Positions 1-64,000 of a stretch of 64,000 nucleotides of DNA are shown here, piece by piece. The translations under genes were made by a program, and so were the position numbers. Every line of letters starts with the position of its first letter. Within the stretch, counting starts at the first letter, position 1. This stretch comes from Acidocella sp. (GTDB taxonomy: Bacteria; Pseudomonadota; Alphaproteobacteria; Acetobacterales; Acetobacteraceae), in assembly GCA_031291755.1 (NCBI GenBank), contig JARLIK010000028.1, forward strand, positions 1-64,000. Reading direction: 5' to 3'. The notes beneath the pieces were generated by a model. That model had not been told where the DNA came from and did not search any database. It worked only from the letters and a program-made list of their open reading frames with translations.

Positions 1-6
1 TCTTCA

Positions 7-1754
7 TCACCGACGCCGCCCCGGCTTGACCCCTGCCAGGGCTGGGGGTAGGCAGGGCGTGCCTCGTCCCGTTCGTCTAGAGGCCCAGGACGCTGCCCTC
101 TCACGGCGGTAACAGGGGTTCGAATCCCCTACGGGACGCCACTTCCGAACAAAAGTAATAACTTCCCCCGGTGTGTTGGGTAGGGTTTCCAGTGCCGCTT
201 TTGCGAGCACGCCTTTTGGCCCGCTGAGGCGGATTTCGGTCTTGCTCACGATCACTTTGTCCACGAACAGCTTGATGTACGCTTTCCGCATGTCTGGGTC
301 GGAATTTGCGAGCCCAGTTCTTATCGCAGTTGAGAGTTTGGCGAGTTTTGCTTCCGTGAGACGGGCCTGCTGGGCTGGCTGCGAGGTTGAGGTTGTCTCG
401 ATCTGATTTTAAAGATCGCGGCGCTTGGCTTTCAGCGCTTTCAATCGCTCGGCCAAGGTTGGGTCGTCGACGTCCATCAGCCCTTTCTCAACCATACTGA
501 CCAATCGATTGAGAGCACCTTCAGTCTCAGTGAGGTCAGCCTTCAACTGGCCAAGTTGGGTACGGTTACGGTGTGCCTCAGCTTTGGCCTGCTCAAGGTA
601 GCTAGAGACCAGATCAACCAGCCGGTCTGGGGCAAAAATTTGGTGGGCGAGGGTGTCGAGCACAGCGGCATCGACCTTCGGCATGGGCACAGCGCAACCC
701 CCGCAGCGTGTTGGACCTTTCTGAGCACGGCCAGCGCAGGCGTAATAGCGATACCCTTTACCAGTCCGCAGCGTCATGCCGGCACCACAATGGGCGCATT
801 CGGCGATGCCGGTGAGTAAGGTGGGGCTGCTGACAATGCGGGCAGCGATTTTCTGCGGGGCACGGTCGGCTAGCTGGGTTTGAACGAGTTCAAATGTGTC
901 GCGCGTGATGATCGGTGGCACATCGACGGCAATCCACTCAGCCTGCGGCCGGGTTGCGCCAGTCTTGGTGTCAGTCACATTGAACCAATGCCGCCCGGCA
1001 TAGGTCTCAGCCGTTAGGATGCGATGGATGTTGGAGATCATGAACGGTTTGCCGCGGAACGTAACACCCTCACCGTTCAGTTTTGAGGCGATGGCCTTTA
1101 CGCCGTATTGCGGCCCTTCGATCCCGCGATATAAATCAAAGACCCGGCGTACGATGATGGCCTCAGCTTCATTGATGGCCAGCTTTTTTTTGACCTTGTC
1201 ACCGCGCCGTTCGGCTTCGATCGCATCATAACCAAATGGCGGGCGGCTGCCGTTCCAGAAACCCTGGCGAGCATTTTCCTTCATGGCACGCGAGGTGTGC
1301 TTGCCGATTTCCTTGGAGGTAAAACTGTCGAACGCCACGATGATGCTTTCCACCATCTCACCGGTTGAGTCATCGTTCAAAGGCTGGCTGATTGATTGAA
1401 TACTGATGCCGGACTTGCTCAAAGCTCTTTTGGCAAGAGCGTAAATAAGTCCATCGCGCGCAAAGCGGCTGAGGCTGTGAACCAAAACAATATCAAACTG
1501 CTTGGGGGCGGCTTTCGCATCCTCCAACATCTCGGAGAAGACCGGGCGTGAATCATCCGTGCCGGAGGCGCCTGGCTCGATATATTGCTTGACCAGCCTG
1601 TGGCCGTGCCGGCTGCACCAGTCCTCAGCCTGCTTCACCTGATCAGGGATTGAAAGATCAGCTTCGGCTTGGCGGGTGGTGGACACGCGGCGTAAACGGC
1701 GACGCGTTTGGGCGCGAATGGATCGACAGCGAGGGGATGGTGTTTGTGTCTCAT
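7..1754 (-). pseudogene. Large serine recombinase (phage/island integrase), two lesions, C-terminus overlapping tRNA-Glu
   Basis: The gene encodes a large serine recombinase: a resolvase N-terminal domain (RVSTTRQAE block with the catalytic serine, later SIPDQ and SRFARDGL), a central Recombinase domain, and a zinc-ribbon with a CAHCG cysteine pair. The ATG at 1754 overlaps the TGA of the upstream small gene. From it the frame reads RVAVYA and then loses register one base before RVSTT (about 1687-1692), consistent with a 1-bp deletion of C. The long remaining frame ends at an in-frame TAA (409-411). Immediately beyond it the same frame continues (NQIETTS...) for about 135 codons to 7-9, through the tRNA gene as WRPVGDSNPC. 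Both lesions are visible in the sequence. The integrase role is family knowledge, and loss of function is inferred. Confidence 0.85.
66..141 (+). tRNA. tRNA-Glu (anticodon CTC)
   Basis: A complete 76-nt cloverleaf can be folded by eye. The acceptor arm GTCCCGT pairs with ACGGGAC, and the encoded CCA ends at 141. The T arm carries GGTTCGAATCC, and the seven-base anticodon loop CTCTCAC gives anticodon CTC, decoding GAG. The 3' half is also the last coding part of the recombinase remnant on the opposite strand, as expected if this tRNA gene was the integration target of that element. Confidence 0.96.
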
Positions 1755-1927
1755 TCGTCAGGCTCCGCCAGGATATCCTCAATCAAAGACCCAAAGCAGA
1801 GGGCGAACAGCTTGCGCTCTGTTTCAGTGATCGGGGGCAGATTGTGCTCGACCGGCCGTGCCGGTTCATGTCGATATTGGGCGTCACCAGGTGTATCGTC
1901 TGCAAATTTATTGGCTTTGCGTGCCAT
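1751..1927 (-). CDS. Small hypothetical protein translationally coupled to the recombinase
   Basis: The protein has 58 residues from the ATG at 1927, which has GGAG about seven bases upstream; a TTG at 1978 would add 17 residues. The C-terminal half (ITETERKLFALCFGSL to the acidic LAEPDE tail) looks like a short amphipathic helix. Its TGA overlaps the original ATG of the recombinase (ATGA), so the two formed one transcription unit belonging to the integrated element. I do not recognise a family. It may be an accessory or directionality protein, but only its position suggests this. Confidence 0.55.
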   Translation of the reverse strand: MARKANKFADDTPGDAQYRHEPARPVEHNLPPITETERKLFALCFGSLIEDILAEPDE

Positions 1928-2295
1928 GGCATGTCTCCGAACAGTGGGACAGGCCAAGGATGATTTTTTGGTCGCCAAGGTGCCGGTCGCACCGGACTCA
2001 AAATGACCGGCTGTAAGTTGTTGATTTTATTTGTACTGGACTGGGCGACCAAATTGGGCCGCGCAGCTTGAGCAGATATCCGAAACGCCAGACGCCCCAA
2101 CCGCGTGAGCGATCGGGGCGTCAGGTTAAGCCTAAACCAGATCGGCTGCTTCGGGCCGGGAGCTGCCTGTCTGCTTATCCTGTGAAAGACGATATAGCAG
2201 ACATTGTTTGAGTTTTCACCCGGCGGCGACGTGCACCACTACCGCATTCACACTTTGGCTGCGACTTTGACTTGTGCCCGAGCGAAGTCGAGGAT
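1928..2295. other. Gene-free stretch between the recombinase remnant and mug
   Basis: No convincing ORF on either strand. The overlapping frames here lack start signals and recognisable domains. It must hold the promoter of the leftward small-gene/recombinase unit, but I see no good -35/-10 pair. The other junction of the integrated element could lie here or further right; I found no clear second copy of the tRNA 3' end. Confidence 0.5.
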
Positions 2296-2820
2296 TCATG
2301 TTGACTGTTTGCTTAGACCTGCTGCTAGACATAATTGACGATAGTTATCGGTGAGCTGATCGAGATTGAATGCCCGATTCCGCCCACTTGGATTCGGTAG
2401 TACCCATACCGCAGCGCCGCCGAAGGTGACCGGCTGAGCTCCCCATGTTATATTTCTTTCCCCTGACAGGGCGGCGTAGGCCGCCTTGCCGAGAAACGCG
2501 ACGAATCGTGGTGCGTGCCGCGTGATCTTTTGTTCCAGAGCTGCGGCGGACGCGACGAATTCTTGTGCCGACAATTGATCGGCCCGCGCGGTCGGCCGGT
2601 CAACTACCGTTGTTAAACCACAACAATATTGTAGGATCGAGCGATCATTCCGGGCGGGAATTTCCGCTGGCGTAAAGCCAGCGAGGTAAATCACACGCCA
2701 AAAACGATTACCCCTGCCGACGAAGTGATGGCCTGCTGTAGCTGCTGCCAGCCCGGGATTGATTCCGCAGAAAACGACCGCGAGATGCTCGTCAATAATG
2801 TCAGACAGCGTTTCGGTCAC
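2296..2820 (-). CDS. mug: G/U mismatch-specific DNA glycosylase (Mug family)
   Basis: The 174-residue protein starts at GTG (2820). It would remove uracil, or the thymine analogue, from G:U/G:T mispairs in duplex DNA and start base-excision repair. The two active-site blocks of the Mug/TDG branch of the uracil-DNA glycosylase superfamily are present: GINPG (residues 19-23), which positions the catalytic water through its Asn, and NPSG (143-146), the intercalation loop. Length matches E. coli Mug (about 168). It starts 10 bases after the stop of the TetR gene and is probably cotranscribed with it, although a repair function has no obvious link to that regulator. No Shine-Dalgarno sequence is evident, consistent with coupled translation. 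Confidence 0.88.
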   Translation of the reverse strand: MTETLSDIIDEHLAVVFCGINPGLAAATAGHHFVGRGNRFWRVIYLAGFTPAEIPARNDRSILQYCCGLTTVVDRPTARADQLSAQEFVASAAALEQKITRHAPRFVAFLGKAAYAALSGERNITWGAQPVTFGGAAVWVLPNPSGRNRAFNLDQLTDNYRQLCLAAGLSKQST

Positions 2821-2830
2821 CGTGTGCGCT

Positions 2831-3463
2831 CTAACTTTGAAGTCCGCAGATCACGTTCACGGCCTTGCGAGCAATCTCTCTCAATTCCACGCGCGGGATA
2901 CCGGCGCGGGCGCGGATGGCGATGGTATGCAACACGGCGGAGGCGAGCGTTGCGAGCGCTGTAGGATCGGCGCCAGCTTGCAACTCGCCCCTCTCATGCG
3001 CCACTTGGAGACGCACTTCAAAATCAGCATCGAGCATAGCCAAGCCGGCGGCCAGAGAGTTTCGTATCTCCACGTCTTCTACCGCCTCGGTGATCGCGGT
3101 TCCGATCACGAAGCAGCCGCGTGGCGATTCATCGCCAGCGAAATAGATGGCCAGCTGCGCGTCGTAAGCGCGCAGCAATGCTTCTTTCAGGGGCTTGCCG
3201 TCGTCCGCGAGTGCCTCGCGTATCGCCTTCAGGCTAAGCTGCCAGTACCCTTCTAATGCCTTGAGATAGAGCGTGTGCTTGTCGCCGAACGCAGCATAGA
3301 GGCTGGGCCGGTTCATGCCCGTCTCGGCGCAGAGCTGGTCGAGCGACGTACCCGAATAGCCGCCTCTCCAAAACCTGTCGGTGGCAAGCTGCAACGCGGT
3401 CTGCGGGTTGTAGGCGCGTGGTCTGCCGCGGCGGGTGGGCGCTGAACCGTTATTTTGTACCAT
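2831..3463 (-). CDS. TetR/AcrR-family transcriptional repressor
   Basis: The 210-residue protein has an N-terminal TetR helix-turn-helix (TSLDQLCAETGMNRPSLYAAF, residues about 40-60) followed by a helical ligand-binding domain with a TetR_C-like GCF segment. The open frame extends upstream to 3715 without sense. The ATG at 3463 (MVQNNGSAP, then RRGRPR) is the natural start of this subfamily and lies directly beside the operator-like palindrome at 3504-3521. The gene diverges from an aldo/keto reductase, which is likely its target along with itself. The inducer is unknown. Confidence 0.86.
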   Translation of the reverse strand: MVQNNGSAPTRRGRPRAYNPQTALQLATDRFWRGGYSGTSLDQLCAETGMNRPSLYAAFGDKHTLYLKALEGYWQLSLKAIREALADDGKPLKEALLRAYDAQLAIYFAGDESPRGCFVIGTAITEAVEDVEIRNSLAAGLAMLDADFEVRLQVAHERGELQAGADPTALATLASAVLHTIAIRARAGIPRVELREIARKAVNVICGLQS

Positions 3464-3503
3464 TTCGAATAAAATCCTTGACGGCGATCTAGTTTCGGGA
3501 TAT

Positions 3504-3521
3504 TTATACTGTTCAGTATAA
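3504..3521. promoter_or_regulatory. Perfect palindrome, probable TetR operator
   Basis: TTATACTG-TT-CAGTATAA is a perfect 8+2+8 inverted repeat in the 102-bp space between the divergent TetR gene (start 3463) and the aldo/keto reductase (start 3566). Length, symmetry and position fit a TetR-family dimer site that would block both promoters. Confidence 0.7.
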
Positions 3522-3565
3522 AATTCAACCCCTACGAGACCTGGTACACACAAAGGAGCATAGCC

Positions 3566-4513
3566 ATGGCAATTGCAGACGCGCTTCGCGACAAGAGGAT
3601 CCCGCTCAACAATGGATCTGGCGCGATCCCCGCCGTCGGGTTTGGCACGCTGATACCGGACCCGGCGGCAACCACAAGAGCGACAATCGCCGCGCTTGAA
3701 ACGGGATTCCGGCATCTTGATGCCGCCGAACGATACCGCAACGAAGAGGCGGTTGGCGCGGCATTGCAGACCGTGTTGGGGGCGGGGAAAATCCGGCGCG
3801 AGGATCTCTTCATCACCACAAAATTATGGAATACCAATCATCGTCCCGAACGGGTCCGTCCCGCGTTCGATGCCAGCCGTCGGCGGCTGCAGGTTGATTA
3901 TGTTGATGCTTATCTCATTCATACTCCGTTTGCCTTTCAACCCGGCGATGAACAGGACCCAAGGGATGAGCATGGTAAAGTCATCTATGATTTTGGCGTG
4001 ACCTTGGCGGAGACCTGGCAGGCGCTCGAGCGGCTCGTCGATGATGGCGACTGTAAGGCGATCGGGCTGTCAGATGTTACATTGCCGACTCTGCGAGATA
4101 TTGTTGCGATGGCACGGATCAAACCGGCGGTGGTGCAGGTTGAATCCCATCCCTATTTACCTGAGTGGGAATTGCTGGATTTCTGCCGTCAGCACGGGAT
4201 TGTGCTTCTGGCATTTGCACCTCTGGGCCATGGCATGAATCCGAAATTGGTGGACAATCCGGTGATCACCAGCATCGCGCAGCGCATACACAAGACGCCC
4301 GCGCAAGTGGTGCTGGCCTGGGCCGCGCAACGCGGCACAGCCTTTCTCACAACCTCGACCAGCCCCAGCCATATCCGGGAGAATTTCGAGATATCGTCAT
4401 TGCCGGAAGATGCCATTCAGGAAATTCAGGAGGGCATCACGGCGAACATCAGATTTAACGCGGTGGTGAAGACCGGCGTGCCTGGCTTCATACCTCGTGC
4501 TGGTGAGGGCTAG
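3566..4513 (+). CDS. Aldo/keto reductase
   Basis: The 315-residue NADPH-dependent aldo/keto reductase has the usual (beta/alpha)8 length. The catalytic tetrad is visible: D52 and Y57 in HLDAAERYRNE, K86 in TTKLW and H119 in YLIHTPF. AGGAG lies at a good distance before the ATG (CAAAGGAGCATAGCC). It is divergent from a TetR regulator with a palindromic operator between them, so expression is probably induced by an aldehyde or related xenobiotic. The exact carbonyl substrate cannot be read from sequence. The C-terminal KTGVPGFIPRAGEG is an atypical tail compared with bacterial AKRs of the DkgA type. Confidence 0.88.
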   Translation: MAIADALRDKRIPLNNGSGAIPAVGFGTLIPDPAATTRATIAALETGFRHLDAAERYRNEEAVGAALQTVLGAGKIRREDLFITTKLWNTNHRPERVRPAFDASRRRLQVDYVDAYLIHTPFAFQPGDEQDPRDEHGKVIYDFGVTLAETWQALERLVDDGDCKAIGLSDVTLPTLRDIVAMARIKPAVVQVESHPYLPEWELLDFCRQHGIVLLAFAPLGHGMNPKLVDNPVITSIAQRIHKTPAQVVLAWAAQRGTAFLTTSTSPSHIRENFEISSLPEDAIQEIQEGITANIRFNAVVKTGVPGFIPRAGEG

Positions 4514-4649
4514 GTGATCTGGCGTAAGCTTCGTGCGCAACGACGGACGTGAATAGGGCATTCTGTTGCACCTGCCGCGATATTTACTTCTGCCATATTC
4601 GGATAAATAACTGCCAAACTAATATATTCTTCCGAAGGCCAGCATAATC

Positions 4650-5582
4650 GTGGACCGCATCGATGCAATGAAGGTGTTTGTCACGGCGGTCGATGAGGGC
4701 AGCCTTGCCGGGGCCAGCCGGCGCCTGAAGCGTTCGGCCACCGCTATCAGCCGCGCGTTGGCCTTTCTTGAAGCACATGCCGGTGCCGAGCTGCTGCATC
4801 GCACGACGCGCTCCATCAAGCTCAGCGAGGCTGGCGAACGCTATGTGGTGGCCTGCCGGCGGATACTGGTCGATCTCGAAGAGGCCGACATGCTAGCGGC
4901 GGGCGACCTCTCGGCGCCGCGCGGCATGCTGACCATCTCCGCACCACCGATCAGCGGCGAGGAGGTGCTGCGGCCGATCCTTGATGATTTTCTCGACCTC
5001 CACCCGGCGGTCTCGGTGCGGCTGCTGCTGCTGGACCGCCCGGTCAACCTCGTCGATGAAGGTGTCGATATTGCGCTGCGTGTTGGCAACCTGCCGGATT
5101 CTTCGCTGATTTCTGTGCAAGTCGGCGGCGACGTCCGGCGTGTTGTTGTGGCCGCGCCGCGGTATCTCGCGGCCCACCCGCGCATTGACGAACCCACGGA
5201 TCTCGCCAAGCACCAAATCGTGGCCTTTACCAACTTTGGTCTGGAATCCTGGAGCTTTACGCCGTCGGTGGGTTCGGCGATTCCGCGTACCGTACATTTC
5301 GCACCACGCTTCTCGGTCAATACCGTGCGTGCCGCCATCGCCTCAACTTTGGCGGGCAGGGGTCTGACGCGGCTATATTCCTATCATGTTGCCGAATATG
5401 TGCGGGATGGCCGCCTGCGGGTGGTTCTGGCCGACGCAGAACATGCGCCGCTGCCGGTGCATCTGCTGGCACCGCCTGGCCGGACATCCGTGCCCAAGGT
5501 ACGGGCTTTTGTTGATTTCGCGGCGCCGCGGCTGCGGGCCGCTTTTGCCCGGATGGCCACCGAGGCCGCTACGCTGAGTTGA
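4650..5582 (+). CDS. LysR-family transcriptional regulator
   Basis: The 310-residue protein has an N-terminal winged helix-turn-helix (residues about 1-60; GSLAGASRRLKRSATAISRA is the recognition region) and a C-terminal periplasmic-binding-like effector domain. The GTG at 4650 is chosen because MDRIDAMKVFVTAVDEGS is the conserved N-terminus of this subgroup; the next ATG (4668) would cut the first helix. It precedes, on the same strand, an SDR/tautomerase/MFS/nitronate monooxygenase operon starting at 5723 and probably activates it. Near-identical 12-bp repeats lie in the gap. Confidence 0.88.
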   Translation: MDRIDAMKVFVTAVDEGSLAGASRRLKRSATAISRALAFLEAHAGAELLHRTTRSIKLSEAGERYVVACRRILVDLEEADMLAAGDLSAPRGMLTISAPPISGEEVLRPILDDFLDLHPAVSVRLLLLDRPVNLVDEGVDIALRVGNLPDSSLISVQVGGDVRRVVVAAPRYLAAHPRIDEPTDLAKHQIVAFTNFGLESWSFTPSVGSAIPRTVHFAPRFSVNTVRAAIASTLAGRGLTRLYSYHVAEYVRDGRLRVVLADAEHAPLPVHLLAPPGRTSVPKVRAFVDFAAPRLRAAFARMATEAATLS

Positions 5583-5588
5583 TTATGC

Positions 5589-5641
5589 CGAATATCGGTT
5601 GATTGTCGTTCAAACAACATCAATTCTATCGAATATCGGTT
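5589..5641 (+). repeat. Paired 12-bp direct repeats upstream of the SDR operon
   Basis: CGAATATCGGTT occurs at 5589-5600 and again exactly at 5630-5641, 41 bp apart (close to four helical turns), in the 140-bp gap between the LysR gene and the SDR. Related ATATTCGG and ATTCTTCCGAA words sit just upstream of the LysR gene (about 4595-4637). This arrangement suits binding by a LysR-type dimer of dimers. Confidence 0.5.
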
Positions 5642-5722
5642 TTCCGTAAATAGGCTTCACCAACGCTTTGGCGTCGGGCGGGCACCATAGGGTTCCCGCA
5701 ACCTTCGAGACGGAAATCCATT

Positions 5723-6436
5723 ATGAGCGCAGACCAAAAAACTGTCATCATCACCGGCGCGTCACAGGGCATCGGCGCTAGCCTGGTACTCGCCTATCGC
5801 AACCAAAACTACCGCGTCATCGCCAATTCACGCTCAATCAAGCCCAGCGCGGACGCCGATATTCTCGCCGTGCCAGGCGATATCAGCGAGCCCGCAACCG
5901 CTGAGCGGATTGTGCGTGAGGGGCTGGCGCGGTTCGGGAGGATCGATTCTCTCGTGAACAACGCTGGCATTTTCCTCGCCAAGCCGTTTATCGACTTCAC
6001 GCAGGAGGATTACGACGCCAATATGAGTGTCAATGTCGCTGGATTTTTTCATATTACCCAGCGTGCCGCAGCGGAGATGTTGAAACAGGGTTCCGGCCAT
6101 ATCGCCAGCATCACGACCAGCATCGTTGATCAGCCGATCGCTGGCGTGCCGGCCGCACTCGCCTCCCTCACCAAGGGCGCTCTCAATGCCGTGACCAAAT
6201 CTTTGGCCATCGAATTTGCGAAAAGCGGCGTGCGCGTGAACGCCGTGGCGCCGGGTATCATCAAAACGCCGATGCATCCTGTGGAGACACACACGGCACT
6301 GTCAGCTCTGCATCCCCTTGGCAGGATGGGGGAGATTCGTGACATCGTGGAAGCCGTACTGTTCCTCGAGAATGCAAGTTTTGTGACTGGCGAGATCCTT
6401 CACGTCGATGGCGGCCAGAACGCCGGACGCTGGTAA
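5723..6436 (+). CDS. Short-chain dehydrogenase/reductase with the catalytic Tyr replaced
   Basis: The 237-residue protein has a Rossmann-fold SDR architecture: TGASQGIG cofactor loop (residues 11-18), NNAG (79-82), S133 at the catalytic serine position and K151. The YxxxK motif is broken. The position four before K151 is alanine (A147, in AALASLTKGAL), so the proton-donating tyrosine is missing. Downstream RVNAVAPGIIKTPM and the C-terminal VTGEILHVDGG are intact, so this is not simple decay. I believe related proteins share the ASLTK form, but that is recollection. It is the first gene of a probable operon with a tautomerase, an MFS carrier and a nitronate monooxygenase. The substrate is unknown. 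Confidence 0.85.
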   Translation: MSADQKTVIITGASQGIGASLVLAYRNQNYRVIANSRSIKPSADADILAVPGDISEPATAERIVREGLARFGRIDSLVNNAGIFLAKPFIDFTQEDYDANMSVNVAGFFHITQRAAAEMLKQGSGHIASITTSIVDQPIAGVPAALASLTKGALNAVTKSLAIEFAKSGVRVNAVAPGIIKTPMHPVETHTALSALHPLGRMGEIRDIVEAVLFLENASFVTGEILHVDGGQNAGRW

Positions 6437-6508
6437 ATCCCTTCATTCTAGTTCGGCCGGTGCGGGGCTGCATCGGCCCCCCTTCCATGTTTTGCAAAGG
6501 AAAGCGAC

Positions 6509-6775
6509 ATGCCATTCGTCACCGTTCAGATCACCCGTGAGGGAACCGCTGCCACCCGCCAATCCGTTACGCGCGACGAGAAGGCCGCCATCATCAAAGG
6601 CGTCAGCCAGCTCCTTCTTGACGTCCTCAACAAGCCACTGGATTCAACTTACGTCGTGATCGAGGAAGTCGAACCAGATAATTGGGGTTGGGGCGGCCTG
6701 CCGGTGATGCAATACCGCCGTCAGAAGCAAGAAGACCATCTTCATACATTTCAGCCATCAGGAGATCGGTCATGA
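6509..6775 (+). CDS. 4-oxalocrotonate tautomerase-family protein
   Basis: The 88-residue tautomerase-superfamily protein begins MPFVTVQ, so removal of Met leaves the N-terminal proline that acts as catalytic base in the family. The length is a little above the 62-residue 4-OT subunit, and it forms a single beta-alpha-beta unit. Its TGA overlaps the ATG of the following MFS gene (ATGA at 6772-6775), which indicates translational coupling. AAAGGAAAG precedes the start. The role is probably keto-enol isomerisation of an intermediate handled by the neighbouring SDR and nitronate monooxygenase; the substrate is not predictable. Confidence 0.85.
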   Translation: MPFVTVQITREGTAATRQSVTRDEKAAIIKGVSQLLLDVLNKPLDSTYVVIEEVEPDNWGWGGLPVMQYRRQKQEDHLHTFQPSGDRS

Positions 6776-7959
6776 GCGGATCCACCATCGCACCACGAGT
6801 CGTGGACGCAACCGACCGCGCTTGGAAGGGTATTTTATCTGGATTTTGCGCAAGCCTTGTCGGCATCGGCATGGCGCGCTTCGCTTATACCCCCTTGCTG
6901 CCCGCCATCATCGAGGCGCATTGGTTTCAGCCCTCGGCGGCCGTGTATTTGGGGGCGGCCAATCTCGCCGGCTATTTGGGTGGTGCCCTGGCTGGGAGGT
7001 CAGTTGCGGCGCGGCTGACCGCCACGGCGGCACTTAGAATGATGATGGTGCTGGCCACATTGTCCTTCTTCGCCTGCGCTGACCCTCTTGGCTTTTCATG
7101 GTTCTTTGTCTGGCGTTTCTTCTCGGGTTTTGCCGGCGGCGTGCTGATGGTTCTGGCAGCGCCTACTGTCCTGCCTCATCTGCCGCCGTCCCGGCGCGGG
7201 TTGGCCGGCGGCATTATCTTCATGGGAGTCGGCGCCGGCATCGCGGCTTCTGGCACGCTGGTGCCGCTGCTGTTGAGCCAGGGGCTGCGGCAGAGTTGGA
7301 TTGGCCTTGGCGCCATCGCCATGATGCTCACCTTGGTCTCGTGGCGCGGGTGGCCCGCAGAAGACGCTGCGCCGCAAGTGAAACACCATAAAATATCCGA
7401 GAGTCTGCCATTGCGGGCGCTATATGCTGAATATGCGCTCAATGCCGCCGGGCTGGTGCCGCACATGCTGTTTCTGGTTGATTTTATCGCGCGCGGGCTG
7501 GGGCAAGGCTTGCACGACGGCGCGGAATACTGGGTGCTGTTCGGTTTGGGCGCCGTGGCCGGTCCGATAATTAATGGGCATGTGGCGGACCGGCTGGGGT
7601 TCGCGCGCGTGTTGCGAATATCCTACCTCATCGAGGCCGGCGCCGTGCTGTTGCCCGCCTTAGGCGGCGGGCCTGCCTGCCTTATGCTCTCCAGCGTTGT
7701 CATCGGCGCGTTCACACCAGGCATTGTGCCGCTGGTGTTGGGGCGTGTGAATGAGTTGCTGGCACATCATCCCGCCGGACAAAAATCCGCCTGGAGTAAA
7801 GCGACAGTGAGTTTCGCGGTCGTCCAAGCCGTTTCAGCCTACGGCTTTTCGTATATCCTGGCGTGGACCGATGATTACCGGCAGCTCTTCGTCATCGGCG
7901 CTATTGCCATGATGCTGGCCTTTATCATCGATCTGACGGTCGGGAGGAGGAAAGCATGA
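6772..7959 (+). CDS. MFS transporter, YbfB/YjiJ family
   Basis: The 395-residue inner-membrane carrier is predicted to have 12 transmembrane helices. The signature GIGMARFAYTPLLP near the N-terminus (residues about 28-42) is characteristic of the YbfB/YjiJ branch of the major facilitator superfamily. The ATG at 6772 is preferred to the upstream open frame because it has AGGAG ten bases before it and overlaps the tautomerase stop. It ends in an ATGA overlap with the nitronate monooxygenase gene. The transported compound is unknown. Confidence 0.85.
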   Translation: MSGSTIAPRVVDATDRAWKGILSGFCASLVGIGMARFAYTPLLPAIIEAHWFQPSAAVYLGAANLAGYLGGALAGRSVAARLTATAALRMMMVLATLSFFACADPLGFSWFFVWRFFSGFAGGVLMVLAAPTVLPHLPPSRRGLAGGIIFMGVGAGIAASGTLVPLLLSQGLRQSWIGLGAIAMMLTLVSWRGWPAEDAAPQVKHHKISESLPLRALYAEYALNAAGLVPHMLFLVDFIARGLGQGLHDGAEYWVLFGLGAVAGPIINGHVADRLGFARVLRISYLIEAGAVLLPALGGGPACLMLSSVVIGAFTPGIVPLVLGRVNELLAHHPAGQKSAWSKATVSFAVVQAVSAYGFSYILAWTDDYRQLFVIGAIAMMLAFIIDLTVGRRKA

Positions 7960-9008
7960 GCATCCTGAAGCTGCTGGGCATCGACGTGCCTATCATCCAA
8001 GCGCCGATGGCGGGAACCTCGACACCAGCCCTGGCTGCCGCTGTTTCCAATGCAGGCGGCCTGGGGTCTATCGGCATCGGCGCGATGACGGCGCCAGAAG
8101 CGCGTGCCGCGATCGCCGCCATCCGCGAGCGCACGGCACGGCCATTCAACGTGAACGTCTTTTGCCACCAGCCCGCGGGAAGGGATGAGGCTCGTGAACG
8201 GGCTTGGTTGGAGCAGTTACGCCCGGAATTCGCGCGTTTCGGCGCAGTACCGCCGGCTGAAATCCATGAAGCCTATCGGAGTTTCCTTAAAGATCCGGAC
8301 ACGCTGGCGGCTCTGCTCGAAACCAGACCCAAAGTAGTTAGCTTTCATTTTGGATTGCCCGAGGCAGGCTGGATCGCGCAGTTGCGTGACGCCGGCATTG
8401 TTCTGTTCAGCACCGCCACGAACGAGCGAGAAGCAAGGCTGGCGGTGGATGCAGGTGTAAACGCCATCGTAGCGCAGGGATTTGAGGCCGGCGGCCATCG
8501 CGGCATGTTCAACGCCGATGGCCCTGACGACCAGCTCGGAACCGCTGTGCTCGTGCGGCAATTGGTAAAGGCATTGGATATTCCCATCATCGCCGCCGGC
8601 GGTATCATGGATGGCGCAGGCATCTCAGCTTCCTTGCGCACGGGGGCTGCGGCCGCGCAGCTTGGCACTGCATTCATTGCCACCGACGAATCCGCGGCCG
8701 ATGCGGGCTACCGGGCAACTTTATTTAGCGATGCCGCGCAGCACACTGTCATGACGCGCGCTATCTCCGGGCGGCCAGCGCGCTGTTTGGCAAACAGCTT
8801 CACAGCACTTGGCGCGTCCATTCCAGCCGAAGAAGTTCCGGCCTATCCTATTGCCTATTCGGCCGCGAAAGCTCTGCATGCCTTAGCGAAGGCGGGCGGC
8901 GATTTCGGCTATGGCGCCTACTGGGCTGGCCAGGCTGCACCACGCGCCCGATCAATGCCTGCCGGGAAGCTCATGGCGGCGCTTATTCAAGAAATGCAAC
9001 GAACGTGA
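7956..9008 (+). CDS. Nitronate monooxygenase (2-nitropropane dioxygenase family)
   Basis: The 350-residue FMN-binding TIM-barrel protein starts with VPIIQAPMAG (residues 11-20, FMN contact), then NAGGLGSIG, the family signature EAGGHRG with the proposed catalytic His (H181), and AAGGIMDG, which holds the phosphate of FMN. Members oxidise propionate 3-nitronate and related alkyl nitronates, or act as enoyl reductase-like enzymes. It is the last gene of the SDR-tautomerase-MFS operon, coupled by ATGA, and convergent with a TetR gene 42 bp away. Confidence 0.85.
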   Translation: MSILKLLGIDVPIIQAPMAGTSTPALAAAVSNAGGLGSIGIGAMTAPEARAAIAAIRERTARPFNVNVFCHQPAGRDEARERAWLEQLRPEFARFGAVPPAEIHEAYRSFLKDPDTLAALLETRPKVVSFHFGLPEAGWIAQLRDAGIVLFSTATNEREARLAVDAGVNAIVAQGFEAGGHRGMFNADGPDDQLGTAVLVRQLVKALDIPIIAAGGIMDGAGISASLRTGAAAAQLGTAFIATDESAADAGYRATLFSDAAQHTVMTRAISGRPARCLANSFTALGASIPAEEVPAYPIAYSAAKALHALAKAGGDFGYGAYWAGQAAPRARSMPAGKLMAALIQEMQRT

Positions 9009-9050
9009 TAGGTCAAAAACACATTGATCGCCGTGCTGCGAACATTCACC

Positions 9051-9725
9051 TCATCTTGCTCGGCAGCCATCTAAGAACCGGGCGACCGCACTTTTAACGA
9101 ATGTTTCAACCTCTCCCGGTGATGGCAATTCGCGTACGCCAAGCATGCAGTCGATCTGAAAATTGCCCAAAAGCATGCCTTGAAACTGTCGCGCAGCCAG
9201 GCTCGCATCCTGCAGTCGAAGCGCACCCCGGTCGGCCAATTCCTCAAGATAGCCGGCGAAAGCCGTAACGGTGCGGCCTGGCCCCACCACCCAGAATCGT
9301 TCCGAAAGTTCCTTCATTGCCGGCCCTTCAGCCAGAACCAGCCGGAAGGCTCCCAACGCTTCCGGCGTCAAAACCCTGTGGAGAAAGCGCGTGCCAATTT
9401 CCACCAGAACATCTTCAGGGGGCCGGTTGTGCAGATCATCTGCCCGTAGCGGCCGGAAGATTTCTGCATTGCGTTCAGCAATAATCGCTTCAAATAGCCC
9501 CTGCTTACCCCCGAAAAGCGCGTAGAGTGTCTGCCTGGAGCCACCGGATTTTTCGATGATGTCGCCAAGCGTGGCGTTCGCGTAGCCCTTTTCCAAAAAG
9601 ACAATACTGGCGGCATCCAGAAAGGCGCGCCGCCGCGCGTCCAACCGCGAATGCGCGGCGATTACGGTTTTTGTCGTCATTAGGGGCATCGTAACTGATT
9701 TCTTTCTGATTGACAGTCTCTCCAA
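9051..9725 (-). CDS. TetR/AcrR-family repressor of the efflux operon
   Basis: The protein has up to 224 residues, with a TetR DNA-binding domain (ATLGDIIEKSGGSRQTLYAL, residues about 52-71) and a C-terminal regulatory domain ending FVKSAVARFLDG. Start candidates are 9725, 9689 (MPLMTTK) and 9680 (MTTKTV); the last two better match the usual distance to the HTH. It diverges from the membrane-fusion/MFS efflux pair, with a perfect palindrome between them, so it probably represses that pair and itself. Confidence 0.85.
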   Translation of the reverse strand: MERLSIRKKSVTMPLMTTKTVIAAHSRLDARRRAFLDAASIVFLEKGYANATLGDIIEKSGGSRQTLYALFGGKQGLFEAIIAERNAEIFRPLRADDLHNRPPEDVLVEIGTRFLHRVLTPEALGAFRLVLAEGPAMKELSERFWVVGPGRTVTAFAGYLEELADRGALRLQDASLAARQFQGMLLGNFQIDCMLGVRELPSPGEVETFVKSAVARFLDGCRAR

Positions 9726-9731
9726 ATAACT

Positions 9732-9750
9732 GTACTGTACCGTACAGTAC
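9732..9750. promoter_or_regulatory. Perfect palindrome, probable TetR operator
   Basis: GTACTGTAC-C-GTACAGTAC is a perfect 9+1+9 inverted repeat immediately outside the TetR gene and 57 bp before the ATG of the efflux adaptor at 9807. It would overlap either promoter in this short divergent gap. Confidence 0.75.
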
Positions 9751-9806
9751 TTAACTTGGCAAGTGTGGACGCTTCCGCTGAGCCAAAAACCTCGAAGAGG
9801 CTTGAG

Positions 9807-10931
9807 ATGGATCAGAATGTTGCAAACGAGCCCGTTGGCTCGATTTTAAAGGGTACGCCGCGCGCTAAGTCAGGCATGGCCGGGCGCGTTAAACGCTATC
9901 TTCGCCCGGCTCTATTCTCCGGCGCGGGCGTGGCAGTTTTGCTCGCGGCTGGCATCTATGGCCATGAATGGTGGACCACTGGCCGTTTCATGGTGTCGAC
10001 GGATGACGCCTATTTGCAGGCTGACAACGTGACGATCAGCCCTGAAGTCTCTGGCTATATTGCCGCGGTACCGGTGCAGGATAACGAGCAGGTGGCACCT
10101 GGGCAGCTGCTGGCGCGGATTGATGACCGTGATTATCGCACCGCTCTTGCCTCTGCTCAGGCCAATGCTGACGCCGCCGCTGCGGGAGTTGATAATATTA
10201 CCAAGCAAATCGCGCAGCAGAAATATGTCATCGCTGAGGCCCAGGCGGCGGTTATTGGAGATCAGGCATCTCTCGCCTTTGCCCGTCAGGATTTGGGCCG
10301 GTATGCCACCTTGGCGCAAAGCGGGGCTGGGACGGTGCAGCAGGCGCAGCAATCCTCCACCAGCGTACGGGACCAGCAAGCCAGCCTGCAGCGTGACATG
10401 GCGGCCGTCGGTGTCGCCCAGACCCAGATGCAGGTGCTTGGCGCCCAACTGGACAAAGCGCGTGCTGATCTCGCTTTGTCTCAAGCGGCACTCCGCCGCG
10501 CTGAATTAAATGTCGGCTACACCACGATCACTTCGCCGATCGCAGGTGTCGTCGGAGAACGTACCCTGCGGGTTGGGCAATATGTGCAGGCTGCGACACA
10601 GTTAATGGCCGTGGTACCCCTGCGGGCGGTTTATATCATCGCCAATTACAAAGAAACGCAGCTCACCGACGTGCGGCCCGGACAGCCGGTTTCAATCAGC
10701 GTGGATACGTTTCCGGGCGCGGTGGTTCATGGCGTAGTGAACAGCATATCCCCTGCGAGCGGTGAAGAATTCGCGCTCCTGCCGCCCGACAACGCCACCG
10801 GCAATTTTACGAAAATCGTGCAGCGTGTGGCGGTGAAAATCACCATCGATCCACATGACCCACTGCTGGGTGAGTTGCGCCCCGGCATGTCGGTCGAGCC
10901 GGACATCGATACCAAGGGGACAAACTCATGA
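9807..10931 (+). CDS. HlyD/EmrA-family efflux membrane-fusion protein
   Basis: The 374-residue periplasmic adaptor has a cytoplasmic N-terminus with one transmembrane helix (residues about 35-55, ALFSGAGVAVLLAAGIYGH), then a barrel-sandwich segment (STDDAYLQADNV, VSGYIAAVPVQDNEQV), a long Ala/Gln-rich coiled coil, and the second half motif GYTTITSPIAGVVG. The frame is open back to a TTG at 9756, but that would begin almost on the operator. The ATG at 9807 has GAAGAGG upstream. It overlaps the DHA2 pump gene by ATGA, and the two make an EmrAB-type drug exporter. Confidence 0.87.
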   Translation: MDQNVANEPVGSILKGTPRAKSGMAGRVKRYLRPALFSGAGVAVLLAAGIYGHEWWTTGRFMVSTDDAYLQADNVTISPEVSGYIAAVPVQDNEQVAPGQLLARIDDRDYRTALASAQANADAAAAGVDNITKQIAQQKYVIAEAQAAVIGDQASLAFARQDLGRYATLAQSGAGTVQQAQQSSTSVRDQQASLQRDMAAVGVAQTQMQVLGAQLDKARADLALSQAALRRAELNVGYTTITSPIAGVVGERTLRVGQYVQAATQLMAVVPLRAVYIIANYKETQLTDVRPGQPVSISVDTFPGAVVHGVVNSISPASGEEFALLPPDNATGNFTKIVQRVAVKITIDPHDPLLGELRPGMSVEPDIDTKGTNS

Positions 10932-12505
10932 ACGCGCCGGCGGCCGGCAATACTGGCGGCGTGCAAGCGGTTTCACTGAAAACATGGATCGCCGTGGGCG
11001 CGGCGCTGATGGGCGCTTTTATGGCGGTGCTCAACATTCTGGTGACCAGCGCCTCATTGCCAGATATTGAAGGCGGGATCGGTACCGGCGGCGTGAATGG
11101 CACATGGATCAGCACGTCTTATCTGATTGGTGAGATCATCGTGATCCCGATGACGGCTTTCTTGACCCGCGTTTTCTCGTTGCGCCGCTTTATGATCGCC
11201 TGCACGGCTTTATTTTTGCTGTTGTCCGTAGGCTGCGCACAAGCCGTGAGTCTGCCTGAGATGATCGCGCTGCGCGGCCTGCAGGGGTTTTTCGGCGGCG
11301 TACTCATTCCGCTTGCCTTCACCATTATCGTTTCAATGCTGCCACCCGCCAAGCGGCCTGCCGGATTCGCCGGATTTGCAATAACCGCGACATTTGCACC
11401 TGCAATCGGGCCGACAATTGGCGGCTGGCTGACTGATACCTACGGCTGGCAGACGATTTTCTATCTGAACCTGGTTCCAGGCATCATCATGCTGGCAGGG
11501 CTGATCTATTCACTGCCTCGCTCGCGGCCGCAGCTTGGCTTGCTTCGGCAAGGCGATTGGCTCGGTATCGCATTGATGGCGATCGGTCTTGCAGCATTCC
11601 AGACCATTCTGGATGACGGTAATGTGGACGACTGGTTCGGCTCGCCTTTTATCGTCAAGCTCAGCCTTGTCTCGGCTTTGGCCCTGGGTGCATTCATTAT
11701 CGTGGAACTATTCGAGAAAAACCCGCTGATCCGATTGCGGCTGCTGAGCCGGCGTAATTTTGGTTTCGCGACGCTGGGTAATTTTCTGCTCGGATTTGGG
11801 CTTTATGGTTCAGCGTACTTGCTGCCTCAATATCTTGAGGTCTCGCAGGGTTTCGATGCGCAACAGAGCGGCAATGTGATTGCCTGGACCGGTTTGCCGC
11901 AGCTTCTGGTTATCCCCTTTGTGCCATATTTAATGCGGAGGTTCGATTCGCGCCTTTTGGTCGGCACGGGACTTGCCATCTTCGCAGCCAGTTGTTTCAC
12001 GAACCTGACCATCGATCCAGACGTGGCAGCACCTCAGCTTTTGGTACCCGATATAGCCAGGGCGATTGGCCAAGCATTGGTGATGACGCCGCTTTCCGCT
12101 GTGGCAATGGTGGGAATCTCACACGAGGAGGCGGGAGATGCCTCGGGCTTATTCAATATGATGCGCAATCTCGGGGGGGCAGTTGGTACCGCTGCAATCG
12201 AAACCTTCTTTACCAAACGCGAGCAATATCATTCATTCATGATAAATGCCCATGCTTCGCTTTATGATCCGGCCACGCAGACAAGACTATCGGCACTGCA
12301 ACATCATTTCATGTCAGCCGGCATTTCGGATCCTAGCGCTGCAATGGCACGGTCGGTAAATACGCTTGGCAAAGCGATCAGAGCCCAGGCGACAATTATG
12401 GGATATGCTGATTGTTTTGGTCTGTTGGGCGCCATGTTGGTCGGCGCAGTTATATCAGTCGCCTTTCTGAAGAAAGGAGCAAGTAGCGCTGCCGGCGCAC
12501 ATTGA
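10928..12505 (+). CDS. DHA2-family MFS multidrug exporter (EmrB/QacA type)
   Basis: The 525-residue, probably 14-helix major facilitator has a conserved first helix region with MAVLNILVTSASLPDI (usual DHA2 MxxLDxTIVNVALP position), the motif WxxTSYLIG (WISTSYLIG) and motif C-like GPTIGGWLTDTYGWQTIFYLN. The DHA2 charged residue of helix 1 (usually Asp in LD) is asparagine here (LN). It is coupled to the membrane-fusion protein by ATGA and is under the divergent TetR. Export of lipophilic toxicants is the family role; the specificity is unknown. Confidence 0.87.
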   Translation: MNAPAAGNTGGVQAVSLKTWIAVGAALMGAFMAVLNILVTSASLPDIEGGIGTGGVNGTWISTSYLIGEIIVIPMTAFLTRVFSLRRFMIACTALFLLLSVGCAQAVSLPEMIALRGLQGFFGGVLIPLAFTIIVSMLPPAKRPAGFAGFAITATFAPAIGPTIGGWLTDTYGWQTIFYLNLVPGIIMLAGLIYSLPRSRPQLGLLRQGDWLGIALMAIGLAAFQTILDDGNVDDWFGSPFIVKLSLVSALALGAFIIVELFEKNPLIRLRLLSRRNFGFATLGNFLLGFGLYGSAYLLPQYLEVSQGFDAQQSGNVIAWTGLPQLLVIPFVPYLMRRFDSRLLVGTGLAIFAASCFTNLTIDPDVAAPQLLVPDIARAIGQALVMTPLSAVAMVGISHEEAGDASGLFNMMRNLGGAVGTAAIETFFTKREQYHSFMINAHASLYDPATQTRLSALQHHFMSAGISDPSAAMARSVNTLGKAIRAQATIMGYADCFGLLGAMLVGAVISVAFLKKGASSAAGAH

Positions 12506-12637
12506 AGTGATAGTAATTCCCGTAAGCACCCCAGATACGATCCGCGAATCATCGCGCTTAGGCCTGAAGCGGCGTTGCAGGAGCGATGGCCTCTGCGGTC
12601 CATCCTTTGCTTTCAGAGAGTTAATTGAGGACAGCGA

Positions 12638-14074
12638 ATGGCTAACTTGAAGCGCAAAGCCGCCCGGTCTTGCATGTTTCGTCTGAGGCAACGGGTATCA
12701 GCCGTCTTCGCCGCGGCTGACGTCGATCCACGCAAGGCAACGAACCATGCCAAGCCCGGAATGATTTGCCTTGGCGGCCAACTCGCAGGGGTTGCTTCCA
12801 GGTTGGACGACTCCGACCACCAAGACCTTTTAACCGGCGTCGCGAACCGAAATCACTTCCATCGTCATCTCGAACAGATGTTGCTGCGTGAGGCCGGGGA
12901 TTATGTCCTGCTCACGAAATGTAATGTCAGCCGGTTACATGATATCAATACCAGTTTCGGCTATGACGCGGGCGACGCACTCCTGGTCCAGGTCGGACAG
13001 CGCCTTCGCAGCTTGTCCGGTGCCGCTGTAGGACGCCTGAGCGGCGACGAATTTGCCGTGACATTGGTATTGACTGATCCGGGAGCAGCCAAGGCAACAA
13101 TTCTCCTGATTCGAGACCTGCTTACCAAGAAATTCCTGTTGCCTGGGGCCACAATCGATGTCCGGTTTTCGATCGGCTACGCCCTCGGTAGGGCCGGGGA
13201 TAACAGTATTGGGCTGCTTCGGAAGGCGGGCATCGCGCTGCACGAATCGAAGCGGTCGCCGTTCCTCGATCCGATAGAGTTCGACCGGAATGCGGCGATC
13301 AGGATTGAAAGCCGAGTCCGCCTGACCAGCGATTTGCAGCACGCCCTCGAAAACGGCGAATTCCTGATCCACTATCAGCCCGAGGTAGAGCTGGCCACGG
13401 GCAAAATCGTCGGCGCAGAAGCGCTTCTGCGCTGGGAGCACACCGTGTATGGAACGCAGCCGCCAAATCGCTTTATTCCGATCGCTGAAGACTCAGGATT
13501 AATCGTCGAGATCGGTGCATGGGTGTTGCGGCACGTCGTGGAGTTCGCCGTCCTGGTCAACCGGGGCCGCGCGACTCCGCTGAGGTTCTCCGTCAACGTA
13601 TCTCAACTCCAGTTTCGCCGTAACGATCTGCCTCAACTTCTTCGAGCCATTCTTGAACAGACAGACGCTGATTCTTCCTGGCTGATGCTCGAATTGACGG
13701 AAAGTCTGCTCGCTGACGATTCCCCAGCCATGATAGGAACACTCCAAGACCTTCGATCAATGGGCGTTGGGCTGTCGGTCGACGATTTCGGTACAGGATA
13801 TTCAAGCCTCGGCCACCTGAACGTTTTCCCGGTAAGCGAATTCAAGATCGACAGAAGCTTTGTCTCCCAGGTCGACCAGAACCGCTCCAAGCACGTCATC
13901 GTTGGCGCCATGATCCGCCTTGGGGAGGAACTTCAAATTTCGGTAGTCGCCGAAGGCGTCGAAACTAAGGACGAGGTTTCGGTACTACGAGCTCTGGGAT
14001 GCAAGTATGCCCAGGGCTATTTTTTTGGCCGCCCGACGCCGGAGGCTGAGTTCGTGGCCCTCCTCGATGGCTAA
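12638..14074 (+). CDS. GGDEF-EAL cyclic-di-GMP turnover protein
   Basis: The 478-residue cytoplasmic protein has no visible sensor domain beyond about 60 N-terminal residues. The GGDEF domain (about 60-215) carries SGDEF (135-139) instead of GGDEF, a variant seen in some active cyclases, so activity is uncertain. The EAL domain (about 225-475) keeps the metal and catalytic motifs EALLRW (261-266), ELTES, DDFGTGYSS (382-390), KIDRSFV and AEGVE, so phosphodiesterase activity is likely. GAGGA precedes the ATG. It stands alone between the efflux operon and a gene-poor stretch. Confidence 0.9.
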   Translation: MANLKRKAARSCMFRLRQRVSAVFAAADVDPRKATNHAKPGMICLGGQLAGVASRLDDSDHQDLLTGVANRNHFHRHLEQMLLREAGDYVLLTKCNVSRLHDINTSFGYDAGDALLVQVGQRLRSLSGAAVGRLSGDEFAVTLVLTDPGAAKATILLIRDLLTKKFLLPGATIDVRFSIGYALGRAGDNSIGLLRKAGIALHESKRSPFLDPIEFDRNAAIRIESRVRLTSDLQHALENGEFLIHYQPEVELATGKIVGAEALLRWEHTVYGTQPPNRFIPIAEDSGLIVEIGAWVLRHVVEFAVLVNRGRATPLRFSVNVSQLQFRRNDLPQLLRAILEQTDADSSWLMLELTESLLADDSPAMIGTLQDLRSMGVGLSVDDFGTGYSSLGHLNVFPVSEFKIDRSFVSQVDQNRSKHVIVGAMIRLGEELQISVVAEGVETKDEVSVLRALGCKYAQGYFFGRPTPEAEFVALLDG

Positions 14075-14546
14075 GTCAGAATCGTGCGGCCAAGATGATC
14101 TCATTCACCGGCTGCTCCGTGTAAGCGCAGCGGGTCGTTCCCAGCGCGCAGGGGCTGTTGAGGAGGATCTGATTCCCTGGCGACGCTCAGTGAAAGAATA
14201 GAGTCCGCGAGGGGCTATAAGACTTGAAATTTGATGCGGGTTTGATTCACGCTTTGACGGCAGGTTTTTTATCTACGATACTCACTATCCACTTTATGCA
14301 TCGGCCAAAGTCCGCTTTCAGCCGCTTGCATTGCGCCCGGTAATGTCCACCATGAGCCGAAGCCGGCTGTCTGCTCACGACCCCACCGGTCAGGCTACTT
14401 CGGCGTGGTCAAGGAAAGGCAGTAGCCTCTTGTTTGCGGCTATTCTTAGTTACTCATTCCGACCAAAAATCACGGTTTTGTGATGAGTGCGGCGGAATAA
14501 ATCTGCGCTGTGCCGGTCTTGTGGTGATGAACTTGAGGAGCTCGCC
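14075..14546. other. Gene-poor stretch between GGDEF-EAL gene and metallophosphoesterase
   Basis: No convincing ORF on either strand and no clear terminator. The right part must contain the promoter of the metallophosphoesterase gene. AT-rich tracts occur near 14220-14300 and 14440-14475, but I cannot assign -35/-10 boxes or an ECF-type site with confidence. Confidence 0.45.
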
Positions 14547-15494
14547 ATGAACGACGAACACGATACCGTTGAAGCGCTTGAAAATTCTTCCCGCCGAGGC
14601 CTGATGGCCTGCGTTGGCTGGATCGGCACCGGCATGCTGTTTACCATGGTGGGCGGCGTCCCGCGCACCATCGGGATGATCGGTGACGCGCAGGCCGCCG
14701 TCACCGAGGGCTTCAGCTTCGTGCAGATGAGCGACAACCACATCGGTTTCAAAGCCGGTCCTTACCAGAATGTCGCGGGCACACTGCAAAGTGCCATCGG
14801 CCATGTCCGGGCTTTAAAGGTGAAACCGGCCTTCATGTTACATACTGGCGATATCAGCAATTTCTCGAAGCCAGATGAATTTGACACCGCCGACCAGATC
14901 AACGCCACGGCAGGGCTGGATATTCATCATGTGCCCGGTGAGCATGACATGCTTGATCCGGAAAAAAGCCTTTACCTCTCGCGCTACGGCAAAGGCACCA
15001 AAGGTGATGGCTGGTATAGTTTCGATGACCACGGCGTGCATTTCATTGGGTTGTCGAACGTTAGAAATCAGGCGCCGGATCATCAATGGATGCTGGGTTC
15101 GGATCAGATCGCGTGGCTCGCCGATGATTTGCGTAGCGTCAGCTCATCGACCCCTATTGTGGTTTTTGCGCATGTGCCGCTTTGGACGATCTACGCCAAA
15201 TGGGGCTGGGGCACGAGCGACGGGCCGGCGGCACTCGCGCTGTTACGCCGGTTCGGGTCCGTAACCTTGTTGAATGGTCATATCCATCAGATTGTCCAGA
15301 AGGTTGAGGGCAACATCAAATTTCACACAGCGCGTTCAACGGCATTTCCGCAGGCGGTAGCAGGCACCGCGCCGTCGCCGGGGCCGATCATGACCGTGGC
15401 GGCAGGCGAGGTGGGTGAATATCTCGGCATCACCACCGCAACCGTTCAAAGCACGGCAAGTCCCCTGGCAATCACTGACGTCACGCTCGGCTGA
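14547..15494 (+). CDS. Exported calcineurin-like metallophosphoesterase
   Basis: The 315-residue protein starts at the ATG at 14547, which has GAGGAG upstream. The N-terminus has a twin-arginine-like segment (SSRRGLM) and hydrophobic stretch (ACVGWIGTGMLFTMV), suggesting Tat export. The dinuclear metal motifs follow in family order: SDNH (62-65), GD (101-102), GEHD where GNHD is usual (131-134), a FAHVPLW block and NGHIHQ near the end. Substrate (phosphodiester, cAMP or phospholipid type) is not predictable. An ECF sigma/anti-sigma pair follows 140 bp downstream, which may control it. Confidence 0.85.
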   Translation: MNDEHDTVEALENSSRRGLMACVGWIGTGMLFTMVGGVPRTIGMIGDAQAAVTEGFSFVQMSDNHIGFKAGPYQNVAGTLQSAIGHVRALKVKPAFMLHTGDISNFSKPDEFDTADQINATAGLDIHHVPGEHDMLDPEKSLYLSRYGKGTKGDGWYSFDDHGVHFIGLSNVRNQAPDHQWMLGSDQIAWLADDLRSVSSSTPIVVFAHVPLWTIYAKWGWGTSDGPAALALLRRFGSVTLLNGHIHQIVQKVEGNIKFHTARSTAFPQAVAGTAPSPGPIMTVAAGEVGEYLGITTATVQSTASPLAITDVTLG

Positions 15495-15634
15495 GGAGTT
15501 GAAAATACCCAGCCCAAACTTAATGCACTCCAAAATGTCCGTTATCAGCAATACGGTATTTGCGAGCGCCAACGGTTTTGGCTACGATCAGCGTTCTGAT
15601 TATTTGGGCTTCCGTTTCCAGGGGTTGTAACGCG

Positions 15635-16153
15635 GTGGCAGAGGGTGATCATGCAGTCCGGTTCAGGGCGCTTCTTTTGCCGGAACTTGCATATTTACGC
15701 CGCGTCGGCATGTCATTAACGGGCAGCAATTCTGCCTGCGATGACCTTGTGCAGGAAAGCGTATTACGCGGCTTGCGGTACTTTGAAAGTTATAGCGGTG
15801 ATGGCTTCAAATCCTGGATGGCGGCAATTATGCGAAATGTACATCGTGACCGGCCGAAAGTTCTTCCGGTTTCGGCGGAGGATGAGTGGCTTCATGCCAT
15901 CCCTGATTCTGCGCCTAGCCCGGAAGAATGCTCAGTCCACAAAAGCAATGCCTTGCGGCTGCGTGGACTAGTTGCCCAATTGCCTGATAGTCTACGTGAA
16001 GTATTAATCCTTCGTGAATACGGCGATCTCTCCTACACGCAGATCGCCATAACCTTGGACTTGCCAGTTGGAACTGTCATGTCCAGGCTATCCAGGGCGC
16101 GGGACAGCCTGCGGGCCGCCTGGTTCGGTAATCAAGATGGATACGCGTCATGA
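15635..16153 (+). CDS. ECF-family RNA polymerase sigma factor
   Basis: The 172-residue protein starts at GTG (15635) with AGGGG upstream; the upstream extension of the frame is hydrophobic nonsense. Region 2 (CDDLVQESVLRGLRYFESY and the following KSWMAAIMRN) and region 4 (LPDSLREVLILREYGDLSY, then PVGTVMSRLSRARDSLR) are clear, with the short ECF layout lacking region 3. Its stop overlaps the next start (ATGA), and the next gene encodes a zinc-type anti-sigma factor, so the pair is a classic sigma/anti-sigma switch. The inducing stress is unknown. Confidence 0.9.
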   Translation: MAEGDHAVRFRALLLPELAYLRRVGMSLTGSNSACDDLVQESVLRGLRYFESYSGDGFKSWMAAIMRNVHRDRPKVLPVSAEDEWLHAIPDSAPSPEECSVHKSNALRLRGLVAQLPDSLREVLILREYGDLSYTQIAITLDLPVGTVMSRLSRARDSLRAAWFGNQDGYAS

Positions 16154-16851
16154 GTTGCCCTGATTATAGTGAGCGGCTGAACGCGATGCTGGACGGCGAA
16201 CTCTCGCCTTCAGACCTGGTTGTCGTTGCAGTGCATCTTGCAAGTTGCCCCGAATGCTTGCAGCATGTTTCGGAATTGGCTGAATTGCGCGTTTGTTTAC
16301 AGCGGGCAATTCCTGAAGAAGAAGTATCTCCTGAATTCTACGATAAAATCGCCGGAATGCTTGATAGCGAGCCAGTAGGCGCAGCCGGAGAGACTAAAGT
16401 CATCACGTTCAAGGCGCCTTCAAAGCGCCAACACTTGGTATGGCTTGCTGCGGGCGCGGCGATCGCAGCGATGCTCTCCATTACGTTTATGCCTCGTCAT
16501 GATGAAACTAGGGACTTGATGAGTGTTCACGATGCAGCACTCCGCGGCAACATCTCGCAAAATGTTGCCGTCAACTCCGGCTCAGCGGTAGCAGGGTTTT
16601 ATCTCGCGTCCGCGCGGTCAGATATTGTGGCTGGACATCCCGCCCAAGTCCTCGCATATACCAGGAGCGGGCAGACGATCACCTTGTGTGTCTGGTCCGC
16701 TAATGGCGAGCCCGCGCATGGTGTGCGTAATGCGGTCTATAAGGGCATGGCAATCAGCTATTGGAACGATGGCAAACAAGAATATTGGGCGGCAACGGCA
16801 GGACCGGCCGCAACGCTGGATGAATTCGTCAGCGCCATCGGTCAGACATAA
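16150..16851 (+). CDS. Membrane zinc-binding anti-sigma factor (ZAS family)
   Basis: The 233-residue protein has an N-terminal anti-sigma domain with the HxxxCxxC zinc motif (H29, C33, C36 in HLASCPEC), one transmembrane helix (about 96-114) and a periplasmic C-terminal domain of about 115 residues without a recognised fold. Overlap with the sigma gene by ATGA supports a 1:1 partnership. The zinc motif suggests redox or metal control of release, as in RsrA/ChrR-type systems. This is inference from the family. Confidence 0.86.
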   Translation: MSCPDYSERLNAMLDGELSPSDLVVVAVHLASCPECLQHVSELAELRVCLQRAIPEEEVSPEFYDKIAGMLDSEPVGAAGETKVITFKAPSKRQHLVWLAAGAAIAAMLSITFMPRHDETRDLMSVHDAALRGNISQNVAVNSGSAVAGFYLASARSDIVAGHPAQVLAYTRSGQTITLCVWSANGEPAHGVRNAVYKGMAISYWNDGKQEYWAATAGPAATLDEFVSAIGQT

Positions 16852-16986
16852 AATGCCTAAGCTGAGACTTCGAGGCACGTACAAATCAGAGCATTTCTTT
16901 CTTTACTAAAAAAAATCTTGTTTAACTCATCGAGCTTTTGTCAGAAAGCAGCCTTCGTTTGTCAGTCGAAGATAGCGTAATTCCGA

Positions 16987-17391
16987 TCATTTGACTTGCG
17001 AGATAAGCGGTATGGTCGAGGCCTTGGCCTTTGCATAGTCCAGCTTCGCTGTTCCTGCCGGATAGCCGTTCTTGCTGAGAATATATGCCATTGCATCCTC
17101 GTATTGGGTATGCGTTAGGCTGCCGCCGTTACCTTCCGGCATCTGCGTGGACAGAAAGGTAAATATTTTGCCGATCGTATTATTGGCGGAAGCTGCGGCA
17201 AAATCTTGCCCGATAAGCATAGGACCAACGCCGCCTTGCAAATCACTGCCATGGCAGGATGCACAGTTTTGCGTGAATACGGCCTGCCCATTCGCCGCCT
17301 GTTGGGAGGTATAGATAGTCGGCACTGCGGCCGCATGCGCACAAACCGCCGCCGATACCGCAAGGCCTATGAGAGCTACGAACTTCTTCAT
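16987..17391 (-). CDS. Periplasmic class I c-type cytochrome
   Basis: The 134-residue protein has a Sec signal peptide (MKKFVALIGLAVSAAVCAHAAA) and a single heme-attachment motif CASCH (C43, C46, H47). M84 in QMPEG is the likely sixth heme ligand. It is a soluble small electron carrier in the periplasm. It converges on the anti-sigma gene and is 292 bp from the small secreted protein gene transcribed the other way. No oxidase or dehydrogenase partner is nearby. Confidence 0.92.
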   Translation of the reverse strand: MKKFVALIGLAVSAAVCAHAAAVPTIYTSQQAANGQAVFTQNCASCHGSDLQGGVGPMLIGQDFAAASANNTIGKIFTFLSTQMPEGNGGSLTHTQYEDAMAYILSKNGYPAGTAKLDYAKAKASTIPLISQVK

Positions 17392-17683
17392 TTTGAATCT
17401 CCATCAATATCGCCGCCTTGCCTTATGACAGGCCAAATACAAGACCAGAATGGCAGCTCGTTATTCCTCGAAAAAATTCAAATTTTTGTGAAGACACCAG
17501 TTTTAAGACTAGCGGTACGCTCAAGTCCTTATAAACCAGGCTTTCTTTTGTGAAATCCTTGAAGGATTGGCTGCATTGCAATCCGCACAACATGATCCAT
17601 CGAATAAATTGCCTCTCCAGCCTGTCTTGTTTGCAATCCATTCGACTTCGTCGCGAAGCGAAGGATTTTTCAGGAGACAGGCA

Positions 17684-17953
17684 ATGAATAAAGTTCTTAT
17701 CGCATGTACAGTGATTGTGGCTCTCGGCGGCAACTTTTCTTCCGCTTTGGCCGATACAACGGCTAGTGCCACCTACGGCCAACCCGTAGTACAAAGTTCA
17801 ACCGTTTCTGCGACTGAACTTCCTTATACTGTCGCCCATTTAAAGGGTCAGGTTCAAACTTTGGAAAATGAAGTTCAAGCACTTCGGGTCGAAAGCCAAT
17901 CTGTGCAGGAAGAAACCGTCCGGGATTTTGATGAGATCCCGATGGGTGGCTAA
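17684..17953 (+). CDS. Small secreted coiled-coil protein
   Basis: The 89-residue protein starts at the ATG at 17684, with AGGAGACAGGC immediately upstream. It has a signal peptide (MNKVLIACTVIVALGGNFSSALA) and a mature part with a heptad-like segment HLKGQVQTLENEVQALRVE (about 53-71) followed by an acidic tail. No family is recognised. It diverges from the cytochrome c gene, so a shared stimulus is possible but not shown. Confidence 0.75.
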   Translation: MNKVLIACTVIVALGGNFSSALADTTASATYGQPVVQSSTVSATELPYTVAHLKGQVQTLENEVQALRVESQSVQEETVRDFDEIPMGG

Positions 17954-17977
17954 TCCTAGCTAGGGTCTGTTGAGATT

Positions 17978-17993
17978 CAGGATTCACATCCTG
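17978..17993 (+). terminator. Small hairpin followed by T-run, possible terminator
   Basis: CAGGAT-TCAC-ATCCTG forms a perfect 6-bp stem with a 4-nt loop and is followed by GTTTT, 25 bp after the stop of the small secreted protein. The stem is short, so this is a weak candidate. The adjacent GGGTCTGTTGAGATTCAG also resembles an insertion-sequence end. Confidence 0.35.
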
Positions 17994-18000
17994 GTTTTAT

Positions 18001-18700
18001 GGTTCTGTTGCATTAACTCAGTACGTCGGCAGAATGCCCTGCCCGTCGTTGCCGATCAAGCTGGCAGATAGAAGAGCCGGTTCACAAAGCGCACTTCGTC
18101 TGCCATGCCTGGATCGAGCATCACGCAATTGCCTTTTCTGATCATCCGCATAACCTCTATCCCCTTGATGGCGGCATACGCCGTTGGCATGGATTTGAAG
18201 CCACGTATGGGCCGTATCACGCACTTGAGCGCTGAATGGTCACCCTCCCCCCGATTGTTGAGGTATTTGATCTGCCGGTGCTGAAGTCCGGCTTCGATCT
18301 TGCCTTCCTGCTTCAACCGTCTGATTGCCTTCAGTTTCCGTAAGTCTCATTCTGATCCGTGTTGATTGTTTCTGGTGGGCAATTCGCATGGTTTTGCAGC
18401 GCGTTGCCATGAAGGCGGGCCGCGGCTTTTGCTGTCCGGCGAGATGAAAGCATGAAGTCGATCACGTCGCCGTCAAAATCGAGGGCGCGATAGAGATAGG
18501 CCCACTCGCCCGCAACCTTGATGTAGGTTTCATCCACCCGCCAAGACAGGCCAGTATTTCCCTGACACCGGCGGATGCGCTTTTCCAGCATCGGTGCGTA
18601 GCGCTGCACCCAGCGGTAGAGCGTGGTGCGGTCCACTTGCACCCCGCGCTCAGCCATTAACTCCTCAAGGTCTCGGTAACTGATTGTCAAACGGCACGCA
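18001..18700 (-). mobile_element. Remnant of an IS6-family insertion sequence
   Basis: The left terminus GGTTCTGTTGCAT (18001-18013) resembles IS6-family inverted repeats, which begin G-G-x-x-CTGTTGCA. The right inverted repeat is not visible in its expected place near 18700-18760. The transposase inside is frameshifted and lacks its N-terminus, so the copy is dead and truncated on the right. Confidence 0.7.
18056..18690 (-). pseudogene. IS6-family transposase, N-truncated and frameshifted
   Basis: The DDE transposase reads in two frames. The first (18690-18331) has SYRDLEELMAERGV, YRWVQRYAP, the first Asp in WRVDETYIKV and the second Asp in INTDQNETYG, then a stop. The second (to 18056) resumes as KLKAIRRLKQEGKI and contains the glutamate block NNRGEGDHSALK and the tail. 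The register changes at about 18338-18345, consistent with a 1-bp deletion. The first about 25 residues of normal IS6 transposases are missing. Confidence 0.85.
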
Positions 18701-18927
18701 AACGGGACCCCCGAGGGTCAATTCTGAGTGGCACTCAACAGACTGAAGTTTTTCAGAACCGCATTATGCTGAAGGTTTTGAGATAAGGCCGCGTTGTTGC
18801 GGTGCCGCAAAACAGTCATAAATGTTTCGCTAAAGCGCAACAGCAATTTTTCGCAACATACCGTAACACACCCGGCGATGGGTAATCTTCAGGTTGTCCG
18901 CGTTTTATAAAAAAACAGGAGTGCTAG

Positions 18928-21285
18928 GTGTTAAATTATAATCATATGGCTCTCCGCAGTGCGCTGCGGGCCAAGGTGTCAACGCGTGCCTTGATCGTCG
19001 GTGCTGTCAGCGGTCTGCTCGTTACGGCTCCGGCATTGGCGCAGAACGCCGTAAGCACGTCGACCAATTCCACCATCAATCTCGACCTCGGCTCGGTGCT
19101 GGCACAGGGCGCCGATAATGACGATGGTGACGCCAGCACCCCCGGCACGCCCGCCAATGAGGCGCCGACCCATGGTTCGCTGAAAGAGACTCAGCCGACC
19201 TCGGTGATCAGCCAGAAGTACGTGCAGGACACCATGCCGCCGACGGTGAATTATTCCGATATCATGAATATCGCGCCATCAGCATCCAGCACCAACCAGG
19301 CCGGTCCTGGCCTGTATGAGAGCAAGCACACCGAAATGCGCGGCTTTCAGGACGGCCAGTTCAACGTCACGTTCGATGGTATTCCTTACGGCGACTCCAA
19401 CGACTTTACCCATCACACCACCTCGTTCTTCATGGAAAACGATATCGGCGAAACCATCGTTGACCGTGGTCCCGGCACTGCCTCCACCGTCGGCAACGCG
19501 ACCTTCGGCGGCACGGTGGCTATCGTTTCGAAGGACCCGCTCGCGCAACGCACGATTACGCCTTATGCCACCTATGGCTCGTATGAGACCTATGTTGCGG
19601 GCACTGAACTTGATACCGGCGTCTTCGGCCCCTATGGCACTTCGGCCTTTGTTGACGGCGAGTATGCCGGTTCCAACACCTATGACCAGAATTCTAAAAT
19701 TGCCCGCAGCAATGTGTTCGGTAAGGTCGTGCAGCCGCTGGCGCATAATTTTGTGCTGACGGTGGTGAGCATGTATAACGACACCTATCAGCAAATTCCC
19801 GGCGGCGGCACCCTGGCTGATCTCGCCGCCTATGGCCCGACCTTCGGTCTTTCGAATAATCCGCTGGACCAGAATTACAGTAAGTATAACACCGACCATT
19901 ACAAGACTGACTTCAGCTATATCGATTTGCGTGGGGTGCTGGGTGATGGCTGGACGGTTGATTCCAAGATTTACACTTACGCCTATTACCACCACTCGTT
20001 GAACGGCGAAGACACGCTGGCTTGCTCGACTGACCAGAGCAATTGCGTGAATATAAATAATCTTGATCTTGGCAAACTGGCCGGTGGCAACACCTTGAGC
20101 CCCGCTAACGGCACGATTGTACCTGGCCAGTTCAGCAACAATACTTATCGTTCGGTTGGCACCATCTCGCGTGTCCAGAAAGATTTCAGCGTCCTTAACA
20201 TGTCAGGCGATTTGAAGTTTGGTGTCTGGTATGACCATCAGGAGAACTCCCGCTACCTGACTGACCAAAACCTAGTCACCGGCATCAATTTGCTGCCGGG
20301 AACCGGTACCAGCGTGGAGCCTTATAACCGCTTGATGCATGACACGCTTGATACCTTCCAGCCTTATGTCCAGATTGATTTTCATCCCTTCCCAGGTCTA
20401 ACCATCTCGCCAGGTGTGAAGTATGATTATTTCAAGCGTGGCATTAATGCGCCGATCGACCAGAAGACCTTCAAGCCGCTTGGCTACGAGGCGGTTTACG
20501 CGCAGCCCGTACCGTCGGTTGAAGTCAATTATCAGATCAGCCCGGTAATGTCGGTGTATGCGCAATATGCCGAAGGGTTTTTGGCGCCTAATTTGAACGT
20601 TCTGTATTCCACCAACCCGTCGGTCAGCAATAATCTGCAGCCGCAAACCACCCAAAATTATCAGGCCGGCGTGGTGTATCAGTCAAACAAGTTCGCAGGC
20701 GACGCCGACGTTTATTATATCCCGTTCAGCAATCTGGCTTCCAAGACCACCATCAATGGTGCCACAGCCTATATCAACGGCGGCGGTGCGATTTATGAAG
20801 GCGTTGAAGCTGAAGGTACCTACGCTCTAGGCCATCACCTTGACATCTATGCCAACGGCAGCCTGAACTCAGCCAATTACGCCGGCGATCATGGTAAAAC
20901 TGCCAACCACGTGGCTGAAACGCCGCAAGCCACCTGGGCGGCCGCTTTGATTTATGACGACGGGACCTTCAATGCCTCGATCTCCGACAAATGGACCGGC
21001 GGTAAATACGGCGGTGATAGCCCGGACATTTATTGGATGAACCCGTATAATCTTGTAAACGTCTCCGCCGGTCTCGACCTGCCGCATGGTTATCACAACG
21101 CCCCGCCGATCAAATTATCGCTGAACCTCGACAATTTGACCAACCAGACGCAAATCTATGACTATAACGGAACGTTGGCATCTCTGACGCCAACCCAGCC
21201 AGGCGACGCCAAAGGTACCGCGATATTCCTCACCATCCCGGGCCGTTCGATCTTCCTGAATGTCAGCATCCCGCTGGCCTTCTAA
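18928..21285 (+). CDS. TonB-dependent outer-membrane receptor 1
   Basis: The 785-residue protein starts at GTG 18928 (AGGAG at 18917-18921; the ATG at 18946 is too far). It has a signal peptide ending ALA/QN, then an N-terminal NLDLGSVLA (51-59) shared with receptor 2, a plug domain (PTSVISQKYVQD onward, GFQDGQFNVTFDGIPYGD, VDRGPGTASTVGNATFGGT) and a 22-strand type barrel ending in the aromatic-terminated FLNVSIPLAF. The FNVTFDGIP/HHTTSFF plug motif is typical of a group of alphaproteobacterial receptors of unknown ligand. It opens the ExbBD/TonB locus. The ligand is inferred to be an iron complex from the neighbouring ABC genes. Confidence 0.9.
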   Translation: MLNYNHMALRSALRAKVSTRALIVGAVSGLLVTAPALAQNAVSTSTNSTINLDLGSVLAQGADNDDGDASTPGTPANEAPTHGSLKETQPTSVISQKYVQDTMPPTVNYSDIMNIAPSASSTNQAGPGLYESKHTEMRGFQDGQFNVTFDGIPYGDSNDFTHHTTSFFMENDIGETIVDRGPGTASTVGNATFGGTVAIVSKDPLAQRTITPYATYGSYETYVAGTELDTGVFGPYGTSAFVDGEYAGSNTYDQNSKIARSNVFGKVVQPLAHNFVLTVVSMYNDTYQQIPGGGTLADLAAYGPTFGLSNNPLDQNYSKYNTDHYKTDFSYIDLRGVLGDGWTVDSKIYTYAYYHHSLNGEDTLACSTDQSNCVNINNLDLGKLAGGNTLSPANGTIVPGQFSNNTYRSVGTISRVQKDFSVLNMSGDLKFGVWYDHQENSRYLTDQNLVTGINLLPGTGTSVEPYNRLMHDTLDTFQPYVQIDFHPFPGLTISPGVKYDYFKRGINAPIDQKTFKPLGYEAVYAQPVPSVEVNYQISPVMSVYAQYAEGFLAPNLNVLYSTNPSVSNNLQPQTTQNYQAGVVYQSNKFAGDADVYYIPFSNLASKTTINGATAYINGGGAIYEGVEAEGTYALGHHLDIYANGSLNSANYAGDHGKTANHVAETPQATWAAALIYDDGTFNASISDKWTGGKYGGDSPDIYWMNPYNLVNVSAGLDLPHGYHNAPPIKLSLNLDNLTNQTQIYDYNGTLASLTPTQPGDAKGTAIFLTIPGRSIFLNVSIPLAF

Positions 21286-21297
21286 TTCGCTTTAATA

Positions 21298-21344
21298 CCA
21301 GGAAAGCCGGTGGTGGGATTACATCCCGCCGCCGGCTTTCCTGG
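21298..21344 (+). terminator. Long stem-loop between TonB receptor 1 and exbB
   Basis: CCAGGAAAGCCGG pairs perfectly with CCGGCTTTCCTGG. The inner parts TGGTGGGA/TCCCGCCG add pairs including two G-U, closing on a TTACA loop. There is no T-run after it, so it may act as an mRNA-stabilising or partial-termination element that sets receptor above exbBD expression rather than as a full terminator. Confidence 0.55.
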
Positions 21345-21398
21345 ACATAGCAGGTAACTCCGAATCTCGTGAGTTACGTGCCCGCACGGCGAGGCGTG

Positions 21399-21626
21399 AT
21401 GTCAGCGAACGCAGCCGGATTGCCGAGTGGCTGCGCCAGCCTCGCCGCCCTCAAGCGCCTGCCGCTCAGCACCCGCAGGCTCGACCATCAGATGGTGCAG
21501 CGTCTGGGCCGGGATTATGCCGATAACGCCTTCGTCCACGCCGCCATTCAGGCAGGTCACGCCAAACTGACACAAATCTATAACACTACGTGCCAACGAT
21601 ATGATGTACCCGGCCCCAACCCTTAG
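21399..21626 (+). CDS. Small hypothetical protein upstream of exbB
   Basis: The protein has 75 residues from the ATG at 21399 (GCGAGG upstream; a GTG at 21369 would give 85). No family is recognised. The C-terminal half (LDHQMVQRLGRDYADNAFVHAAIQAGHAKL) is helical and protein-like. Its TAG lies inside the AGGAG ribosome site of exbB, so translation would be coupled. The case rests on this position and on residue composition, and it could be a chance ORF. Confidence 0.45.
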   Translation: MSANAAGLPSGCASLAALKRLPLSTRRLDHQMVQRLGRDYADNAFVHAAIQAGHAKLTQIYNTTCQRYDVPGPNP

Positions 21627-21636
21627 GAGCCGTGAT

Positions 21637-22317
21637 TTGACCCTCGATTACATCATCCACCTCGCTGACTATTCAGACGGCGTACTGTATATTCTGGCTT
21701 TTCTGCTGCTGGTGGCCCTGGCTGTGATGGTCGACCGGTTCTGGTCGCTGCGCATCACCATGATGCGCGGCAAGGCCATTATCAACGCCACCGCCGCCCA
21801 GGCGCAGCTAGGCCGGGCCGATTTGCAGGTGTTGCTTGATAAGGCCGGGTCACTGCCGGAAGCTGTCCTGATTGATACCACGCTGCGCCATCTTGATATC
21901 GCGAAAGGCGAGGCACTGGCCAACCGGCTGGACGAATCGATCATGCTGATTGCCCCGAAGCTGGATGAACGGCTCTGGGTGCTGGATACGGTGGTCACGC
22001 TGGCACCGCTGCTGGGGCTGTTTGGCACTATTATAGGTATGTTCCATGCGTTCTCGGTGCTGGCCTCCCCAGGCCATGCGCCGGCTGATGTGACCGCCGG
22101 TGTGGCCGATGCGCTGGTGGCCACCGCCTGCGGTATTTTCATCGCCATGCTGGGGCTTTCAGCCTTTAACGCCTTGAATAATCAGGTGCGCATTATCCTG
22201 CATCAGCTTGATTCTATGAAGCTGATGATCATCAACCGCACTGATGGTTCGCCGGTGGTGTCCGCCCGCCAGGGTGCCGTGGTGCGCCCGCTGGCTGTTG
22301 AAATGCAGAACGCTTAG
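21637..22317 (+). CDS. exbB: ExbB/MotA/TolQ-family proton channel protein
   Basis: The 226-residue inner-membrane protein has three transmembrane helices (about 9-32, 120-145, 160-185). It matches the MotA/TolQ/ExbB domain, with the conserved LAPLLGLFGTIIGMF and VADALVATACGIFIA segments. The TTG at 21637 has AGGAG six bases before it; the upstream ATG pair at 21601 has no ribosome site. With ExbD it forms the motor that energises TonB. It is shorter at the N-terminus than E. coli ExbB (244). Confidence 0.9.
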   Translation: MTLDYIIHLADYSDGVLYILAFLLLVALAVMVDRFWSLRITMMRGKAIINATAAQAQLGRADLQVLLDKAGSLPEAVLIDTTLRHLDIAKGEALANRLDESIMLIAPKLDERLWVLDTVVTLAPLLGLFGTIIGMFHAFSVLASPGHAPADVTAGVADALVATACGIFIAMLGLSAFNALNNQVRIILHQLDSMKLMIINRTDGSPVVSARQGAVVRPLAVEMQNA

Positions 22318-22326
22318 GATCGCCCG

Positions 22327-22737
22327 ATGAAAATGCGCTATTTCGAGCAGAAGAAGGCCCGCATCGAGATCATTCCGATGATCGACGTGATGCTGTTCCT
22401 GCTGGTGTTTTTTATCATCGTGACCTTGCAGATGATCCCCGATAAGGGCGTTAATCTGCAATTGCCGGTGTCCTCGCAGACCGACACTCTGCCGCACCCT
22501 AAATATACCGTGAACGTGCTGCCGGATGGCACTATTAAGATGAAGGACGAGGTAATGACCCCGGCGCAGTTGACAGCTCTGTTCCAGGCGGATGGGGACC
22601 CCAGCAAAACTGAATTGACGATTGCGACTGACAAAACCTCGCAATTTCAAAACTTCATGACCGTGATCGACGCGGCCCGCAAAGCCGGTGTAACCGATAT
22701 CGGCATCGCCGCGCAGCCAGCCACTAACACACCGTAA
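22327..22737 (+). CDS. exbD: ExbD/TolR-family proton channel protein
   Basis: The 136-residue protein has a short cytoplasmic N-terminus, one transmembrane helix (about 19-37) carrying the essential aspartate D20 in PMIDVMLFLLVFFI, and a periplasmic ExbD/TolR domain with VLPDGTIKM and the terminal AGVTDIGIAAQP. It follows exbB by 9 bp and ends at a strong terminator. It is the partner of exbB and supplies the proton-carrying Asp. Confidence 0.92.
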   Translation: MKMRYFEQKKARIEIIPMIDVMLFLLVFFIIVTLQMIPDKGVNLQLPVSSQTDTLPHPKYTVNVLPDGTIKMKDEVMTPAQLTALFQADGDPSKTELTIATDKTSQFQNFMTVIDAARKAGVTDIGIAAQPATNTP

Positions 22738-22755
22738 CTGTAACATGATTGTCAA

Positions 22756-22795
22756 AATCCCGCCGAGGAAGTGTTCCGGCGGGATTTTTATTTTG
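22756..22795 (+). terminator. Rho-independent terminator after exbD
   Basis: AATCCCGCCG (22756-22765) pairs with CGGCGGGATT (22777-22786) around an 11-nt loop and is followed by TTTATTTT. This is a textbook intrinsic terminator ending the receptor 1-exbB-exbD transcript before receptor 2. Confidence 0.9.
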
Positions 22796-22926
22796 AGATC
22801 AAATCGTCACGGCTTTATCATCGAACTGTAACTGTAATTTGGCGGTTTGTGTATTACGTCCGCTCCATGCTGCGATGCTGAATGTCGCAGACCTAAGAGT
22901 ATTATATACAACAGGGGATTTTAACC

Positions 22927-25260
22927 ATGGGTGATAATGTGTCTCTGCGCCATGCGCTGAGCCGGTCGTGCTCGCGTCCGGTGATCTATCTGGCGATTGC
23001 CAGTTTTGCGATGCTGGGTGCGGCTTCCGCGCAAGCACAAACTGCCTCTAACGCGCCAGTCAATCTTGATCTCGGCTCGGTGCTGGCCGCCAGCGCCAGC
23101 AGCGGCAGCACTGACTATCAGGACACACCAGGCACGGCGCCGTATGAAGCGCCTTCCGTCACGCCGCTGAACTCCAACCAGCCGACCTCGCTGGTCTCGC
23201 AGCAGACGATCGCCAATGACTTCAGCGGCACGCAAAGCTATGCCGATTTTGCCCGCCTCACCCCGTCCGTGAATTCCATTAACGCCAATGGTCCCGGCCT
23301 TGGCGAGGCCATCGGCCCGACCATTCGCGGCCTGCAGGACGGCCAGTACAACGTGACGTTTGATGGTATTCCCATTGGCGACGCCAATGACTTTACCCAC
23401 CACACCACCTCGTTCTTTGCTGACCACGATATCGGCCAGACCATTGTTGACCGTGGCCCCGGCACGGCTGAAACGGTGGGCGACGCCACTTTCGGCGGCA
23501 CGATCTCCATCCGCAGCAAGGACCCGCTGCCGAATATGACCCTCACGCCCTATGGCTCCTACGGCAGCTATAATACCGCGCAGGAAGGTCTGCAGTTTGA
23601 TACCGGTTCGATTTCGCAGTTGAACGGCGCCTCGGCTTTCTTTGATGCCGAGCATATGAAATCAGATGGCGCGTTGACCTATGCGCATCAGGAACGCTCC
23701 AATTTTCTTGGCAAGGTGGTAGTGCCTTTAAGTTCCAACACCACGCTGACATTGTTCAGCAGCTATCAAAAGCTTTACCAGAATCCGCCTAATTACGGCG
23801 CTTCGGTCGCGCAGATGCAGGCTTTTGGCAACAGCAACTATGCCTACAACAATAATCCGAATAGCCAGGAATACTACAAATATAACGCCGACTATATTAC
23901 GACCGATATGAACTATGCCGACCTGACCTCGAATCTCGGCAATGGCTGGCTTTATGACGGTAAAATTTATACCTATGGCTATTACCATCACGACCTGAAC
24001 ACGATCGATCCGTTCGACTCCCTGCCTGGCGGCCAATCAGGCGCGGGCACGGCGAACGAAGTGCAATTGACCGTGAATGGCACGCCTGTCCCTGGCATTC
24101 CGGGTGAAACCTTCGGCATGACCTATCGCTCCTTCGGCACCATTCAGCGTTTGCAAAAGGATTTCAGCTTTGGTGACATCAAAGCCGGCGTCTGGTTCGA
24201 CCGGATGTCCGACCAGCGTTATGTGTATGAGGTCAGCCTGACCAACGGTAACGCGCCCAACTATGATACAAGCACCAGCGGCGTCAGCACCGTAACCGCC
24301 GACAATGCCAATGGCACCATCGCCCGTCTGCAGCATAACCAGCTTTACACTTTCCAGCCTTATTTGCAGTTCGACTACAAGCCGATTGACAACCTGACCC
24401 TGACGGCCGGCGTGAAATATGCCTTCTTTCGCCGCCAGCTCGCCGGCTATGTCAACCAGACCACGGGCCTGACCCAAGGTTACGAGCATAATTACGGCAA
24501 GCTGCTGCCGTCGTTCGAAGCCCGTTACAAGTTCACCCCGAACCTGTCAGCCTATGCGCAAGCCGCTGAAGGCTTCCTGGCCCCGAACCTGAACACCTAT
24601 TACACCACCAATATCACCCAGCAGAGCATCACGCCGGAATCCACGCTGAACTTCCAGCTCGGCACGGCGTATCAAAACCGGCACCTGGCGCTCGGTGCCG
24701 ACGTCTATGACATTCATTTCCAGAACTTCATCCAATCAACCGGCAAAAATCCGAATAAGACATATTCGAATATCGGCGGTGTGATCTATCGCGGCGTCGA
24801 AGGCGAAGCGACCTATACGTTCGATTCCGGCATCAGCCTGTTCGGCAATGGCGGTTATAACCAAGCCTATCAGACGGCAGGCGGCACATATGTTCAAATG
24901 GCGCCGCAATTCACCACCAATGCCGGCCTGATTTATGATAAAGACGGCTTCTATGCCTCGCTCATCGATGAATGGACCGGCGGTGAATATAGTGGCAATT
25001 CGAGCCAGAGCCCGGCGACCGGCAAATCCCCCGGCGGCTGGTATAATCCCTATAATGTCGTGAATCTGACGCTGGGTTACACCTTCAACAACGCAATGCC
25101 GCATATGAAGCATTTAAGCGTGAAGCTGAACGTGGATAACCTCACCAACCAGAATCAGTTCATCACCGACCTGGGCAGTGATGGCAGCGGCAACCCGCTT
25201 TATGTCAAACTCACCGGCGTCTCGGCCTTTTTCTCGGCTTCGATTCCGCTGACCTTCTGA
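22927..25260 (+). CDS. TonB-dependent outer-membrane receptor 2
   Basis: The 777-residue paralogue of receptor 1 has a signal peptide ending ASAQAQ, then the shared NLDLGSVLA (46-54), plug motifs GLQDGQYNVTFDGIPIGD, FTHHTTSFF and VDRGPGTAETVGDATFGGT, and a beta barrel ending SIPLTF. Similarity continues through the barrel (EGFLAPNLN, IYTYGYYHHDLN), so the pair arose by duplication and diverged in the extracellular loops, implying different but related ligands. CAGGGG lies upstream of the ATG. It has its own promoter region after the exbD terminator and leads into tonB. Confidence 0.9.
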   Translation: MGDNVSLRHALSRSCSRPVIYLAIASFAMLGAASAQAQTASNAPVNLDLGSVLAASASSGSTDYQDTPGTAPYEAPSVTPLNSNQPTSLVSQQTIANDFSGTQSYADFARLTPSVNSINANGPGLGEAIGPTIRGLQDGQYNVTFDGIPIGDANDFTHHTTSFFADHDIGQTIVDRGPGTAETVGDATFGGTISIRSKDPLPNMTLTPYGSYGSYNTAQEGLQFDTGSISQLNGASAFFDAEHMKSDGALTYAHQERSNFLGKVVVPLSSNTTLTLFSSYQKLYQNPPNYGASVAQMQAFGNSNYAYNNNPNSQEYYKYNADYITTDMNYADLTSNLGNGWLYDGKIYTYGYYHHDLNTIDPFDSLPGGQSGAGTANEVQLTVNGTPVPGIPGETFGMTYRSFGTIQRLQKDFSFGDIKAGVWFDRMSDQRYVYEVSLTNGNAPNYDTSTSGVSTVTADNANGTIARLQHNQLYTFQPYLQFDYKPIDNLTLTAGVKYAFFRRQLAGYVNQTTGLTQGYEHNYGKLLPSFEARYKFTPNLSAYAQAAEGFLAPNLNTYYTTNITQQSITPESTLNFQLGTAYQNRHLALGADVYDIHFQNFIQSTGKNPNKTYSNIGGVIYRGVEGEATYTFDSGISLFGNGGYNQAYQTAGGTYVQMAPQFTTNAGLIYDKDGFYASLIDEWTGGEYSGNSSQSPATGKSPGGWYNPYNVVNLTLGYTFNNAMPHMKHLSVKLNVDNLTNQNQFITDLGSDGSGNPLYVKLTGVSAFFSASIPLTF

Positions 25261-25295
25261 ACATGACAGTTTAGAGAAACCAAACCGCCTGCAGG

Positions 25296-25321
25296 CAGGG
25301 TCCGGCGCAAGCCGGACCCTG
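25296..25321 (+). terminator. Perfect hairpin with GCAA tetraloop between receptor 2 and tonB
   Basis: CAGGGTCCGGC-GCAA-GCCGGACCCTG is a perfect 11-bp stem capped by a stable GNRA tetraloop. It is followed by TTGCGTTAC rather than a T-run, so it is more likely a 3'-end stabiliser or attenuator in the receptor-to-tonB transcript than a complete terminator. Confidence 0.55.
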
Positions 25322-25359
25322 TTGCGTTACATAAGCCCCAAAACCGCAAAGTTGAGCTA

Positions 25360-26100
25360 ATGGCGCGTACCGTGAATTATGAATCCTGGACCGATAATGA
25401 CTCCGGCAGCCGCCGGTTTTTCATGGCGCTGGTCATCGGCCTGCTGATCGAAGCTGCCGTGCTGGGCTCGGTGCTGGTGGTTGATAAAATGCAGCCGCCG
25501 CCGACAGATAAGCCGACCATCGTGAAACTCTCGATCATCGCCCCGGCCCCGCCCGTGCCAAAACCCCCGCCACCGCCGCCGGTGGTGCCGCCCAAGCCTA
25601 TCCCCCCGCCGCCGGTGCCGGTGCCGGTCACCCCGCCGCCACCGCCGCCGCCGGTGCCGCAGCATCATGCCGTCACCAAGCCGCCGCCGCCCAAGCATGT
25701 GGTCACCCCGCCGCCGGTTACGCCGCCGCCGGTCGAGCAAACACCGCCCACGCCCACGCCGCCGCCGCCACCTGCTCCGGCGGCCCCCAGTGCCGGCGAG
25801 CTGGACTTATTCCGCACCGCCATGCGCGTTGCGGTCCGGCAAGCCGCCCGTACCCCGCCCGCCGCTGCCATGGCGCATCAGTTCGGCGTCACCAGGGTCA
25901 GCTTCACCTTCCTGGACGGTGTGGTTTCGAACATCGCGGTGGTGAATTCCAGTGGCTACCCGATGCTCGACGAGGCCGCCATGCAGGCAGTGCGCGACGC
26001 GCATTACCCGCCGGTGCCGCCCGACATGGCCGGTCACGCCGATAGTGTGTTGGTAGATGTGATTTTCCACCCTGTCGAAACCAGTGTGGATTCCGACTAA
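25360..26100 (+). CDS. tonB: Energy transducer TonB
   Basis: The 246-residue protein has a cytoplasmic start, one membrane anchor (about 19-40, RFFMALVIGLLIEAAVLG), a very proline-rich periplasmic linker (about 46-142, runs of PPP with Val and Lys), and a C-terminal TonB domain (about 145-240) with VSFTFLDGVVSNIAVVNSSG and LDEAAMQAVR. It spans the periplasm from ExbBD to the receptors. Its place directly after receptor 2 makes it the dedicated transducer of this locus. Confidence 0.93.
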   Translation: MARTVNYESWTDNDSGSRRFFMALVIGLLIEAAVLGSVLVVDKMQPPPTDKPTIVKLSIIAPAPPVPKPPPPPPVVPPKPIPPPPVPVPVTPPPPPPPVPQHHAVTKPPPPKHVVTPPPVTPPPVEQTPPTPTPPPPPAPAAPSAGELDLFRTAMRVAVRQAARTPPAAAMAHQFGVTRVSFTFLDGVVSNIAVVNSSGYPMLDEAAMQAVRDAHYPPVPPDMAGHADSVLVDVIFHPVETSVDSD

Positions 26101-26171
26101 CCGGCAGGCAGGATGAGCTTGCTGGTGAAATATTTTTATGGCGCGCCGCGCTGACTGAAAGGTGGATCAAT

Positions 26172-27188
26172 ATGCGTAAAATCTTCGCCGGGCTTTTTTT
26201 TGCCGTGATCGCCGGTATCGCCGTTTTTGTGCTGTGGCCGGCGCCCGATAGCGGGCTGGTGCTGTATTCAGGGGTCGATTACGGCCCCGCTGTCGCCGCG
26301 GCCTTCACCAAGGAAACCGGGATCAAGGTGAACAGCGTTGACCTCGCCACCGGCAGCCTGCTGGCGCGGATCGTTGCCCAGGGCCAGCATCCGGATTGGC
26401 AGATCGCCTGGTTCGACGGTGCCACCGCCGCCGCTGCGCTGGATGCTGACGGGCTGCTGGCGCACGGCCTGCCGGCGCCGCAAAATCTCACCCCGGCGGG
26501 GCAATCCATGCTGAGCGCCGATGGTGCTTATATCCCGACCGGCTTCACCTTGGCGGGCGTGTTTATCTACGATCCGGCGCGCCTGGCCGCGCCGCCCGCC
26601 GGCTGGAGCAATCTGCCGGATGCAGCTTTCAAAGGCGTGGTGGGAATGAACGATCCGTCAATTTCCGGCCCCACCTATCCGATGCTGGCCGGTATGCTGA
26701 GCAATGCGGGCGGCTGGCCGCAGGGCCAAGGGTTTGTGCAATCGCTGAAAGCCAATGGCTTGCATATGTTCGCCAAAAATGACGCCACGCTGGCGGCGCT
26801 GCAAGCGCAGGCGATCAGCCTCGCGATCGTGCAATCCTCTGCTGCGGTGTATTTCGCCATGCATCATGAGGGATACAAAATTGCCGTGCCTGCACCAGCC
26901 TATGTGCTGCCAAATGTGATGGTGGAGGCCACTGGACTTTCAGAGCGCCAGCGTAGCGATGCCGCCCGCTTCATGGCCTTTGTGATGCGCCCGGACATCC
27001 AGAAGCTGCGGCAGGCGCAAGGCGAGGCGGATGGCGACTACTGGCCAGTTACCCAGGATGCCCCAGCCCCGCTGCCCGGCATGCCTGATCTCAGCCAGAT
27101 CAAAACCGCCACGCTCGATCCTGCGCTTTGGGGCAGTTTAGAGGACCAGATCAATAGCTGGTTCGCCAAGTTGATGTCCGGCGCATGA
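26172..27188 (+). CDS. Ferric-type ABC transporter substrate-binding protein
   Basis: The 338-residue protein has an N-terminal hydrophobic export or anchor segment (MRKIFAGLFFAVIAGIAVFVLW). The body matches family 1 solute-binding proteins of the iron(III) (FbpA/AfuA-like) type: LVLYSGVDYGPAVAAAFTKE at the start and a conserved WSNLPDAAFKGVVGM region. Its stop overlaps the permease start (ATGA). With the following two-domain permease and ATPase it forms a complete importer downstream of tonB. Ferric iron is the likely cargo, but 2-aminoethylphosphonate-type relatives exist. Confidence 0.82.
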   Translation: MRKIFAGLFFAVIAGIAVFVLWPAPDSGLVLYSGVDYGPAVAAAFTKETGIKVNSVDLATGSLLARIVAQGQHPDWQIAWFDGATAAAALDADGLLAHGLPAPQNLTPAGQSMLSADGAYIPTGFTLAGVFIYDPARLAAPPAGWSNLPDAAFKGVVGMNDPSISGPTYPMLAGMLSNAGGWPQGQGFVQSLKANGLHMFAKNDATLAALQAQAISLAIVQSSAAVYFAMHHEGYKIAVPAPAYVLPNVMVEATGLSERQRSDAARFMAFVMRPDIQKLRQAQGEADGDYWPVTQDAPAPLPGMPDLSQIKTATLDPALWGSLEDQINSWFAKLMSGA

Positions 27189-28735
27189 GGCTGCTGCGCG
27201 GGCTGCTGCTGGCGCTGCTGGCTTTTTTGTTCATCTATCCGCTGGCCCGGCTGCTCAGCCTGCCGCTGCTGGCGGCGGGTGGCGGGGTCAGCGGTAATTG
27301 GCTGGCGCTGGGTAATTCGGTGGCTTTTGCGCTGGTGGTGGGTGCCATTGCAGCACCGGCCGGGGCGGCCATGGCGCAGGCGCTGGAGACCAGGAGCGGC
27401 TTTGCGGTTCGTGCACTTGGGCTGGTGTTGTGGCTGTTATTTCTCACCCCCGGCTATGTGCTCACCACCGGCTGGCTGATTATTTTTACCAGTCCGGCGG
27501 TGCGCAACAGCCTGTTCGGGCATTGGTTTCTGGGAGCCGCCGGGCTGGTGTTTCTCTACAGCATGAAGGCCCTGCCGTTTGCGGTCTTCGTCGCCCGCGC
27601 CACCTTCGCGCAGGCCAGCACGGCGTTGAGCGAGGCGGCACTGGTGCTGGGGGTTAGCCCTTGGCGCCGGCTGGGGTTGAATCTGCGTCTGGCGCTGCCG
27701 GCGATGGCGGCGGCCTTCACAATTGCGGCCATCGAAACGATGCAAGAGTTTGGTATTCCCGCGACCTTGGGTGTGACCGCCAAAATACCCATCCTCACCT
27801 ACGCTATCTATCAGCGCCTCAACACCACGCCGACGGATTTTACCGGTGCGGCGCTGCTGTGCTGGTGGCTGATATTGAGTGCGGTGCTGTTGGCACTGTT
27901 GCAAATGGCCGTGCAGCGCCGCTATCAAGCGGCACTGACCCATGGCCGGGCCCGGCATGGTGCCAAGCGTGCGCCTGGCAGGCTGCAATATACCGCGTTG
28001 ACTTTTACTGTGGTCTTGCTCGGCGGGCTCGGCATTGCCGCCCCGCTTTTCGCATTATGCGGCGTGGCGTTGAGCCCTGTCCCCGATATGCGAAATCTGG
28101 ACGCGCTGGCGCGCTCGCTCGGCTATGGCGTGCTGGCCGCCAGCCTGGCGCTGATGGTCGCCATTACGGTGCTGAAGCTGCAGCAAGGGCGTTCATTTTG
28201 GTTTGCCGCCGCGTTGCAAGGGCTGCTGGCGGCCAATATGGCGGTGCCGGGTTTAATTCTGGGGGCGGGCTATGTCATTGCCTTTAACAATGATTATTTG
28301 CCGCTTTATGGCACGGCGTTGCTGCTGATCATTGCTTATACCGCGGGCGCTCTACCGGTTGCCATCCGCCTGCTGGGCACGGCGCTGGCGCAGCTTGATA
28401 GCAAACTGAGCGAGGCGGCACGGATTTTTGCGCTGCCGCTTGCCACCCGTGCCATCGATATTGAAGCCGCCTTGCTGATTCAGCCGGGTCTGTACGCTTG
28501 GCTGCTGGTCGTCGCGGCTGTGATGTTTGAGCTGCCGGTTTCGGAATTGCTGTATGTGCCTGGCCAGATGCCGCTTGGCGTCGCCATTGTGTCCGCCGAT
28601 ATGATGGCCCGCTACGGCGAGGCGGCACGGCTGGCTTTGCTCGGCATGGCGATGCTGGTGGGGCTGGCTGCAGTGCTAACAGCGGGGTTGCGGCTGCTGA
28701 CAAACTGGCCCGCTGAAAAGTCCGTGGCACCATGA
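27185..28735 (+). CDS. Two-domain ABC transporter permease (ferric type)
   Basis: The 516-residue membrane protein has a duplicated permease domain (about 12 helices), as in FbpB/SfuB. Each half carries an EAA-like loop: ALSEAALVLGVSPWRRLGLN (about 148-167) and KLSEAARIFALPLATRA in the second half. It is coupled by ATGA to both the binding protein before it and the ATPase after it, so all three are made together. Confidence 0.87.
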   Translation: MRLLRGLLLALLAFLFIYPLARLLSLPLLAAGGGVSGNWLALGNSVAFALVVGAIAAPAGAAMAQALETRSGFAVRALGLVLWLLFLTPGYVLTTGWLIIFTSPAVRNSLFGHWFLGAAGLVFLYSMKALPFAVFVARATFAQASTALSEAALVLGVSPWRRLGLNLRLALPAMAAAFTIAAIETMQEFGIPATLGVTAKIPILTYAIYQRLNTTPTDFTGAALLCWWLILSAVLLALLQMAVQRRYQAALTHGRARHGAKRAPGRLQYTALTFTVVLLGGLGIAAPLFALCGVALSPVPDMRNLDALARSLGYGVLAASLALMVAITVLKLQQGRSFWFAAALQGLLAANMAVPGLILGAGYVIAFNNDYLPLYGTALLLIIAYTAGALPVAIRLLGTALAQLDSKLSEAARIFALPLATRAIDIEAALLIQPGLYAWLLVVAAVMFELPVSELLYVPGQMPLGVAIVSADMMARYGEAARLALLGMAMLVGLAAVLTAGLRLLTNWPAEKSVAP

Positions 28736-29787
28736 GCCTGAGTTTGCAGATCGAAGCGGCGAGCCGCCGGCTGGGTAACCGGGTGGTGCTGCGCGACATT
28801 CATCTCAGCCTGGCGCAGGGCAGCTTTATGGTGCTGGCGGGGGAATCCGGCTCGGGTAAAACCACCGCGCTGCGGATGATCGCCGGGCTGGACCGGGCTG
28901 ATAGCGGCCGGATCAGCATTAATGGTGAAATTGTTGATGATGCGGGGCGGATTTTTATTCCCGCCGAGCGGCGTGGGCTGGGTATGGTGTTTCAGGAGTT
29001 CGCGCTCTGGCCGCATTTGAGCTGCCTGGAAAACGTGGCTCTGGCGGTGCCTGCACAAACGCCGAAGCGCAACAGCGTGGCGCTGGACCTGCTGGCCCGG
29101 ATGGGGGTTGCCGCGGCGGCAGGGCGGCGGCCCGCACAGCTTTCCGGTGGCCAGCAGCAGCGCGTCGGCATCGCCCGCGCCCTGGCCGCGCAACCAAAAT
29201 TGCTGCTGCTGGACGAGCCGCTATCCAGCCTGGACATGGAGACACGGGACCGTTTGCGTGAAGAGATACGAGATAGCGTGCGGGCGGCGGGGGTTTCAGC
29301 GGTGCTGGTCAGCCACGATCCGGCGGATTGCTGGTCGCTGGCAGACTATGTGGCGGTGCTCGAACAAGGTGTCATTCGCCAGCAGGGCAGCCCAAGGTCA
29401 CTATGGGAGGCACCGCAGACGGCCTACATCGCCCGCTTCACCGGTGCGCTGGGCGGCATGGTGGTGCCGGTGGTTATTCGCGATGGCAAAGCGGTACTTG
29501 ACCTGCCAGGCGTGACGCTGGTTTTGCCAGGACCGGCCCCCACCACGCCGCATGCCCGCCTGTTTTGGCGTGAGGATGCGGTGACTCCGGCAGCCGCAGA
29601 CACAGGTGTTACCGCCGAGGCATTATCAGCCGATTTTGAGGCTGGGCGATTCCGGGTACGCTGGCGCGTCGCAGGGCTGCCGCAGCCACTCACCGGCTAC
29701 GTGCCAATACCGCCGCCATTGGGGCCGATGCGTATTGGTATCGATGCCGGCAAGCTGTTTTTATTTCATGACGATGGAGAGTTTTGA
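28732..29787 (+). CDS. ABC transporter ATP-binding protein (ferric/FbpC-like)
   Basis: The 351-residue ATPase has Walker A GESGSGKTT (37-45), Q-loop FQEFALWPH, signature LSGGQQQR (137-144), Walker B LLLLDEP (157-163) and switch His in VLVSHD. A C-terminal TOBE-like domain (about 240-350) is present, as in FbpC. The ATG overlaps the permease stop (ATGA), and the stop lies two bases before the next ATG. It powers the two-domain permease upstream. Confidence 0.9.
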   Translation: MSLSLQIEAASRRLGNRVVLRDIHLSLAQGSFMVLAGESGSGKTTALRMIAGLDRADSGRISINGEIVDDAGRIFIPAERRGLGMVFQEFALWPHLSCLENVALAVPAQTPKRNSVALDLLARMGVAAAAGRRPAQLSGGQQQRVGIARALAAQPKLLLLDEPLSSLDMETRDRLREEIRDSVRAAGVSAVLVSHDPADCWSLADYVAVLEQGVIRQQGSPRSLWEAPQTAYIARFTGALGGMVVPVVIRDGKAVLDLPGVTLVLPGPAPTTPHARLFWREDAVTPAAADTGVTAEALSADFEAGRFRVRWRVAGLPQPLTGYVPIPPPLGPMRIGIDAGKLFLFHDDGEF

Positions 29788-29789
29788 CC

Positions 29790-30506
29790 ATGATAGCCGC
29801 CGTGATCACCACGTTTCTTACCGCTTCGGTCGAATGGGTGGAAGCTTATACAATTATTCTGGCAGTTGCGCTTTCGATTGGCTGGCGCCGCGCTCTGGGG
29901 GCCGCGGCCACCGCCTTGGCGGTGCTGGCGCTGCTCACCGGAATCGGCAGCTTTGTTCTGACACGAATTGGCGATTTTGCCATTTTGCAATTCATCGTTG
30001 GGGTGTTTTTGACTTTGTTCGGTGTGCGCTGGCTGGGCAAGGCGGTGGCGCGTGGTGCCGGGCTGAAGAAGCTGCACGACGAGGACGCTGAGTTCGTCGC
30101 CTTAAGGGCCAGCAAGGAGATTCATGAAGCACGTGCCGCGTGGTTGATCGCCTTCAACGGTATGCTATTGGAAGGATTGGAGGTTTGGCTAATCGTCGTG
30201 GCGTTGGGGGTGCAAACGCACCATACCTTAGCCGCCGCCGGTGCGGCGATTCTGGCCTTAGCCGTGGTGGCCACTGCCGGAGCGCTGGCGCGCAAGCCGC
30301 TATCCCGCGTGCCGGAGAATACCATCAAATTCGTGGTGGGCGCTGGCATTTTGAGTTTTGGCACGTTCTGGGTGCTGGAATCGCTTGGCTATCATTGGCT
30401 GCTGGGCGACGTGACGTTGCTGGCGTTATTTGGTTTCTATGGTCTCGGCGGGTTGGCGCTGGTCCGGCTCTACACCCCGAAAACTGCAACGGCGAAGGTG
30501 ATCTGA
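29790..30506 (+). CDS. FTR1/COG4280-like membrane permease
   Basis: The 238-residue polytopic protein has about seven helices. Two glutamate pairs of the ExxE kind lie in membrane segments: EWVEA (15-19) and LEGLEVW (E128, E131), resembling the REGLE iron-binding motifs of the FTR1 family. The ATG at 29790 follows GGAGAGTTTTGACC; the TTG at 29784 overlaps the ATPase stop and is less likely. Position at the end of a ferric ABC/TonB locus supports metal transport. Assignment to the COG4280 group of predicted membrane proteins is from memory. Confidence 0.72.
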   Translation: MIAAVITTFLTASVEWVEAYTIILAVALSIGWRRALGAAATALAVLALLTGIGSFVLTRIGDFAILQFIVGVFLTLFGVRWLGKAVARGAGLKKLHDEDAEFVALRASKEIHEARAAWLIAFNGMLLEGLEVWLIVVALGVQTHHTLAAAGAAILALAVVATAGALARKPLSRVPENTIKFVVGAGILSFGTFWVLESLGYHWLLGDVTLLALFGFYGLGGLALVRLYTPKTATAKVI

Positions 30507-30673
30507 TGCAAGGCTTCATCAAGACTCTGTTTGGCGACAAAAACACACTGGTGGTTGTTGCCGGTGCTATTCTTGCGGCGGTGCTGGTGCTGCATTCACC
30601 TTTGCCGGTTCTGGCGGGAGCGTTGCTGCCGCTTTGCCTGTTGGCTGGTGCTGCATATTTAGCGAGGCACTGA
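30506..30673 (+). CDS. Small membrane protein ending the iron-type locus
   Basis: The 55-residue protein MQGFIKTLFGDKNTLVVV... has two hydrophobic helices (about 15-33 and 35-52). Its ATG overlaps the previous stop (TGATG), so it is coupled to the EGLE permease gene. No family is recognised; it could be an accessory subunit of that permease. Confidence 0.6.
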   Translation: MQGFIKTLFGDKNTLVVVAGAILAAVLVLHSPLPVLAGALLPLCLLAGAAYLARH

Positions 30674-31142
30674 AAGCACCGGCCCATAAAAAGCCGCCCA
30701 GACCGTTGCGATGCTTGAGGCTGATCACGAGTTGGCGCCAAGGAGCGGCCACGCGGCATAGTGGATGATAGACGGTCTACTGGTCGAGGAGAGCTATACC
30801 TGCAGCTAAACAATTGTGTCGGATGCAGCTTAAGAGATGTTGCGTTCACGTAGGACGTTCGTGCCATTGTGTCACCAGTCCGGCCACGCCCTGGTGGATT
30901 TTGGCGATGCAGACGGGTACGGTGGCTATTAGCCGGAAAGGAGTAAATTAAGCTGGTACTGTGCCCCCGCTTTGAACCTTCAAGGCTGAGTGCTTCATGG
31001 TGAATTCAGTAAAATCAATAGCTTCCACTGCCCAGTTTCATCACCTGTGGCACGCCAGCGCCGTCAATTCATTGATATTGCTTGATAATTTTGGTGTTGT
31101 CCCGCATATGCGTCATTGTCTTGTGTCATAGCGGGAAGCCAA
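30674..31142. other. Gene-free stretch before the integrase fragment
   Basis: No supported ORF on either strand; the overlapping frames contain no recognisable domain. Sequence texture changes here, with lower GC and broken frames, marking the boundary between the iron-type locus and the island-like block. No terminator with a convincing T-run was seen. Confidence 0.45.
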
Positions 31143-31457
31143 ATGCCGGGTTGTTCTTTTGTCGAAAGGCGGGGTAACCGGTACTATTTCCGGATGCGAA
31201 TTCCGCTCGATTTTGTGGTTGTTACTGAGCAAACGCACGTCGCCGCCGCACTTGGTATGGCCGATCAGCGCATCGCTAAAATTAAATCTAAGATTTTTTT
31301 GTTGCTTACTAAGTTTCTGGGGACAATGCGTCTCAAGATGGCAAACCCACTCAACATCGGTGGCCATAATGACTACCGCCGTTTGGAAATGCTGGTGGCG
31401 TCAATCAAGCCGCAAACCAGCCGGTTCAGTGGTACTCTTTGCCGTCATTACTCATAG
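31143..31457 (+). pseudogene. N-terminal fragment of a phage-type integrase (DUF6538 domain)
   Basis: The 104-codon reading frame starts MPGCSFVERRGNRYYFRMRI and continues PLDF, a good match to the N-terminal DUF6538 domain that begins many alphaproteobacterial tyrosine recombinases, followed by a diverged HVAAALGMADQRIAKIKSK helix. After about residue 65 the match is lost, and there is no core-binding or catalytic domain with R-H-R-Y residues. It is best read as a decayed integrase start left at the edge of an island. Confidence 0.6.
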
Positions 31458-31555
31458 ACTTGCAGGGGTAAACCTAATGGGCCCCGTGCGCAGTTTCGTG
31501 ATAATCTCTTCAGGCTTATAAAGCCTCCCTATCAAAATTTTCTTCCGCAGACCGC

Positions 31556-31593
31556 CGAGAAAACTCCATTTATCAATACCCCTAATTGCGGGG
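31556..31593 (+). repeat. Left copy of a diverged 38-bp direct repeat
   Basis: This 38-bp sequence, ending TTATCAATACCCCTAATTGCGGGG in part, matches 52479-52516 at about 31 of 38 positions in the same orientation. Weaker similarity continues about 25 bp upstream of each. The two copies frame 31.6-52.5 kb. The core of each is a short interrupted palindrome CCCC...GGGG. Confidence 0.5.
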
Positions 31594-31682
31594 AAAATTG
31601 GCTCCGAAACGATTTGTATATTGTACAACAAAGCGAGCTGATGCTAAAATGTGTCTACTTCAGACATCAATAGGAATATGCA

Positions 31683-32051
31683 TTGATTTTCAATCTTATC
31701 ATTCCAAAGCTAAATGAATATATGAAGTCGGCTCGCATTGAAGCTCTTTATGTTACAATAGGCGAACAATTATTGTCAGGTAGTAAGGTTTTGGACATGA
31801 GCGTCGATCTTTCGAACGTCTTTGCGCAGAATTGTCCGCCTATTTCTTATCATCGCGTGGTATTGCGGGAAAAACTTTGGGTACGAAAACTTCTGATACA
31901 ACCTGGGTCTTATTGTAATCCAGATGATTGCATCGCGTTGTTGAGCAGTGAGCCGACGGAGGCTTTGGATCAGGCCATCGCCCGTCCGGCCCGGATCATG
32001 GTTGCGGGGATCGTTTATCATCCTGAAATGTGGTCGGGGTCTCACGCTTGA
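31683..32051 (+). CDS. Lipoyl-like domain protein lacking the lipoyl lysine
   Basis: The 122-residue protein starts at TTG 31683 (TAGGAA upstream). The middle (about 18-90) aligns by eye with the lipoyl/biotinyl hammerhead fold of the 101-residue protein at 33388-33693: VTIGEQLLSGSKVLDMSVDLS against the WHGGIGTPFNTGDMVVELETHK region, then a G-x-Y turn and IALLSS. At the position of the modified lysine it has Leu (SVDLS in place of ETHKA), so it should not be lipoylated. Its TGA overlaps the TTG of the next gene. Fold assignment is inference from this alignment only. Confidence 0.5.
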   Translation: MIFNLIIPKLNEYMKSARIEALYVTIGEQLLSGSKVLDMSVDLSNVFAQNCPPISYHRVVLREKLWVRKLLIQPGSYCNPDDCIALLSSEPTEALDQAIARPARIMVAGIVYHPEMWSGSHA

Positions 32052-33382
32052 GCGAAATTCCACTTATCTTAGGCACCCTTCCGGTACCCGGACATGTTGT
32101 CAAAAAATCCGGTATCTATTGGCTTTATCCAGATAATTATTTATGCCGCAAAAATCAGGTGGTCGGCTTTTGCAACATCAGCCTGGAGTCTATGCCGGGC
32201 AACGCAGTGGCTCAGCCGCCTTTTGCGGGTGAAGCCGATCTGCAGGTCGCTTTCGCCGCACCGGTGGATGGCCGTTTGCGTATTGATCATGAGACGTCCT
32301 TTGGCGGCTACTTGAATTTTCTAGGGTCCCAACTTTGGGACTCGCGCACGGTTATCGCTTACCTGACACCTTCAGAAGCCATTCCTGGCCTGATGCCCGC
32401 AAATCTGATGGAGATGAATCTCCTGATGCTGGCTGGAAAATTAATGACCGGTCTCGCAAATTACGGAACCTCGATGCTCCCAGGCTGGCATAGCCAAGTG
32501 CGCGCCTGGTGGAAGGGCCCGGCGAAGCTGACAAAGACTCTCCTGACACTTGGGATTTGCGATGCGCAAGGACCGGTGCTTGGCGATCAGGGGGCGTTCC
32601 TGGAATTTTTCGAAGACGCTGACTTTCCATGCCATCTCGTAAATGTCCAAAATGAGCTTATGGTGCCCTGCGCACAATGCCTGATCGAGCAGTTTTTCCG
32701 TACCGAGGATGATTTCAATTCTATCGCCGACGATATCAGGCAGCATATTTTTCACGGCATGGTTAAACCAACAGTCGAGGATTATTTTTTTGCGGGCTGC
32801 CTGTTAACGGCGCTGCAAGATTCGCCTGTGCGGCGCAGCTACGATATTGTCGTTGATGGTGGCTATCAAAGAAGTCCGGCGCCATCGTATATTTTGCTGT
32901 CCTCTCATGCTGAGCCATTGCAGATTTTGCGTCATAAAAAGCTTGGCTATCACCTTCGGATTTACCAGTTCCGCATCGAACAGATGGGGGCCGCCAGCCG
33001 GGCTTGGCTGAATCAGGCATTTGAAATAATCCCACGCACGATTGCTGATATCAAATCCGATTACATCCGGCTTTTCAGCGCTTTCCGTTCGCATACCAAG
33101 GCGCAATTCATCATCCTGAATCAGATGTCGACATCGGGACGCGAGGATTTGGCATTTTACACGCCGTTTGATGCACCCATGGGCAATATCCTTGTGCATG
33201 TTGCGGCCAAGGAAATGAATCTGATGCTCGACGAACTGCAAGAGCAAGCCGGTATCTCGGTGATTGATGTCGATGCGATTGCAGCCGAGTTGGGTGGCGG
33301 GCATCATTTGCCTGACGGTATTCACCAGAGCGGCGTCATGCAGAAGCGCATACGCACGGAACTTTTAAAACTTATGTACTAG
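32048..33382 (+). CDS. SGNH-like hydrolase/acyltransferase protein
   Basis: The 444-residue protein starts at TTG 32048, overlapping the previous stop (TTGA). The N-terminal part is not recognised. The C-terminal part (about 330-444) looks like the end of an SGNH/GDSL domain: a strand KAQFIILNQM, the SVIDVDAI strand shared with the two neighbouring SGNH-like proteins, and PDGIHQS giving the D-x-x-H motif of block V. The start lacks a clear ribosome site, consistent with coupling. It converges, 5 bp apart, with the lipoyl domain gene. Its function is probably ester or acyl handling in the same pathway. Confidence 0.6.
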   Translation: MSEIPLILGTLPVPGHVVKKSGIYWLYPDNYLCRKNQVVGFCNISLESMPGNAVAQPPFAGEADLQVAFAAPVDGRLRIDHETSFGGYLNFLGSQLWDSRTVIAYLTPSEAIPGLMPANLMEMNLLMLAGKLMTGLANYGTSMLPGWHSQVRAWWKGPAKLTKTLLTLGICDAQGPVLGDQGAFLEFFEDADFPCHLVNVQNELMVPCAQCLIEQFFRTEDDFNSIADDIRQHIFHGMVKPTVEDYFFAGCLLTALQDSPVRRSYDIVVDGGYQRSPAPSYILLSSHAEPLQILRHKKLGYHLRIYQFRIEQMGAASRAWLNQAFEIIPRTIADIKSDYIRLFSAFRSHTKAQFIILNQMSTSGREDLAFYTPFDAPMGNILVHVAAKEMNLMLDELQEQAGISVIDVDAIAAELGGGHHLPDGIHQSGVMQKRIRTELLKLMY

Positions 33383-33387
33383 ATGAA

Positions 33388-33693
33388 TTATGCGATTTCA
33401 AACTCTACTAGCATATCTGCCGTAGCTTCGGTCTGCTCCGGCAGAGTTTCATCCAATGAGTCGCTGCAAAGACCGAGCGGCACACCGATCTTGCACCATG
33501 CGCCGTCAGGAACGCTTATAACGCGCAAAATTCCGGCTTGCCCAGCCCGCATTTCGATAATCGCCTTATGGGTTTCCAACTCGACAACCATGTCACCCGT
33601 ATTGAACGGCGTGCCGATGCCGCCATGCCATTCCAGAACGCGGAATTCCTCGATGTCCTCGGCAATGGCTGGCACCGATAATTTATAGATCAT
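33388..33693 (-). CDS. Free-standing lipoyl domain protein
   Basis: The 101-residue protein has one lipoyl domain of the E2 type (IYKLSVPAIAEDI, then GDMVVELETHKAIIEM with lysine K43, then AGILRVISVPDGAWCKIGVPLG). There is no peripheral-subunit-binding or catalytic acyltransferase domain, so it is a mobile acyl carrier on its own. GAGG precedes the ATG. It is the last gene of a leftward operon, 18 bp after the E1 beta gene, and is thus the expected acceptor of the acyl group from that E1. Confidence 0.82.
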   Translation of the reverse strand: MIYKLSVPAIAEDIEEFRVLEWHGGIGTPFNTGDMVVELETHKAIIEMRAGQAGILRVISVPDGAWCKIGVPLGLCSDSLDETLPEQTEATADMLVEFEIA

Positions 33694-33711
33694 CCAACAA
33701 ACCTCATTTGA

Positions 33712-34725
33712 TTACGGGTGCAAACATTCCGGATTTGTTGCGTTTATAAAGAATTTTATCTCGTCCACAAGGCGCTGTGCGTTGGGGATGCAGGCGGCCT
33801 CCAGCACCGGGTTTGACGATACCGGAGCCGGCAGTGCGCCGACGCGATGCACGCGCACCGGCCCCAGCCGCCGCTGTACCTGCGCTGCAACTTCGCTTCC
33901 CACGCCGCATGTTACCTGGCCTTCTTCCAGCGTGAGGAGGTTTTTCGTCCGCGCCACCGATTGCGCCACCAGTGCAGCATCCAACGGAATCAGACTGCGT
34001 AAATCTATAACCTCGCAGGATATTCCTTCATTTATTAAAAGATCAGCGGCTTGGTGAGCGACGCGGGTCATGTAGGAATATGTGGCAATTGTGATATCGC
34101 TGCCGGCCCGGATTATTTTAGCGGTGCCAATCGGGGTTCTGTACCGCGCCACCGGCACGTCACCAGGAACCGGAAAGAGTTTTTTATGGTCAACAAAAAT
34201 CACCGGCCCGGGGTCTTCGAGCGCGGCAACCATAAGGCCGTAGGCATCGGCCGGATTGGACGGGCAAACCAGCTTCAAACCAGGCACACCCATCAGCCAA
34301 GATTCAATGCATTGCGAATGTGCAACCCCCTGTCCTTTGGCACCGGCGGTGGTTTTAATAACAATCGGCGCGTGCAACTGGCCGCCGGTTTTGTAACTTA
34401 ACTTCGCGGCGTAATTCACCAACGGGTCAAGGCCCAGCATCAAGAAATCCATATAGGTAATGCTGACCACCGGCCGCAGACCCGCCGCCGCGGCACCCAC
34501 CCCGATGCCGATCATCGCTGCTTCGGCGACCGGCGTGTCGCGTACCCGTGCCGGGCCAAAGGCCGCGAACAGCCCGTCAAATTCACGGTAGGCACCGCCA
34601 AACGCACCAACATCCTGGCCCATGACAAATACCCGCGGGTCGTCAGCCATTGTCTCCCGCAATGCCCGGACGATCGCCTCCCGGTAGAAAAGCCGCTGGT
34701 GTGTGGGAGGCATTTCAGAAGACAT
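33712..34725 (-). CDS. TPP-dependent 2-oxoacid/acetoin-type dehydrogenase E1, beta subunit
   Basis: The 337-residue transketolase-like pyrimidine-binding and C-terminal subunit has FYREAIVRALRETM, VFVMGQDVGAFGGAYR (TPP-activating Glu region), DTPVAEAAMIGIGVGAA and VIDLRSLIPLD. The start at 34725 overlaps the alpha gene by 11 bp; a second ATG at 34713 is possible. With the alpha subunit it makes the heterotetrameric E1 that decarboxylates a 2-oxoacid or cleaves acetoin and transfers the acyl group to lipoyl. The natural substrate is unknown. Confidence 0.88.
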   Translation of the reverse strand: MSSEMPPTHQRLFYREAIVRALRETMADDPRVFVMGQDVGAFGGAYREFDGLFAAFGPARVRDTPVAEAAMIGIGVGAAAAGLRPVVSITYMDFLMLGLDPLVNYAAKLSYKTGGQLHAPIVIKTTAGAKGQGVAHSQCIESWLMGVPGLKLVCPSNPADAYGLMVAALEDPGPVIFVDHKKLFPVPGDVPVARYRTPIGTAKIIRAGSDITIATYSYMTRVAHQAADLLINEGISCEVIDLRSLIPLDAALVAQSVARTKNLLTLEEGQVTCGVGSEVAAQVQRRLGPVRVHRVGALPAPVSSNPVLEAACIPNAQRLVDEIKFFINATNPECLHP

Positions 34726-35641
34726 CAGATAAAGCTTCAGCCGCGTCGGGAAAGGGGCTGGCGTCGGCAAAGTTCAATGCTGCCGCAACTTTATCGGAAA
34801 CATCCGAATCCATCGTGGCAAGCGCCTCATGATTTATCTGCCCCGTCGTCAATAGTGCTGCTGTCAAATCCATGATCGGACAAGCCAAGCGCAACCGCTG
34901 CAACTCATCGCGCGATCGCGTCTCGCGTGCTGCCGTGGAATGCGCTGCAAACCGGCAGGAGGTGAATTCGAGAAACGCCGGGCCAGCACCAGAGCGAATG
35001 GCCTGAACCGCATTCGCAACGGCTTCGGCCACGATATCCACCTGCATCCCATCAAATGTTCGCGCCGTTATTCCGTACGCCAGTGCCAAATCGGAAATCA
35101 TTTTGGGAGCCAAAACGGCCTGACGGGGCGTTGAGACTGAGAGCTGATTATTGTTGCAGATAAATAAGACCGGCAGACGCCACAATGCGGCGATGTTCAA
35201 GGTCTCATGCAGAATGCCTGCGCCGCTCGCGCCGTCACCGAACACCACCACCGCAATACCAGGGTCGCCCGTCATCAGCCGCGCCAGCGCTACACCCGCG
35301 GCGATGCTGATATTGCCTGCCACCACCGCATGGGCACCAAAAAACCCCTGCGCTGGTGCGCTCAAATGCCCGCGCCCGCCCTTGCCTCGATTGGTTCCGG
35401 TTGACTTGCCAAGCAACTCAGCCATCACCTCTGCCGGGGTCAGGCCGCGTGCCAAGGCAAAGCCGATGGAGCGCCCGCCTGTTAATAACTGATCCTGCGG
35501 TGCCAGCGCCGCGCAAACACCCACGGCGACGGCCTCCTCGCCCGCAGACAGCAATTGAAACCCATGGTCGGGGTGCGCCGCCAGGGCGTTTTCAAACGCC
35601 CGGATCAACTTCATGCTGTACAGCATTTCGTGGCGCGTCAT
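34715..35641 (-). CDS. TPP-dependent 2-oxoacid/acetoin-type dehydrogenase E1, alpha subunit
   Basis: The 308-residue protein carries the thiamine-diphosphate motif GDG (135-137) to NNN (163-165) within FGDGASGAGILHETLNIA, plus the conserved start LIRAFE and NRGKGGRGHL. Its ATG overlaps the stop of the SGNH-like gene (ATGA). It is coupled to the beta gene and followed by the lipoyl carrier, but no E2 catalytic or E3 (dihydrolipoyl dehydrogenase) gene is present in the window. The complex probably supplies an acyl or ketol unit to biosynthesis rather than central catabolism. Confidence 0.88.
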   Translation of the reverse strand: MTRHEMLYSMKLIRAFENALAAHPDHGFQLLSAGEEAVAVGVCAALAPQDQLLTGGRSIGFALARGLTPAEVMAELLGKSTGTNRGKGGRGHLSAPAQGFFGAHAVVAGNISIAAGVALARLMTGDPGIAVVVFGDGASGAGILHETLNIAALWRLPVLFICNNNQLSVSTPRQAVLAPKMISDLALAYGITARTFDGMQVDIVAEAVANAVQAIRSGAGPAFLEFTSCRFAAHSTAARETRSRDELQRLRLACPIMDLTAALLTTGQINHEALATMDSDVSDKVAAALNFADASPFPDAAEALSDVF

Positions 35642-36345
35642 TTCATCACGATCTGGCTGAGTCCGCCGGCGGTTACCCTATATCCAAAATTGCCAATGAT
35701 GTCGGGCTTATGCCGGCTGACCGGCACTTGCGGCGGGAGAAATGTTTTTACGAGACGCCGCGCGGCCTCTTGCAACTCAAACGGCACCAGATCGTCCAAA
35801 CCAACCAGCAGCATGGTCATGGCCAGGGATTTTCCGGCGGCCTGCGACGCGTAAGGGCCTTGCAGCCGATAGTCGGTTTGTAAATTCCGGGCACCAATAT
35901 CAGCGAGATCACGGTCAATATCGGCGACCAGCACGCCCATCTCGCGTGATAGATTCAAGGCCAGCAAGTTCAACCGGCGAATCCGCGTCAACCGCGCTGG
36001 CGCCGAAGGCAAATCCGGCTGCACGTAACGCAGCAGCGTGCCAATATACACCGCACGTTCCGGGTGGGCGGTTAATTCCTGGTATCTTAGCCGCAAGCGC
36101 GCTTCACAATCCGGCCAGGGTTCTTCGACGCGCCCAACTTCGTCGATGAGCGAGGTGATGACAATCGATGGTCCCGGCGATTGATCGAGGCCGGCGGGTG
36201 CGGCGGGGAACGCATATTCGAGAGTCCACGGCACCTTGTCCACCAAGGTAAGACCGCGTGCCAGCAATTCGACGGCGTTGCAGACCGCGGCCCGCTCATC
36301 GGGCGTCACCAAAGCCTGCACCTTGAATCGGTTAAATTCGGCCAT
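35638..36345 (-). CDS. SGNH-like protein with eroded active site
   Basis: The 235-residue protein has an end region SREMGVLVADIDRDLADIG that aligns with the ISVIDVD strand of the two other SGNH-like proteins in the cluster. It continues QTDYRLQGPYA where D-x-x-H is expected, so the catalytic histidine seems lost. It is coupled at both ends (TGATG with the glycosyltransferase, ATGA with E1 alpha). I assign only distant SGNH kinship. A binding or scaffolding role is as likely as catalysis. Confidence 0.5.
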   Translation of the reverse strand: MAEFNRFKVQALVTPDERAAVCNAVELLARGLTLVDKVPWTLEYAFPAAPAGLDQSPGPSIVITSLIDEVGRVEEPWPDCEARLRLRYQELTAHPERAVYIGTLLRYVQPDLPSAPARLTRIRRLNLLALNLSREMGVLVADIDRDLADIGARNLQTDYRLQGPYASQAAGKSLAMTMLLVGLDDLVPFELQEAARRLVKTFLPPQVPVSRHKPDIIGNFGYRVTAGGLSQIVMK

Positions 36346-37373
36346 CAGCTAGCGTCTGCCATGATATGGAATTGCAAATGCGCATTGCGGATCGCCTCAA
36401 TCCCATAAATGCCCGCGCAACGAAGCGCCGCCGCCTCAAGGGCAGGCAGCGATTCAATCCTCGCTGCCACCGGCAACTGCGGCGGTTGTGCCAGGCTGCG
36501 CCACAGCACCGCTAACAGCGCCACCGCCGCTATGGGGTGCTTTTGGTAAAATATCTGCTCCCAGCCGGCTTCAACCAGCGGGTCGCGCCAGCCCGCCCGG
36601 TGGGTCATGTGGAAGCTGCATGCGCCCGCCAGTGGCAGCATTCGCCCACCCGCCTGGCAGAGACGCAGCGCCAGCTCACGATGTTCATTGATGGTCAGCG
36701 CCCTATCAAAGCCGCCTGTAGCGCGGAAAATGGCCGTGGTGACCGATAAATTGGCCCCCGCTGCCGCTGCCCATAATACATTGCAACCGGGATGATTTTG
36801 TAACGCATCCATTTCAAGCTCATAAAGTTTCCTGGGGCCGGTGCCGGGATAAATCCCCTCCAACGAGCGCGCCAGAATCCCATCAAAATTATGCAGAATA
36901 TCGGCCTGTGTGATCCGCATCCGGGCCAGCTCATACGGCGGCAGCCGGGCGATCCGCGACGCTTCGCCCGGCATCGGCAAACCGGTCTCGGGGTCCGCCA
37001 GATAGCGTGTGCAACGCAAATGGCGGGTTTCGCCACGAATAATCGCATCCGTGTGCTGCCGGTGGCATTGTAAATGACGTTCAACCAGATCCGGTGCCGC
37101 CAGCGTATCGCCATCGAGAAAAATCAGCACGTCCCCGCTGGCCCGCGCCGCCCCGGCATTGGAAGCGGCGGACCGGCCCTGCGCCTGGCCATGCTCCACA
37201 TAAATCACCGGGCAAGGCAATGGTGCGGCAGCCACCACCGCTGCCGTATGGTCGCGTGAACCATCATTCACCACGATAATTTCCGCTGGCACGGTCTGGC
37301 GCGCCAGCGATGCCAGCGTCAGCCGCAGCCGGCCGGCTTCATCTTTGGAGCGGATGACAACGCTGGCCTGCAT
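36345..37373 (-). CDS. Family 2 glycosyltransferase
   Basis: The 342-residue protein has a GT-A fold: ASVVIRSKDEAGRLRLTLAS at the start, VVNDGSRDHT, FLDGD as the metal-binding DxD-type motif, and ATGGFDRAL after the acceptor region. ATG 37373 is chosen because AGGA, overlapping the stop of the preceding SGNH gene, is well spaced; the frame is open to 37403. No transmembrane helix is obvious, so it is cytoplasmic or peripheral. It lies inside the E1/lipoyl operon and suggests that the product is a sugar conjugate or surface glycan. Confidence 0.85.
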   Translation of the reverse strand: MQASVVIRSKDEAGRLRLTLASLARQTVPAEIIVVNDGSRDHTAAVVAAAPLPCPVIYVEHGQAQGRSAASNAGAARASGDVLIFLDGDTLAAPDLVERHLQCHRQHTDAIIRGETRHLRCTRYLADPETGLPMPGEASRIARLPPYELARMRITQADILHNFDGILARSLEGIYPGTGPRKLYELEMDALQNHPGCNVLWAAAAGANLSVTTAIFRATGGFDRALTINEHRELALRLCQAGGRMLPLAGACSFHMTHRAGWRDPLVEAGWEQIFYQKHPIAAVALLAVLWRSLAQPPQLPVAARIESLPALEAAALRCAGIYGIEAIRNAHLQFHIMADAS

Positions 37374-37383
37374 GTCCGCGTTC

Positions 37384-38169
37384 CTAAGGCCCAATGAGTC
37401 CAAGATCGTCCAGCACCCTTACCACCTCCCGTGCCACCAGCTCATGGGCTTCAGGCGTTATATGAAGCGCATTCAGCTTCATCCTGTCCACACCCGAGCG
37501 GGCCAGCAGGCCATCAACATCGATCACCGATATGCCCGTTTTTTCCGATAATTCAGCCAGCCCGAGCGTGAACCGCCGTGCCCTGGTGGTAAAAGTCTCG
37601 CCGAGCCCCTGCAAACAATGCACGGTTTCGCCGGGGATGGTTACCGAAACATTGTAAATCAGAATCGGCGCGTCCGTGCGGCTTCGTATCCGGCCGATGA
37701 TTTGTTCAAAATTTGCCATTGATTGCTCAGCCGTCAGCAGCCCGGCGGGTTCGTAATGCGCCGCGAGCCAATTCCGGTGCTCGGGCTCCTGTGCCATCAT
37801 TTCGTAAGGATAAAAAAATTGCCCGGTGGCGCGATGGCGCAGGAGTTGGGTGGCCATATCCGGCTGGATGGTTAAAATTATGGCGTCCGCTGGGGTCTCG
37901 AACAGCGCCTGGCTGAATTGGCTGGCGAGCGAGAATGGCCCCAGCTTGAAGGAGCGGGCCGCAAGTTCAGCGTCAATCACGCCATCCGCTGTCAGCAAAG
38001 CGTCCGAGCGAGTCCATGTCTCGTGCTTGATGCGGGCCAGCGTGCCGGGATGATGCTGGCGCAGCACTTCATTAATCCCGTTCCAGCGCAGCGTGCCCCC
38101 GATCATGCAGGAATGCAGGGAATCGTGCACATCGACATTGCCCTTGACGAACAAATTAAGGCGTCTCAC
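37384..38169 (-). CDS. SGNH/GDSL-like hydrolase, first gene of the E1-lipoyl operon
   Basis: The 261-residue protein has an N-terminal block NLFVKGNVDVHDSLHSCMIGG that occupies the place of the GDS motif (GNVD/HDS). Later come an ILIYNVS strand, the shared ISVIDVDGLL strand and NALHITPEAH, where block V D-x-x-H reads N-x-x-H. It opens a leftward operon of six genes (SGNH, GT2, SGNH-like, E1 alpha, E1 beta, lipoyl) and diverges from a transglutaminase-like gene. It may act as an acyl-transferase or esterase in that pathway. Confidence 0.65.
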   Translation of the reverse strand: MRRLNLFVKGNVDVHDSLHSCMIGGTLRWNGINEVLRQHHPGTLARIKHETWTRSDALLTADGVIDAELAARSFKLGPFSLASQFSQALFETPADAIILTIQPDMATQLLRHRATGQFFYPYEMMAQEPEHRNWLAAHYEPAGLLTAEQSMANFEQIIGRIRSRTDAPILIYNVSVTIPGETVHCLQGLGETFTTRARRFTLGLAELSEKTGISVIDVDGLLARSGVDRMKLNALHITPEAHELVAREVVRVLDDLGLIGP

Positions 38170-38240
38170 GGCAGCGCCGCCCCGGATCGCAGCAAGTATT
38201 GGGTCAATCTATTGCCTGCCTTCAGAATTGGAATAGAATC

Positions 38241-38254
38241 TTGACGAGTGTCAA
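38241..38254. promoter_or_regulatory. FNR/CRP-type palindrome in divergent promoter
   Basis: TTGAC-GAGT-GTCAA is a perfect 5+4+5 palindrome that also fits TTGA-N6-TCAA, the pattern bound by FNR/FixK regulators. It sits between the divergent SGNH operon (start 38169) and the transglutaminase-like gene (start 38294). The left TTGACG could instead be a -35 box. Confidence 0.45.
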
Positions 38255-38293
38255 AGAGTTAAATGGATTTCCGCCGAAAGACAAACAGGCCGT

Positions 38294-39574
38294 ATGACCC
38301 GTGTAAAAATCTGGCCGCATGTGAACGAGCGCTACCGCAGCATCCCGCAAGCGCGTATTTTGGATATGCTGCTGCTCTTGGGCTGGGCGTTCGAGGTGGC
38401 TGCAGGCGCCCGCGCGGCCGCCGAATTGCAATGCGCCGAAGCGCTTGAAAGCCTGATTGGGGCGGGCCTCGGATATTGCGCGAGGGCGAATGGTGAGCGT
38501 TGCTTTGACCCGGCGGAAGTGCTCAATTTCGTCAAGGCGGAAGGTCTGGCGGGGCGCAGCCATATCTGGACGGATCATTTCATCCCCACCGCCCGTGCCC
38601 AGTATCAAAGCCTCGCCGCGTTAACCGGGGGCAACACGCAGCTGCGGGCTCATGTCAGGTTCAGCCGCATCTTCAGCCTGCACGGCATAGCCACCGGCAG
38701 CCGGTTGCGGCTCACCTTGCCGGTGCCGATCACTTGTTCCTATGGGCGCGGCTGCAAAGTCAGCTGGGACCCGATGCCATACCCTGCCACGCAAGGCGTG
38801 CTGCGCGACACTTGCCTCGATATTCGTATCGCTGCCGCGCCGCCCCCGCCGGTCACGCTGGCCGCAGAGTTTAATTTCACTGCATTGACCGGTCCCGATC
38901 AGCAACGCCCGACGCCGGATGAACTGGCTTTATATTTGCGGCACGCCGAGGGTTTGATCCGTGTGACGCCGCGCATCCAAAGCCTGGCCACCGCCCTTGC
39001 TGGCGATACGACCAGCCCGCACAACGCTGCCACCAAATTCTTTGACTTCATGCTGGAACATTTGATGATGGGCATGATCCGCTACAGCGATATTCCGGCT
39101 GACGACCCTGGCGGCTGGATGCTCGACCATGGCTGGTGTGACTGCCTGCTCGGTTCTGCTGTTTTCGTAGCACTTTGCCGGGCACATGGAATTCCAGCGC
39201 GGCTCCTCGGCGGATATTTTTTATACCCGCTAGCGCCTACAAATCATTACTGGGCGGAAATCTGGATCGACGGCGCCGGCTGGCTGGCGTTTGACCTGCT
39301 GACCTGGGACCTTTCCGCGGCGGGGCGTGATGCAGCCTGGCGGCATGTTTTCGCCGGGCGATGTGATGCCCGCATGGTGACGCAAATTTTTCCTGCACAC
39401 TTCACCGGGCCGATGACGGCGCAACTGCCGCCCACCTGGCATTTACTGCAACGCCGCCTTGGCAATGGTATGGTCTGCAGTTTTCATGACGCCGTGGACG
39501 GATCGTTGATCTATGAAGATCAGATTGAATGCGTTCATCTTAACGCGGTTCCGCAGGATGACAGTATCACATGA
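38294..39574 (+). CDS. Transglutaminase-like superfamily protein
   Basis: The 426-residue protein has an N-terminal region (1-180) that is not recognised. The C-terminal transglutaminase-core domain (about 245-345) shows the papain-like triad: C284 in GWCDCLLGSAVFVALCRA, H318 in NHYWAEIW and D334 in LAFDLLTWD, with the usual GIPARLLGGY between. Bacterial members are mostly cysteine proteases or amide-forming enzymes. It diverges from the E1-lipoyl operon and was once followed by a glycosyltransferase and a GMC oxidoreductase, both now pseudogenes. It is cytoplasmic, with no signal peptide. Confidence 0.8.
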   Translation: MTRVKIWPHVNERYRSIPQARILDMLLLLGWAFEVAAGARAAAELQCAEALESLIGAGLGYCARANGERCFDPAEVLNFVKAEGLAGRSHIWTDHFIPTARAQYQSLAALTGGNTQLRAHVRFSRIFSLHGIATGSRLRLTLPVPITCSYGRGCKVSWDPMPYPATQGVLRDTCLDIRIAAAPPPPVTLAAEFNFTALTGPDQQRPTPDELALYLRHAEGLIRVTPRIQSLATALAGDTTSPHNAATKFFDFMLEHLMMGMIRYSDIPADDPGGWMLDHGWCDCLLGSAVFVALCRAHGIPARLLGGYFLYPLAPTNHYWAEIWIDGAGWLAFDLLTWDLSAAGRDAAWRHVFAGRCDARMVTQIFPAHFTGPMTAQLPPTWHLLQRRLGNGMVCSFHDAVDGSLIYEDQIECVHLNAVPQDDSIT

Positions 39575-39603
39575 ACCGAAGTACAGAGGCAGCGTCTGGC
39601 ATG

Positions 39604-40125
39604 TATGATCACATACTGATTAGTTGCCTGATGGTGACCTCGGCCCGCGCCGAGCGTTTTGGTTTTATCCAAAAAAGCGTGGCGGCCTATTTGGCTCACT
39701 CAATCGTAGCGATATCAAAATCATTCAACCAGCGGGATGTCTTAATCTCGGGCAACTGCGTAACATTGCCCGTGAAGCCGCCTCCGGCGAGGTGACGTGT
39801 CAATGGGATGATGACGATCTCTATCATCCGCTGCGGCTATCCACGCAGTTGCGAGCCTTGATGGAAGGCGCTTACGAGGCCACGGTATTACAAGATGTCA
39901 TGCAATATAAGCCGGATGCTTGCGCGATGTACTTGACAAACTGGCACGCCACACCTTGCGGTGCGCATCCGGGAACTTTGATGGCAATGCGTAATGTACC
40001 GCTCAGCTAGCCAACCAGCGGCGCTACCGTCAGCAAAGGTGAAGACATGGGGGCTTTGATGTGGCTGCGGCAGCGCAACCTCATCAAAACCATCGATGCC
40101 ATGCCGCATCTTTTCGTCTATATCG
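39604..40125 (+). pseudogene. Family 2-type glycosyltransferase, frameshifted and fused to a GMC remnant
   Basis: Pieces of one glycosyltransferase lie in different frames. HILISCLMVTSARAERFGF and SVAAYLAHS are in the first frame (from the ATG at 39604). CLNLGQLRNIAREAASG, CQWDDDDLYHPLRLSTQL and GAHPGTLMAMR follow in the next, ending at a stop at 40010. A C-terminal tail (GALMWLRQRNLIKTIDAMPHLFVYI) lies in a third frame. QWDDDDLYH is the DxD region. At about 40120-40125 the tail runs directly into the dinucleotide motif of a GMC oxidoreductase, so a deletion joined the two. Confidence 0.75.
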
Positions 40126-40830
40126 TCGGGTCCGGCGTGGTGGGCGGGCTAGTGGCTGACGAGTTGGCGAGGGCCGGATTGTCGGTGATTGTCCTGGAAG
40201 CAGGTCCGTTCGTTGCACGCCGCGCGATTGTTGAACCATACCGCAATAGCCCGATAAAAGACGATTTTGAATTAACTTGCCCGCCCAGTCCGCTGGCGCC
40301 GCACCCTCAATACAACCCGCCAAATCATTATCCCACACTCAGCGGCCCCGACGCTGGTGCTTATGCGCAACAATATATTCGTTATGTTATCGGTACAACA
40401 TAGCATTGGGCCGGTTGCGCTTGGCGCAATTTGCCCAACGACTTCAAACTTTTCAGCACCTATGGTGTCGGGCGTGATTATCCGCTCTCCTACGCTGATC
40501 TGGAGCCGTATTATGCCCAGGCCGAAATTGCCCTCGGGGTTTCCGGGCCGCAATATCCAGCCTTGCAGTCGCCGCCACAAAATCCCGAAAACCAGCTGAC
40601 GCTCAACCCGGGCAGCAAGGATGCTCTCGGCATACCCTGCCCGCAAATCTATTACGATGTCGGCGATTATACCAGGCGCGCCGGCCAGCGCACCTGTGCT
40701 GTTTTCCGGCAACTGGCCGCTGCCATGGGCGCTGACCCTGGAGACTCGGTCGTGGATGGAGAGTGCCTGACCGCCACCATCTTCATTATAAAAAACCCCT
40801 CTGAAAGCATGCCGCAAATTTCTGATGGGA
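40126..40830 (+). pseudogene. GMC-family oxidoreductase, missing N-terminus, nonsense codon and internal deletion
   Basis: It begins mid-domain with VGSGVVGGLVADELARAG and VLEAGP (FAD-binding GxGxxG) and continues to YIRYVIGTT. There TAG (40401-40403) replaces the Trp codon of the TTWHWAG motif. The same frame then continues HWAGCAW and NDFKLFSTYGVGRDYPLSYADLEPYY. After LTLNPGSKDALGIP it jumps to a C-terminal block (IYYDVGDYTRRA... GDSVVDGE), so the substrate domain is deleted. Related intact enzymes are sugar or alcohol dehydrogenases. It lies beside the transglutaminase-like gene and was probably part of that cluster. Confidence 0.8.
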
Positions 40831-40844
40831 TTACCATGGGAGTG

Positions 40845-41756
40845 CTATGTCAGCGTCGATCCATATTCCAGGATAAGAGTCTCAACGGCCTGACGCTCCG
40901 GCATGCCGCGCCAGCCGCCGCCGTTACGCGCCTTGAGAGCGGCGGCGGCAGTGGCAAATCGCGCTGCTTCAAGCGGCTGCTTGCCTTCCGCCAGCGCCAG
41001 CGCCACTGCGCCATGAAACACATCGCCGCAACCGGTGGTATCACGCGCCAGCACATGCGGCGTTGGCACGTTATGCGCTTGCCCATCAACGAGCCACAAA
41101 CTCCCAGCAGCCCCCAGCGTCACCGCGACACACCGCGCTTGTGGCGCCGATACCCGCTTGAGCCCGCCCAGCGGATCATCCTCACCGGTGCAAAGCTTTA
41201 GGCCAGAATTTGAAAAAATGGGGTACTGCGCCAGCGCTACCAGTTGACGCAGCGCATCAGGATCACCCCCTTCAGCATCCAGTACACGCGGAATTTCGCG
41301 CGGCGCCGCGGCGAGCAAGGCCGCCGCCAAATTGGGAAACCGATGGTCGACCAGCAGTGCGTCAGCTTTCGCGAAAGCCAATTCCATCGCCACGGGTGCT
41401 GGCTTCACTGTGCCACGGTCCACAATCAGGCAGCGCGCCCCATCCGGCGCCACCAGCGCACAGGCATTCGGCGTGCGCGCGTTTGTAATTTGCTGCAATA
41501 AATCAAGCTCAACGCCAAGCCCGCTCATCTCGGCGGCCAACCAGCGGCCCGCGGTATCGTCACCCACCGCGCCCATATAAGCAGCATGCCCGCCCAACTT
41601 GGCCACTGCCACAGCGGCGGTGCCGGCAACGCCGCCGCCGCTTTCGCGGTAGCCGGAGGCGGTATATTTTGCATCCCCTTCCGGCAGTGTCTCGACCTCA
41701 TAAATCCGGTCGAGCACGACGATACCGAAGCAGAGAACTCGCTTCAAACCGGGCAA
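40845..41756 (-). CDS. PfkB-family sugar kinase, sulfofructose kinase (YihV)-like
   Basis: The 303-residue ribokinase-family enzyme has ESGGGVAGTAAVAVAKLG (38-55) for sugar binding and DTTGCGDVFHGA (239-250) with catalytic D245. The N-terminus VLCFGIVVLDRIYEVETLPEGDAKYTASGYRE and the C-terminal ALKARNGGGWRGMP closely recall E. coli YihV, which phosphorylates 6-deoxy-6-sulfofructose; this is a memory comparison, not a search. The TTG start at 41756 overlaps the end of the dehydrogenase gene by 13 bp. It is the last gene of the leftward aldolase-dehydrogenase-kinase operon. Alternatively it is a kinase for another ketose. Confidence 0.8.
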   Translation of the reverse strand: MPGLKRVLCFGIVVLDRIYEVETLPEGDAKYTASGYRESGGGVAGTAAVAVAKLGGHAAYMGAVGDDTAGRWLAAEMSGLGVELDLLQQITNARTPNACALVAPDGARCLIVDRGTVKPAPVAMELAFAKADALLVDHRFPNLAAALLAAAPREIPRVLDAEGGDPDALRQLVALAQYPIFSNSGLKLCTGEDDPLGGLKRVSAPQARCVAVTLGAAGSLWLVDGQAHNVPTPHVLARDTTGCGDVFHGAVALALAEGKQPLEAARFATAAAALKARNGGGWRGMPERQAVETLILEYGSTLT

Positions 41757-42706
41757 AGGAGCGGCTTCAAACGCTCGCCACGCGCGAACTCCGCAAATAA
41801 CGTCTCCAGCCCGTCGAGATCCGCCGTCGCATCAACCAGCTTTGCAAATTGCGCCATATTGGCACGCAACAATTCAATGTTCGCCGCATACTCGTGCAGC
41901 GGAAAATAGAACGACCTGATCAAAAAATAATCTTTCCGCCGCAAGGCCCGCGTTTCGGTGATACTCCACTGATCGCTCTCGCCGAGTTGCACCGCAGCAC
42001 CCTCCTGCGCAACCGCCGTGAGCGCCAATGCCCGCCCGGCATCTTTCCCGCTTGCCTCTATCACCAACGGAAATTGCCGCGCCTCCGCCTGCTCTGCCGA
42101 AAGTACCGTAGCGTTCAAACTCGCCGCAAATGCTGCCCGCTTGGGGTTGGGTTCGCACACAAATACCGGCCCCCAATTCAACGCTTGCAAAACCAGCAGC
42201 GAGCCTAACCCGATTGGGCCGGCGCCAATCACCAGCGCCGCACCCGGCTGAACAATCCGTTCGGCAAGACGAATCCCATGCGCCGTAGTGCCAATGACAT
42301 CCAACAGCAACGGTGCCAAACGGTCGGGGATATCATCCGGGACAGCCAACAGACAGCGCCTTGGCACCGCAAGTGATTGCGCATAGCCGCCCGGCCGTTG
42401 CCAGCCCAGTAATTCAGCATGCGGGCACAAATTCGTCCGTCCGGCCTCGCATTGCGTACAGTGCCCGCAAAATGTCGGAATATACACCAGCACGCGCTTG
42501 CCATGCTCGCCCGTACCAGGCGCACGAACATGTCCGAAAATCTCATGGCCAGGGGTAAGCGGCCAGCCTTGCCGTAACGGACGGAAATCACTGCCACAAA
42601 GGGCGCAGGCCGCAACATCAACGATGACTTCATCTGGCCCCGGCACCGGGGCCTCGGTCTCAACAATGGTGATCCGCCCCTCACCGAGAAAGCGCGCGGA
42701 CCTCAC
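41744..42706 (-). CDS. Zinc-dependent medium-chain alcohol/polyol dehydrogenase
   Basis: The 320-residue MDR enzyme has the catalytic zinc ligands C37 (CALCGSD) and H54/E55 (GHEIFG), structural zinc cysteines C80, C83, C86, C94 (CGHCTQCEAGRTNLC), and nucleotide loop GAGPIGLGSL. The GTG start overlaps the aldolase stop (GTGA). It probably interconverts a polyol/ketose or reduces the aldehyde released by the aldolase. There is no separate isomerase in this locus, so it may fill that step. Confidence 0.85.
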   Translation of the reverse strand: MRSARFLGEGRITIVETEAPVPGPDEVIVDVAACALCGSDFRPLRQGWPLTPGHEIFGHVRAPGTGEHGKRVLVYIPTFCGHCTQCEAGRTNLCPHAELLGWQRPGGYAQSLAVPRRCLLAVPDDIPDRLAPLLLDVIGTTAHGIRLAERIVQPGAALVIGAGPIGLGSLLVLQALNWGPVFVCEPNPKRAAFAASLNATVLSAEQAEARQFPLVIEASGKDAGRALALTAVAQEGAAVQLGESDQWSITETRALRRKDYFLIRSFYFPLHEYAANIELLRANMAQFAKLVDATADLDGLETLFAEFARGERLKPLLCPV

Positions 42707-43575
42707 GCGATCACCCTGTCAACAACTTCACAAAGCCGCTCCAGCCGCGGCACGGCGTCCTCTAGCAAGGCGCGCTTCACATCCGGCTTTCCGATCACGC
42801 CGGACCAGATACCGCGCCCGGCTAGGAAGCCTGAAGCCCCCTCGCGGCACGCCCATTCCACCGCCTGCGGAAACTGGTCCTGCTTGACGCCCGACGAGAG
42901 CACCACCCAAGCGCCATCTACATTTTTGGCAATCGCCGCGCAACCGCGCCGTACCTCGGCCTCCGGCCCCGCGCCAAATAGCGGAATCTCACATTTGTAT
43001 AGGTCCTGCCCCCGCCGTCCAAGTTCTTTGGCCGCCGCGATAATGGCCGTTTCGCGATCGAATGCCGAGCCATCGCGCGGCCGGCGTGCCACCGGTTCCA
43101 CCACGCTCGCTAACCCCGCCGCACGGCAAATGGCCACAAACTCATCCACCATCGCGATACGCAGCTCAGCCGGTTCATCCGGACGCCACAGTACCAGCAA
43201 CTTCAGCGCCACCGCCCCCTGCTCACGCACCCGCGCCGGGTCTACGGCCCTGTCGATCTCGACCGAGGCCACCAGCTCATCAGCACTAGAGTTCAACGTA
43301 TCTGCCGCCGCGATCAACGCGCAGGATGGCGCCGTAATACCTGCCGCCAAGGTTTGGTTCCACGCCAGTTCCCGGTCGATTAATACTGCCGACGCATAAG
43401 GCGACAACGCTTCGATAACCTGTAATTTAAATTCTGTTAACGCCTGGTCAGTCACCGGGCCGGTCTGGTGCTCAGCCATCATCACGCGAAGCCCTTCGCG
43501 TTGATCGATCGCAAGCATGGCATAGGCGCCTGAGGGACGCGCCATACGTGTCACCGCAATGGTTTGGCCGTGCAT
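42703..43575 (-). CDS. Class I aldolase, sulfofructosephosphate aldolase (YihT)/LacD-like
   Basis: The 290-residue TIM-barrel aldolase has AMLAIDQREGLR at the start, SPYASAVLIDRE, ALKLLVLWRPDE, RDGSAFDRE, Schiff-base lysine K194 in DLYKCEIPLFG, and SSGVKQDQFPQAVEWA and GASGFLAGRGIW. The order, spacing and length (YihT about 292) match sulfofructose-1-phosphate aldolase more closely than LacD, as far as memory allows. ATG 43575 has AAGGAG upstream. It opens the leftward operon divergent from the sugar ABC importer. It would release dihydroxyacetone phosphate and a C3 aldehyde. Confidence 0.82.
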   Translation of the reverse strand: MHGQTIAVTRMARPSGAYAMLAIDQREGLRVMMAEHQTGPVTDQALTEFKLQVIEALSPYASAVLIDRELAWNQTLAAGITAPSCALIAAADTLNSSADELVASVEIDRAVDPARVREQGAVALKLLVLWRPDEPAELRIAMVDEFVAICRAAGLASVVEPVARRPRDGSAFDRETAIIAAAKELGRRGQDLYKCEIPLFGAGPEAEVRRGCAAIAKNVDGAWVVLSSGVKQDQFPQAVEWACREGASGFLAGRGIWSGVIGKPDVKRALLEDAVPRLERLCEVVDRVIA

Positions 43576-43744
43576 AGGCTTTCCGCTCCTTTGATAAATA
43601 TTATTAGGCAATTGTGATGCCGCAGTTTAATTTGCGCCTGATTGACAGAGACCTAGTAAGGCGCTACTTCGGTAGATATACTATAAGATACACGACCGGT
43701 CAATAGATTGATCTACAAACGGTTAGTTCGGGAGAGACATAAAC
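43576..43744. promoter_or_regulatory. Divergent promoter region of the sugar catabolic locus
   Basis: This 169-bp gap separates the leftward aldolase operon from the rightward ABC operon. TTGACA at 43642-43647 is a perfect -35 hexamer; possible -10 words are TACTTC (43665) and TATACT (43677). The AT-rich stretch GATATACTATAAGAT is nearly symmetrical and may bind a regulator, but no regulator gene lies nearby. Confidence 0.4.
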
Positions 43745-45043
43745 ATGACTGCTCAATCAGTGCGGCGCGTTTTAGTGTTGGCGGTTTCGGCATTATTGCC
43801 GGTCACCGCTCATGCGGCCAGTTTCGACTGGCAAAAATATAAGGGCCAGACCATCGAGGTACTGGTTGATAATAATCCAATTGGCCAGATTATCGCCAAA
43901 AATGCTGATGCTTTTGAAAAGCTTACAGGCATAACCTTGAAAGTTGATATCTTTACCGAACAGCAGATGCGCCAGCGCCTCGTCACGGTGCTGGATGCCA
44001 ACAGCGATCAGATCGACGTGTACATGACCCTGCCATCGCGCGAGGGTGAACAATTCTCAAAAGCCGGCTGGTACACCGACCTGACACCGATGACCAGCGA
44101 TGCTGGCCCGTCCTACAACTTCAAGGGTCTCAGCCCGGCTCTGCTCAAAGCCGCCACCATTGATGGCAAGCTCACCAGCATCCCCATGAACATCGAAGGG
44201 CCGGTATTATACTACCGGCAGGATATTTTAAAGAAATGCGATGTGGCGGTGCCCGCCACGATGGCGGATTTGGAAGTGGCCGCGCAGAAGATCAAAGCCT
44301 GCGACCCCAGTATCACGCCGTTTGTATCACGCGGCCTGCGTGACGCCTTGCCGTACACGTATAGTGTATTTTTCCATAACATGGGCGGCCAATATATCGT
44401 CAACGGTAAGTCCGGGCTCTGCTCTCCGCAAGGCCTTAAGGCACTCAAACTTTACGGCGAATTGCTGAAGAATTACGGCCCGCTTGGCGTCGTGAATTAC
44501 AGCTTCTACCAAATTTCCTCGCTGTACCGCGACGGACGCGCCGCCATGGCCTTTGAATCATCCAATGAACTCTCTGACATGATGCAGGGCGGCACCCGGC
44601 TCGGCGATACCGGCATCGCACTGCTGCCACCAGGACCCGGCGGCTCCCACCCGACGACCATCGGCTGGGGCTTGGCCATGTCTCCCTATAGCACTCACAA
44701 AGGTGCTGCCTGGTATTTGATCCAATGGGCCACCAGCCCGGAGATTCAGGCGCAGAATGAAGTGGCCGGCATTGCAGCACCGCGCGCGGCCATTGCGAAA
44801 GACCCTGCCGTGCAGGCCTGGCTGGCGGCAGAACCCGTACGCACCCAATGGCAGCACGCCATCAGCGCGCTCGCCACGTCAGGTAATTCTGATGTTGGCT
44901 ACCCGATCGTCGATAATCCGGAATCACGCCAGTATATTGGCGACGCCGTTGATAACGTCATCCTTGGTTCGCAAACGCCGGCTGACGCCTGCAGCGCCGC
45001 CGATGGCTCGCTGAATACATTGATCGCGAAAGATGGCGGCTGA
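43745..45043 (+). CDS. Sugar ABC transporter substrate-binding protein (family 1)
   Basis: The 432-residue periplasmic binding protein has a signal peptide ([18 protein letters not shown]). The mature form begins with [23 protein letters not shown], the typical N-domain of UgpB/MalE-type receptors, and has a C-domain with [17 protein letters not shown]. Its last 11 bases overlap the SDR gene. With two permeases and an ATPase it forms a complete importer serving the catabolic enzymes on both sides; the cargo would be the sugar or its glycoside. Confidence 0.88.
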
Positions 45044-45785
45044 CATTGTGACGAATGGGCGATTTCAGCTCAACGAGGATTTTCACGTCGCGGTCATCGG
45101 CGGCTGCGGTGACATCGGTGCGGAAATTAGTAAGCTTTTTCTGGAACTCGGTGCCCATGTTACGGCAACCGGCGTTGATGCTGCCTCCGTCAACGCCACC
45201 TTACTGGAACCGCATGACCGCCTGCAAATGGCCGTGCTCGACGTCACAAATGATCAGCAGGTCAATGCGTTCGCTGCGGGTTTCGCACAGATCGACGCGG
45301 TCATAAATTGTGCAGGCATCCTGCGCCGTGATGAGGAGTTCCAGATCGAAGTTTTCAAAAAAGTGCTGGACATAAATCTCACCGGCACATTTCGCGTCTG
45401 CAATGCCTTCCGGGCCGGGCTGGCGCGGCGCGCAGGCGCGATCGTCAACATTGCCTCGATGAATGCCTTTGCCGCCCTGCCCCGGATGCCGGCGTATTGC
45501 GCCAGCAAAGGTGGCGTGGTGATGCTGACCAAATCGCTAGCGCTGGCCTGGGCGGCAGAGGGCATCCGCATCAATGCCGTCGCACCCGGCTATATTGAAA
45601 CCTCGCTGAATGCGGCAGGGCGCAGCGATGCGACGCATTACCAGCGCATCGCGGACCGCACCGCCTTCGGCCGTTGGGGGCAACCTGACGAGGTCGCCGG
45701 CGCGGTAGCGTTTCTCTGTATGCCAGCCGCATCCTACATTACCGGTACGGTGCTCGCCGCCGACGGCGGATTCCTGGCAGGCTAA
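45033..45785 (+). CDS. SDR sugar dehydrogenase (candidate sulfoquinovose dehydrogenase)
   Basis: The 250-residue classical SDR has GGCGDIG (23-29), NCAG (92-95) and complete catalytic residues S142, Y155 and K159 (YCASK). It lies inside the ABC operon, overlapping the binding-protein gene by 11 bp and followed 2 bp later by the permease. With the downstream IlvD/Edd dehydratase and HpcH aldolase it forms the oxidative start of an Entner-Doudoroff-like route: sugar to lactone/acid. No lactonase gene is visible. The substrate is inferred from context only. Confidence 0.83.
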
Positions 45786-45787
45786 CG

Positions 45788-46663
45788 ATGCAACTCTCCG
45801 CATCCTCGCGCCACCGCGGCGCACTCGCTCTGCTCTCTATGCCAGCGGTTTTGTTTACCGCCATGATGGTAGTGTTCCCGATCCTATACACGATCTGGCT
45901 CAGCTTCCGGACGGCACCTTTAGGCCACGCCACGCAATTTGTCGGCCTCGCCAATTATTCGCAATTGGCACACGCGCCGCAGTTCTGGAACAGCATCAAG
46001 GTCAGCCTGACACTGTATGTTATCTCGCTCGCCTTGCAGCTCACCGGAGGCACGTATCTGGCGGTGCTGCTATTCCAGGCCAAGCGCATGCCGGCCATTC
46101 TGCGTTCAGTGCTGATCTCGCCGTTCATGGTGCCGCCCGTGGTTGTCGGCATGATGTTTCTGGTCATTCTTGATCCTTCGCTCGGTGCTGCCAACTGGGT
46201 CCTCAGCCTGTTCGGCATCGGCCCTTCAGCCTGGCTCGCCTCGCCGGAATGGGTCATTCCCACTGTTGCCCTCATCGACACTTGGCAGTGGATGCCGTTC
46301 GTCGCGCTGATCGTTCTGGGTGGGTTGCAATCACTGCCGCCCAGCGTCTATGAGGCCGCAAAGATTGATGGTGCGCCTTCAAGATTGGTGTTCTGGCGGA
46401 TCACGCTGCCACTGCTGCTGCCAACGCTTGCCACTGCGGCCATTTTACGAACCGTCGACCTGCTGCGGTTTTTCGATATCATTTATGTAACCACGCAAGG
46501 CGGTCCATTGAACGCCTCAGACACATTGAACATCTATGGCTTCCATATTGGCTTCGAATTATTTCAGTTCGGCTATGCCAGCGCATTGGCGATGACATTG
46601 ACCGCGATGGTATTCGGCGTGGTGCTGGCGCTGAACCGCCTTCGCAAAGCTGTGGATTGGTGA
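45788..46663 (+). CDS. Sugar ABC transporter permease 1
   Basis: The 291-residue protein has six transmembrane helices and the MalF/UgpA-type EAA loop EAAKIDGAPSRLVFWRITLP. It begins RGALALLSMPAVLFTAMMVVFPILYTIW, the standard first helix. It starts 2 bp after the SDR gene and lies 7 bp before permease 2. It forms the channel with that protein. Confidence 0.9.
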   Translation: MQLSASSRHRGALALLSMPAVLFTAMMVVFPILYTIWLSFRTAPLGHATQFVGLANYSQLAHAPQFWNSIKVSLTLYVISLALQLTGGTYLAVLLFQAKRMPAILRSVLISPFMVPPVVVGMMFLVILDPSLGAANWVLSLFGIGPSAWLASPEWVIPTVALIDTWQWMPFVALIVLGGLQSLPPSVYEAAKIDGAPSRLVFWRITLPLLLPTLATAAILRTVDLLRFFDIIYVTTQGGPLNASDTLNIYGFHIGFELFQFGYASALAMTLTAMVFGVVLALNRLRKAVDW

Positions 46664-46670
46664 GGGCCCT

Positions 46671-47510
46671 ATGAGCGATCGCACATTATCCCAGCCAAGG
46701 CGCGAGCAATTGATGCGTGTGCTCGTCATCGCGCAGCTCGTCATCTTGGCGATCGGGATTCTATTTCCCATCGCCTGGATGGTGACATCCTCGTTCAAAT
46801 CATCCGCTGATGTCACCGCCTATCCGCCAACATTGCTGTTCAGGCCAACGTTGGACAATTACACGCGGCTTTTGCAAACAACACCGTTCTTTTCCTACGC
46901 CCGCAACAGCCTGATCGAGAGCGGCAGTTCAACCCTGATCGGCTTGCTGCTAGGCGTGCCGGCGGCCTATGCCGCATCCATCACCCGCGCGAGCTGGCCC
47001 GCGCTGGTTACACTCTCCGCCCGCATGGCGCCGGGCACATTGTTCCTGATCCCATGGTACATTGTGTTTCGCGATCTCGGCATGGTCGGCACCTATGGCG
47101 CCTTGATTTTGACGCAGGCGGCGATCACCCTGCCGATCGTCATTTGGGTTTTGCTGCCGGCGTTTGATGCTATTCCGCGCAGCATCCTGGAAGCGGCCGG
47201 CGTCGATGGCTGCGGCATATTGCGCAGCCTGTGGCGCGTCGCTCTGCCGCTGGTCAGTTCGGGACTCGTCATCGCCACCATTCTCGCATTCGTATTCTCC
47301 TGGAATTACTTCCTGTTCGCACTGGTGTTGTCAGACGAAAACACCAAACCGCTGGTGGTGGCCGCATTCAACTACATCGGCGAAGGCTCAACCGACTGGG
47401 GCGGGCTAATGGCCGCCGCCACTTTAATCGCGCTGCCGCCGCTGGTGCTGGCCATCGCGGTACAGCGCTGGCTGGTGGCCGGACTCACACTTGGCGCAGT
47501 GAAAGGATAA
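46671..47510 (+). CDS. Sugar ABC transporter permease 2
   Basis: The 279-residue MalG/UgpE-type permease has a FPIAWMVTSSFKSSADV start region and the EAA loop EAAGVDGCGILRSLWRVALPL. Six helices are predicted. It lies 7 bp after permease 1 and 4 bp before the ATPase. Confidence 0.9.
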   Translation: MSDRTLSQPRREQLMRVLVIAQLVILAIGILFPIAWMVTSSFKSSADVTAYPPTLLFRPTLDNYTRLLQTTPFFSYARNSLIESGSSTLIGLLLGVPAAYAASITRASWPALVTLSARMAPGTLFLIPWYIVFRDLGMVGTYGALILTQAAITLPIVIWVLLPAFDAIPRSILEAAGVDGCGILRSLWRVALPLVSSGLVIATILAFVFSWNYFLFALVLSDENTKPLVVAAFNYIGEGSTDWGGLMAAATLIALPPLVLAIAVQRWLVAGLTLGAVKG

Positions 47511-47514
47511 CGGT

Positions 47515-48564
<1,050 letters not shown>

Positions 48565-48577
48565 ACGGGACGTCGCC

Positions 48578-50308
48578 ATGAAGCGCCCGCTGGAGGAGTT
48601 ACGCAGCCAGCGCTGGTACGCCGGTATTGACATACGCGGTTTCGCGCACCGTCAGCGCAGCCAGCAAATGGGGCTGCGGCGCGAAGAGTTCATGGGCAAG
48701 CCGGTGATCGGCATCATCAATACCTGGAGCGATCTCAGCCCTTGCCATATCCATCTGCGCGAGCGTGCCGAGGCGGTGAAGCGTGGTGTCTGGCAAGCCG
48801 GCGGCTACCCTGTCGAACTGCCGGCACTCTCATTGGGCGAGGTGCTGGTGAAGCCATCCACCATGCTCTACCGCAACCTGCTGGCCATGGAAGTGGAGGA
48901 ACTGCTGCGCTCGCTGCCGGTGGATGGCGCGGTGCTGCTGGGCGGCTGTGATAAAACCACGCCCGGCTTGCTGATGGGCGCGATCAGCATGGATATTCCA
49001 GCGATTTTTTGTCCTGCAGGACCGATGTCAAACGGCAAATTTCACGGCACGCTGGTCGGCGCTGGCACCCATACCAAAAAATACTGGGAGGAAAAACGCG
49101 CCGGCAATATTTCGGAGTCTGACTGGGTCGAACTTGAAAGCCGCATGACGCGTTCGATCGGCACCTGCAACACAATGGGCACCGCCTCGACCATGACCTC
49201 CATTGTTGACGCCATGGGCCTCACGCTGCCCGGCGCGTCCTCAATTCCGGCGGCTGATTCCGGCCATCCCCGCATGGCTTCGGCTTGCGGTGAGCGGATT
49301 GTCGGCATGGTGTGGGAAGATATGAAACTTTCCACCCTGCTCAAAGCTCAGGTTTTTCAAAATGGCGTCACCGCCTGCATGGCCCTCGGCGGCTCGACCA
49401 ACGCGGCGATCCACCTGATTGCCTTGGCGCGCCGCGCGGGGGTTAATTTGACCTTGGATGATCTTGCAGCCGTGGCCGCCAGAATTCCGGTCTGCGCCAA
49501 CCTCTATCCATCCGGCACGCATCTGATGGAGGATTTCTTTTTCGCCGGCGGCCTGCCTGCGCTCCTGCGCAAATTGGGAAGCGCGATGAATGGTGATTGC
49601 ATGACCGTCAACGGCCGCACGCTTGGCGAAAATATCGCCGATGCCGCCTGCTATGATGACGACATCATCCGCGACCCCGCGCACGCCGTGGTGCCGCTCA
49701 CCAAGGGCGTCACGCTCGCGGTGGTGCGCGGCAATATCTGCCCGGATGGCGCGGTGATAAAAACCAGCGCCGCCAGCCCGCATCTGCTGCGCCATACCGG
49801 CAAGGCCGTGGTGTTCGACAACCCCGCCGACATGGCCGCACGAATTGACGACCCTGCGTGCGGTATCGATGAAACTTCCGTGCTGGTGCTGCGCAATGCG
49901 GGGCCGGTTGGCGCTCCGGGCATGCCCGAATGGGGCAATCTACCGATCCCGAAACCGCTTCTGGAGCGTGGCGTGCGCGACATTCTGCGCATCAGCGACG
50001 GCCGTATGAGCGGCACACATTACGGCACCTGCATTTTGCATGTCGCGCCAGAATCCGCCATCGGCGGCCCGCTTGCCCTGCTGCAAACCGGCGACACCAT
50101 CGTGCTTGATGTCGCTGCGGGCAGCCTCAACATGCTGGTGGACGATGCTGAATTGGCCCGCCGCCGCGCCGCCTGGAAGCCCGCCACGGAAACCTATGAG
50201 CGCTCCTATGGCTGGCTCTACAAACGCCATGTCACCCAAGCGCCCGATGGCTGCGATTTTGACTTCCTCGAGGGCCGCGGCGGCGTCCCCGAACCACCGA
50301 TTTTTTGA
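48578..50308 (+). CDS. IlvD/Edd-family dehydratase (sugar acid dehydratase)
   Basis: The 576-residue iron-sulfur dehydratase has GIINTWSDLSPCH (C56), GGCDKTTPG (C124), GTCNTMGTASTM and SDGRMSG near the end, all IlvD/Edd family motifs with the cysteines that hold the cluster. ATG 48578 lies 13 bp after the ATPase stop; the longer frame into that gene is a shadow. It converts an aldonic acid to its 2-keto-3-deoxy form. In this operon it fits the sulfogluconate dehydratase step of the sulfo-Entner-Doudoroff route, though arabonate/xylonate-type acids are equally possible. Confidence 0.88.
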   Translation: MKRPLEELRSQRWYAGIDIRGFAHRQRSQQMGLRREEFMGKPVIGIINTWSDLSPCHIHLRERAEAVKRGVWQAGGYPVELPALSLGEVLVKPSTMLYRNLLAMEVEELLRSLPVDGAVLLGGCDKTTPGLLMGAISMDIPAIFCPAGPMSNGKFHGTLVGAGTHTKKYWEEKRAGNISESDWVELESRMTRSIGTCNTMGTASTMTSIVDAMGLTLPGASSIPAADSGHPRMASACGERIVGMVWEDMKLSTLLKAQVFQNGVTACMALGGSTNAAIHLIALARRAGVNLTLDDLAAVAARIPVCANLYPSGTHLMEDFFFAGGLPALLRKLGSAMNGDCMTVNGRTLGENIADAACYDDDIIRDPAHAVVPLTKGVTLAVVRGNICPDGAVIKTSAASPHLLRHTGKAVVFDNPADMAARIDDPACGIDETSVLVLRNAGPVGAPGMPEWGNLPIPKPLLERGVRDILRISDGRMSGTHYGTCILHVAPESAIGGPLALLQTGDTIVLDVAAGSLNMLVDDAELARRRAAWKPATETYERSYGWLYKRHVTQAPDGCDFDFLEGRGGVPEPPIF

Positions 50309-50319
50309 AAGGTTCCGTC

Positions 50320-51075
50320 ATGGCAAATCAATTCCGCACCAAACTCGGTGAAAAAATCCCTCTCGGCACATGGCTGATGAGCGGCGCGCCCGCCACCGCC
50401 GAAGCGCTTGGCCATGCGGGATTTGATTTTCTAGTCGTCGATATGGAACACGTGCCGGTCGATGCACCGCAAGCCATCGAGCATCTGCGCGCCATCGGCA
50501 ACACCCCCGCCGTGCCGGTGGTGCGTATTCCGTGGAATGACCCTATCTGGATTAAGCGCGTCATGGATGCAGGGGCTGAAACCTTGATGGTGCCGTTTGT
50601 GCAAAATGCCGTCCAGGCCGAGGCCGCAGCGCAATCCATGCGTTACCCACCCGTGGGCCGGCGCGGCGTGGCAGCCATGCACCGCGCCAGTCATTACGGC
50701 GCGGACCGCACCTATCTGAAAACCGCCAATGACTGCGCCTTCCTGATCGTGCAACTAGAAACCCCCGAAGCCATCGCCAATCTGCCTGCCATCGCCAAGG
50801 TCCCCGGCGTTGATGCGTTATTCATCGGTCCTGGCGATCTTTCGGCCGCTATGGGTCATATCGGCGAGGTTGGCCATGCCGATGTGCAAAAAGCCCTGGC
50901 TGCCGCCGTCGCGCCAGCCCGCGCCGCCGGACTGCCCATCGGGATTCTGGCGCCGAATTTGGACTTCGCAAAACAATTCATCGGCTATGGCTATAATTTC
51001 GTCGCCGTCGCTTCTGATCTCGCCATGTTGACCGGCCGTGCGGCGGAAATTCTCTCGGCTCTTACAGCGAAGTAA
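50320..51075 (+). CDS. HpcH/HpaI-family 2-keto-3-deoxy acid aldolase
   Basis: The 251-residue class II aldolase has PLGTWLMSG, FDFLVVDMEHVPVD (D41, E43 and catalytic H44), the metal-binding Glu in IVQLETPEA and Asp in FIGPGDLS. It cleaves 2-keto-3-deoxy acids to pyruvate and an aldehyde. It sits 11 bp after the dehydratase whose product it should take. The same family supplies the KDSG aldolase in the Pseudomonas putida SQ1 sulfo-ED pathway. It ends the rightward operon and converges on an enolase-superfamily gene. Confidence 0.88.
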   Translation: MANQFRTKLGEKIPLGTWLMSGAPATAEALGHAGFDFLVVDMEHVPVDAPQAIEHLRAIGNTPAVPVVRIPWNDPIWIKRVMDAGAETLMVPFVQNAVQAEAAAQSMRYPPVGRRGVAAMHRASHYGADRTYLKTANDCAFLIVQLETPEAIANLPAIAKVPGVDALFIGPGDLSAAMGHIGEVGHADVQKALAAAVAPARAAGLPIGILAPNLDFAKQFIGYGYNFVAVASDLAMLTGRAAEILSALTAK

Positions 51076-51086
51076 TCAGCCACCGC

Positions 51087-52220
51087 CTATAGCCGGATAT
51101 TTTTAATCCGATACGCCTCGATCGCCGCCAGGTCCGGTTCGATCCCCAGCCCCGGCGAGTCCGAAAGGCATACCTTGCCCTGCGTCACATTCATTTGCGG
51201 CCCGGCGATGCGTTCGCGCAGCGGATTTTCATTCGCGTCAATCTCCAACATCCCATGACCACCTGCCGCCGCCAGCAAATGCGCCGAGGCCACCAGACCA
51301 ATTCCACCACCCAGATAATGCGGACAGAATTGTTTCCCCGCGGCCCGAATGGCACGGGCAACCGGCAAGCATCCCGAGAAGCCACCCCATTTGGCGGCAT
51401 CGGGCTGGACGACTGCGAGAGCACCTTCGCGCAAGGCCATCTCAAAGGCTTCGGCGCCCTCGAGATTTTCGCCGGCGGCCAACGGCGGTGCCCCCGCCTC
51501 AACGAGTTGCCGCCATTCACGCCAGGGCCGATCACACCGCAGCGGCTCTTCAAGCCAGGCCAAGTCGAATGCCTTTAACGAAGGCACCATCGCGAGTGCT
51601 TCTTCAATTGTCCATGCTTGATTTGCGTCGGCTGCCAAACGCCCGTTGCCAACAGCGGCGTGGACTGCCTGCAAGTTTCTAATATCGCGTGCCTTACCAA
51701 AGCCAATTTTTATTTTGAACGCGCGGTATCCTTCGGCAAATTTCACACTCACGGTCCGCTCCGGCTCATGTGGATTGATACCGCTCGCATACACGGCGAC
51801 GTTCGGCGAGTGTCCGCCAAGATGCCGCCAAAGTGGCGCTCCGGCGCGTTTGGCCATAATATCCCAAGCCGCCAGATCAACCGCCGCGATGGCCTGCGCC
51901 AGCGGGCCGCGCTCACCTGACTGAAGTGCTACCACCGCCGTCGCCTGGGTGAGATGCTTGAATAAGGCAGCCGCATCATCAAGCGCGTATCCAATAACCC
52001 ATTCGCCCAAAACTTCCGTCACGAGACGGGCCCGATGCTCAGCGCCCACCGACGGAAAATTGCACCACACCTCACCCCAGCCATGAAAGCCGTCCGCATC
52101 CTCAAGCCGCACGAACACGGCGGGCCGGTCATGCATAATACCAAATGAGGTTTGTACAGGGGTGGCTAGCGGGTAACGAAATACGAAAGCCTCAAGCCGG
52201 CGCAAAACTGCGCCACTCAT
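51087..52220 (-). CDS. Mandelate racemase/muconate lactonising enzyme-family dehydratase or racemase
   Basis: The 377-residue enolase-superfamily protein has the KxK base in AFKIKIG (K169, K171), metal ligands D198 (DANQAW), E224 (LEEPL) and E251 (AGENLEG), and the histidine in FCPHYLGGG. Acid-sugar dehydration or epimerisation is likely. It faces the HpcH aldolase gene, 11 bp apart. It probably acts on the same acid pool, giving an alternative to the IlvD/Edd step. Confidence 0.87.
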   Translation of the reverse strand: MSGAVLRRLEAFVFRYPLATPVQTSFGIMHDRPAVFVRLEDADGFHGWGEVWCNFPSVGAEHRARLVTEVLGEWVIGYALDDAAALFKHLTQATAVVALQSGERGPLAQAIAAVDLAAWDIMAKRAGAPLWRHLGGHSPNVAVYASGINPHEPERTVSVKFAEGYRAFKIKIGFGKARDIRNLQAVHAAVGNGRLAADANQAWTIEEALAMVPSLKAFDLAWLEEPLRCDRPWREWRQLVEAGAPPLAAGENLEGAEAFEMALREGALAVVQPDAAKWGGFSGCLPVARAIRAAGKQFCPHYLGGGIGLVASAHLLAAAGGHGMLEIDANENPLRERIAGPQMNVTQGKVCLSDSPGLGIEPDLAAIEAYRIKNIRL

Positions 52221-52578
52221 GGCTTGCTGTTCATTTCAAGGCGCAGAAAATCACCTTGGTAGATAACCTTAAACGAAAATATCATGGCGCCATCGGCTGT
52301 ATTAAAAATACGCATGCTTTCGACCAAATTAAGTAACTCTGACTTAGTATCATGATAAACTTCAGCAAGGCTGGCTAGCATCGTTTCAACCCGCCGCCAC
52401 CGGCCTGGCGCAAAATCGCTAGGATCAGCGGTTCACTATACCTCGACATTTTTATGCAAATCTCCTCGTGCAGTTTGCCGTGAAAATTCTACTTATCAAT
52501 CCCCTTAATCGCGGGGGGGGGAGGGGATTACTCGGCACAACTTCCGAACAGTCATCGTGAGCATCGAAACTTGATGGC
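52221..52578. other. Gene-free stretch with G-tract at the right edge of the island-like block
   Basis: No ORF of substance. It holds the promoter of the leftward enolase-superfamily gene, the right copy of the 38-bp repeat (52479-52516) and a run of nine G's with a following GAGGGG (about 52512-52526). No terminator for the SDR gene at 52579 is obvious. Confidence 0.5.
52479..52516 (+). repeat. Right copy of the diverged 38-bp direct repeat
   Basis: It matches 31556-31593 in the same orientation at about 31 of 38 positions, including TTATCAAT and GCGGGG. The pair brackets the E1-lipoyl/transglutaminase cluster and the sugar catabolic locus, as expected of old attachment or insertion sites. 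Confidence 0.5.
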
Positions 52579-53331
52579 CTACGTTAAAAAAGCGCCACCG
52601 TTGGCGTGGATGGTTTGACCCGTGATGTAACGCGCGTCAGGTCCGGCCAGAAAACAAACCAGGGCCGCGACTTCCTCGGCAGTGCCGCGCCGGCCTAACA
52701 GCGTACCAGCGCGTGCATGGTGCTCTGGGTTGCCGCCGGCGGCTGCGCCGCGCACCGTGTCGATCAGGCCGGGTACCACGCAATTGGCGGTAATGGAGTC
52801 AGCAGCGAGGTCATAGGCCAGAGCGTGTGTTAAGCCGACCAGCCCGGCCTTCGCGGCCAGTACATGCGCCCGGCGGGCCGAGCCGGAATGAGCAGACATG
52901 CCGCCGATGTTAATGATGCTGCCGGCCGTTGATTGCCGCAAAAACGGCGCTGCGGCATGGGCGCAAATATAGGCGCCATCCAGGATCACGGATGTCACCT
53001 CCCGCCATTGCGCGTAATCAAGCGCATCGAACTCTGCCTCGCGGCGGATGGCGGCGTTATTTACCAGAATATCAATGCCGCCGAAATGCGCGGCTGCTTG
53101 CGCCATGAGTTTCTGGCCGGCAGCGGGGTCCGTGATGTCGGCAAGGCAGACCATCGCCTCGCCGCCTGCTTGTCTTACCAGTTGCGCGGTTATAGCCGCC
53201 GCTTCCGCCGAGTTGACGGCATTGATGACAACGCTTGCGCCCTGGCGGCCCATGGTCACCGCGATAGCACGGCCGATATTGCGGGCCGCTCCGGTAACAA
53301 CGGCGACGCGTCCCTGCAGCGGGTGGTTCAT
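52579..53331 (-). CDS. Short-chain dehydrogenase/reductase with altered YxxxK
   Basis: The 250-residue SDR has TGAARNIG (13-20) and NNAA (91-94). The active-site segment reads GGMSAHSGSARRAHVLAAK, so four residues before K161 there is valine (V157), next to H156, instead of tyrosine. The C-terminal ITGQTIHANGG is normal. Its ATG overlaps the MFS gene stop (TAATG). It belongs to the GntR-controlled organic-acid locus. Activity may be altered or use the histidine; this is speculative. Confidence 0.82.
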   Translation of the reverse strand: MNHPLQGRVAVVTGAARNIGRAIAVTMGRQGASVVINAVNSAEAAAITAQLVRQAGGEAMVCLADITDPAAGQKLMAQAAAHFGGIDILVNNAAIRREAEFDALDYAQWREVTSVILDGAYICAHAAAPFLRQSTAGSIINIGGMSAHSGSARRAHVLAAKAGLVGLTHALAYDLAADSITANCVVPGLIDTVRGAAAGGNPEHHARAGTLLGRRGTAEEVAALVCFLAGPDARYITGQTIHANGGAFLT

Positions 53332-54647
53332 TAAAGTGTTCCTATGCTGGTTACAGCAGGTGCTGCGGATAATTGCACATCGGCGCGGATCCAGAAGGAG
53401 AGCACGATGCCCATGGCCAGCAGAGCGATGGAGCCTGCGAAAGGTAACACATAGCTACCCGACCATTCGCTGACTGCCCCGAAAAACAGCGGCGAAACGA
53501 TGGCCGCCACACCGGCCGCGGTGCTCAAAATACCGCCTGCTACGGCGGTAAAACGTGGTGCCACGTCGCTCGGCACGGACCATATCGGCGCTTCGGCCAT
53601 TTCGAGTGAGAACAGCGCCAGTGCCAGCGCAGCTGCGATGACATTCTGATCGTGCCAGACCATGACGACGACCAAGCAGATCAACGCGCCACTGAAAGCC
53701 AGGATTACCACGTTGCGGCGCGCTAGTGTCAAATTGCCGGTGCGGGCGAAAATGCCATCGGTCAGCAACCCGCCGCAAATATCGCCCAGCATACCGCCAA
53801 AAAAGGCGAGTGAGGTGAACATGGCCGAATGCACGATGTTCATGTGGTAGGTTTCGCGGAAGAAGCTCGGCAGCCAGGTCAAATATAGCCACAAGGTCCA
53901 GGCGTGGGCGAAAAACACCAAGGTTGCGGGCAGCATGCGGCGGATCAGGCGTGCCCAAGGCACCTCTGCCGCGCCGCCGACATTTGCCTGATACGGCTCG
54001 AGCGTATCCAGCTCGGCCTGGGTAATGCCCGGATGCGCGGCCGGATTATCCCGTGCGTAAAAAAACCAGCCACAGAGCCAGACGAAGCTAATACCACCCA
54101 AAACGTAAAATGCCACGCGCCAGCCACCCAAGCTGATTAACGCCACCATAAGCAGTGGCGTGATGGTGGCCGCCATGCGGGCGGCGGCGTGAATAAAGCC
54201 TTGTGCGAAGCCGCGCCGCACTTTTGGTACCCAGTTGGTAATAACGCGGGCGGCGGTGGGCAAGGAACCGGCTTCGCCCAGCCCCACAAGAAACCGCGCC
54301 GCGATCAACATGCCCAACCCGCCGGCCACGCCGGTTGCGAAAGTTCCGAAGGCCCAGATGAGCGCTAAAATGGTAAGAGACAGGCGAGCGCCAATCCGGT
54401 CGCCGAGAAACCCGCCCAGCAGCTGGGTGGCGGCGTAGCAATAGCCAAAAGCGGAAAAGGCGAGGCCAAGCTGAATGTTGGAAAGTCCCATTTCCTTTTT
54501 AATCAATGGACCAGCGACAGAGAGATTCACCCGGTCGATATATTCGATGAACACCATCAATGAGAGCAGGAGAAACACCAGCCCGCTGGTGCCGCGGAAC
54601 ATCCGCCATATGGATGGTATTTTACGGGTCATATTGGCTTCGCTCAT
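53331..54647 (-). CDS. MFS transporter, anion:cation symporter type
   Basis: The 438-residue, 12-helix major facilitator begins with the ACS-family signature EYIDRVNLSVAGPLIKKEMGL (about 35-55), then GFLGDRIGARLSL and RFLVGLGEAGSLPTAAR. Members import organic acids such as tartrate, galactarate or phthalate with protons. It is cotranscribed with the SDR and diverges from the GntR regulator across a palindrome. Confidence 0.87.
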   Translation of the reverse strand: MSEANMTRKIPSIWRMFRGTSGLVFLLLSLMVFIEYIDRVNLSVAGPLIKKEMGLSNIQLGLAFSAFGYCYAATQLLGGFLGDRIGARLSLTILALIWAFGTFATGVAGGLGMLIAARFLVGLGEAGSLPTAARVITNWVPKVRRGFAQGFIHAAARMAATITPLLMVALISLGGWRVAFYVLGGISFVWLCGWFFYARDNPAAHPGITQAELDTLEPYQANVGGAAEVPWARLIRRMLPATLVFFAHAWTLWLYLTWLPSFFRETYHMNIVHSAMFTSLAFFGGMLGDICGGLLTDGIFARTGNLTLARRNVVILAFSGALICLVVVMVWHDQNVIAAALALALFSLEMAEAPIWSVPSDVAPRFTAVAGGILSTAAGVAAIVSPLFFGAVSEWSGSYVLPFAGSIALLAMGIVLSFWIRADVQLSAAPAVTSIGTL

Positions 54648-54730
54648 GGCTGTATGATCCTTCCTGACTTTTAAGAGCCAAATTTTCCCCGCAACGGGTG
54701 TGGCCAGCTAATTTTGGTGCGATATTACAT

Positions 54731-54742
54731 ATTGTCGACAAT
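54731..54742. promoter_or_regulatory. Perfect palindrome, probable GntR/FadR-type operator
   Basis: ATTGTCGACAAT is a perfect 12-bp palindrome between the divergent MFS gene (start 54647) and the GntR regulator (start 54818). FCD-type GntR proteins usually bind such short TTGT-like palindromes, so it may serve both promoters. Confidence 0.6.
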
Positions 54743-54817
54743 CTAACAATAGGCTATTTACCCGCAATTAAGGGCACCGTTCGCGCCCATCAAAAATGTA
54801 GGCACCACCGCAACCCA

Positions 54818-55528
54818 ATGAATACAATCAATAAACTTGAATTTTTGAGGTCCAACAGCCTTCCCAGCCTGGTACAGGAGGAGGTGCTGCGCATGATCAA
54901 GGCTGGTGAGTTGGCGGCCGGGGCGCGGCTGAATGAGCTGGACCTAGCTGAGAGGTTGAAAATTAGCCGCTCCCCGCTGCGCGAGGCGATGCGGGCGCTG
55001 GAAGAGGCCGGGTTGGTGCGGCTGGAGCGCAATCGCGGGATGTTCGTCCGGCAAGTGTCACTCGCCGAAGCCTTAGAACTTTATCAAGTCAGGGCTGCAC
55101 TCGATGACCAGGCCGGCCGCCTGCTGGCCCCCGTCATCACTAGTGCGCAGCTCAGCGAACTCGGTGTGATGCTGGATGGGCTTGAAGCGCTGGGTGAGAG
55201 CGATATCGACCATACATTTCCACGCAACATCGCGTTTCATGACCGGTTGGTGGAAATGACCGGCAATACCACGCTGCTGGGCCTGTACCGGCAGGTGATC
55301 AACCGGATGCATTTATTGCGGCGGCGCAGTTTTGCCGGCGGCAATGCGGCCTCACATCGCGAGCACCGGGAAATTCTGGCAGCGCTGGCAACGCGTTCAC
55401 CGCAGGCCGCCGCTAACGCGATGCGCGCCCATGTAGAGCATGGCTACGAGCGTATGCATCAGGCTTCGGCCCAGGACGCGCCGCAGAATACCATGACACG
55501 CGCAAGGCGGCGTAAAGACGCAGCCTGA
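54818..55528 (+). CDS. GntR-family regulator, FCD effector domain
   Basis: The 236-residue protein has an N-terminal winged helix (LNELDLAERLKISRSPLREA, then MRALEEAGLV) and an all-helical FCD domain with metal-ligand candidates in FHDRLVEMTGN and SHREHREIL. The frame is open upstream to 54698, but ATG 54818 (MNTINKLEF) matches family length and stays clear of the palindrome. It probably represses the flanking MFS/SDR and MmgE/PrpD operons in answer to an organic acid. Confidence 0.87.
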   Translation: MNTINKLEFLRSNSLPSLVQEEVLRMIKAGELAAGARLNELDLAERLKISRSPLREAMRALEEAGLVRLERNRGMFVRQVSLAEALELYQVRAALDDQAGRLLAPVITSAQLSELGVMLDGLEALGESDIDHTFPRNIAFHDRLVEMTGNTTLLGLYRQVINRMHLLRRRSFAGGNAASHREHREILAALATRSPQAAANAMRAHVEHGYERMHQASAQDAPQNTMTRARRRKDAA

Positions 55529-55557
55529 CATAATGATTGACTATGAAGGAAACGACG

Positions 55558-56937
55558 ATGCCAGATACGACGACCGCTCCGCCGGCCATTGCCGAACAAT
55601 TGGCAGGCTGGCTTGCTAATATTTCAACCAGCGATCTTCCAGACGGTGCCCGGCAGATGGCGCAGAATTTATTGCTGGATGTGTTGGGGTTATGTGTCGC
55701 AGCCCGGCGTGAGGATTATGTGAAAGCTGTCATTGGTACGGCCGAACCCGGCATCGCGACGGCGTTTGGCCATAGTGGCGGCTTCAACCCTTATGACGCG
55801 GCTTTAATCAACGGCACTGCTGCGCATGGTGAGGATTTTGACGATACATTTGAAGGCGGCCCGGTGCATTCTGGTGCGGTGATCGTACCTGCCGTCCTCG
55901 CGGCGTGTGAACGTGAAAAGCTTGGTGGCGACCGGCTGTTAATTGGCATCGTGACCGGCGCCGAATTGATGTGCCGGCTGGGGTTGGTGACGCCGAAAGC
56001 GATCCATAGTGCTGGCTTTCATCCGACTGCCGTGCTGGGCGCCATGGCCGCTGCCGGTGGGGTATCGGCAGCGCTTGGGCTTAACACGGTTCAGACAGTC
56101 TCGGCCTTTGGCATTGCGGGCAGTATGGCGGCCGGGATCATCGAATATCTCGCTGAAGGCACCTGGACCAAACGCATGCATGCTGGTTGGGCGGCGCAGG
56201 CTGGCATTCGAAGCGCCTTGATGGCCCGCGGTGGCTTTTTGGGTCCGCGTACGGTGTTTGAGGGCACGCATGGATTTTTCAAAGCCTTCGCGCCGTCGCG
56301 CAAGCCGGAATTTTCGCACCTGCTGGATGGGTTGGGGAAAGAGTGGGTGATGCAGAATATTGCGTTCAAGCCCTACGCCTGCGGTACGATGACGCAGCCT
56401 TATATTGATTGCGCCATCGTGCTGGCTGAACGCGGTGTGGCTGCAGATGACATTGCTGATATTACCTGTAATGTGGGGGAAGGCACCGTGCACCGCTTGT
56501 GGGAAACCCTATCGGTAAAACAGGCGCCACCGACACCCTATGCAGCAAAATTCAGTACGCCCTTTTGCATGGCGGTCGGGTTTTTTGATCGGCGCGCTGG
56601 CTTCAACCAGTTCACCGAAGCCAGAATTCATGATTTGGCGGTGCTCGATCTGGCTAAAAAAATTCATTACTGGATTGATCCTGACAATGAATATCCGGCA
56701 AATTTCACCGGGCATTTACGCGCCACGCTGCGCGATGGCAGCGTGCATGAAATTACCCAGGGCTACATGCGCGGCGGTGCGCACGCGCCCTTGCCGCAAA
56801 GTGAAATTGTGCAGAAATTTCTTGATAATGCGGCTTATGGCGGCTGGCAGGGCGAGCAGGCAAAGCGCGCCAGCGACTGGTGCCAGAGCGCATTTGCCAC
56901 CTCGTCTTTATTCGGCCTTGCCGGACTGCGTGCCTAA
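55558..56937 (+). CDS. MmgE/PrpD-family protein 1
   Basis: The 459-residue protein starts at the ATG at 55558, with AAGGAA upstream; TTG 55537 would add seven residues. It has the all-helical MmgE/PrpD fold: HGEDFDDTFEGGPVHSG, FHPTAVLGAMAAA, and KPYACGTMTQPYIDCA. The family includes 2-methylcitrate dehydratase and cis-aconitate decarboxylase; substrate acids cannot be separated by eye. It starts 29 bp after the GntR gene and is followed by a second, distinct family member and an MFS carrier. Confidence 0.86.
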   Translation: MPDTTTAPPAIAEQLAGWLANISTSDLPDGARQMAQNLLLDVLGLCVAARREDYVKAVIGTAEPGIATAFGHSGGFNPYDAALINGTAAHGEDFDDTFEGGPVHSGAVIVPAVLAACEREKLGGDRLLIGIVTGAELMCRLGLVTPKAIHSAGFHPTAVLGAMAAAGGVSAALGLNTVQTVSAFGIAGSMAAGIIEYLAEGTWTKRMHAGWAAQAGIRSALMARGGFLGPRTVFEGTHGFFKAFAPSRKPEFSHLLDGLGKEWVMQNIAFKPYACGTMTQPYIDCAIVLAERGVAADDIADITCNVGEGTVHRLWETLSVKQAPPTPYAAKFSTPFCMAVGFFDRRAGFNQFTEARIHDLAVLDLAKKIHYWIDPDNEYPANFTGHLRATLRDGSVHEITQGYMRGGAHAPLPQSEIVQKFLDNAAYGGWQGEQAKRASDWCQSAFATSSLFGLAGLRA

Positions 56938-56992
56938 AATTCAGGCGCGGCTGCGTGCCGTTGCATAAAGTGTATTTTGAACAGGAGCCCTA

Positions 56993-58348
56993 ATGTCGAC
57001 CACCATACCGTCCACAGCCATCACCCAAATTCTTGCGGATTATGTCGTCCATGCCAAGCCGCAGGATTTACCGGCAGATGTCCGCAAGGCTGCAACCTGC
57101 ACGTTCCTCAATTGGACCGGTTGCGCAGTTGGCAGTGCGCATCATGAAACTCTCGATGTTGCGATTGCAGCTTTGGCGCCATTTTCCGGACCTGGTGTTG
57201 CCAGTGTTTTGGGCCGCAAAGAACGGCTGGACCCGCTGCATGCTGCGCTGATGAATGGTATCTCCTCACATGTGTTCGACTTTGACGATACGCATCTGCG
57301 CACCGTCATTCATCCTGCTGGCCCGGTGGCCAGCGCCTTGCTGGCTTATGCGGAATATAAACCGGTGAATGGAATTGATTTCATCAATGCGCTGGCCTTG
57401 GGAATCGAAGTGGAATGCCGCATCGGCAACGCGGTTTATCCTGAGCACTACGATGTGGGCTGGCATATTACCGGGACTACCGGCGTGTTTGGCGCTGCCG
57501 CCGCCATTGGCAAACTGCTCGGCCTCGATACGCAACGCATGACGTGGGCGCTGGGGCTTGCCGCGACACAGCCTGTAGGTTTGCGGGAAATGTTTGGTAC
57601 TATGACAAAGAGTTTTCACCCAGGCCGGGCCGCGCAGAATGGTTTTACTGCCGCGTTGCTGGCGGAGAAAGGCTACACCAGTTCGGACCAGGGTATTGAG
57701 GCAAAGCGCGGCTGGGCCAATGTGCTCAGCACCAAGCATGATTATGCCGAAATTACCGATGGTCTTGGTTCGCGCTATGAATTGCTGACCAACAGCTACA
57801 AGCCTTTTGCGTGCGGAATCGTGATCCATCCGGCTATCGATGGTTGCATCCAACTGCGCAACGCGCATGGCTTGAAGCCGGAAGATGTGAGGTCAGTTGA
57901 GTTGCGTGTGCATTATCTGGTGCTGGAACTTACCGGCAAAAAAACTCCGCGCACCGGGCTTGAAGGTAAGTTCAGCGTCTATCATGCTGCCGCCATGGCG
58001 CTGCTTGAAGGGGCGGGTGGTGAACCGCAATTCTCTGATCAAGCGGTGATTGACCCGAATGTCATAGCGCTACGGGACCGCATTACGGCAATCGTCGATG
58101 ACAAAATCGCGCCGGATGAAGTGCGCATTATGTTGACATTGAACAATGGCAAAGTGATTGAGCAGCATGTACTACATGCTATCGGCAGCATCGCCCGTCC
58201 GATGACCGAGCGTGATCTCGAAGCCAAATTTCGTGGTCTGGTAGATGGCATACTCGGCACCAAACGCTCCAAGGAACTGCTGGATATCTGCTGGCAGCTT
58301 GAAACACTATCGGATGCCAGCAAAATTGCGGAAGCCGGACGTCTTTAA
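56993..58348 (+). CDS. MmgE/PrpD-family protein 2
   Basis: The 451-residue protein has HVFDFDDTHLRTVIHPAGP as the active-site block, WHITGTTGVFGAAAAIGKLLG, TKSFHPGRAAQNG and KPFACGIVIHPAIDG. It is clearly related to protein 1 but diverged, so two consecutive lyase or isomerase steps, or a heteromer, are possible. AGGAG lies at the usual distance before the ATG. A hairpin follows before the MFS gene. Confidence 0.87.
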   Translation: MSTTIPSTAITQILADYVVHAKPQDLPADVRKAATCTFLNWTGCAVGSAHHETLDVAIAALAPFSGPGVASVLGRKERLDPLHAALMNGISSHVFDFDDTHLRTVIHPAGPVASALLAYAEYKPVNGIDFINALALGIEVECRIGNAVYPEHYDVGWHITGTTGVFGAAAAIGKLLGLDTQRMTWALGLAATQPVGLREMFGTMTKSFHPGRAAQNGFTAALLAEKGYTSSDQGIEAKRGWANVLSTKHDYAEITDGLGSRYELLTNSYKPFACGIVIHPAIDGCIQLRNAHGLKPEDVRSVELRVHYLVLELTGKKTPRTGLEGKFSVYHAAAMALLEGAGGEPQFSDQAVIDPNVIALRDRITAIVDDKIAPDEVRIMLTLNNGKVIEQHVLHAIGSIARPMTERDLEAKFRGLVDGILGTKRSKELLDICWQLETLSDASKIAEAGRL

Positions 58349-58365
58349 CGATTAAATTACAAACG

Positions 58366-58387
58366 GCTGAGTGAGGAATCACTCAGC
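58366..58387 (+). terminator. Perfect hairpin between MmgE/PrpD gene 2 and MFS gene
   Basis: GCTGAGTGA-GGAA-TCACTCAGC is a perfect 9-bp stem with a GNRA-type loop. The following TGCAAAAATAAAA is A-rich, not T-rich, so it may protect the upstream mRNA end or act as a weak terminator. Confidence 0.45.
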
Positions 58388-58436
58388 TGCAAAAATAAAA
58401 CTCGTCCAAGTCATATAATTATGGGGCAGTGATACA

Positions 58437-59840
58437 ATGAGTGTGCATGACGATACGGGAATGACACAGAATTACGGTATTTTGGCGCGCATCGACCGGT
58501 TGCCGCCGTCGCGCCATTTGACAGGTCTGGTGGCGAGAATCGCCGCCGGTGGCTGGTTTGAATTTTATGAGTTATTCATGCCAGGCTTTATATCGATTGG
58601 CTTGGTACGGGCCGGCATTTTTACAATGTCCAACAGGGGCCTGCTAGATTACCATAGTTTCGCAAGTTTTCTGGGATCATTTTTCTTCGGAATGCTCTTG
58701 AGCACTGCGCTGTTCGGGTTTGTCTCAGACCGGTTTGGCCGCCGTTCGGTATTCATCTATTCGATGGTATTTTATTCCATCGCTCAGTTGTTTGTGGCAA
58801 TCCTAACCGACCCGCTGATGATTGACTTGGCGCGGCTATTTGCAGGATTTGCGGTCGGTATGCAGCTTGTAAATAATGATAGCTACCTCTCCGAGTTGAC
58901 GCCCCGGAGCAAGCGTGGCCGGTACATGACCGGTGCCTATATTTTTGTGCTTTCGGCCATCCCGATCGTTGCACTTTTTGCAGCGATCCTGGTCCCGCTT
59001 GATCCGTTTGGTATTTCAGGCTGGCGTTTTGTAGTTGCCTTTGGTTCGGTGGGCGGCATTTTGGTGTGGTCGATTCAACGCGGGTTGAAGGAATCACCGC
59101 GCTGGCTGGAAGCGCATGGCCGGGTTGCTGAAGCTGATGCGATTGTATCAGAGATTGAGGCGAGCATTGAAACGGAGCTTGGCGTTAAACTTCCGGCACC
59201 CGATCTTTCGATTCCTGATGTCGCTGTCGATACAGGCGCGTGGCGAGAGATGTTCAGCAAATTCTACCTGCCGCGAACTTTGATGCTTTGCGTATTCCAG
59301 TTTGCCCAGCCATTTGCGGTATTTGGTTTTACCGCGTTCGTCCCGGTGCTTTTGATGAAGCATGGTTTTACCATTGTGCACTCGCTTTATTATTCCATGA
59401 TGATTGTGCTGCTGGCGCCGGTGGGCGCTGGTTGTGCAGCGCATTTTGCCGAACGAATCGAACGGAAATGGCAATTGGTTCTTATGGCATTGTTCATCAG
59501 TATCAGCGGCACTGTATTTGCGCTTGCCATCAGCGTGCCGCTGGTGGTGTTCTCTGGCGCTTGTATTGCATTGGGCAATAGCTGGCTGACCGCAACTTTT
59601 CACCCGTACGCGGCGGAAATATTTCCCACCCGAATCCGCGCCCGTGCGGTTGGTTTTACATTTTCGTGGAGCCGGATCGGGTCGATCTTCGTCGGCTTCT
59701 GGGTCAGCGACCTCCTGGCCGTGTATGGACCAGGTGGCGTATTTACCATGATCGGCATTGCGATGCTTGCCATCATGATCAGTATTGGCGTGTTCGGCCC
59801 CAAGACCAATGGCAGCAGCTTGGAGGTTCTGTCGCCGTAA
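58437..59840 (+). CDS. MFS transporter (sugar/organic-acid symporter type)
   Basis: The 467-residue, 12-helix carrier has motif A GFVSDRFGRRSVFIYS (about 98-113), an N-terminal WFEFYELFMPG helix as in metabolite:proton symporters, and YAAEIFPTRIRARAVGF in the second half. It lies downstream of the two MmgE/PrpD genes and probably brings in their substrate. The transported acid is unknown. Confidence 0.86.
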   Translation: MSVHDDTGMTQNYGILARIDRLPPSRHLTGLVARIAAGGWFEFYELFMPGFISIGLVRAGIFTMSNRGLLDYHSFASFLGSFFFGMLLSTALFGFVSDRFGRRSVFIYSMVFYSIAQLFVAILTDPLMIDLARLFAGFAVGMQLVNNDSYLSELTPRSKRGRYMTGAYIFVLSAIPIVALFAAILVPLDPFGISGWRFVVAFGSVGGILVWSIQRGLKESPRWLEAHGRVAEADAIVSEIEASIETELGVKLPAPDLSIPDVAVDTGAWREMFSKFYLPRTLMLCVFQFAQPFAVFGFTAFVPVLLMKHGFTIVHSLYYSMMIVLLAPVGAGCAAHFAERIERKWQLVLMALFISISGTVFALAISVPLVVFSGACIALGNSWLTATFHPYAAEIFPTRIRARAVGFTFSWSRIGSIFVGFWVSDLLAVYGPGGVFTMIGIAMLAIMISIGVFGPKTNGSSLEVLSP

Positions 59841-60031
59841 GAACTTTGGATGCTTGAATGGAGCCACATATGAAAAGCGGCACCAGTTACGGCTGGGGTG
59901 CGGCGCTATGTGGTCCGGCCCCCTAGAACTGATCCACCATTGGTGCAGTTTTGCGGTGCCGGCGAAACCCCTTGCTGGAAGTGGTCTGCACGCGCAACGT
60001 GAGTCTGACACAGATAACGAGGAGAACATAC

Positions 60032-60646
60032 TTGGACGTTGGGGACCAAAAATCCCGCCGCTGGGCGCGGCTGGCCGAGGCGGCGGCGTTCACTATGGCC
60101 ATTCATGCAGATCAGTGCCGCAAAGGCTCCAAGACGCCCTACATCTCGCATCTGTTGGGTGTGGCCAGCATTGTGTTGGAATTTGGTGGCGATGAGGACC
60201 AAGCCATTGCGGGGTTATTGCACGATGCCATCGAAGACCAGGGAGCAGAGCAGGAGCCGTTGATCGAGGCGCGGTTTGGGCCGCGCGTGGCGGCCATCGT
60301 GCGCGGTTGTACCGATGCGGATACCTTCCCCAAGCCGCCCTGGCGGGCGCGTAAGGAGGCGTATATCGCGCATCTGGAAACTACCGGGCCGGATGTCTGG
60401 CTCGTCTCTTGCGCTGACAAGCTCTACAATGCCCGCGCCATAGTCACTGATCTGCGTGCCCTGGGCGATGCTATGTTCAGCCGCTTCACCGGCGGCAAAG
60501 ATGGCACGCTCTGGTACTATAGGAAATTGGCCGAGGTGTTCGGGCGCGTTTTTCCCCGAATCTTATCTACGGAACTCAGTGTGGCCGTGGCCGAAATGGG
60601 AGCGCTCGCGGGGGCGCCGGCTGTTTCAGTCGCGGGTTTTATTTGA
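60032..60646 (+). CDS. HD-domain phosphohydrolase (RelA/SpoT HD-like)
   Basis: The 204-residue protein starts at TTG 60032 with AGGAG at 60020-60024; the upstream frame lacks a start signal. The HD metal site is visible: H25, H40 (ISHLLGVA), the HD pair H64-D65 in LLHDAIED, and a later CADKLYNARA aspartate block, as in the hydrolase half of RelA/SpoT and small alarmone hydrolases. No synthetase or ACT domain is present. ppGpp-like hydrolysis is plausible. It stands alone upstream of fixL. Confidence 0.82.
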   Translation: MDVGDQKSRRWARLAEAAAFTMAIHADQCRKGSKTPYISHLLGVASIVLEFGGDEDQAIAGLLHDAIEDQGAEQEPLIEARFGPRVAAIVRGCTDADTFPKPPWRARKEAYIAHLETTGPDVWLVSCADKLYNARAIVTDLRALGDAMFSRFTGGKDGTLWYYRKLAEVFGRVFPRILSTELSVAVAEMGALAGAPAVSVAGFI

Positions 60647-60912
60647 GTCGATTTCGCCAGCGGGATAAAAAAACTGTTATAATATAAATGCTTATGCGTA
60701 TAAAGCCAGTAAGTCTCACTTACATTACCTAAAAATCTCACTGGGATTCTTTGAGTTTTTGCCATAAATGCCCTCTTGTTTCATTAAACATCTGAATTCG
60801 GTGTCCACGAAACCCGTAATTGCTCAACGAGGCCTGTTGCAGGGCGTAACCATCTTCTTGTTATGACAGGTGATATGTCGTAGTAGCCTTTCACCCAACT
60901 TAGGGTTTATTC

Positions 60913-62823
60913 ATGGTCATGGACTTGAGCAGTGCCGCAGCGGCCCCTGATGGGTCCGGGAGCCCTGATGATTTCAAGTATGCCGTAGAAGCGGCTGGCG
61001 TTGGAACCTGGCGGTGGGACGCCATCTCCGATCAGGTCAGGCTGTCTCCTGAGTCTGGGATTTTGCTGGGTTGCGGTGCTGGCCAACCAATCAACTACGC
61101 GGCATTTCTGGCACAGGCTCACCCGGATGACCGGCCTCATTTGGATCAGGTTTTGCGCGGCAGTTTTGCCCGGGACGGCAGTTTCGAAACCGACTTCCGT
61201 ACCATCTCCTCAACCGCTGCGTTTGGCCGTTGGATCAGGGTCCGGGGAAGAGGTTTCAATCGTGATGGCGTGCCGTTTGCAGCGAGCGGCATCTTCACCG
61301 ATGTCTCTGGTTACAAGCTGGTAGAGGCGGCGAATAGCCGCTTAGCCGCCGTCGTCAATTCTTCCGATGACGCGATTGTCGGTAAAACCCTTGAAGGCAT
61401 CATCACGGATTGGAATTCTGGCGCTGAGGCTATTTTTGGCTACACAGCGGCAGAAATGGTCGGCCAGACGATTTCGCTTCTGGTTCCAGCTGATCAACCG
61501 GATGAAACGTTGCAAATTCTCGAGCGCATCCGGCGTGGCGAGCGCGTTGAGCATTTTGAAACGCGCCGCCGCCGTAAGGACGGCACGATTATCGATGTTT
61601 CGCTCTCGGTTTCACCGGTGTGGGATCAGGCGGGGCGGCTGCTTGGGGCTTCAAAAGTGGCGCGGGATATCACGGCCACGAAACAAGCGCGAAACGCGTT
61701 GCTGGAGGGCGAAGCCCATCTGCGATCCATCCTTGATACCGTACCCGACGCGATGGTTGTTATTGACGAACAAGGGCGGATCCAGTCGTTCAGTGCTGCC
61801 GCCGAGCGGCTGTTTGGCTATACGGCGGCAGAGGTTGCTGGGAAAAATGTCAGCATTCTGATGCCATCGCCGTATCGCGAGCAGCATGACAGCTATCTTG
61901 GCCGGTATCTTACAACCGGCGAAAAACGCATCATGGGCAGCAGCCGGGTGGTGATGGGGCAGCGTAAAAATGGCGCGACCTTTTCGATGGAGCTTTATAT
62001 CGGTGAGGCCTGTGGCCAGCAGCAGCGTTGGTTCACAGGCTTCGTCAGAGACCTTACGGAGCGGCAGGAAGCGCAGCAGCGGCTGCATAATGTGCAGGCC
62101 GATCTAGCACATATGTCGCGGTTCACCGCGATGGGCGAAATGGCATCGACCCTGGCGCATGAATTGAACCAGCCACTGACAGCGATCGTCAGCTATTTGA
62201 ATGGTTGCCGCCGGCTGCTTGAACGTGGCGACGGCGCCAGCATGAGCATTCTCAATGACGGTATTGAGCGTGCCGCCGAACAGGCCTTGCGGGCCGGCCA
62301 GATTATTCGCCGCCTGCGAGAATTTGTTTCGCGCGGCGAGACGGAGCGGCGGGTGGAGAGCCTGCCGAAGCTCATCGAGGAAGCCAGCGCTCTGGCCTTG
62401 ATCGGAGCCAAGGAATCCAGCGTTAGGGTCACATTTAATTTCTCGTCTGGCGCCCCTTTTGTCTTCGCCGACAAAATTCAGGTGCAGCAGGTGCTGCTCA
62501 ACCTTATCCGCAATGCCACGGAAGCAATGCAGGAGTCCGCGCGCCGGGACCTCACGATATCGACGGCGCCCACCGAGGGGGCGATGGTGGAGATTAGTGT
62601 CATGGATACCGGGCCAGGCATCATGGAGAAAGTTGCGTCGCAGCTCTTTCAGCCTTTTGTCTCTACAAAGGCGACGGGCATGGGCGTGGGGCTGTCAGTC
62701 TCGCGCACCATTATCGAGGCGCATGGCGGGCGGCTGTGGGTTGAACCTAATCCGGAAGGCGGGAGTGTCTTCCACCTGACCCTTCGCGCCATAGAGATGG
62801 AGGAACCTGCCGATGAAGTATAA
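60913..62823 (+). CDS. fixL: Heme-PAS oxygen-sensing histidine kinase FixL
   Basis: The 636-residue soluble protein has three PAS domains (about 20-135, 140-260 and 268-385), then HisKA and HATPase. The third PAS is FixL-like: [17 protein letters not shown] and [10 protein letters not shown]. It has the proximal heme histidine H325 and arginines R331 and R345 at the same spacing as H200, R206 and R220 of Bradyrhizobium FixL. H416 in LAHELNQPL is the phosphorylation site; N-box LIRNATEAM and G-box DTGPGI follow. It overlaps fixJ by 11 bp. Two extra N-terminal PAS domains are more than in classical FixL. Confidence 0.93.
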
Positions 62824-63436
62824 TGCCGTCGTGCATCTGGTCGACGACGATGACGGGGTGCGCCAGGCACTGGCGTTTCTGCTGACCAGTTCGGGCTTTG
62901 CAGTAAGGGTTTATGAGTCTGCCTCCGCCTTCCTTGAGGCGATCCCTACGTTGCAACCAGGTTGTATTGTAACGGACGTCCGCATGCCGGGAATTTCCGG
63001 ACTGGAGTTGCAACGGCAATTAAAGGCACGGCAAATATCCTTGCCGGTCATCGTCATGACCGGACATGGCGATGTGGCCCTGGCGGTTGAGGCGATGAAG
63101 GCGGGGGCCGTCGATTTTATCGAGAAGCCGTTTGCCGATGAAACCATGATTTCCTCGATTCGCGTGGCCCTCGACCGCCACGCGCGGGACGCCGGGCGGG
63201 ATATTGAAATGGCGGCGATCAGCGCAAAACTGAGGACCCTGACCGCCCGAGAGACCGAGGTTCTCGAAGGTTTGGTAGCCGGTTTGCCGAATAAAACCAT
63301 TGCTTATGATTTGAATATCAGCGCGCGCACGGTGGAGGTTCACCGCGCCAATGTCATGACCAAGATGGCAGCAGCCAACCTTCCGGAGCTGGTACGAATG
63401 GTATTATTGCTGCGCTCGGGGGTCAGCGGTTCCTAG
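62813..63436 (+). CDS. fixJ: Response regulator FixJ
   Basis: The 207-residue protein has a receiver domain with acidic pocket DDDD (11-14), phospho-acceptor D55 in IVTDVRMPG, conserved Thr in VIVMTGHGD and Lys in IEKPF, joined to a LuxR-type HTH ([19 protein letters not shown], then [14 protein letters not shown]). It is activated by FixL when oxygen is low and should switch on fixK-like genes. It is coupled to fixL by overlap. Confidence 0.93.
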
Positions 63437-63483
63437 CCAATCAGTGCCATCGCCGCCGTCATTTTCAGAAAACACACCATTGT

Positions 63484-63497
63484 TTGAGATGGATCAA
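63484..63497 (+). promoter_or_regulatory. FNR/FixK-type box upstream of the orphan receiver gene
   Basis: TTGAGATGGATCAA fits TTGA-N6-TCAA and differs from the FNR consensus TTGAT-N4-ATCAA in one position. It lies 83 bp before the receiver-protein ATG at 63580, a suitable distance for an activator site. It links that gene to low-oxygen control, as expected beside fixLJ. Confidence 0.65.
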
Positions 63498-63579
63498 ATC
63501 ATCGCTGGTCTTTCTTGCCCTAGATGGCGGATTGATTTGTACGATGTGGCGGCTCGTGAGGGACGCAGGAGTTCCAGGA

Positions 63580-63990
63580 ATGCCAGACAGACTGCCTCTT
63601 GTTTTGGTCGTCAATGACGACGAAGCCATGAGGAACGCCTTACAATTTGCGCTCCAGCTTGAGGGGGTCGAGGTTCATGTTCACGGTGAAGGTGCCGATG
63701 TGCTGGCGGATCGTGATCTGTCGCGTGCTAGTTGTCTCATCTTGAAGGACCGGATGCCACGCATGGATGGCTTCGAGCTGCTGGATTGTCTGCAGGCACG
63801 CGACATTTCCTTGCCGGCCATCTTGTTGACCAGCGCCGCAACCGTACGGTTGCGGGCGCGCGCCATTGCCGCGGGGGTCCAGCTGGTGCTGGAAAAACCG
63901 ATACTGGACAACGCTCTGGTTGACGGCGTCATGACGATTCTGGGTCACCAAAAGCACCAGACGCCGGAGCCGCTAAGTAGAAACCCGTAG
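63580..63990 (+). CDS. Orphan receiver-domain protein with Lys at the phospho-acceptor site
   Basis: The 136-residue single-domain receiver starts at the ATG at 63580 (AGGAGTTCCAGGA upstream); the longer frame overlaps the FNR-type box. It has D13/D14 (NDDE), Thr/Ser in LLTSAA and Lys in LEKPI. The acceptor position four before the MP proline is lysine (K56 in LILKDRMPRMDG), with Asp shifted to 57. It may be an unphosphorylatable partner or decoy for FixL/FixJ, or use D57. There is no output domain; the stop lies before the window end, so it is complete. Confidence 0.8.
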   Translation: MPDRLPLVLVVNDDEAMRNALQFALQLEGVEVHVHGEGADVLADRDLSRASCLILKDRMPRMDGFELLDCLQARDISLPAILLTSAATVRLRARAIAAGVQLVLEKPILDNALVDGVMTILGHQKHQTPEPLSRNP

Positions 63991-64000
63991 GATATAACCG

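Follow-up and report, generated by a model that had tools for sequence, protein, structure and literature searches.

The E1 alpha and E1 beta subunits of 2-oxoacid dehydrogenases normally feed a multidomain E2 and an E3 in central metabolism, and lipoyl-bound acyl groups are intermediates of that metabolism. What, then, are an E1 and a free-standing lipoyl protein doing among genes for SGNH-type proteins, a glycosyltransferase and a transglutaminase-like protein? The question is raised by positions 1 to 64,000 of Acidocella sp. contig JARLIK010000028.1 (GCA_031291755.1). This whole stretch of 64,000 nt is referred to as the window, and the gene group occupies 31683..39574. An ORF check of the window confirmed all nine ORFs at the positions first assigned to them; they encode a transglutaminase-like protein, three SGNH-type proteins, a family 2 glycosyltransferase (GT2), E1 alpha, E1 beta, a lipoyl protein and a lipoyl-like protein lacking the lysine:

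38294..39574, plus strand: transglutaminase-like protein, 426 aa; Pfam Transglut_core 9.4e-15; Cys284-His318-Asp334
37384..38169, minus strand: SGNH-fold protein A, 261 aa; non-Ser at the GDS serine position; N233, H236
36345..37403, minus strand: GT2-family glycosyltransferase, 352 aa; Pfam Glycos_transf_2 1e-22
35638..36345, minus strand: SGNH-like protein B, 235 aa; putative paralogue, by hhalign to protein A
34715..35641, minus strand: 2-oxoacid dehydrogenase E1 alpha, 308 aa; Pfam E1_dh 1.7e-57
33712..34725, minus strand: 2-oxoacid dehydrogenase E1 beta, 337 aa counted from the probable ATG; Pfam Transket_pyr and Transketolase_C
33388..33693, minus strand: free-standing lipoyl protein, 101 aa, ETHK43A; Pfam Biotin_lipoyl 1.7e-09
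32030..33382, plus strand: SGNH protein C, 450 aa; a beta-rich part at the N terminus, then SGNH domain at about 166-450
31683..32051, plus strand: lipoyl-like protein, 122 aa, without the lipoyl lysine; Cys51; hhalign to the 101-aa lipoyl family

Matches above the Pfam cut-offs comprise E1_dh, Transket_pyr, Transketolase_C, Biotin_lipoyl, Glycos_transf_2 and Transglut_core. The six leftward genes form the tightly coupled operon described in the initial annotation, with inter-gene spacings of -20, -1, -4, -11 and +18 bases when E1 beta starts at ATG 34725. Its ORF opens at TTG 34770, which had been taken as the start; because the upstream extension carries a stop in two other loci (L035 and L038), the start is probably ATG 34725. 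The transglutaminase gene diverges from the operon across 124 bases, in agreement with the earlier description, and the lipoyl-like and SGNH-C genes converge on it with a gap of 5 bases. The pairing of these two genes stands, but the 122-aa protein lacks the lysine of a lipoyl domain.

The nine genes constitute a conserved cassette that is present in distantly related bacteria, and their grouping exceeds chance. Matches to all nine were obtained in 17 of the 32 tabulated stretches; most of the others end at a contig or fetch boundary, and one, a Novosphingobium MAG contig (L044), is truly reduced. The latter holds E1 alpha and beta, both lipoyl-type proteins, SGNH-A and GT2, and orthologues of SGNH-C, SGNH-B and the transglutaminase-like protein were not found in it. 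The genes also travel together across genomes, as a search of samples of 249, 385 and 398 genomes revealed: among the 249 Acetobacteraceae, strong matches to E1 beta, the transglutaminase-like protein and SGNH fall in the same nine genomes, as expected of a co-inherited system, and the full set was also recovered in a genome picked up through E1 beta alone. In all three samples, SGNH-A occurs in every genome with a cassette-type E1 beta, defined by E below 1e-85 or 1e-90, limits that were set once housekeeping E1 beta had been seen at about 1e-72; one genome with a partial match (G239, E 6.7e-4) was not taken as a cassette carrier. In the 398 phylum genomes, SGNH-A matched four sequences other than that of the host, all weakly and over part of their length.

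Taxa are scattered over the E1 beta tree (39 inner branches, 11 of them drawn open), which suggests that the cassette has probably spread by horizontal transfer. Base composition does not indicate a recent arrival in the window (57.1% GC against 57.2 and 57.8 in the flanks), and in nine other loci the cassette lies 0 to 4.3 points above the rest. A plasmid location was rejected, as a plasmid collection gave nearly nothing for four cassette proteins: protein A matches a single record, from Planktothrix, protein C has only a weak match at the same place in that record (E 2e-3), and neither the transglutaminase-like protein (query from L041, limit 1e-8) nor GT2 (limit 1e-30) had a match. In Planktothrix, an SGNH gene is seen paired with a lipoyl-like one. 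A role as a phage-defence system was likewise discarded, none of the nine proteins matching any PADLOC model at E 0.001.

Both E1 subunits carry the residues expected of the E1 component of a 2-oxoacid dehydrogenase complex, namely the TPP motif and the catalytic His and Glu. In E1 alpha, G135, D136, G137, N164, N165, H234 and S235 (the TPP-motif GDG and NN, plus HS) are conserved in 23 of 23 rows, as are E83 and H151 of E1 beta. In the tree, cassette E1 beta forms its own group apart from the housekeeping E1 beta of the host's relatives, so that by its sequence the cassette E1 is distinct from the housekeeping enzyme. The lipoyl domain is indeed a separate protein of 101 aa, as had been noted, and its acceptor lysine K43 is invariant (22/22 aligned rows). 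The lipoyl-like family can be aligned with this lipoyl family (hhalign probability 97.4%, E 9.4e-12) and shows (V/I/L)DL where the lysine motif would be, together with an invariant Cys51 (18/18); the alignment implies that the usual lysine is not available for lipoylation of the 122-aa protein. The reported absence of E2 and E3 from the window was confirmed: with the E2 and E3 of the host as tblastn queries, neither was found at E 1e-4. Nor did 36 fetched cassette stretches (30 distinct, six being second copies of the same contig) yield an E2 core or E3 match, the controls being detected, and thus homologues syntenic with a normal E2/E3 pair were not encountered among them. The host genome encodes its own pyruvate dehydrogenase with E2 and E3, and two E3 above the cut-off lie elsewhere than the cassette; LipA and one LplA/LipB-family gene are present as well.

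The three SGNH-type proteins differ in what they retain. Pfam scores of A and B are below the cut-off and C has no Pfam match at all, and the SGNH fold is seen in the predicted structures of A and C, with PatB among the structure matches. Protein C gave no Foldseek match at E 0.001; in VIA-align, one row among the matches listed (2wab) spans model residues 59-450, including the N-terminal beta part. Protein B appears related to A and C, being tied to them by profile only (to A with hhalign probability 97.7%, E 1.6e-12), and its alignment showed no motif at block I and no histidine at block V. In protein A, the GDS serine position is occupied by L, V, H, N or T in all 27 rows covering it, and never by Ser; H236 is conserved in 28/28 rows, and position 233 is D in 26 of 28 and N in the window copy. 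Protein C has Cys177 at the GDS (block I) position in 18/18 rows, a placement suggested by the alignment and by the location of the residue in the predicted fold, and D429 and H432 of its block V DxxH are equally conserved (18/18). Protein C would therefore be the only one of the three to keep a plausible nucleophile, the invariant cysteine. Of the SGNH-type acyltransferase originally proposed, the fold thus holds for A and C, but the nucleophile survives in C alone and as Cys. The absence of SGNH-C from the reduced Novosphingobium locus means that this protein may not be the essential transferase.

The two other enzymes appear intact. The DGS, DGD and HR positions of GT2 are conserved in 24 or 25 of 25 rows, and the C284-H318-D334 triad of the transglutaminase-like protein, expected of its superfamily and recognised at the outset, is invariant in 21/21 aligned rows. 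Its family profile matches PDB 6g49 (1.6e-08) and 3isr within the core only, and Pfam matches nothing in the N-terminal half.

From the conservation of the set, the kept active-site residues and the lack of E2 and E3 alongside it, we infer a self-contained cassette that acylates a glycan or glycoconjugate by way of a lipoyl carrier, a reading to which we assign a probability of roughly 0.4. E1 alpha and beta would decarboxylate a 2-oxo acid and reductively acylate the 101-aa protein at its K43-bound lipoyl group, the lipoate having been attached by host lipoylation enzymes. An SGNH-fold protein would replace the missing E2, Cys177 of protein C being the most likely residue to take the acyl group by thioester exchange, and the lipoyl-like protein without lysine, like SGNH proteins A and B with their poor nucleophile sites, might serve as a docking or acceptor-binding partner. 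A hydroxyl or amino function on the product, to which GT2 would add a sugar, would then receive the acyl group; the transglutaminase-like enzyme may make or trim an amide bond, and housekeeping E3 would reoxidise the dihydrolipoyl group. The initial annotation, in which E1 loads the lipoyl protein and an SGNH enzyme transfers the group, is partly supported by the co-inherited set, the absence of E2/E3 from the searched stretches and the non-housekeeping E1, and is refined in that one of three SGNH proteins keeps a nucleophile.

Observations that speak against the acylation model are the Novosphingobium locus without SGNH-C, the lack of a nucleophile in SGNH-A, N233 in the window copy, the absence of a Foldseek match for protein C at E 0.001 and the variable neighbourhoods. 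Four Gluconacetobacter copies are situated beside exopolysaccharide genes, inside an exopolysaccharide locus, which favours the link to a glycan made earlier, but neighbourhoods elsewhere vary: Nevskia and Burkholderiales copies have unrelated genes alongside, and no exopolysaccharide genes were seen among the genes looked at around the cassette in the window. A tenth member was sought and rejected, as no flanking family is common to more than 5 of the 19 mapped loci, the widest-spread ones being those of Gluconacetobacter and relatives.

This variability lends some weight to a different product. The acyl group could end up in a free glycosylated natural product instead of a polymer, with the lipoyl thioester as substrate of a transglutaminase-like amide synthase; enzymes of the transglutaminase fold can form amides from carrier thioesters. 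That no exporter or polymerase travels along in the 19 mapped loci, that by hydropathy the nine proteins have few hydrophobic segments, that several copies lie outside polysaccharide loci and that the triad is intact all fit such a route, but the 19 loci show no accompanying adenylation, PKS or NRPS gene and the Gluconacetobacter copies adjoin exopolysaccharide genes, so that we regard it as unlikely, though worth keeping in mind. Quite improbable is a carboligase reaction in which E1 attaches a carbon unit straight to a sugar, giving a branched one, as E1-like enzymes do in orthosomycin clusters. The conserved TPP-site residues and GT2 as a partner would suit it, yet the lipoyl protein would be accessory and its lipoyl group unnecessary, which is at odds with the invariant lysine and with a lipoyl gene that adjoins E1 beta in every locus containing both. 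An equally slim chance is given to a post-translational system placing acyl or sugar groups on a protein, whose side chains would be the substrate of the transglutaminase-like enzyme: the transglutaminase core and a TPR-GT41 gene adjoining one copy (L050) point that way, but no target protein gene accompanies the cassette among ORFs of at least 80 aa in the mapped loci. Least probable of all is an ordinary alternative 2-oxoacid dehydrogenase with unrelated neighbours, for although the host encodes E2 and E3 elsewhere and a housekeeping E2 could in principle serve the cassette E1, the nine genes co-occur across orders, cassette E1 beta is far from the housekeeping ones and no E2 lies alongside the cassette in the fetched stretches.

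The reading we prefer is that lipoyl-bound acyl groups are passed to a glycan or glycoconjugate. Tentatively, the cassette may even represent a new carrier-based class of glycoconjugate acylation, a mobile nine-gene unit over several Pseudomonadota orders in which an E1 of its own and a separate lipoyl protein would stand in for acyl-CoA or ACP, and an SGNH-fold cysteine enzyme for E2. If true, diverting lipoyl-bound acyl groups into glycosylated products would amount to a new acyl activation for biosynthesis. None of the papers listed in the literature searches, where most subscription papers fall outside coverage, deals with this nine-gene set. The cassette offers an SGNH-fold protein with an invariant cysteine for direct study, and since Gluconacetobacter diazotrophicus PA1 5, whose genome is complete, carries a copy (L036), it is testable in a named bacterium.

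Pyruvate and branched-chain 2-oxoacid dehydrogenase complexes share with the cassette the E1 TPP and catalytic residues and the invariant lipoyl lysine. The cassette differs from them in that no E2 core or E3 was found in its fetched stretches, its lipoyl domain is a separate 101-aa protein, its E1 beta stands apart from relatives' housekeeping E1 beta, and its E1 is accompanied by SGNH and GT2 genes and in nearly all cases by a transglutaminase gene. The transglutaminase-like enzymes 6g49 and 3isr have the Cys-His-Asp core in common with the cassette protein, the match being confined to that core. SGNH glycan O-acetyltransferases such as PatB (reviewed in PMC9487903) share the SGNH fold and probably acyl transfer to glycans; compared with this type, protein C has Cys in place of Ser, protein A has no Ser, the presumed donor is the lipoyl protein, and the cassette contains no MBOAT or AT3 gene. 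WcbI, a putative polysaccharide acetyltransferase, is portrayed (PMC4104973) as a largely helical protein whose fold is partly new; it binds CoA, has Cys14 and a histidine beside the thioester ligand, and is thought to need a partner; compared by description only, WcbI and protein C both present a cysteine and a histidine.

The nine genes at 31683..39574 (a transglutaminase-like gene, SGNH-A, SGNH-B, SGNH-C, GT2, E1alpha, E1beta, a 101-aa lipoyl protein and a 122-aa lipoyl-like protein) constitute a cassette. All nine open reading frames of the initial annotation were recovered where it had placed them, and the E1alpha, E1beta, lipoyl domain, GT2 and transglutaminase core it had named each scored above cut-off in family searches. 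Its tightly coupled leftward operon was borne out by intergenic gaps of -20, -1, -4, -11 and +18. The SGNH proteins gave weak matches or none in Pfam, and the 122-aa protein only a weak E2-lipoyl match (NCBIfam, E 0.006).

Co-occurrence of these families was surveyed in 249 genomes of the host's family. SGNH-A matched in ten, one of them (genome G239) partially and weakly (E 6.7e-4). E1beta (E 1e-90) and the transglutaminase profile (E 1e-40) were each found in nine genomes, and both sets are identical to the nine with a strong SGNH-A match. For two independent nine-member subsets of 249, such coincidence has a chance probability of ~1e-16, a figure that ignores kinship, three of the nine genomes coming from one genus. 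A wider, non-exhaustive scan of 84,980 species, running the SGNH-A alignment via a single peptide pattern, yielded 26 loci, including the complete genome of Gluconacetobacter diazotrophicus PA1 5, an 84% identical Acidocella MAG, and MAGs that their depositors labelled as Hyphomicrobiales, Caulobacteraceae, Sphingomonadaceae, Burkholderiales, Nevskia and Ca. Eremiobacterota. Searching with E1beta only (E 1e-85) matched two genomes in a class-level sample of 385 and one in a phylum-level sample of 398, the host being counted in both. The sole new genome (G887) carries all nine genes arranged as in the window; thus, in these samples the cassette type of E1 was not found apart from the cassette.

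Completeness was tabulated for 32 stretches including the window, and all nine genes were matched in 17, among them a second view (L020) of locus L034. The GT2 match is divided between two frames in one of the 17 (L019) and weaker (42%) in another (L040). L031, L034 and L037, each truncated where the fetched stretch ends, hold eight genes apiece; two stretches of one genome (L023, L024) hold all nine between them, and two of another (L025, L026) eight. The remaining incomplete stretches are contigs below 7 kb, with one real exception: the Novosphingobium MAG contig L044 is a reduced cassette, whose 9,847 bases contain SGNH-A, E1alpha, E1beta, lipoyl, lipoyl-like and GT2 genes but lack orthologues of SGNH-B, of SGNH-C and of the cassette transglutaminase. 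A DUF2126/transglutaminase gene downstream is unrelated to that of the cassette. In two Burkholderiales MAGs (L048 16686-19208; L049 16577-19187) the cassette transglutaminase gene occurs twice, in tandem.

The cassette differs from a 2-oxoacid dehydrogenase complex in that neither E2 nor E3 was found with it. Tblastn with the host's own E2 and E3 (E 1e-4) detected neither an E2 core nor E3 in the window, as initially annotated, or in 36 fetched stretches (477,510 bases, many short, six being second copies of a contig; locus L102 lay outside this search), and control loci matched. Synteny with a normal E2/E3 pair, which would have made this an ordinary complex, was thus not encountered in the 36 stretches. 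Besides the controls, the only matches were in L030 and L024, where the lipoyl part of the E2 query hit the 101-aa gene. The host genome itself encodes two E2 cores, one adjoining its PDH E1beta, two E3 over cut-off, LipA next to the PDH genes, and an LplA/LipB-family gene. Cassette and host PDH E1beta share 43% identity. In a 42-row tree with 18 comparison rows, taken from the host and its relatives alone, the 24 cassette E1beta form one side of a branch (support 100/99); one comparison row (L070) has a very long branch. Acetobacteraceae cassettes occupy more than one place in this tree, which suggests transfer, although many branches are weak.

At the active sites, E1alpha keeps GDG, N164, N165, H234 and S235 (23/23), E1beta E83 and H151 (23/23), and the lipoyl protein ETHKA (20/22) or ETYKA (2/22); the C-H-D triad initially read as intact is retained in all 21 transglutaminases (C284, H318, D334). 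Profile comparison aligns the 122-aa protein with the lipoyl family (97.4% probability), but (V/I/L)DL stands where the lysine motif would be, and C51 is invariant (18/18). The SGNH families are mutually related by profile (A-C 99.5%, A-B 97.7%, B-C 93.1% probability). SGNH-C retains G175, C177, N364, D429 and H432 (18/18); since position 176 varies among I, V, S and L, Ser176 is excluded as a common nucleophile. In SGNH-A, the GDS-serine position holds L, V, H, N or T, H236 is kept in 28/28, and D233 in 26/28, being N in the window copy. Neither the block I motif nor the block V histidine was seen in a 24-row SGNH-B alignment. Block names for all three proteins follow general usage for the SGNH family.

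On the best reading, E1 would reductively acylate the free lipoyl protein, an SGNH-fold protein would then move the acyl group to a glycosylated acceptor, and E3 would be borrowed from the host. The lack of SGNH-C in L044 weakens the case for SGNH-C as the transferase; alternatively, SGNH-A might carry out the transfer, using its Asp/His pair and forming no covalent intermediate. A Planktothrix agardhii plasmid (p3; L083 11961-16976) encodes two SGNH-A relatives, which score 140 and 111 bits with the family profile and occur as methyltransferase and TPR-repeat fusions. Between them lies a 140-aa protein scoring 27-28 bits against both lipoyl families, with Biotin_lipoyl below cut-off (E 0.003). 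Nearby are ACP, AMP-binding, sulfotransferase and FAD genes, the AMP-binding and FAD genes being short. This locus hints that an SGNH/lipoyl-like pair may work with another acyl source.

Exopolysaccharide genes adjoin the cassette in four Gluconacetobacter copies (L031, L034, L036, L037). The following were noted:
WbaP-type initiating transferase: L034 (over the NCBIfam cut-off), relatives in L031 and L037
Chain-length/tyrosine-kinase-type protein: L034 (below cut-offs), relatives in L031, L036, L037 and L035
Wzx-like flippase: L036, relative in L031
Glycosyltransferases: beside the Gluconacetobacter copies
AT3 acyltransferase: L031

Glycosyltransferase genes also occur in the flanks fetched for L022, L030, L035, L040, L041, L050 and L053, and L043 has a relative of that flanking L030. 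Among the proteins scanned, a portion of the flanking genes, no glycosyltransferase genes were seen beside the Nevskia copy (Complex I genes adjoining) or the Burkholderiales copies (ABC transport, PhaC adjoining). In L031 (15374-18913), L034, L037 and L022 (3467-7033), a UbiA-HAD protein and a 588-aa protein of no assigned kind lie within or next to the cassette, joined in L022 and L031 by a small EamA/SMR-like protein. The L022 copy of the UbiA-HAD protein is over the NCBIfam NF006088 cut-off, and the set resembles a polyprenyl-phosphate sugar route. Further features were observed in the window:
409-1782: serine recombinase (Resolvase, Recombinase, Zn_ribbon_recom)
31116-31457: DUF6538 fragment (Pfam 2.4e-07) immediately outside the cassette; the domain occurs in integrases, and the fragment is possibly a trace of insertion
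39571-40010: broken gene related to the GT2-like gene that adjoins the transglutaminase gene in L030 (4851-5708, Pfam Glycos_transf_2); L043 carries a relative of the latter
40047-41201: fragments resembling a decayed FAD-dependent, GMC-like oxidoreductase; Pfam matches weak and at the start only

The initial annotation knew of no described pathway with this set, and none of the papers listed in literature searches, mostly outside subscription journals, deals with it. The component families are already known; their combination in a conserved cassette of biosynthetic appearance, E1 and a free lipoyl protein without E2, matched none of the known systems compared.
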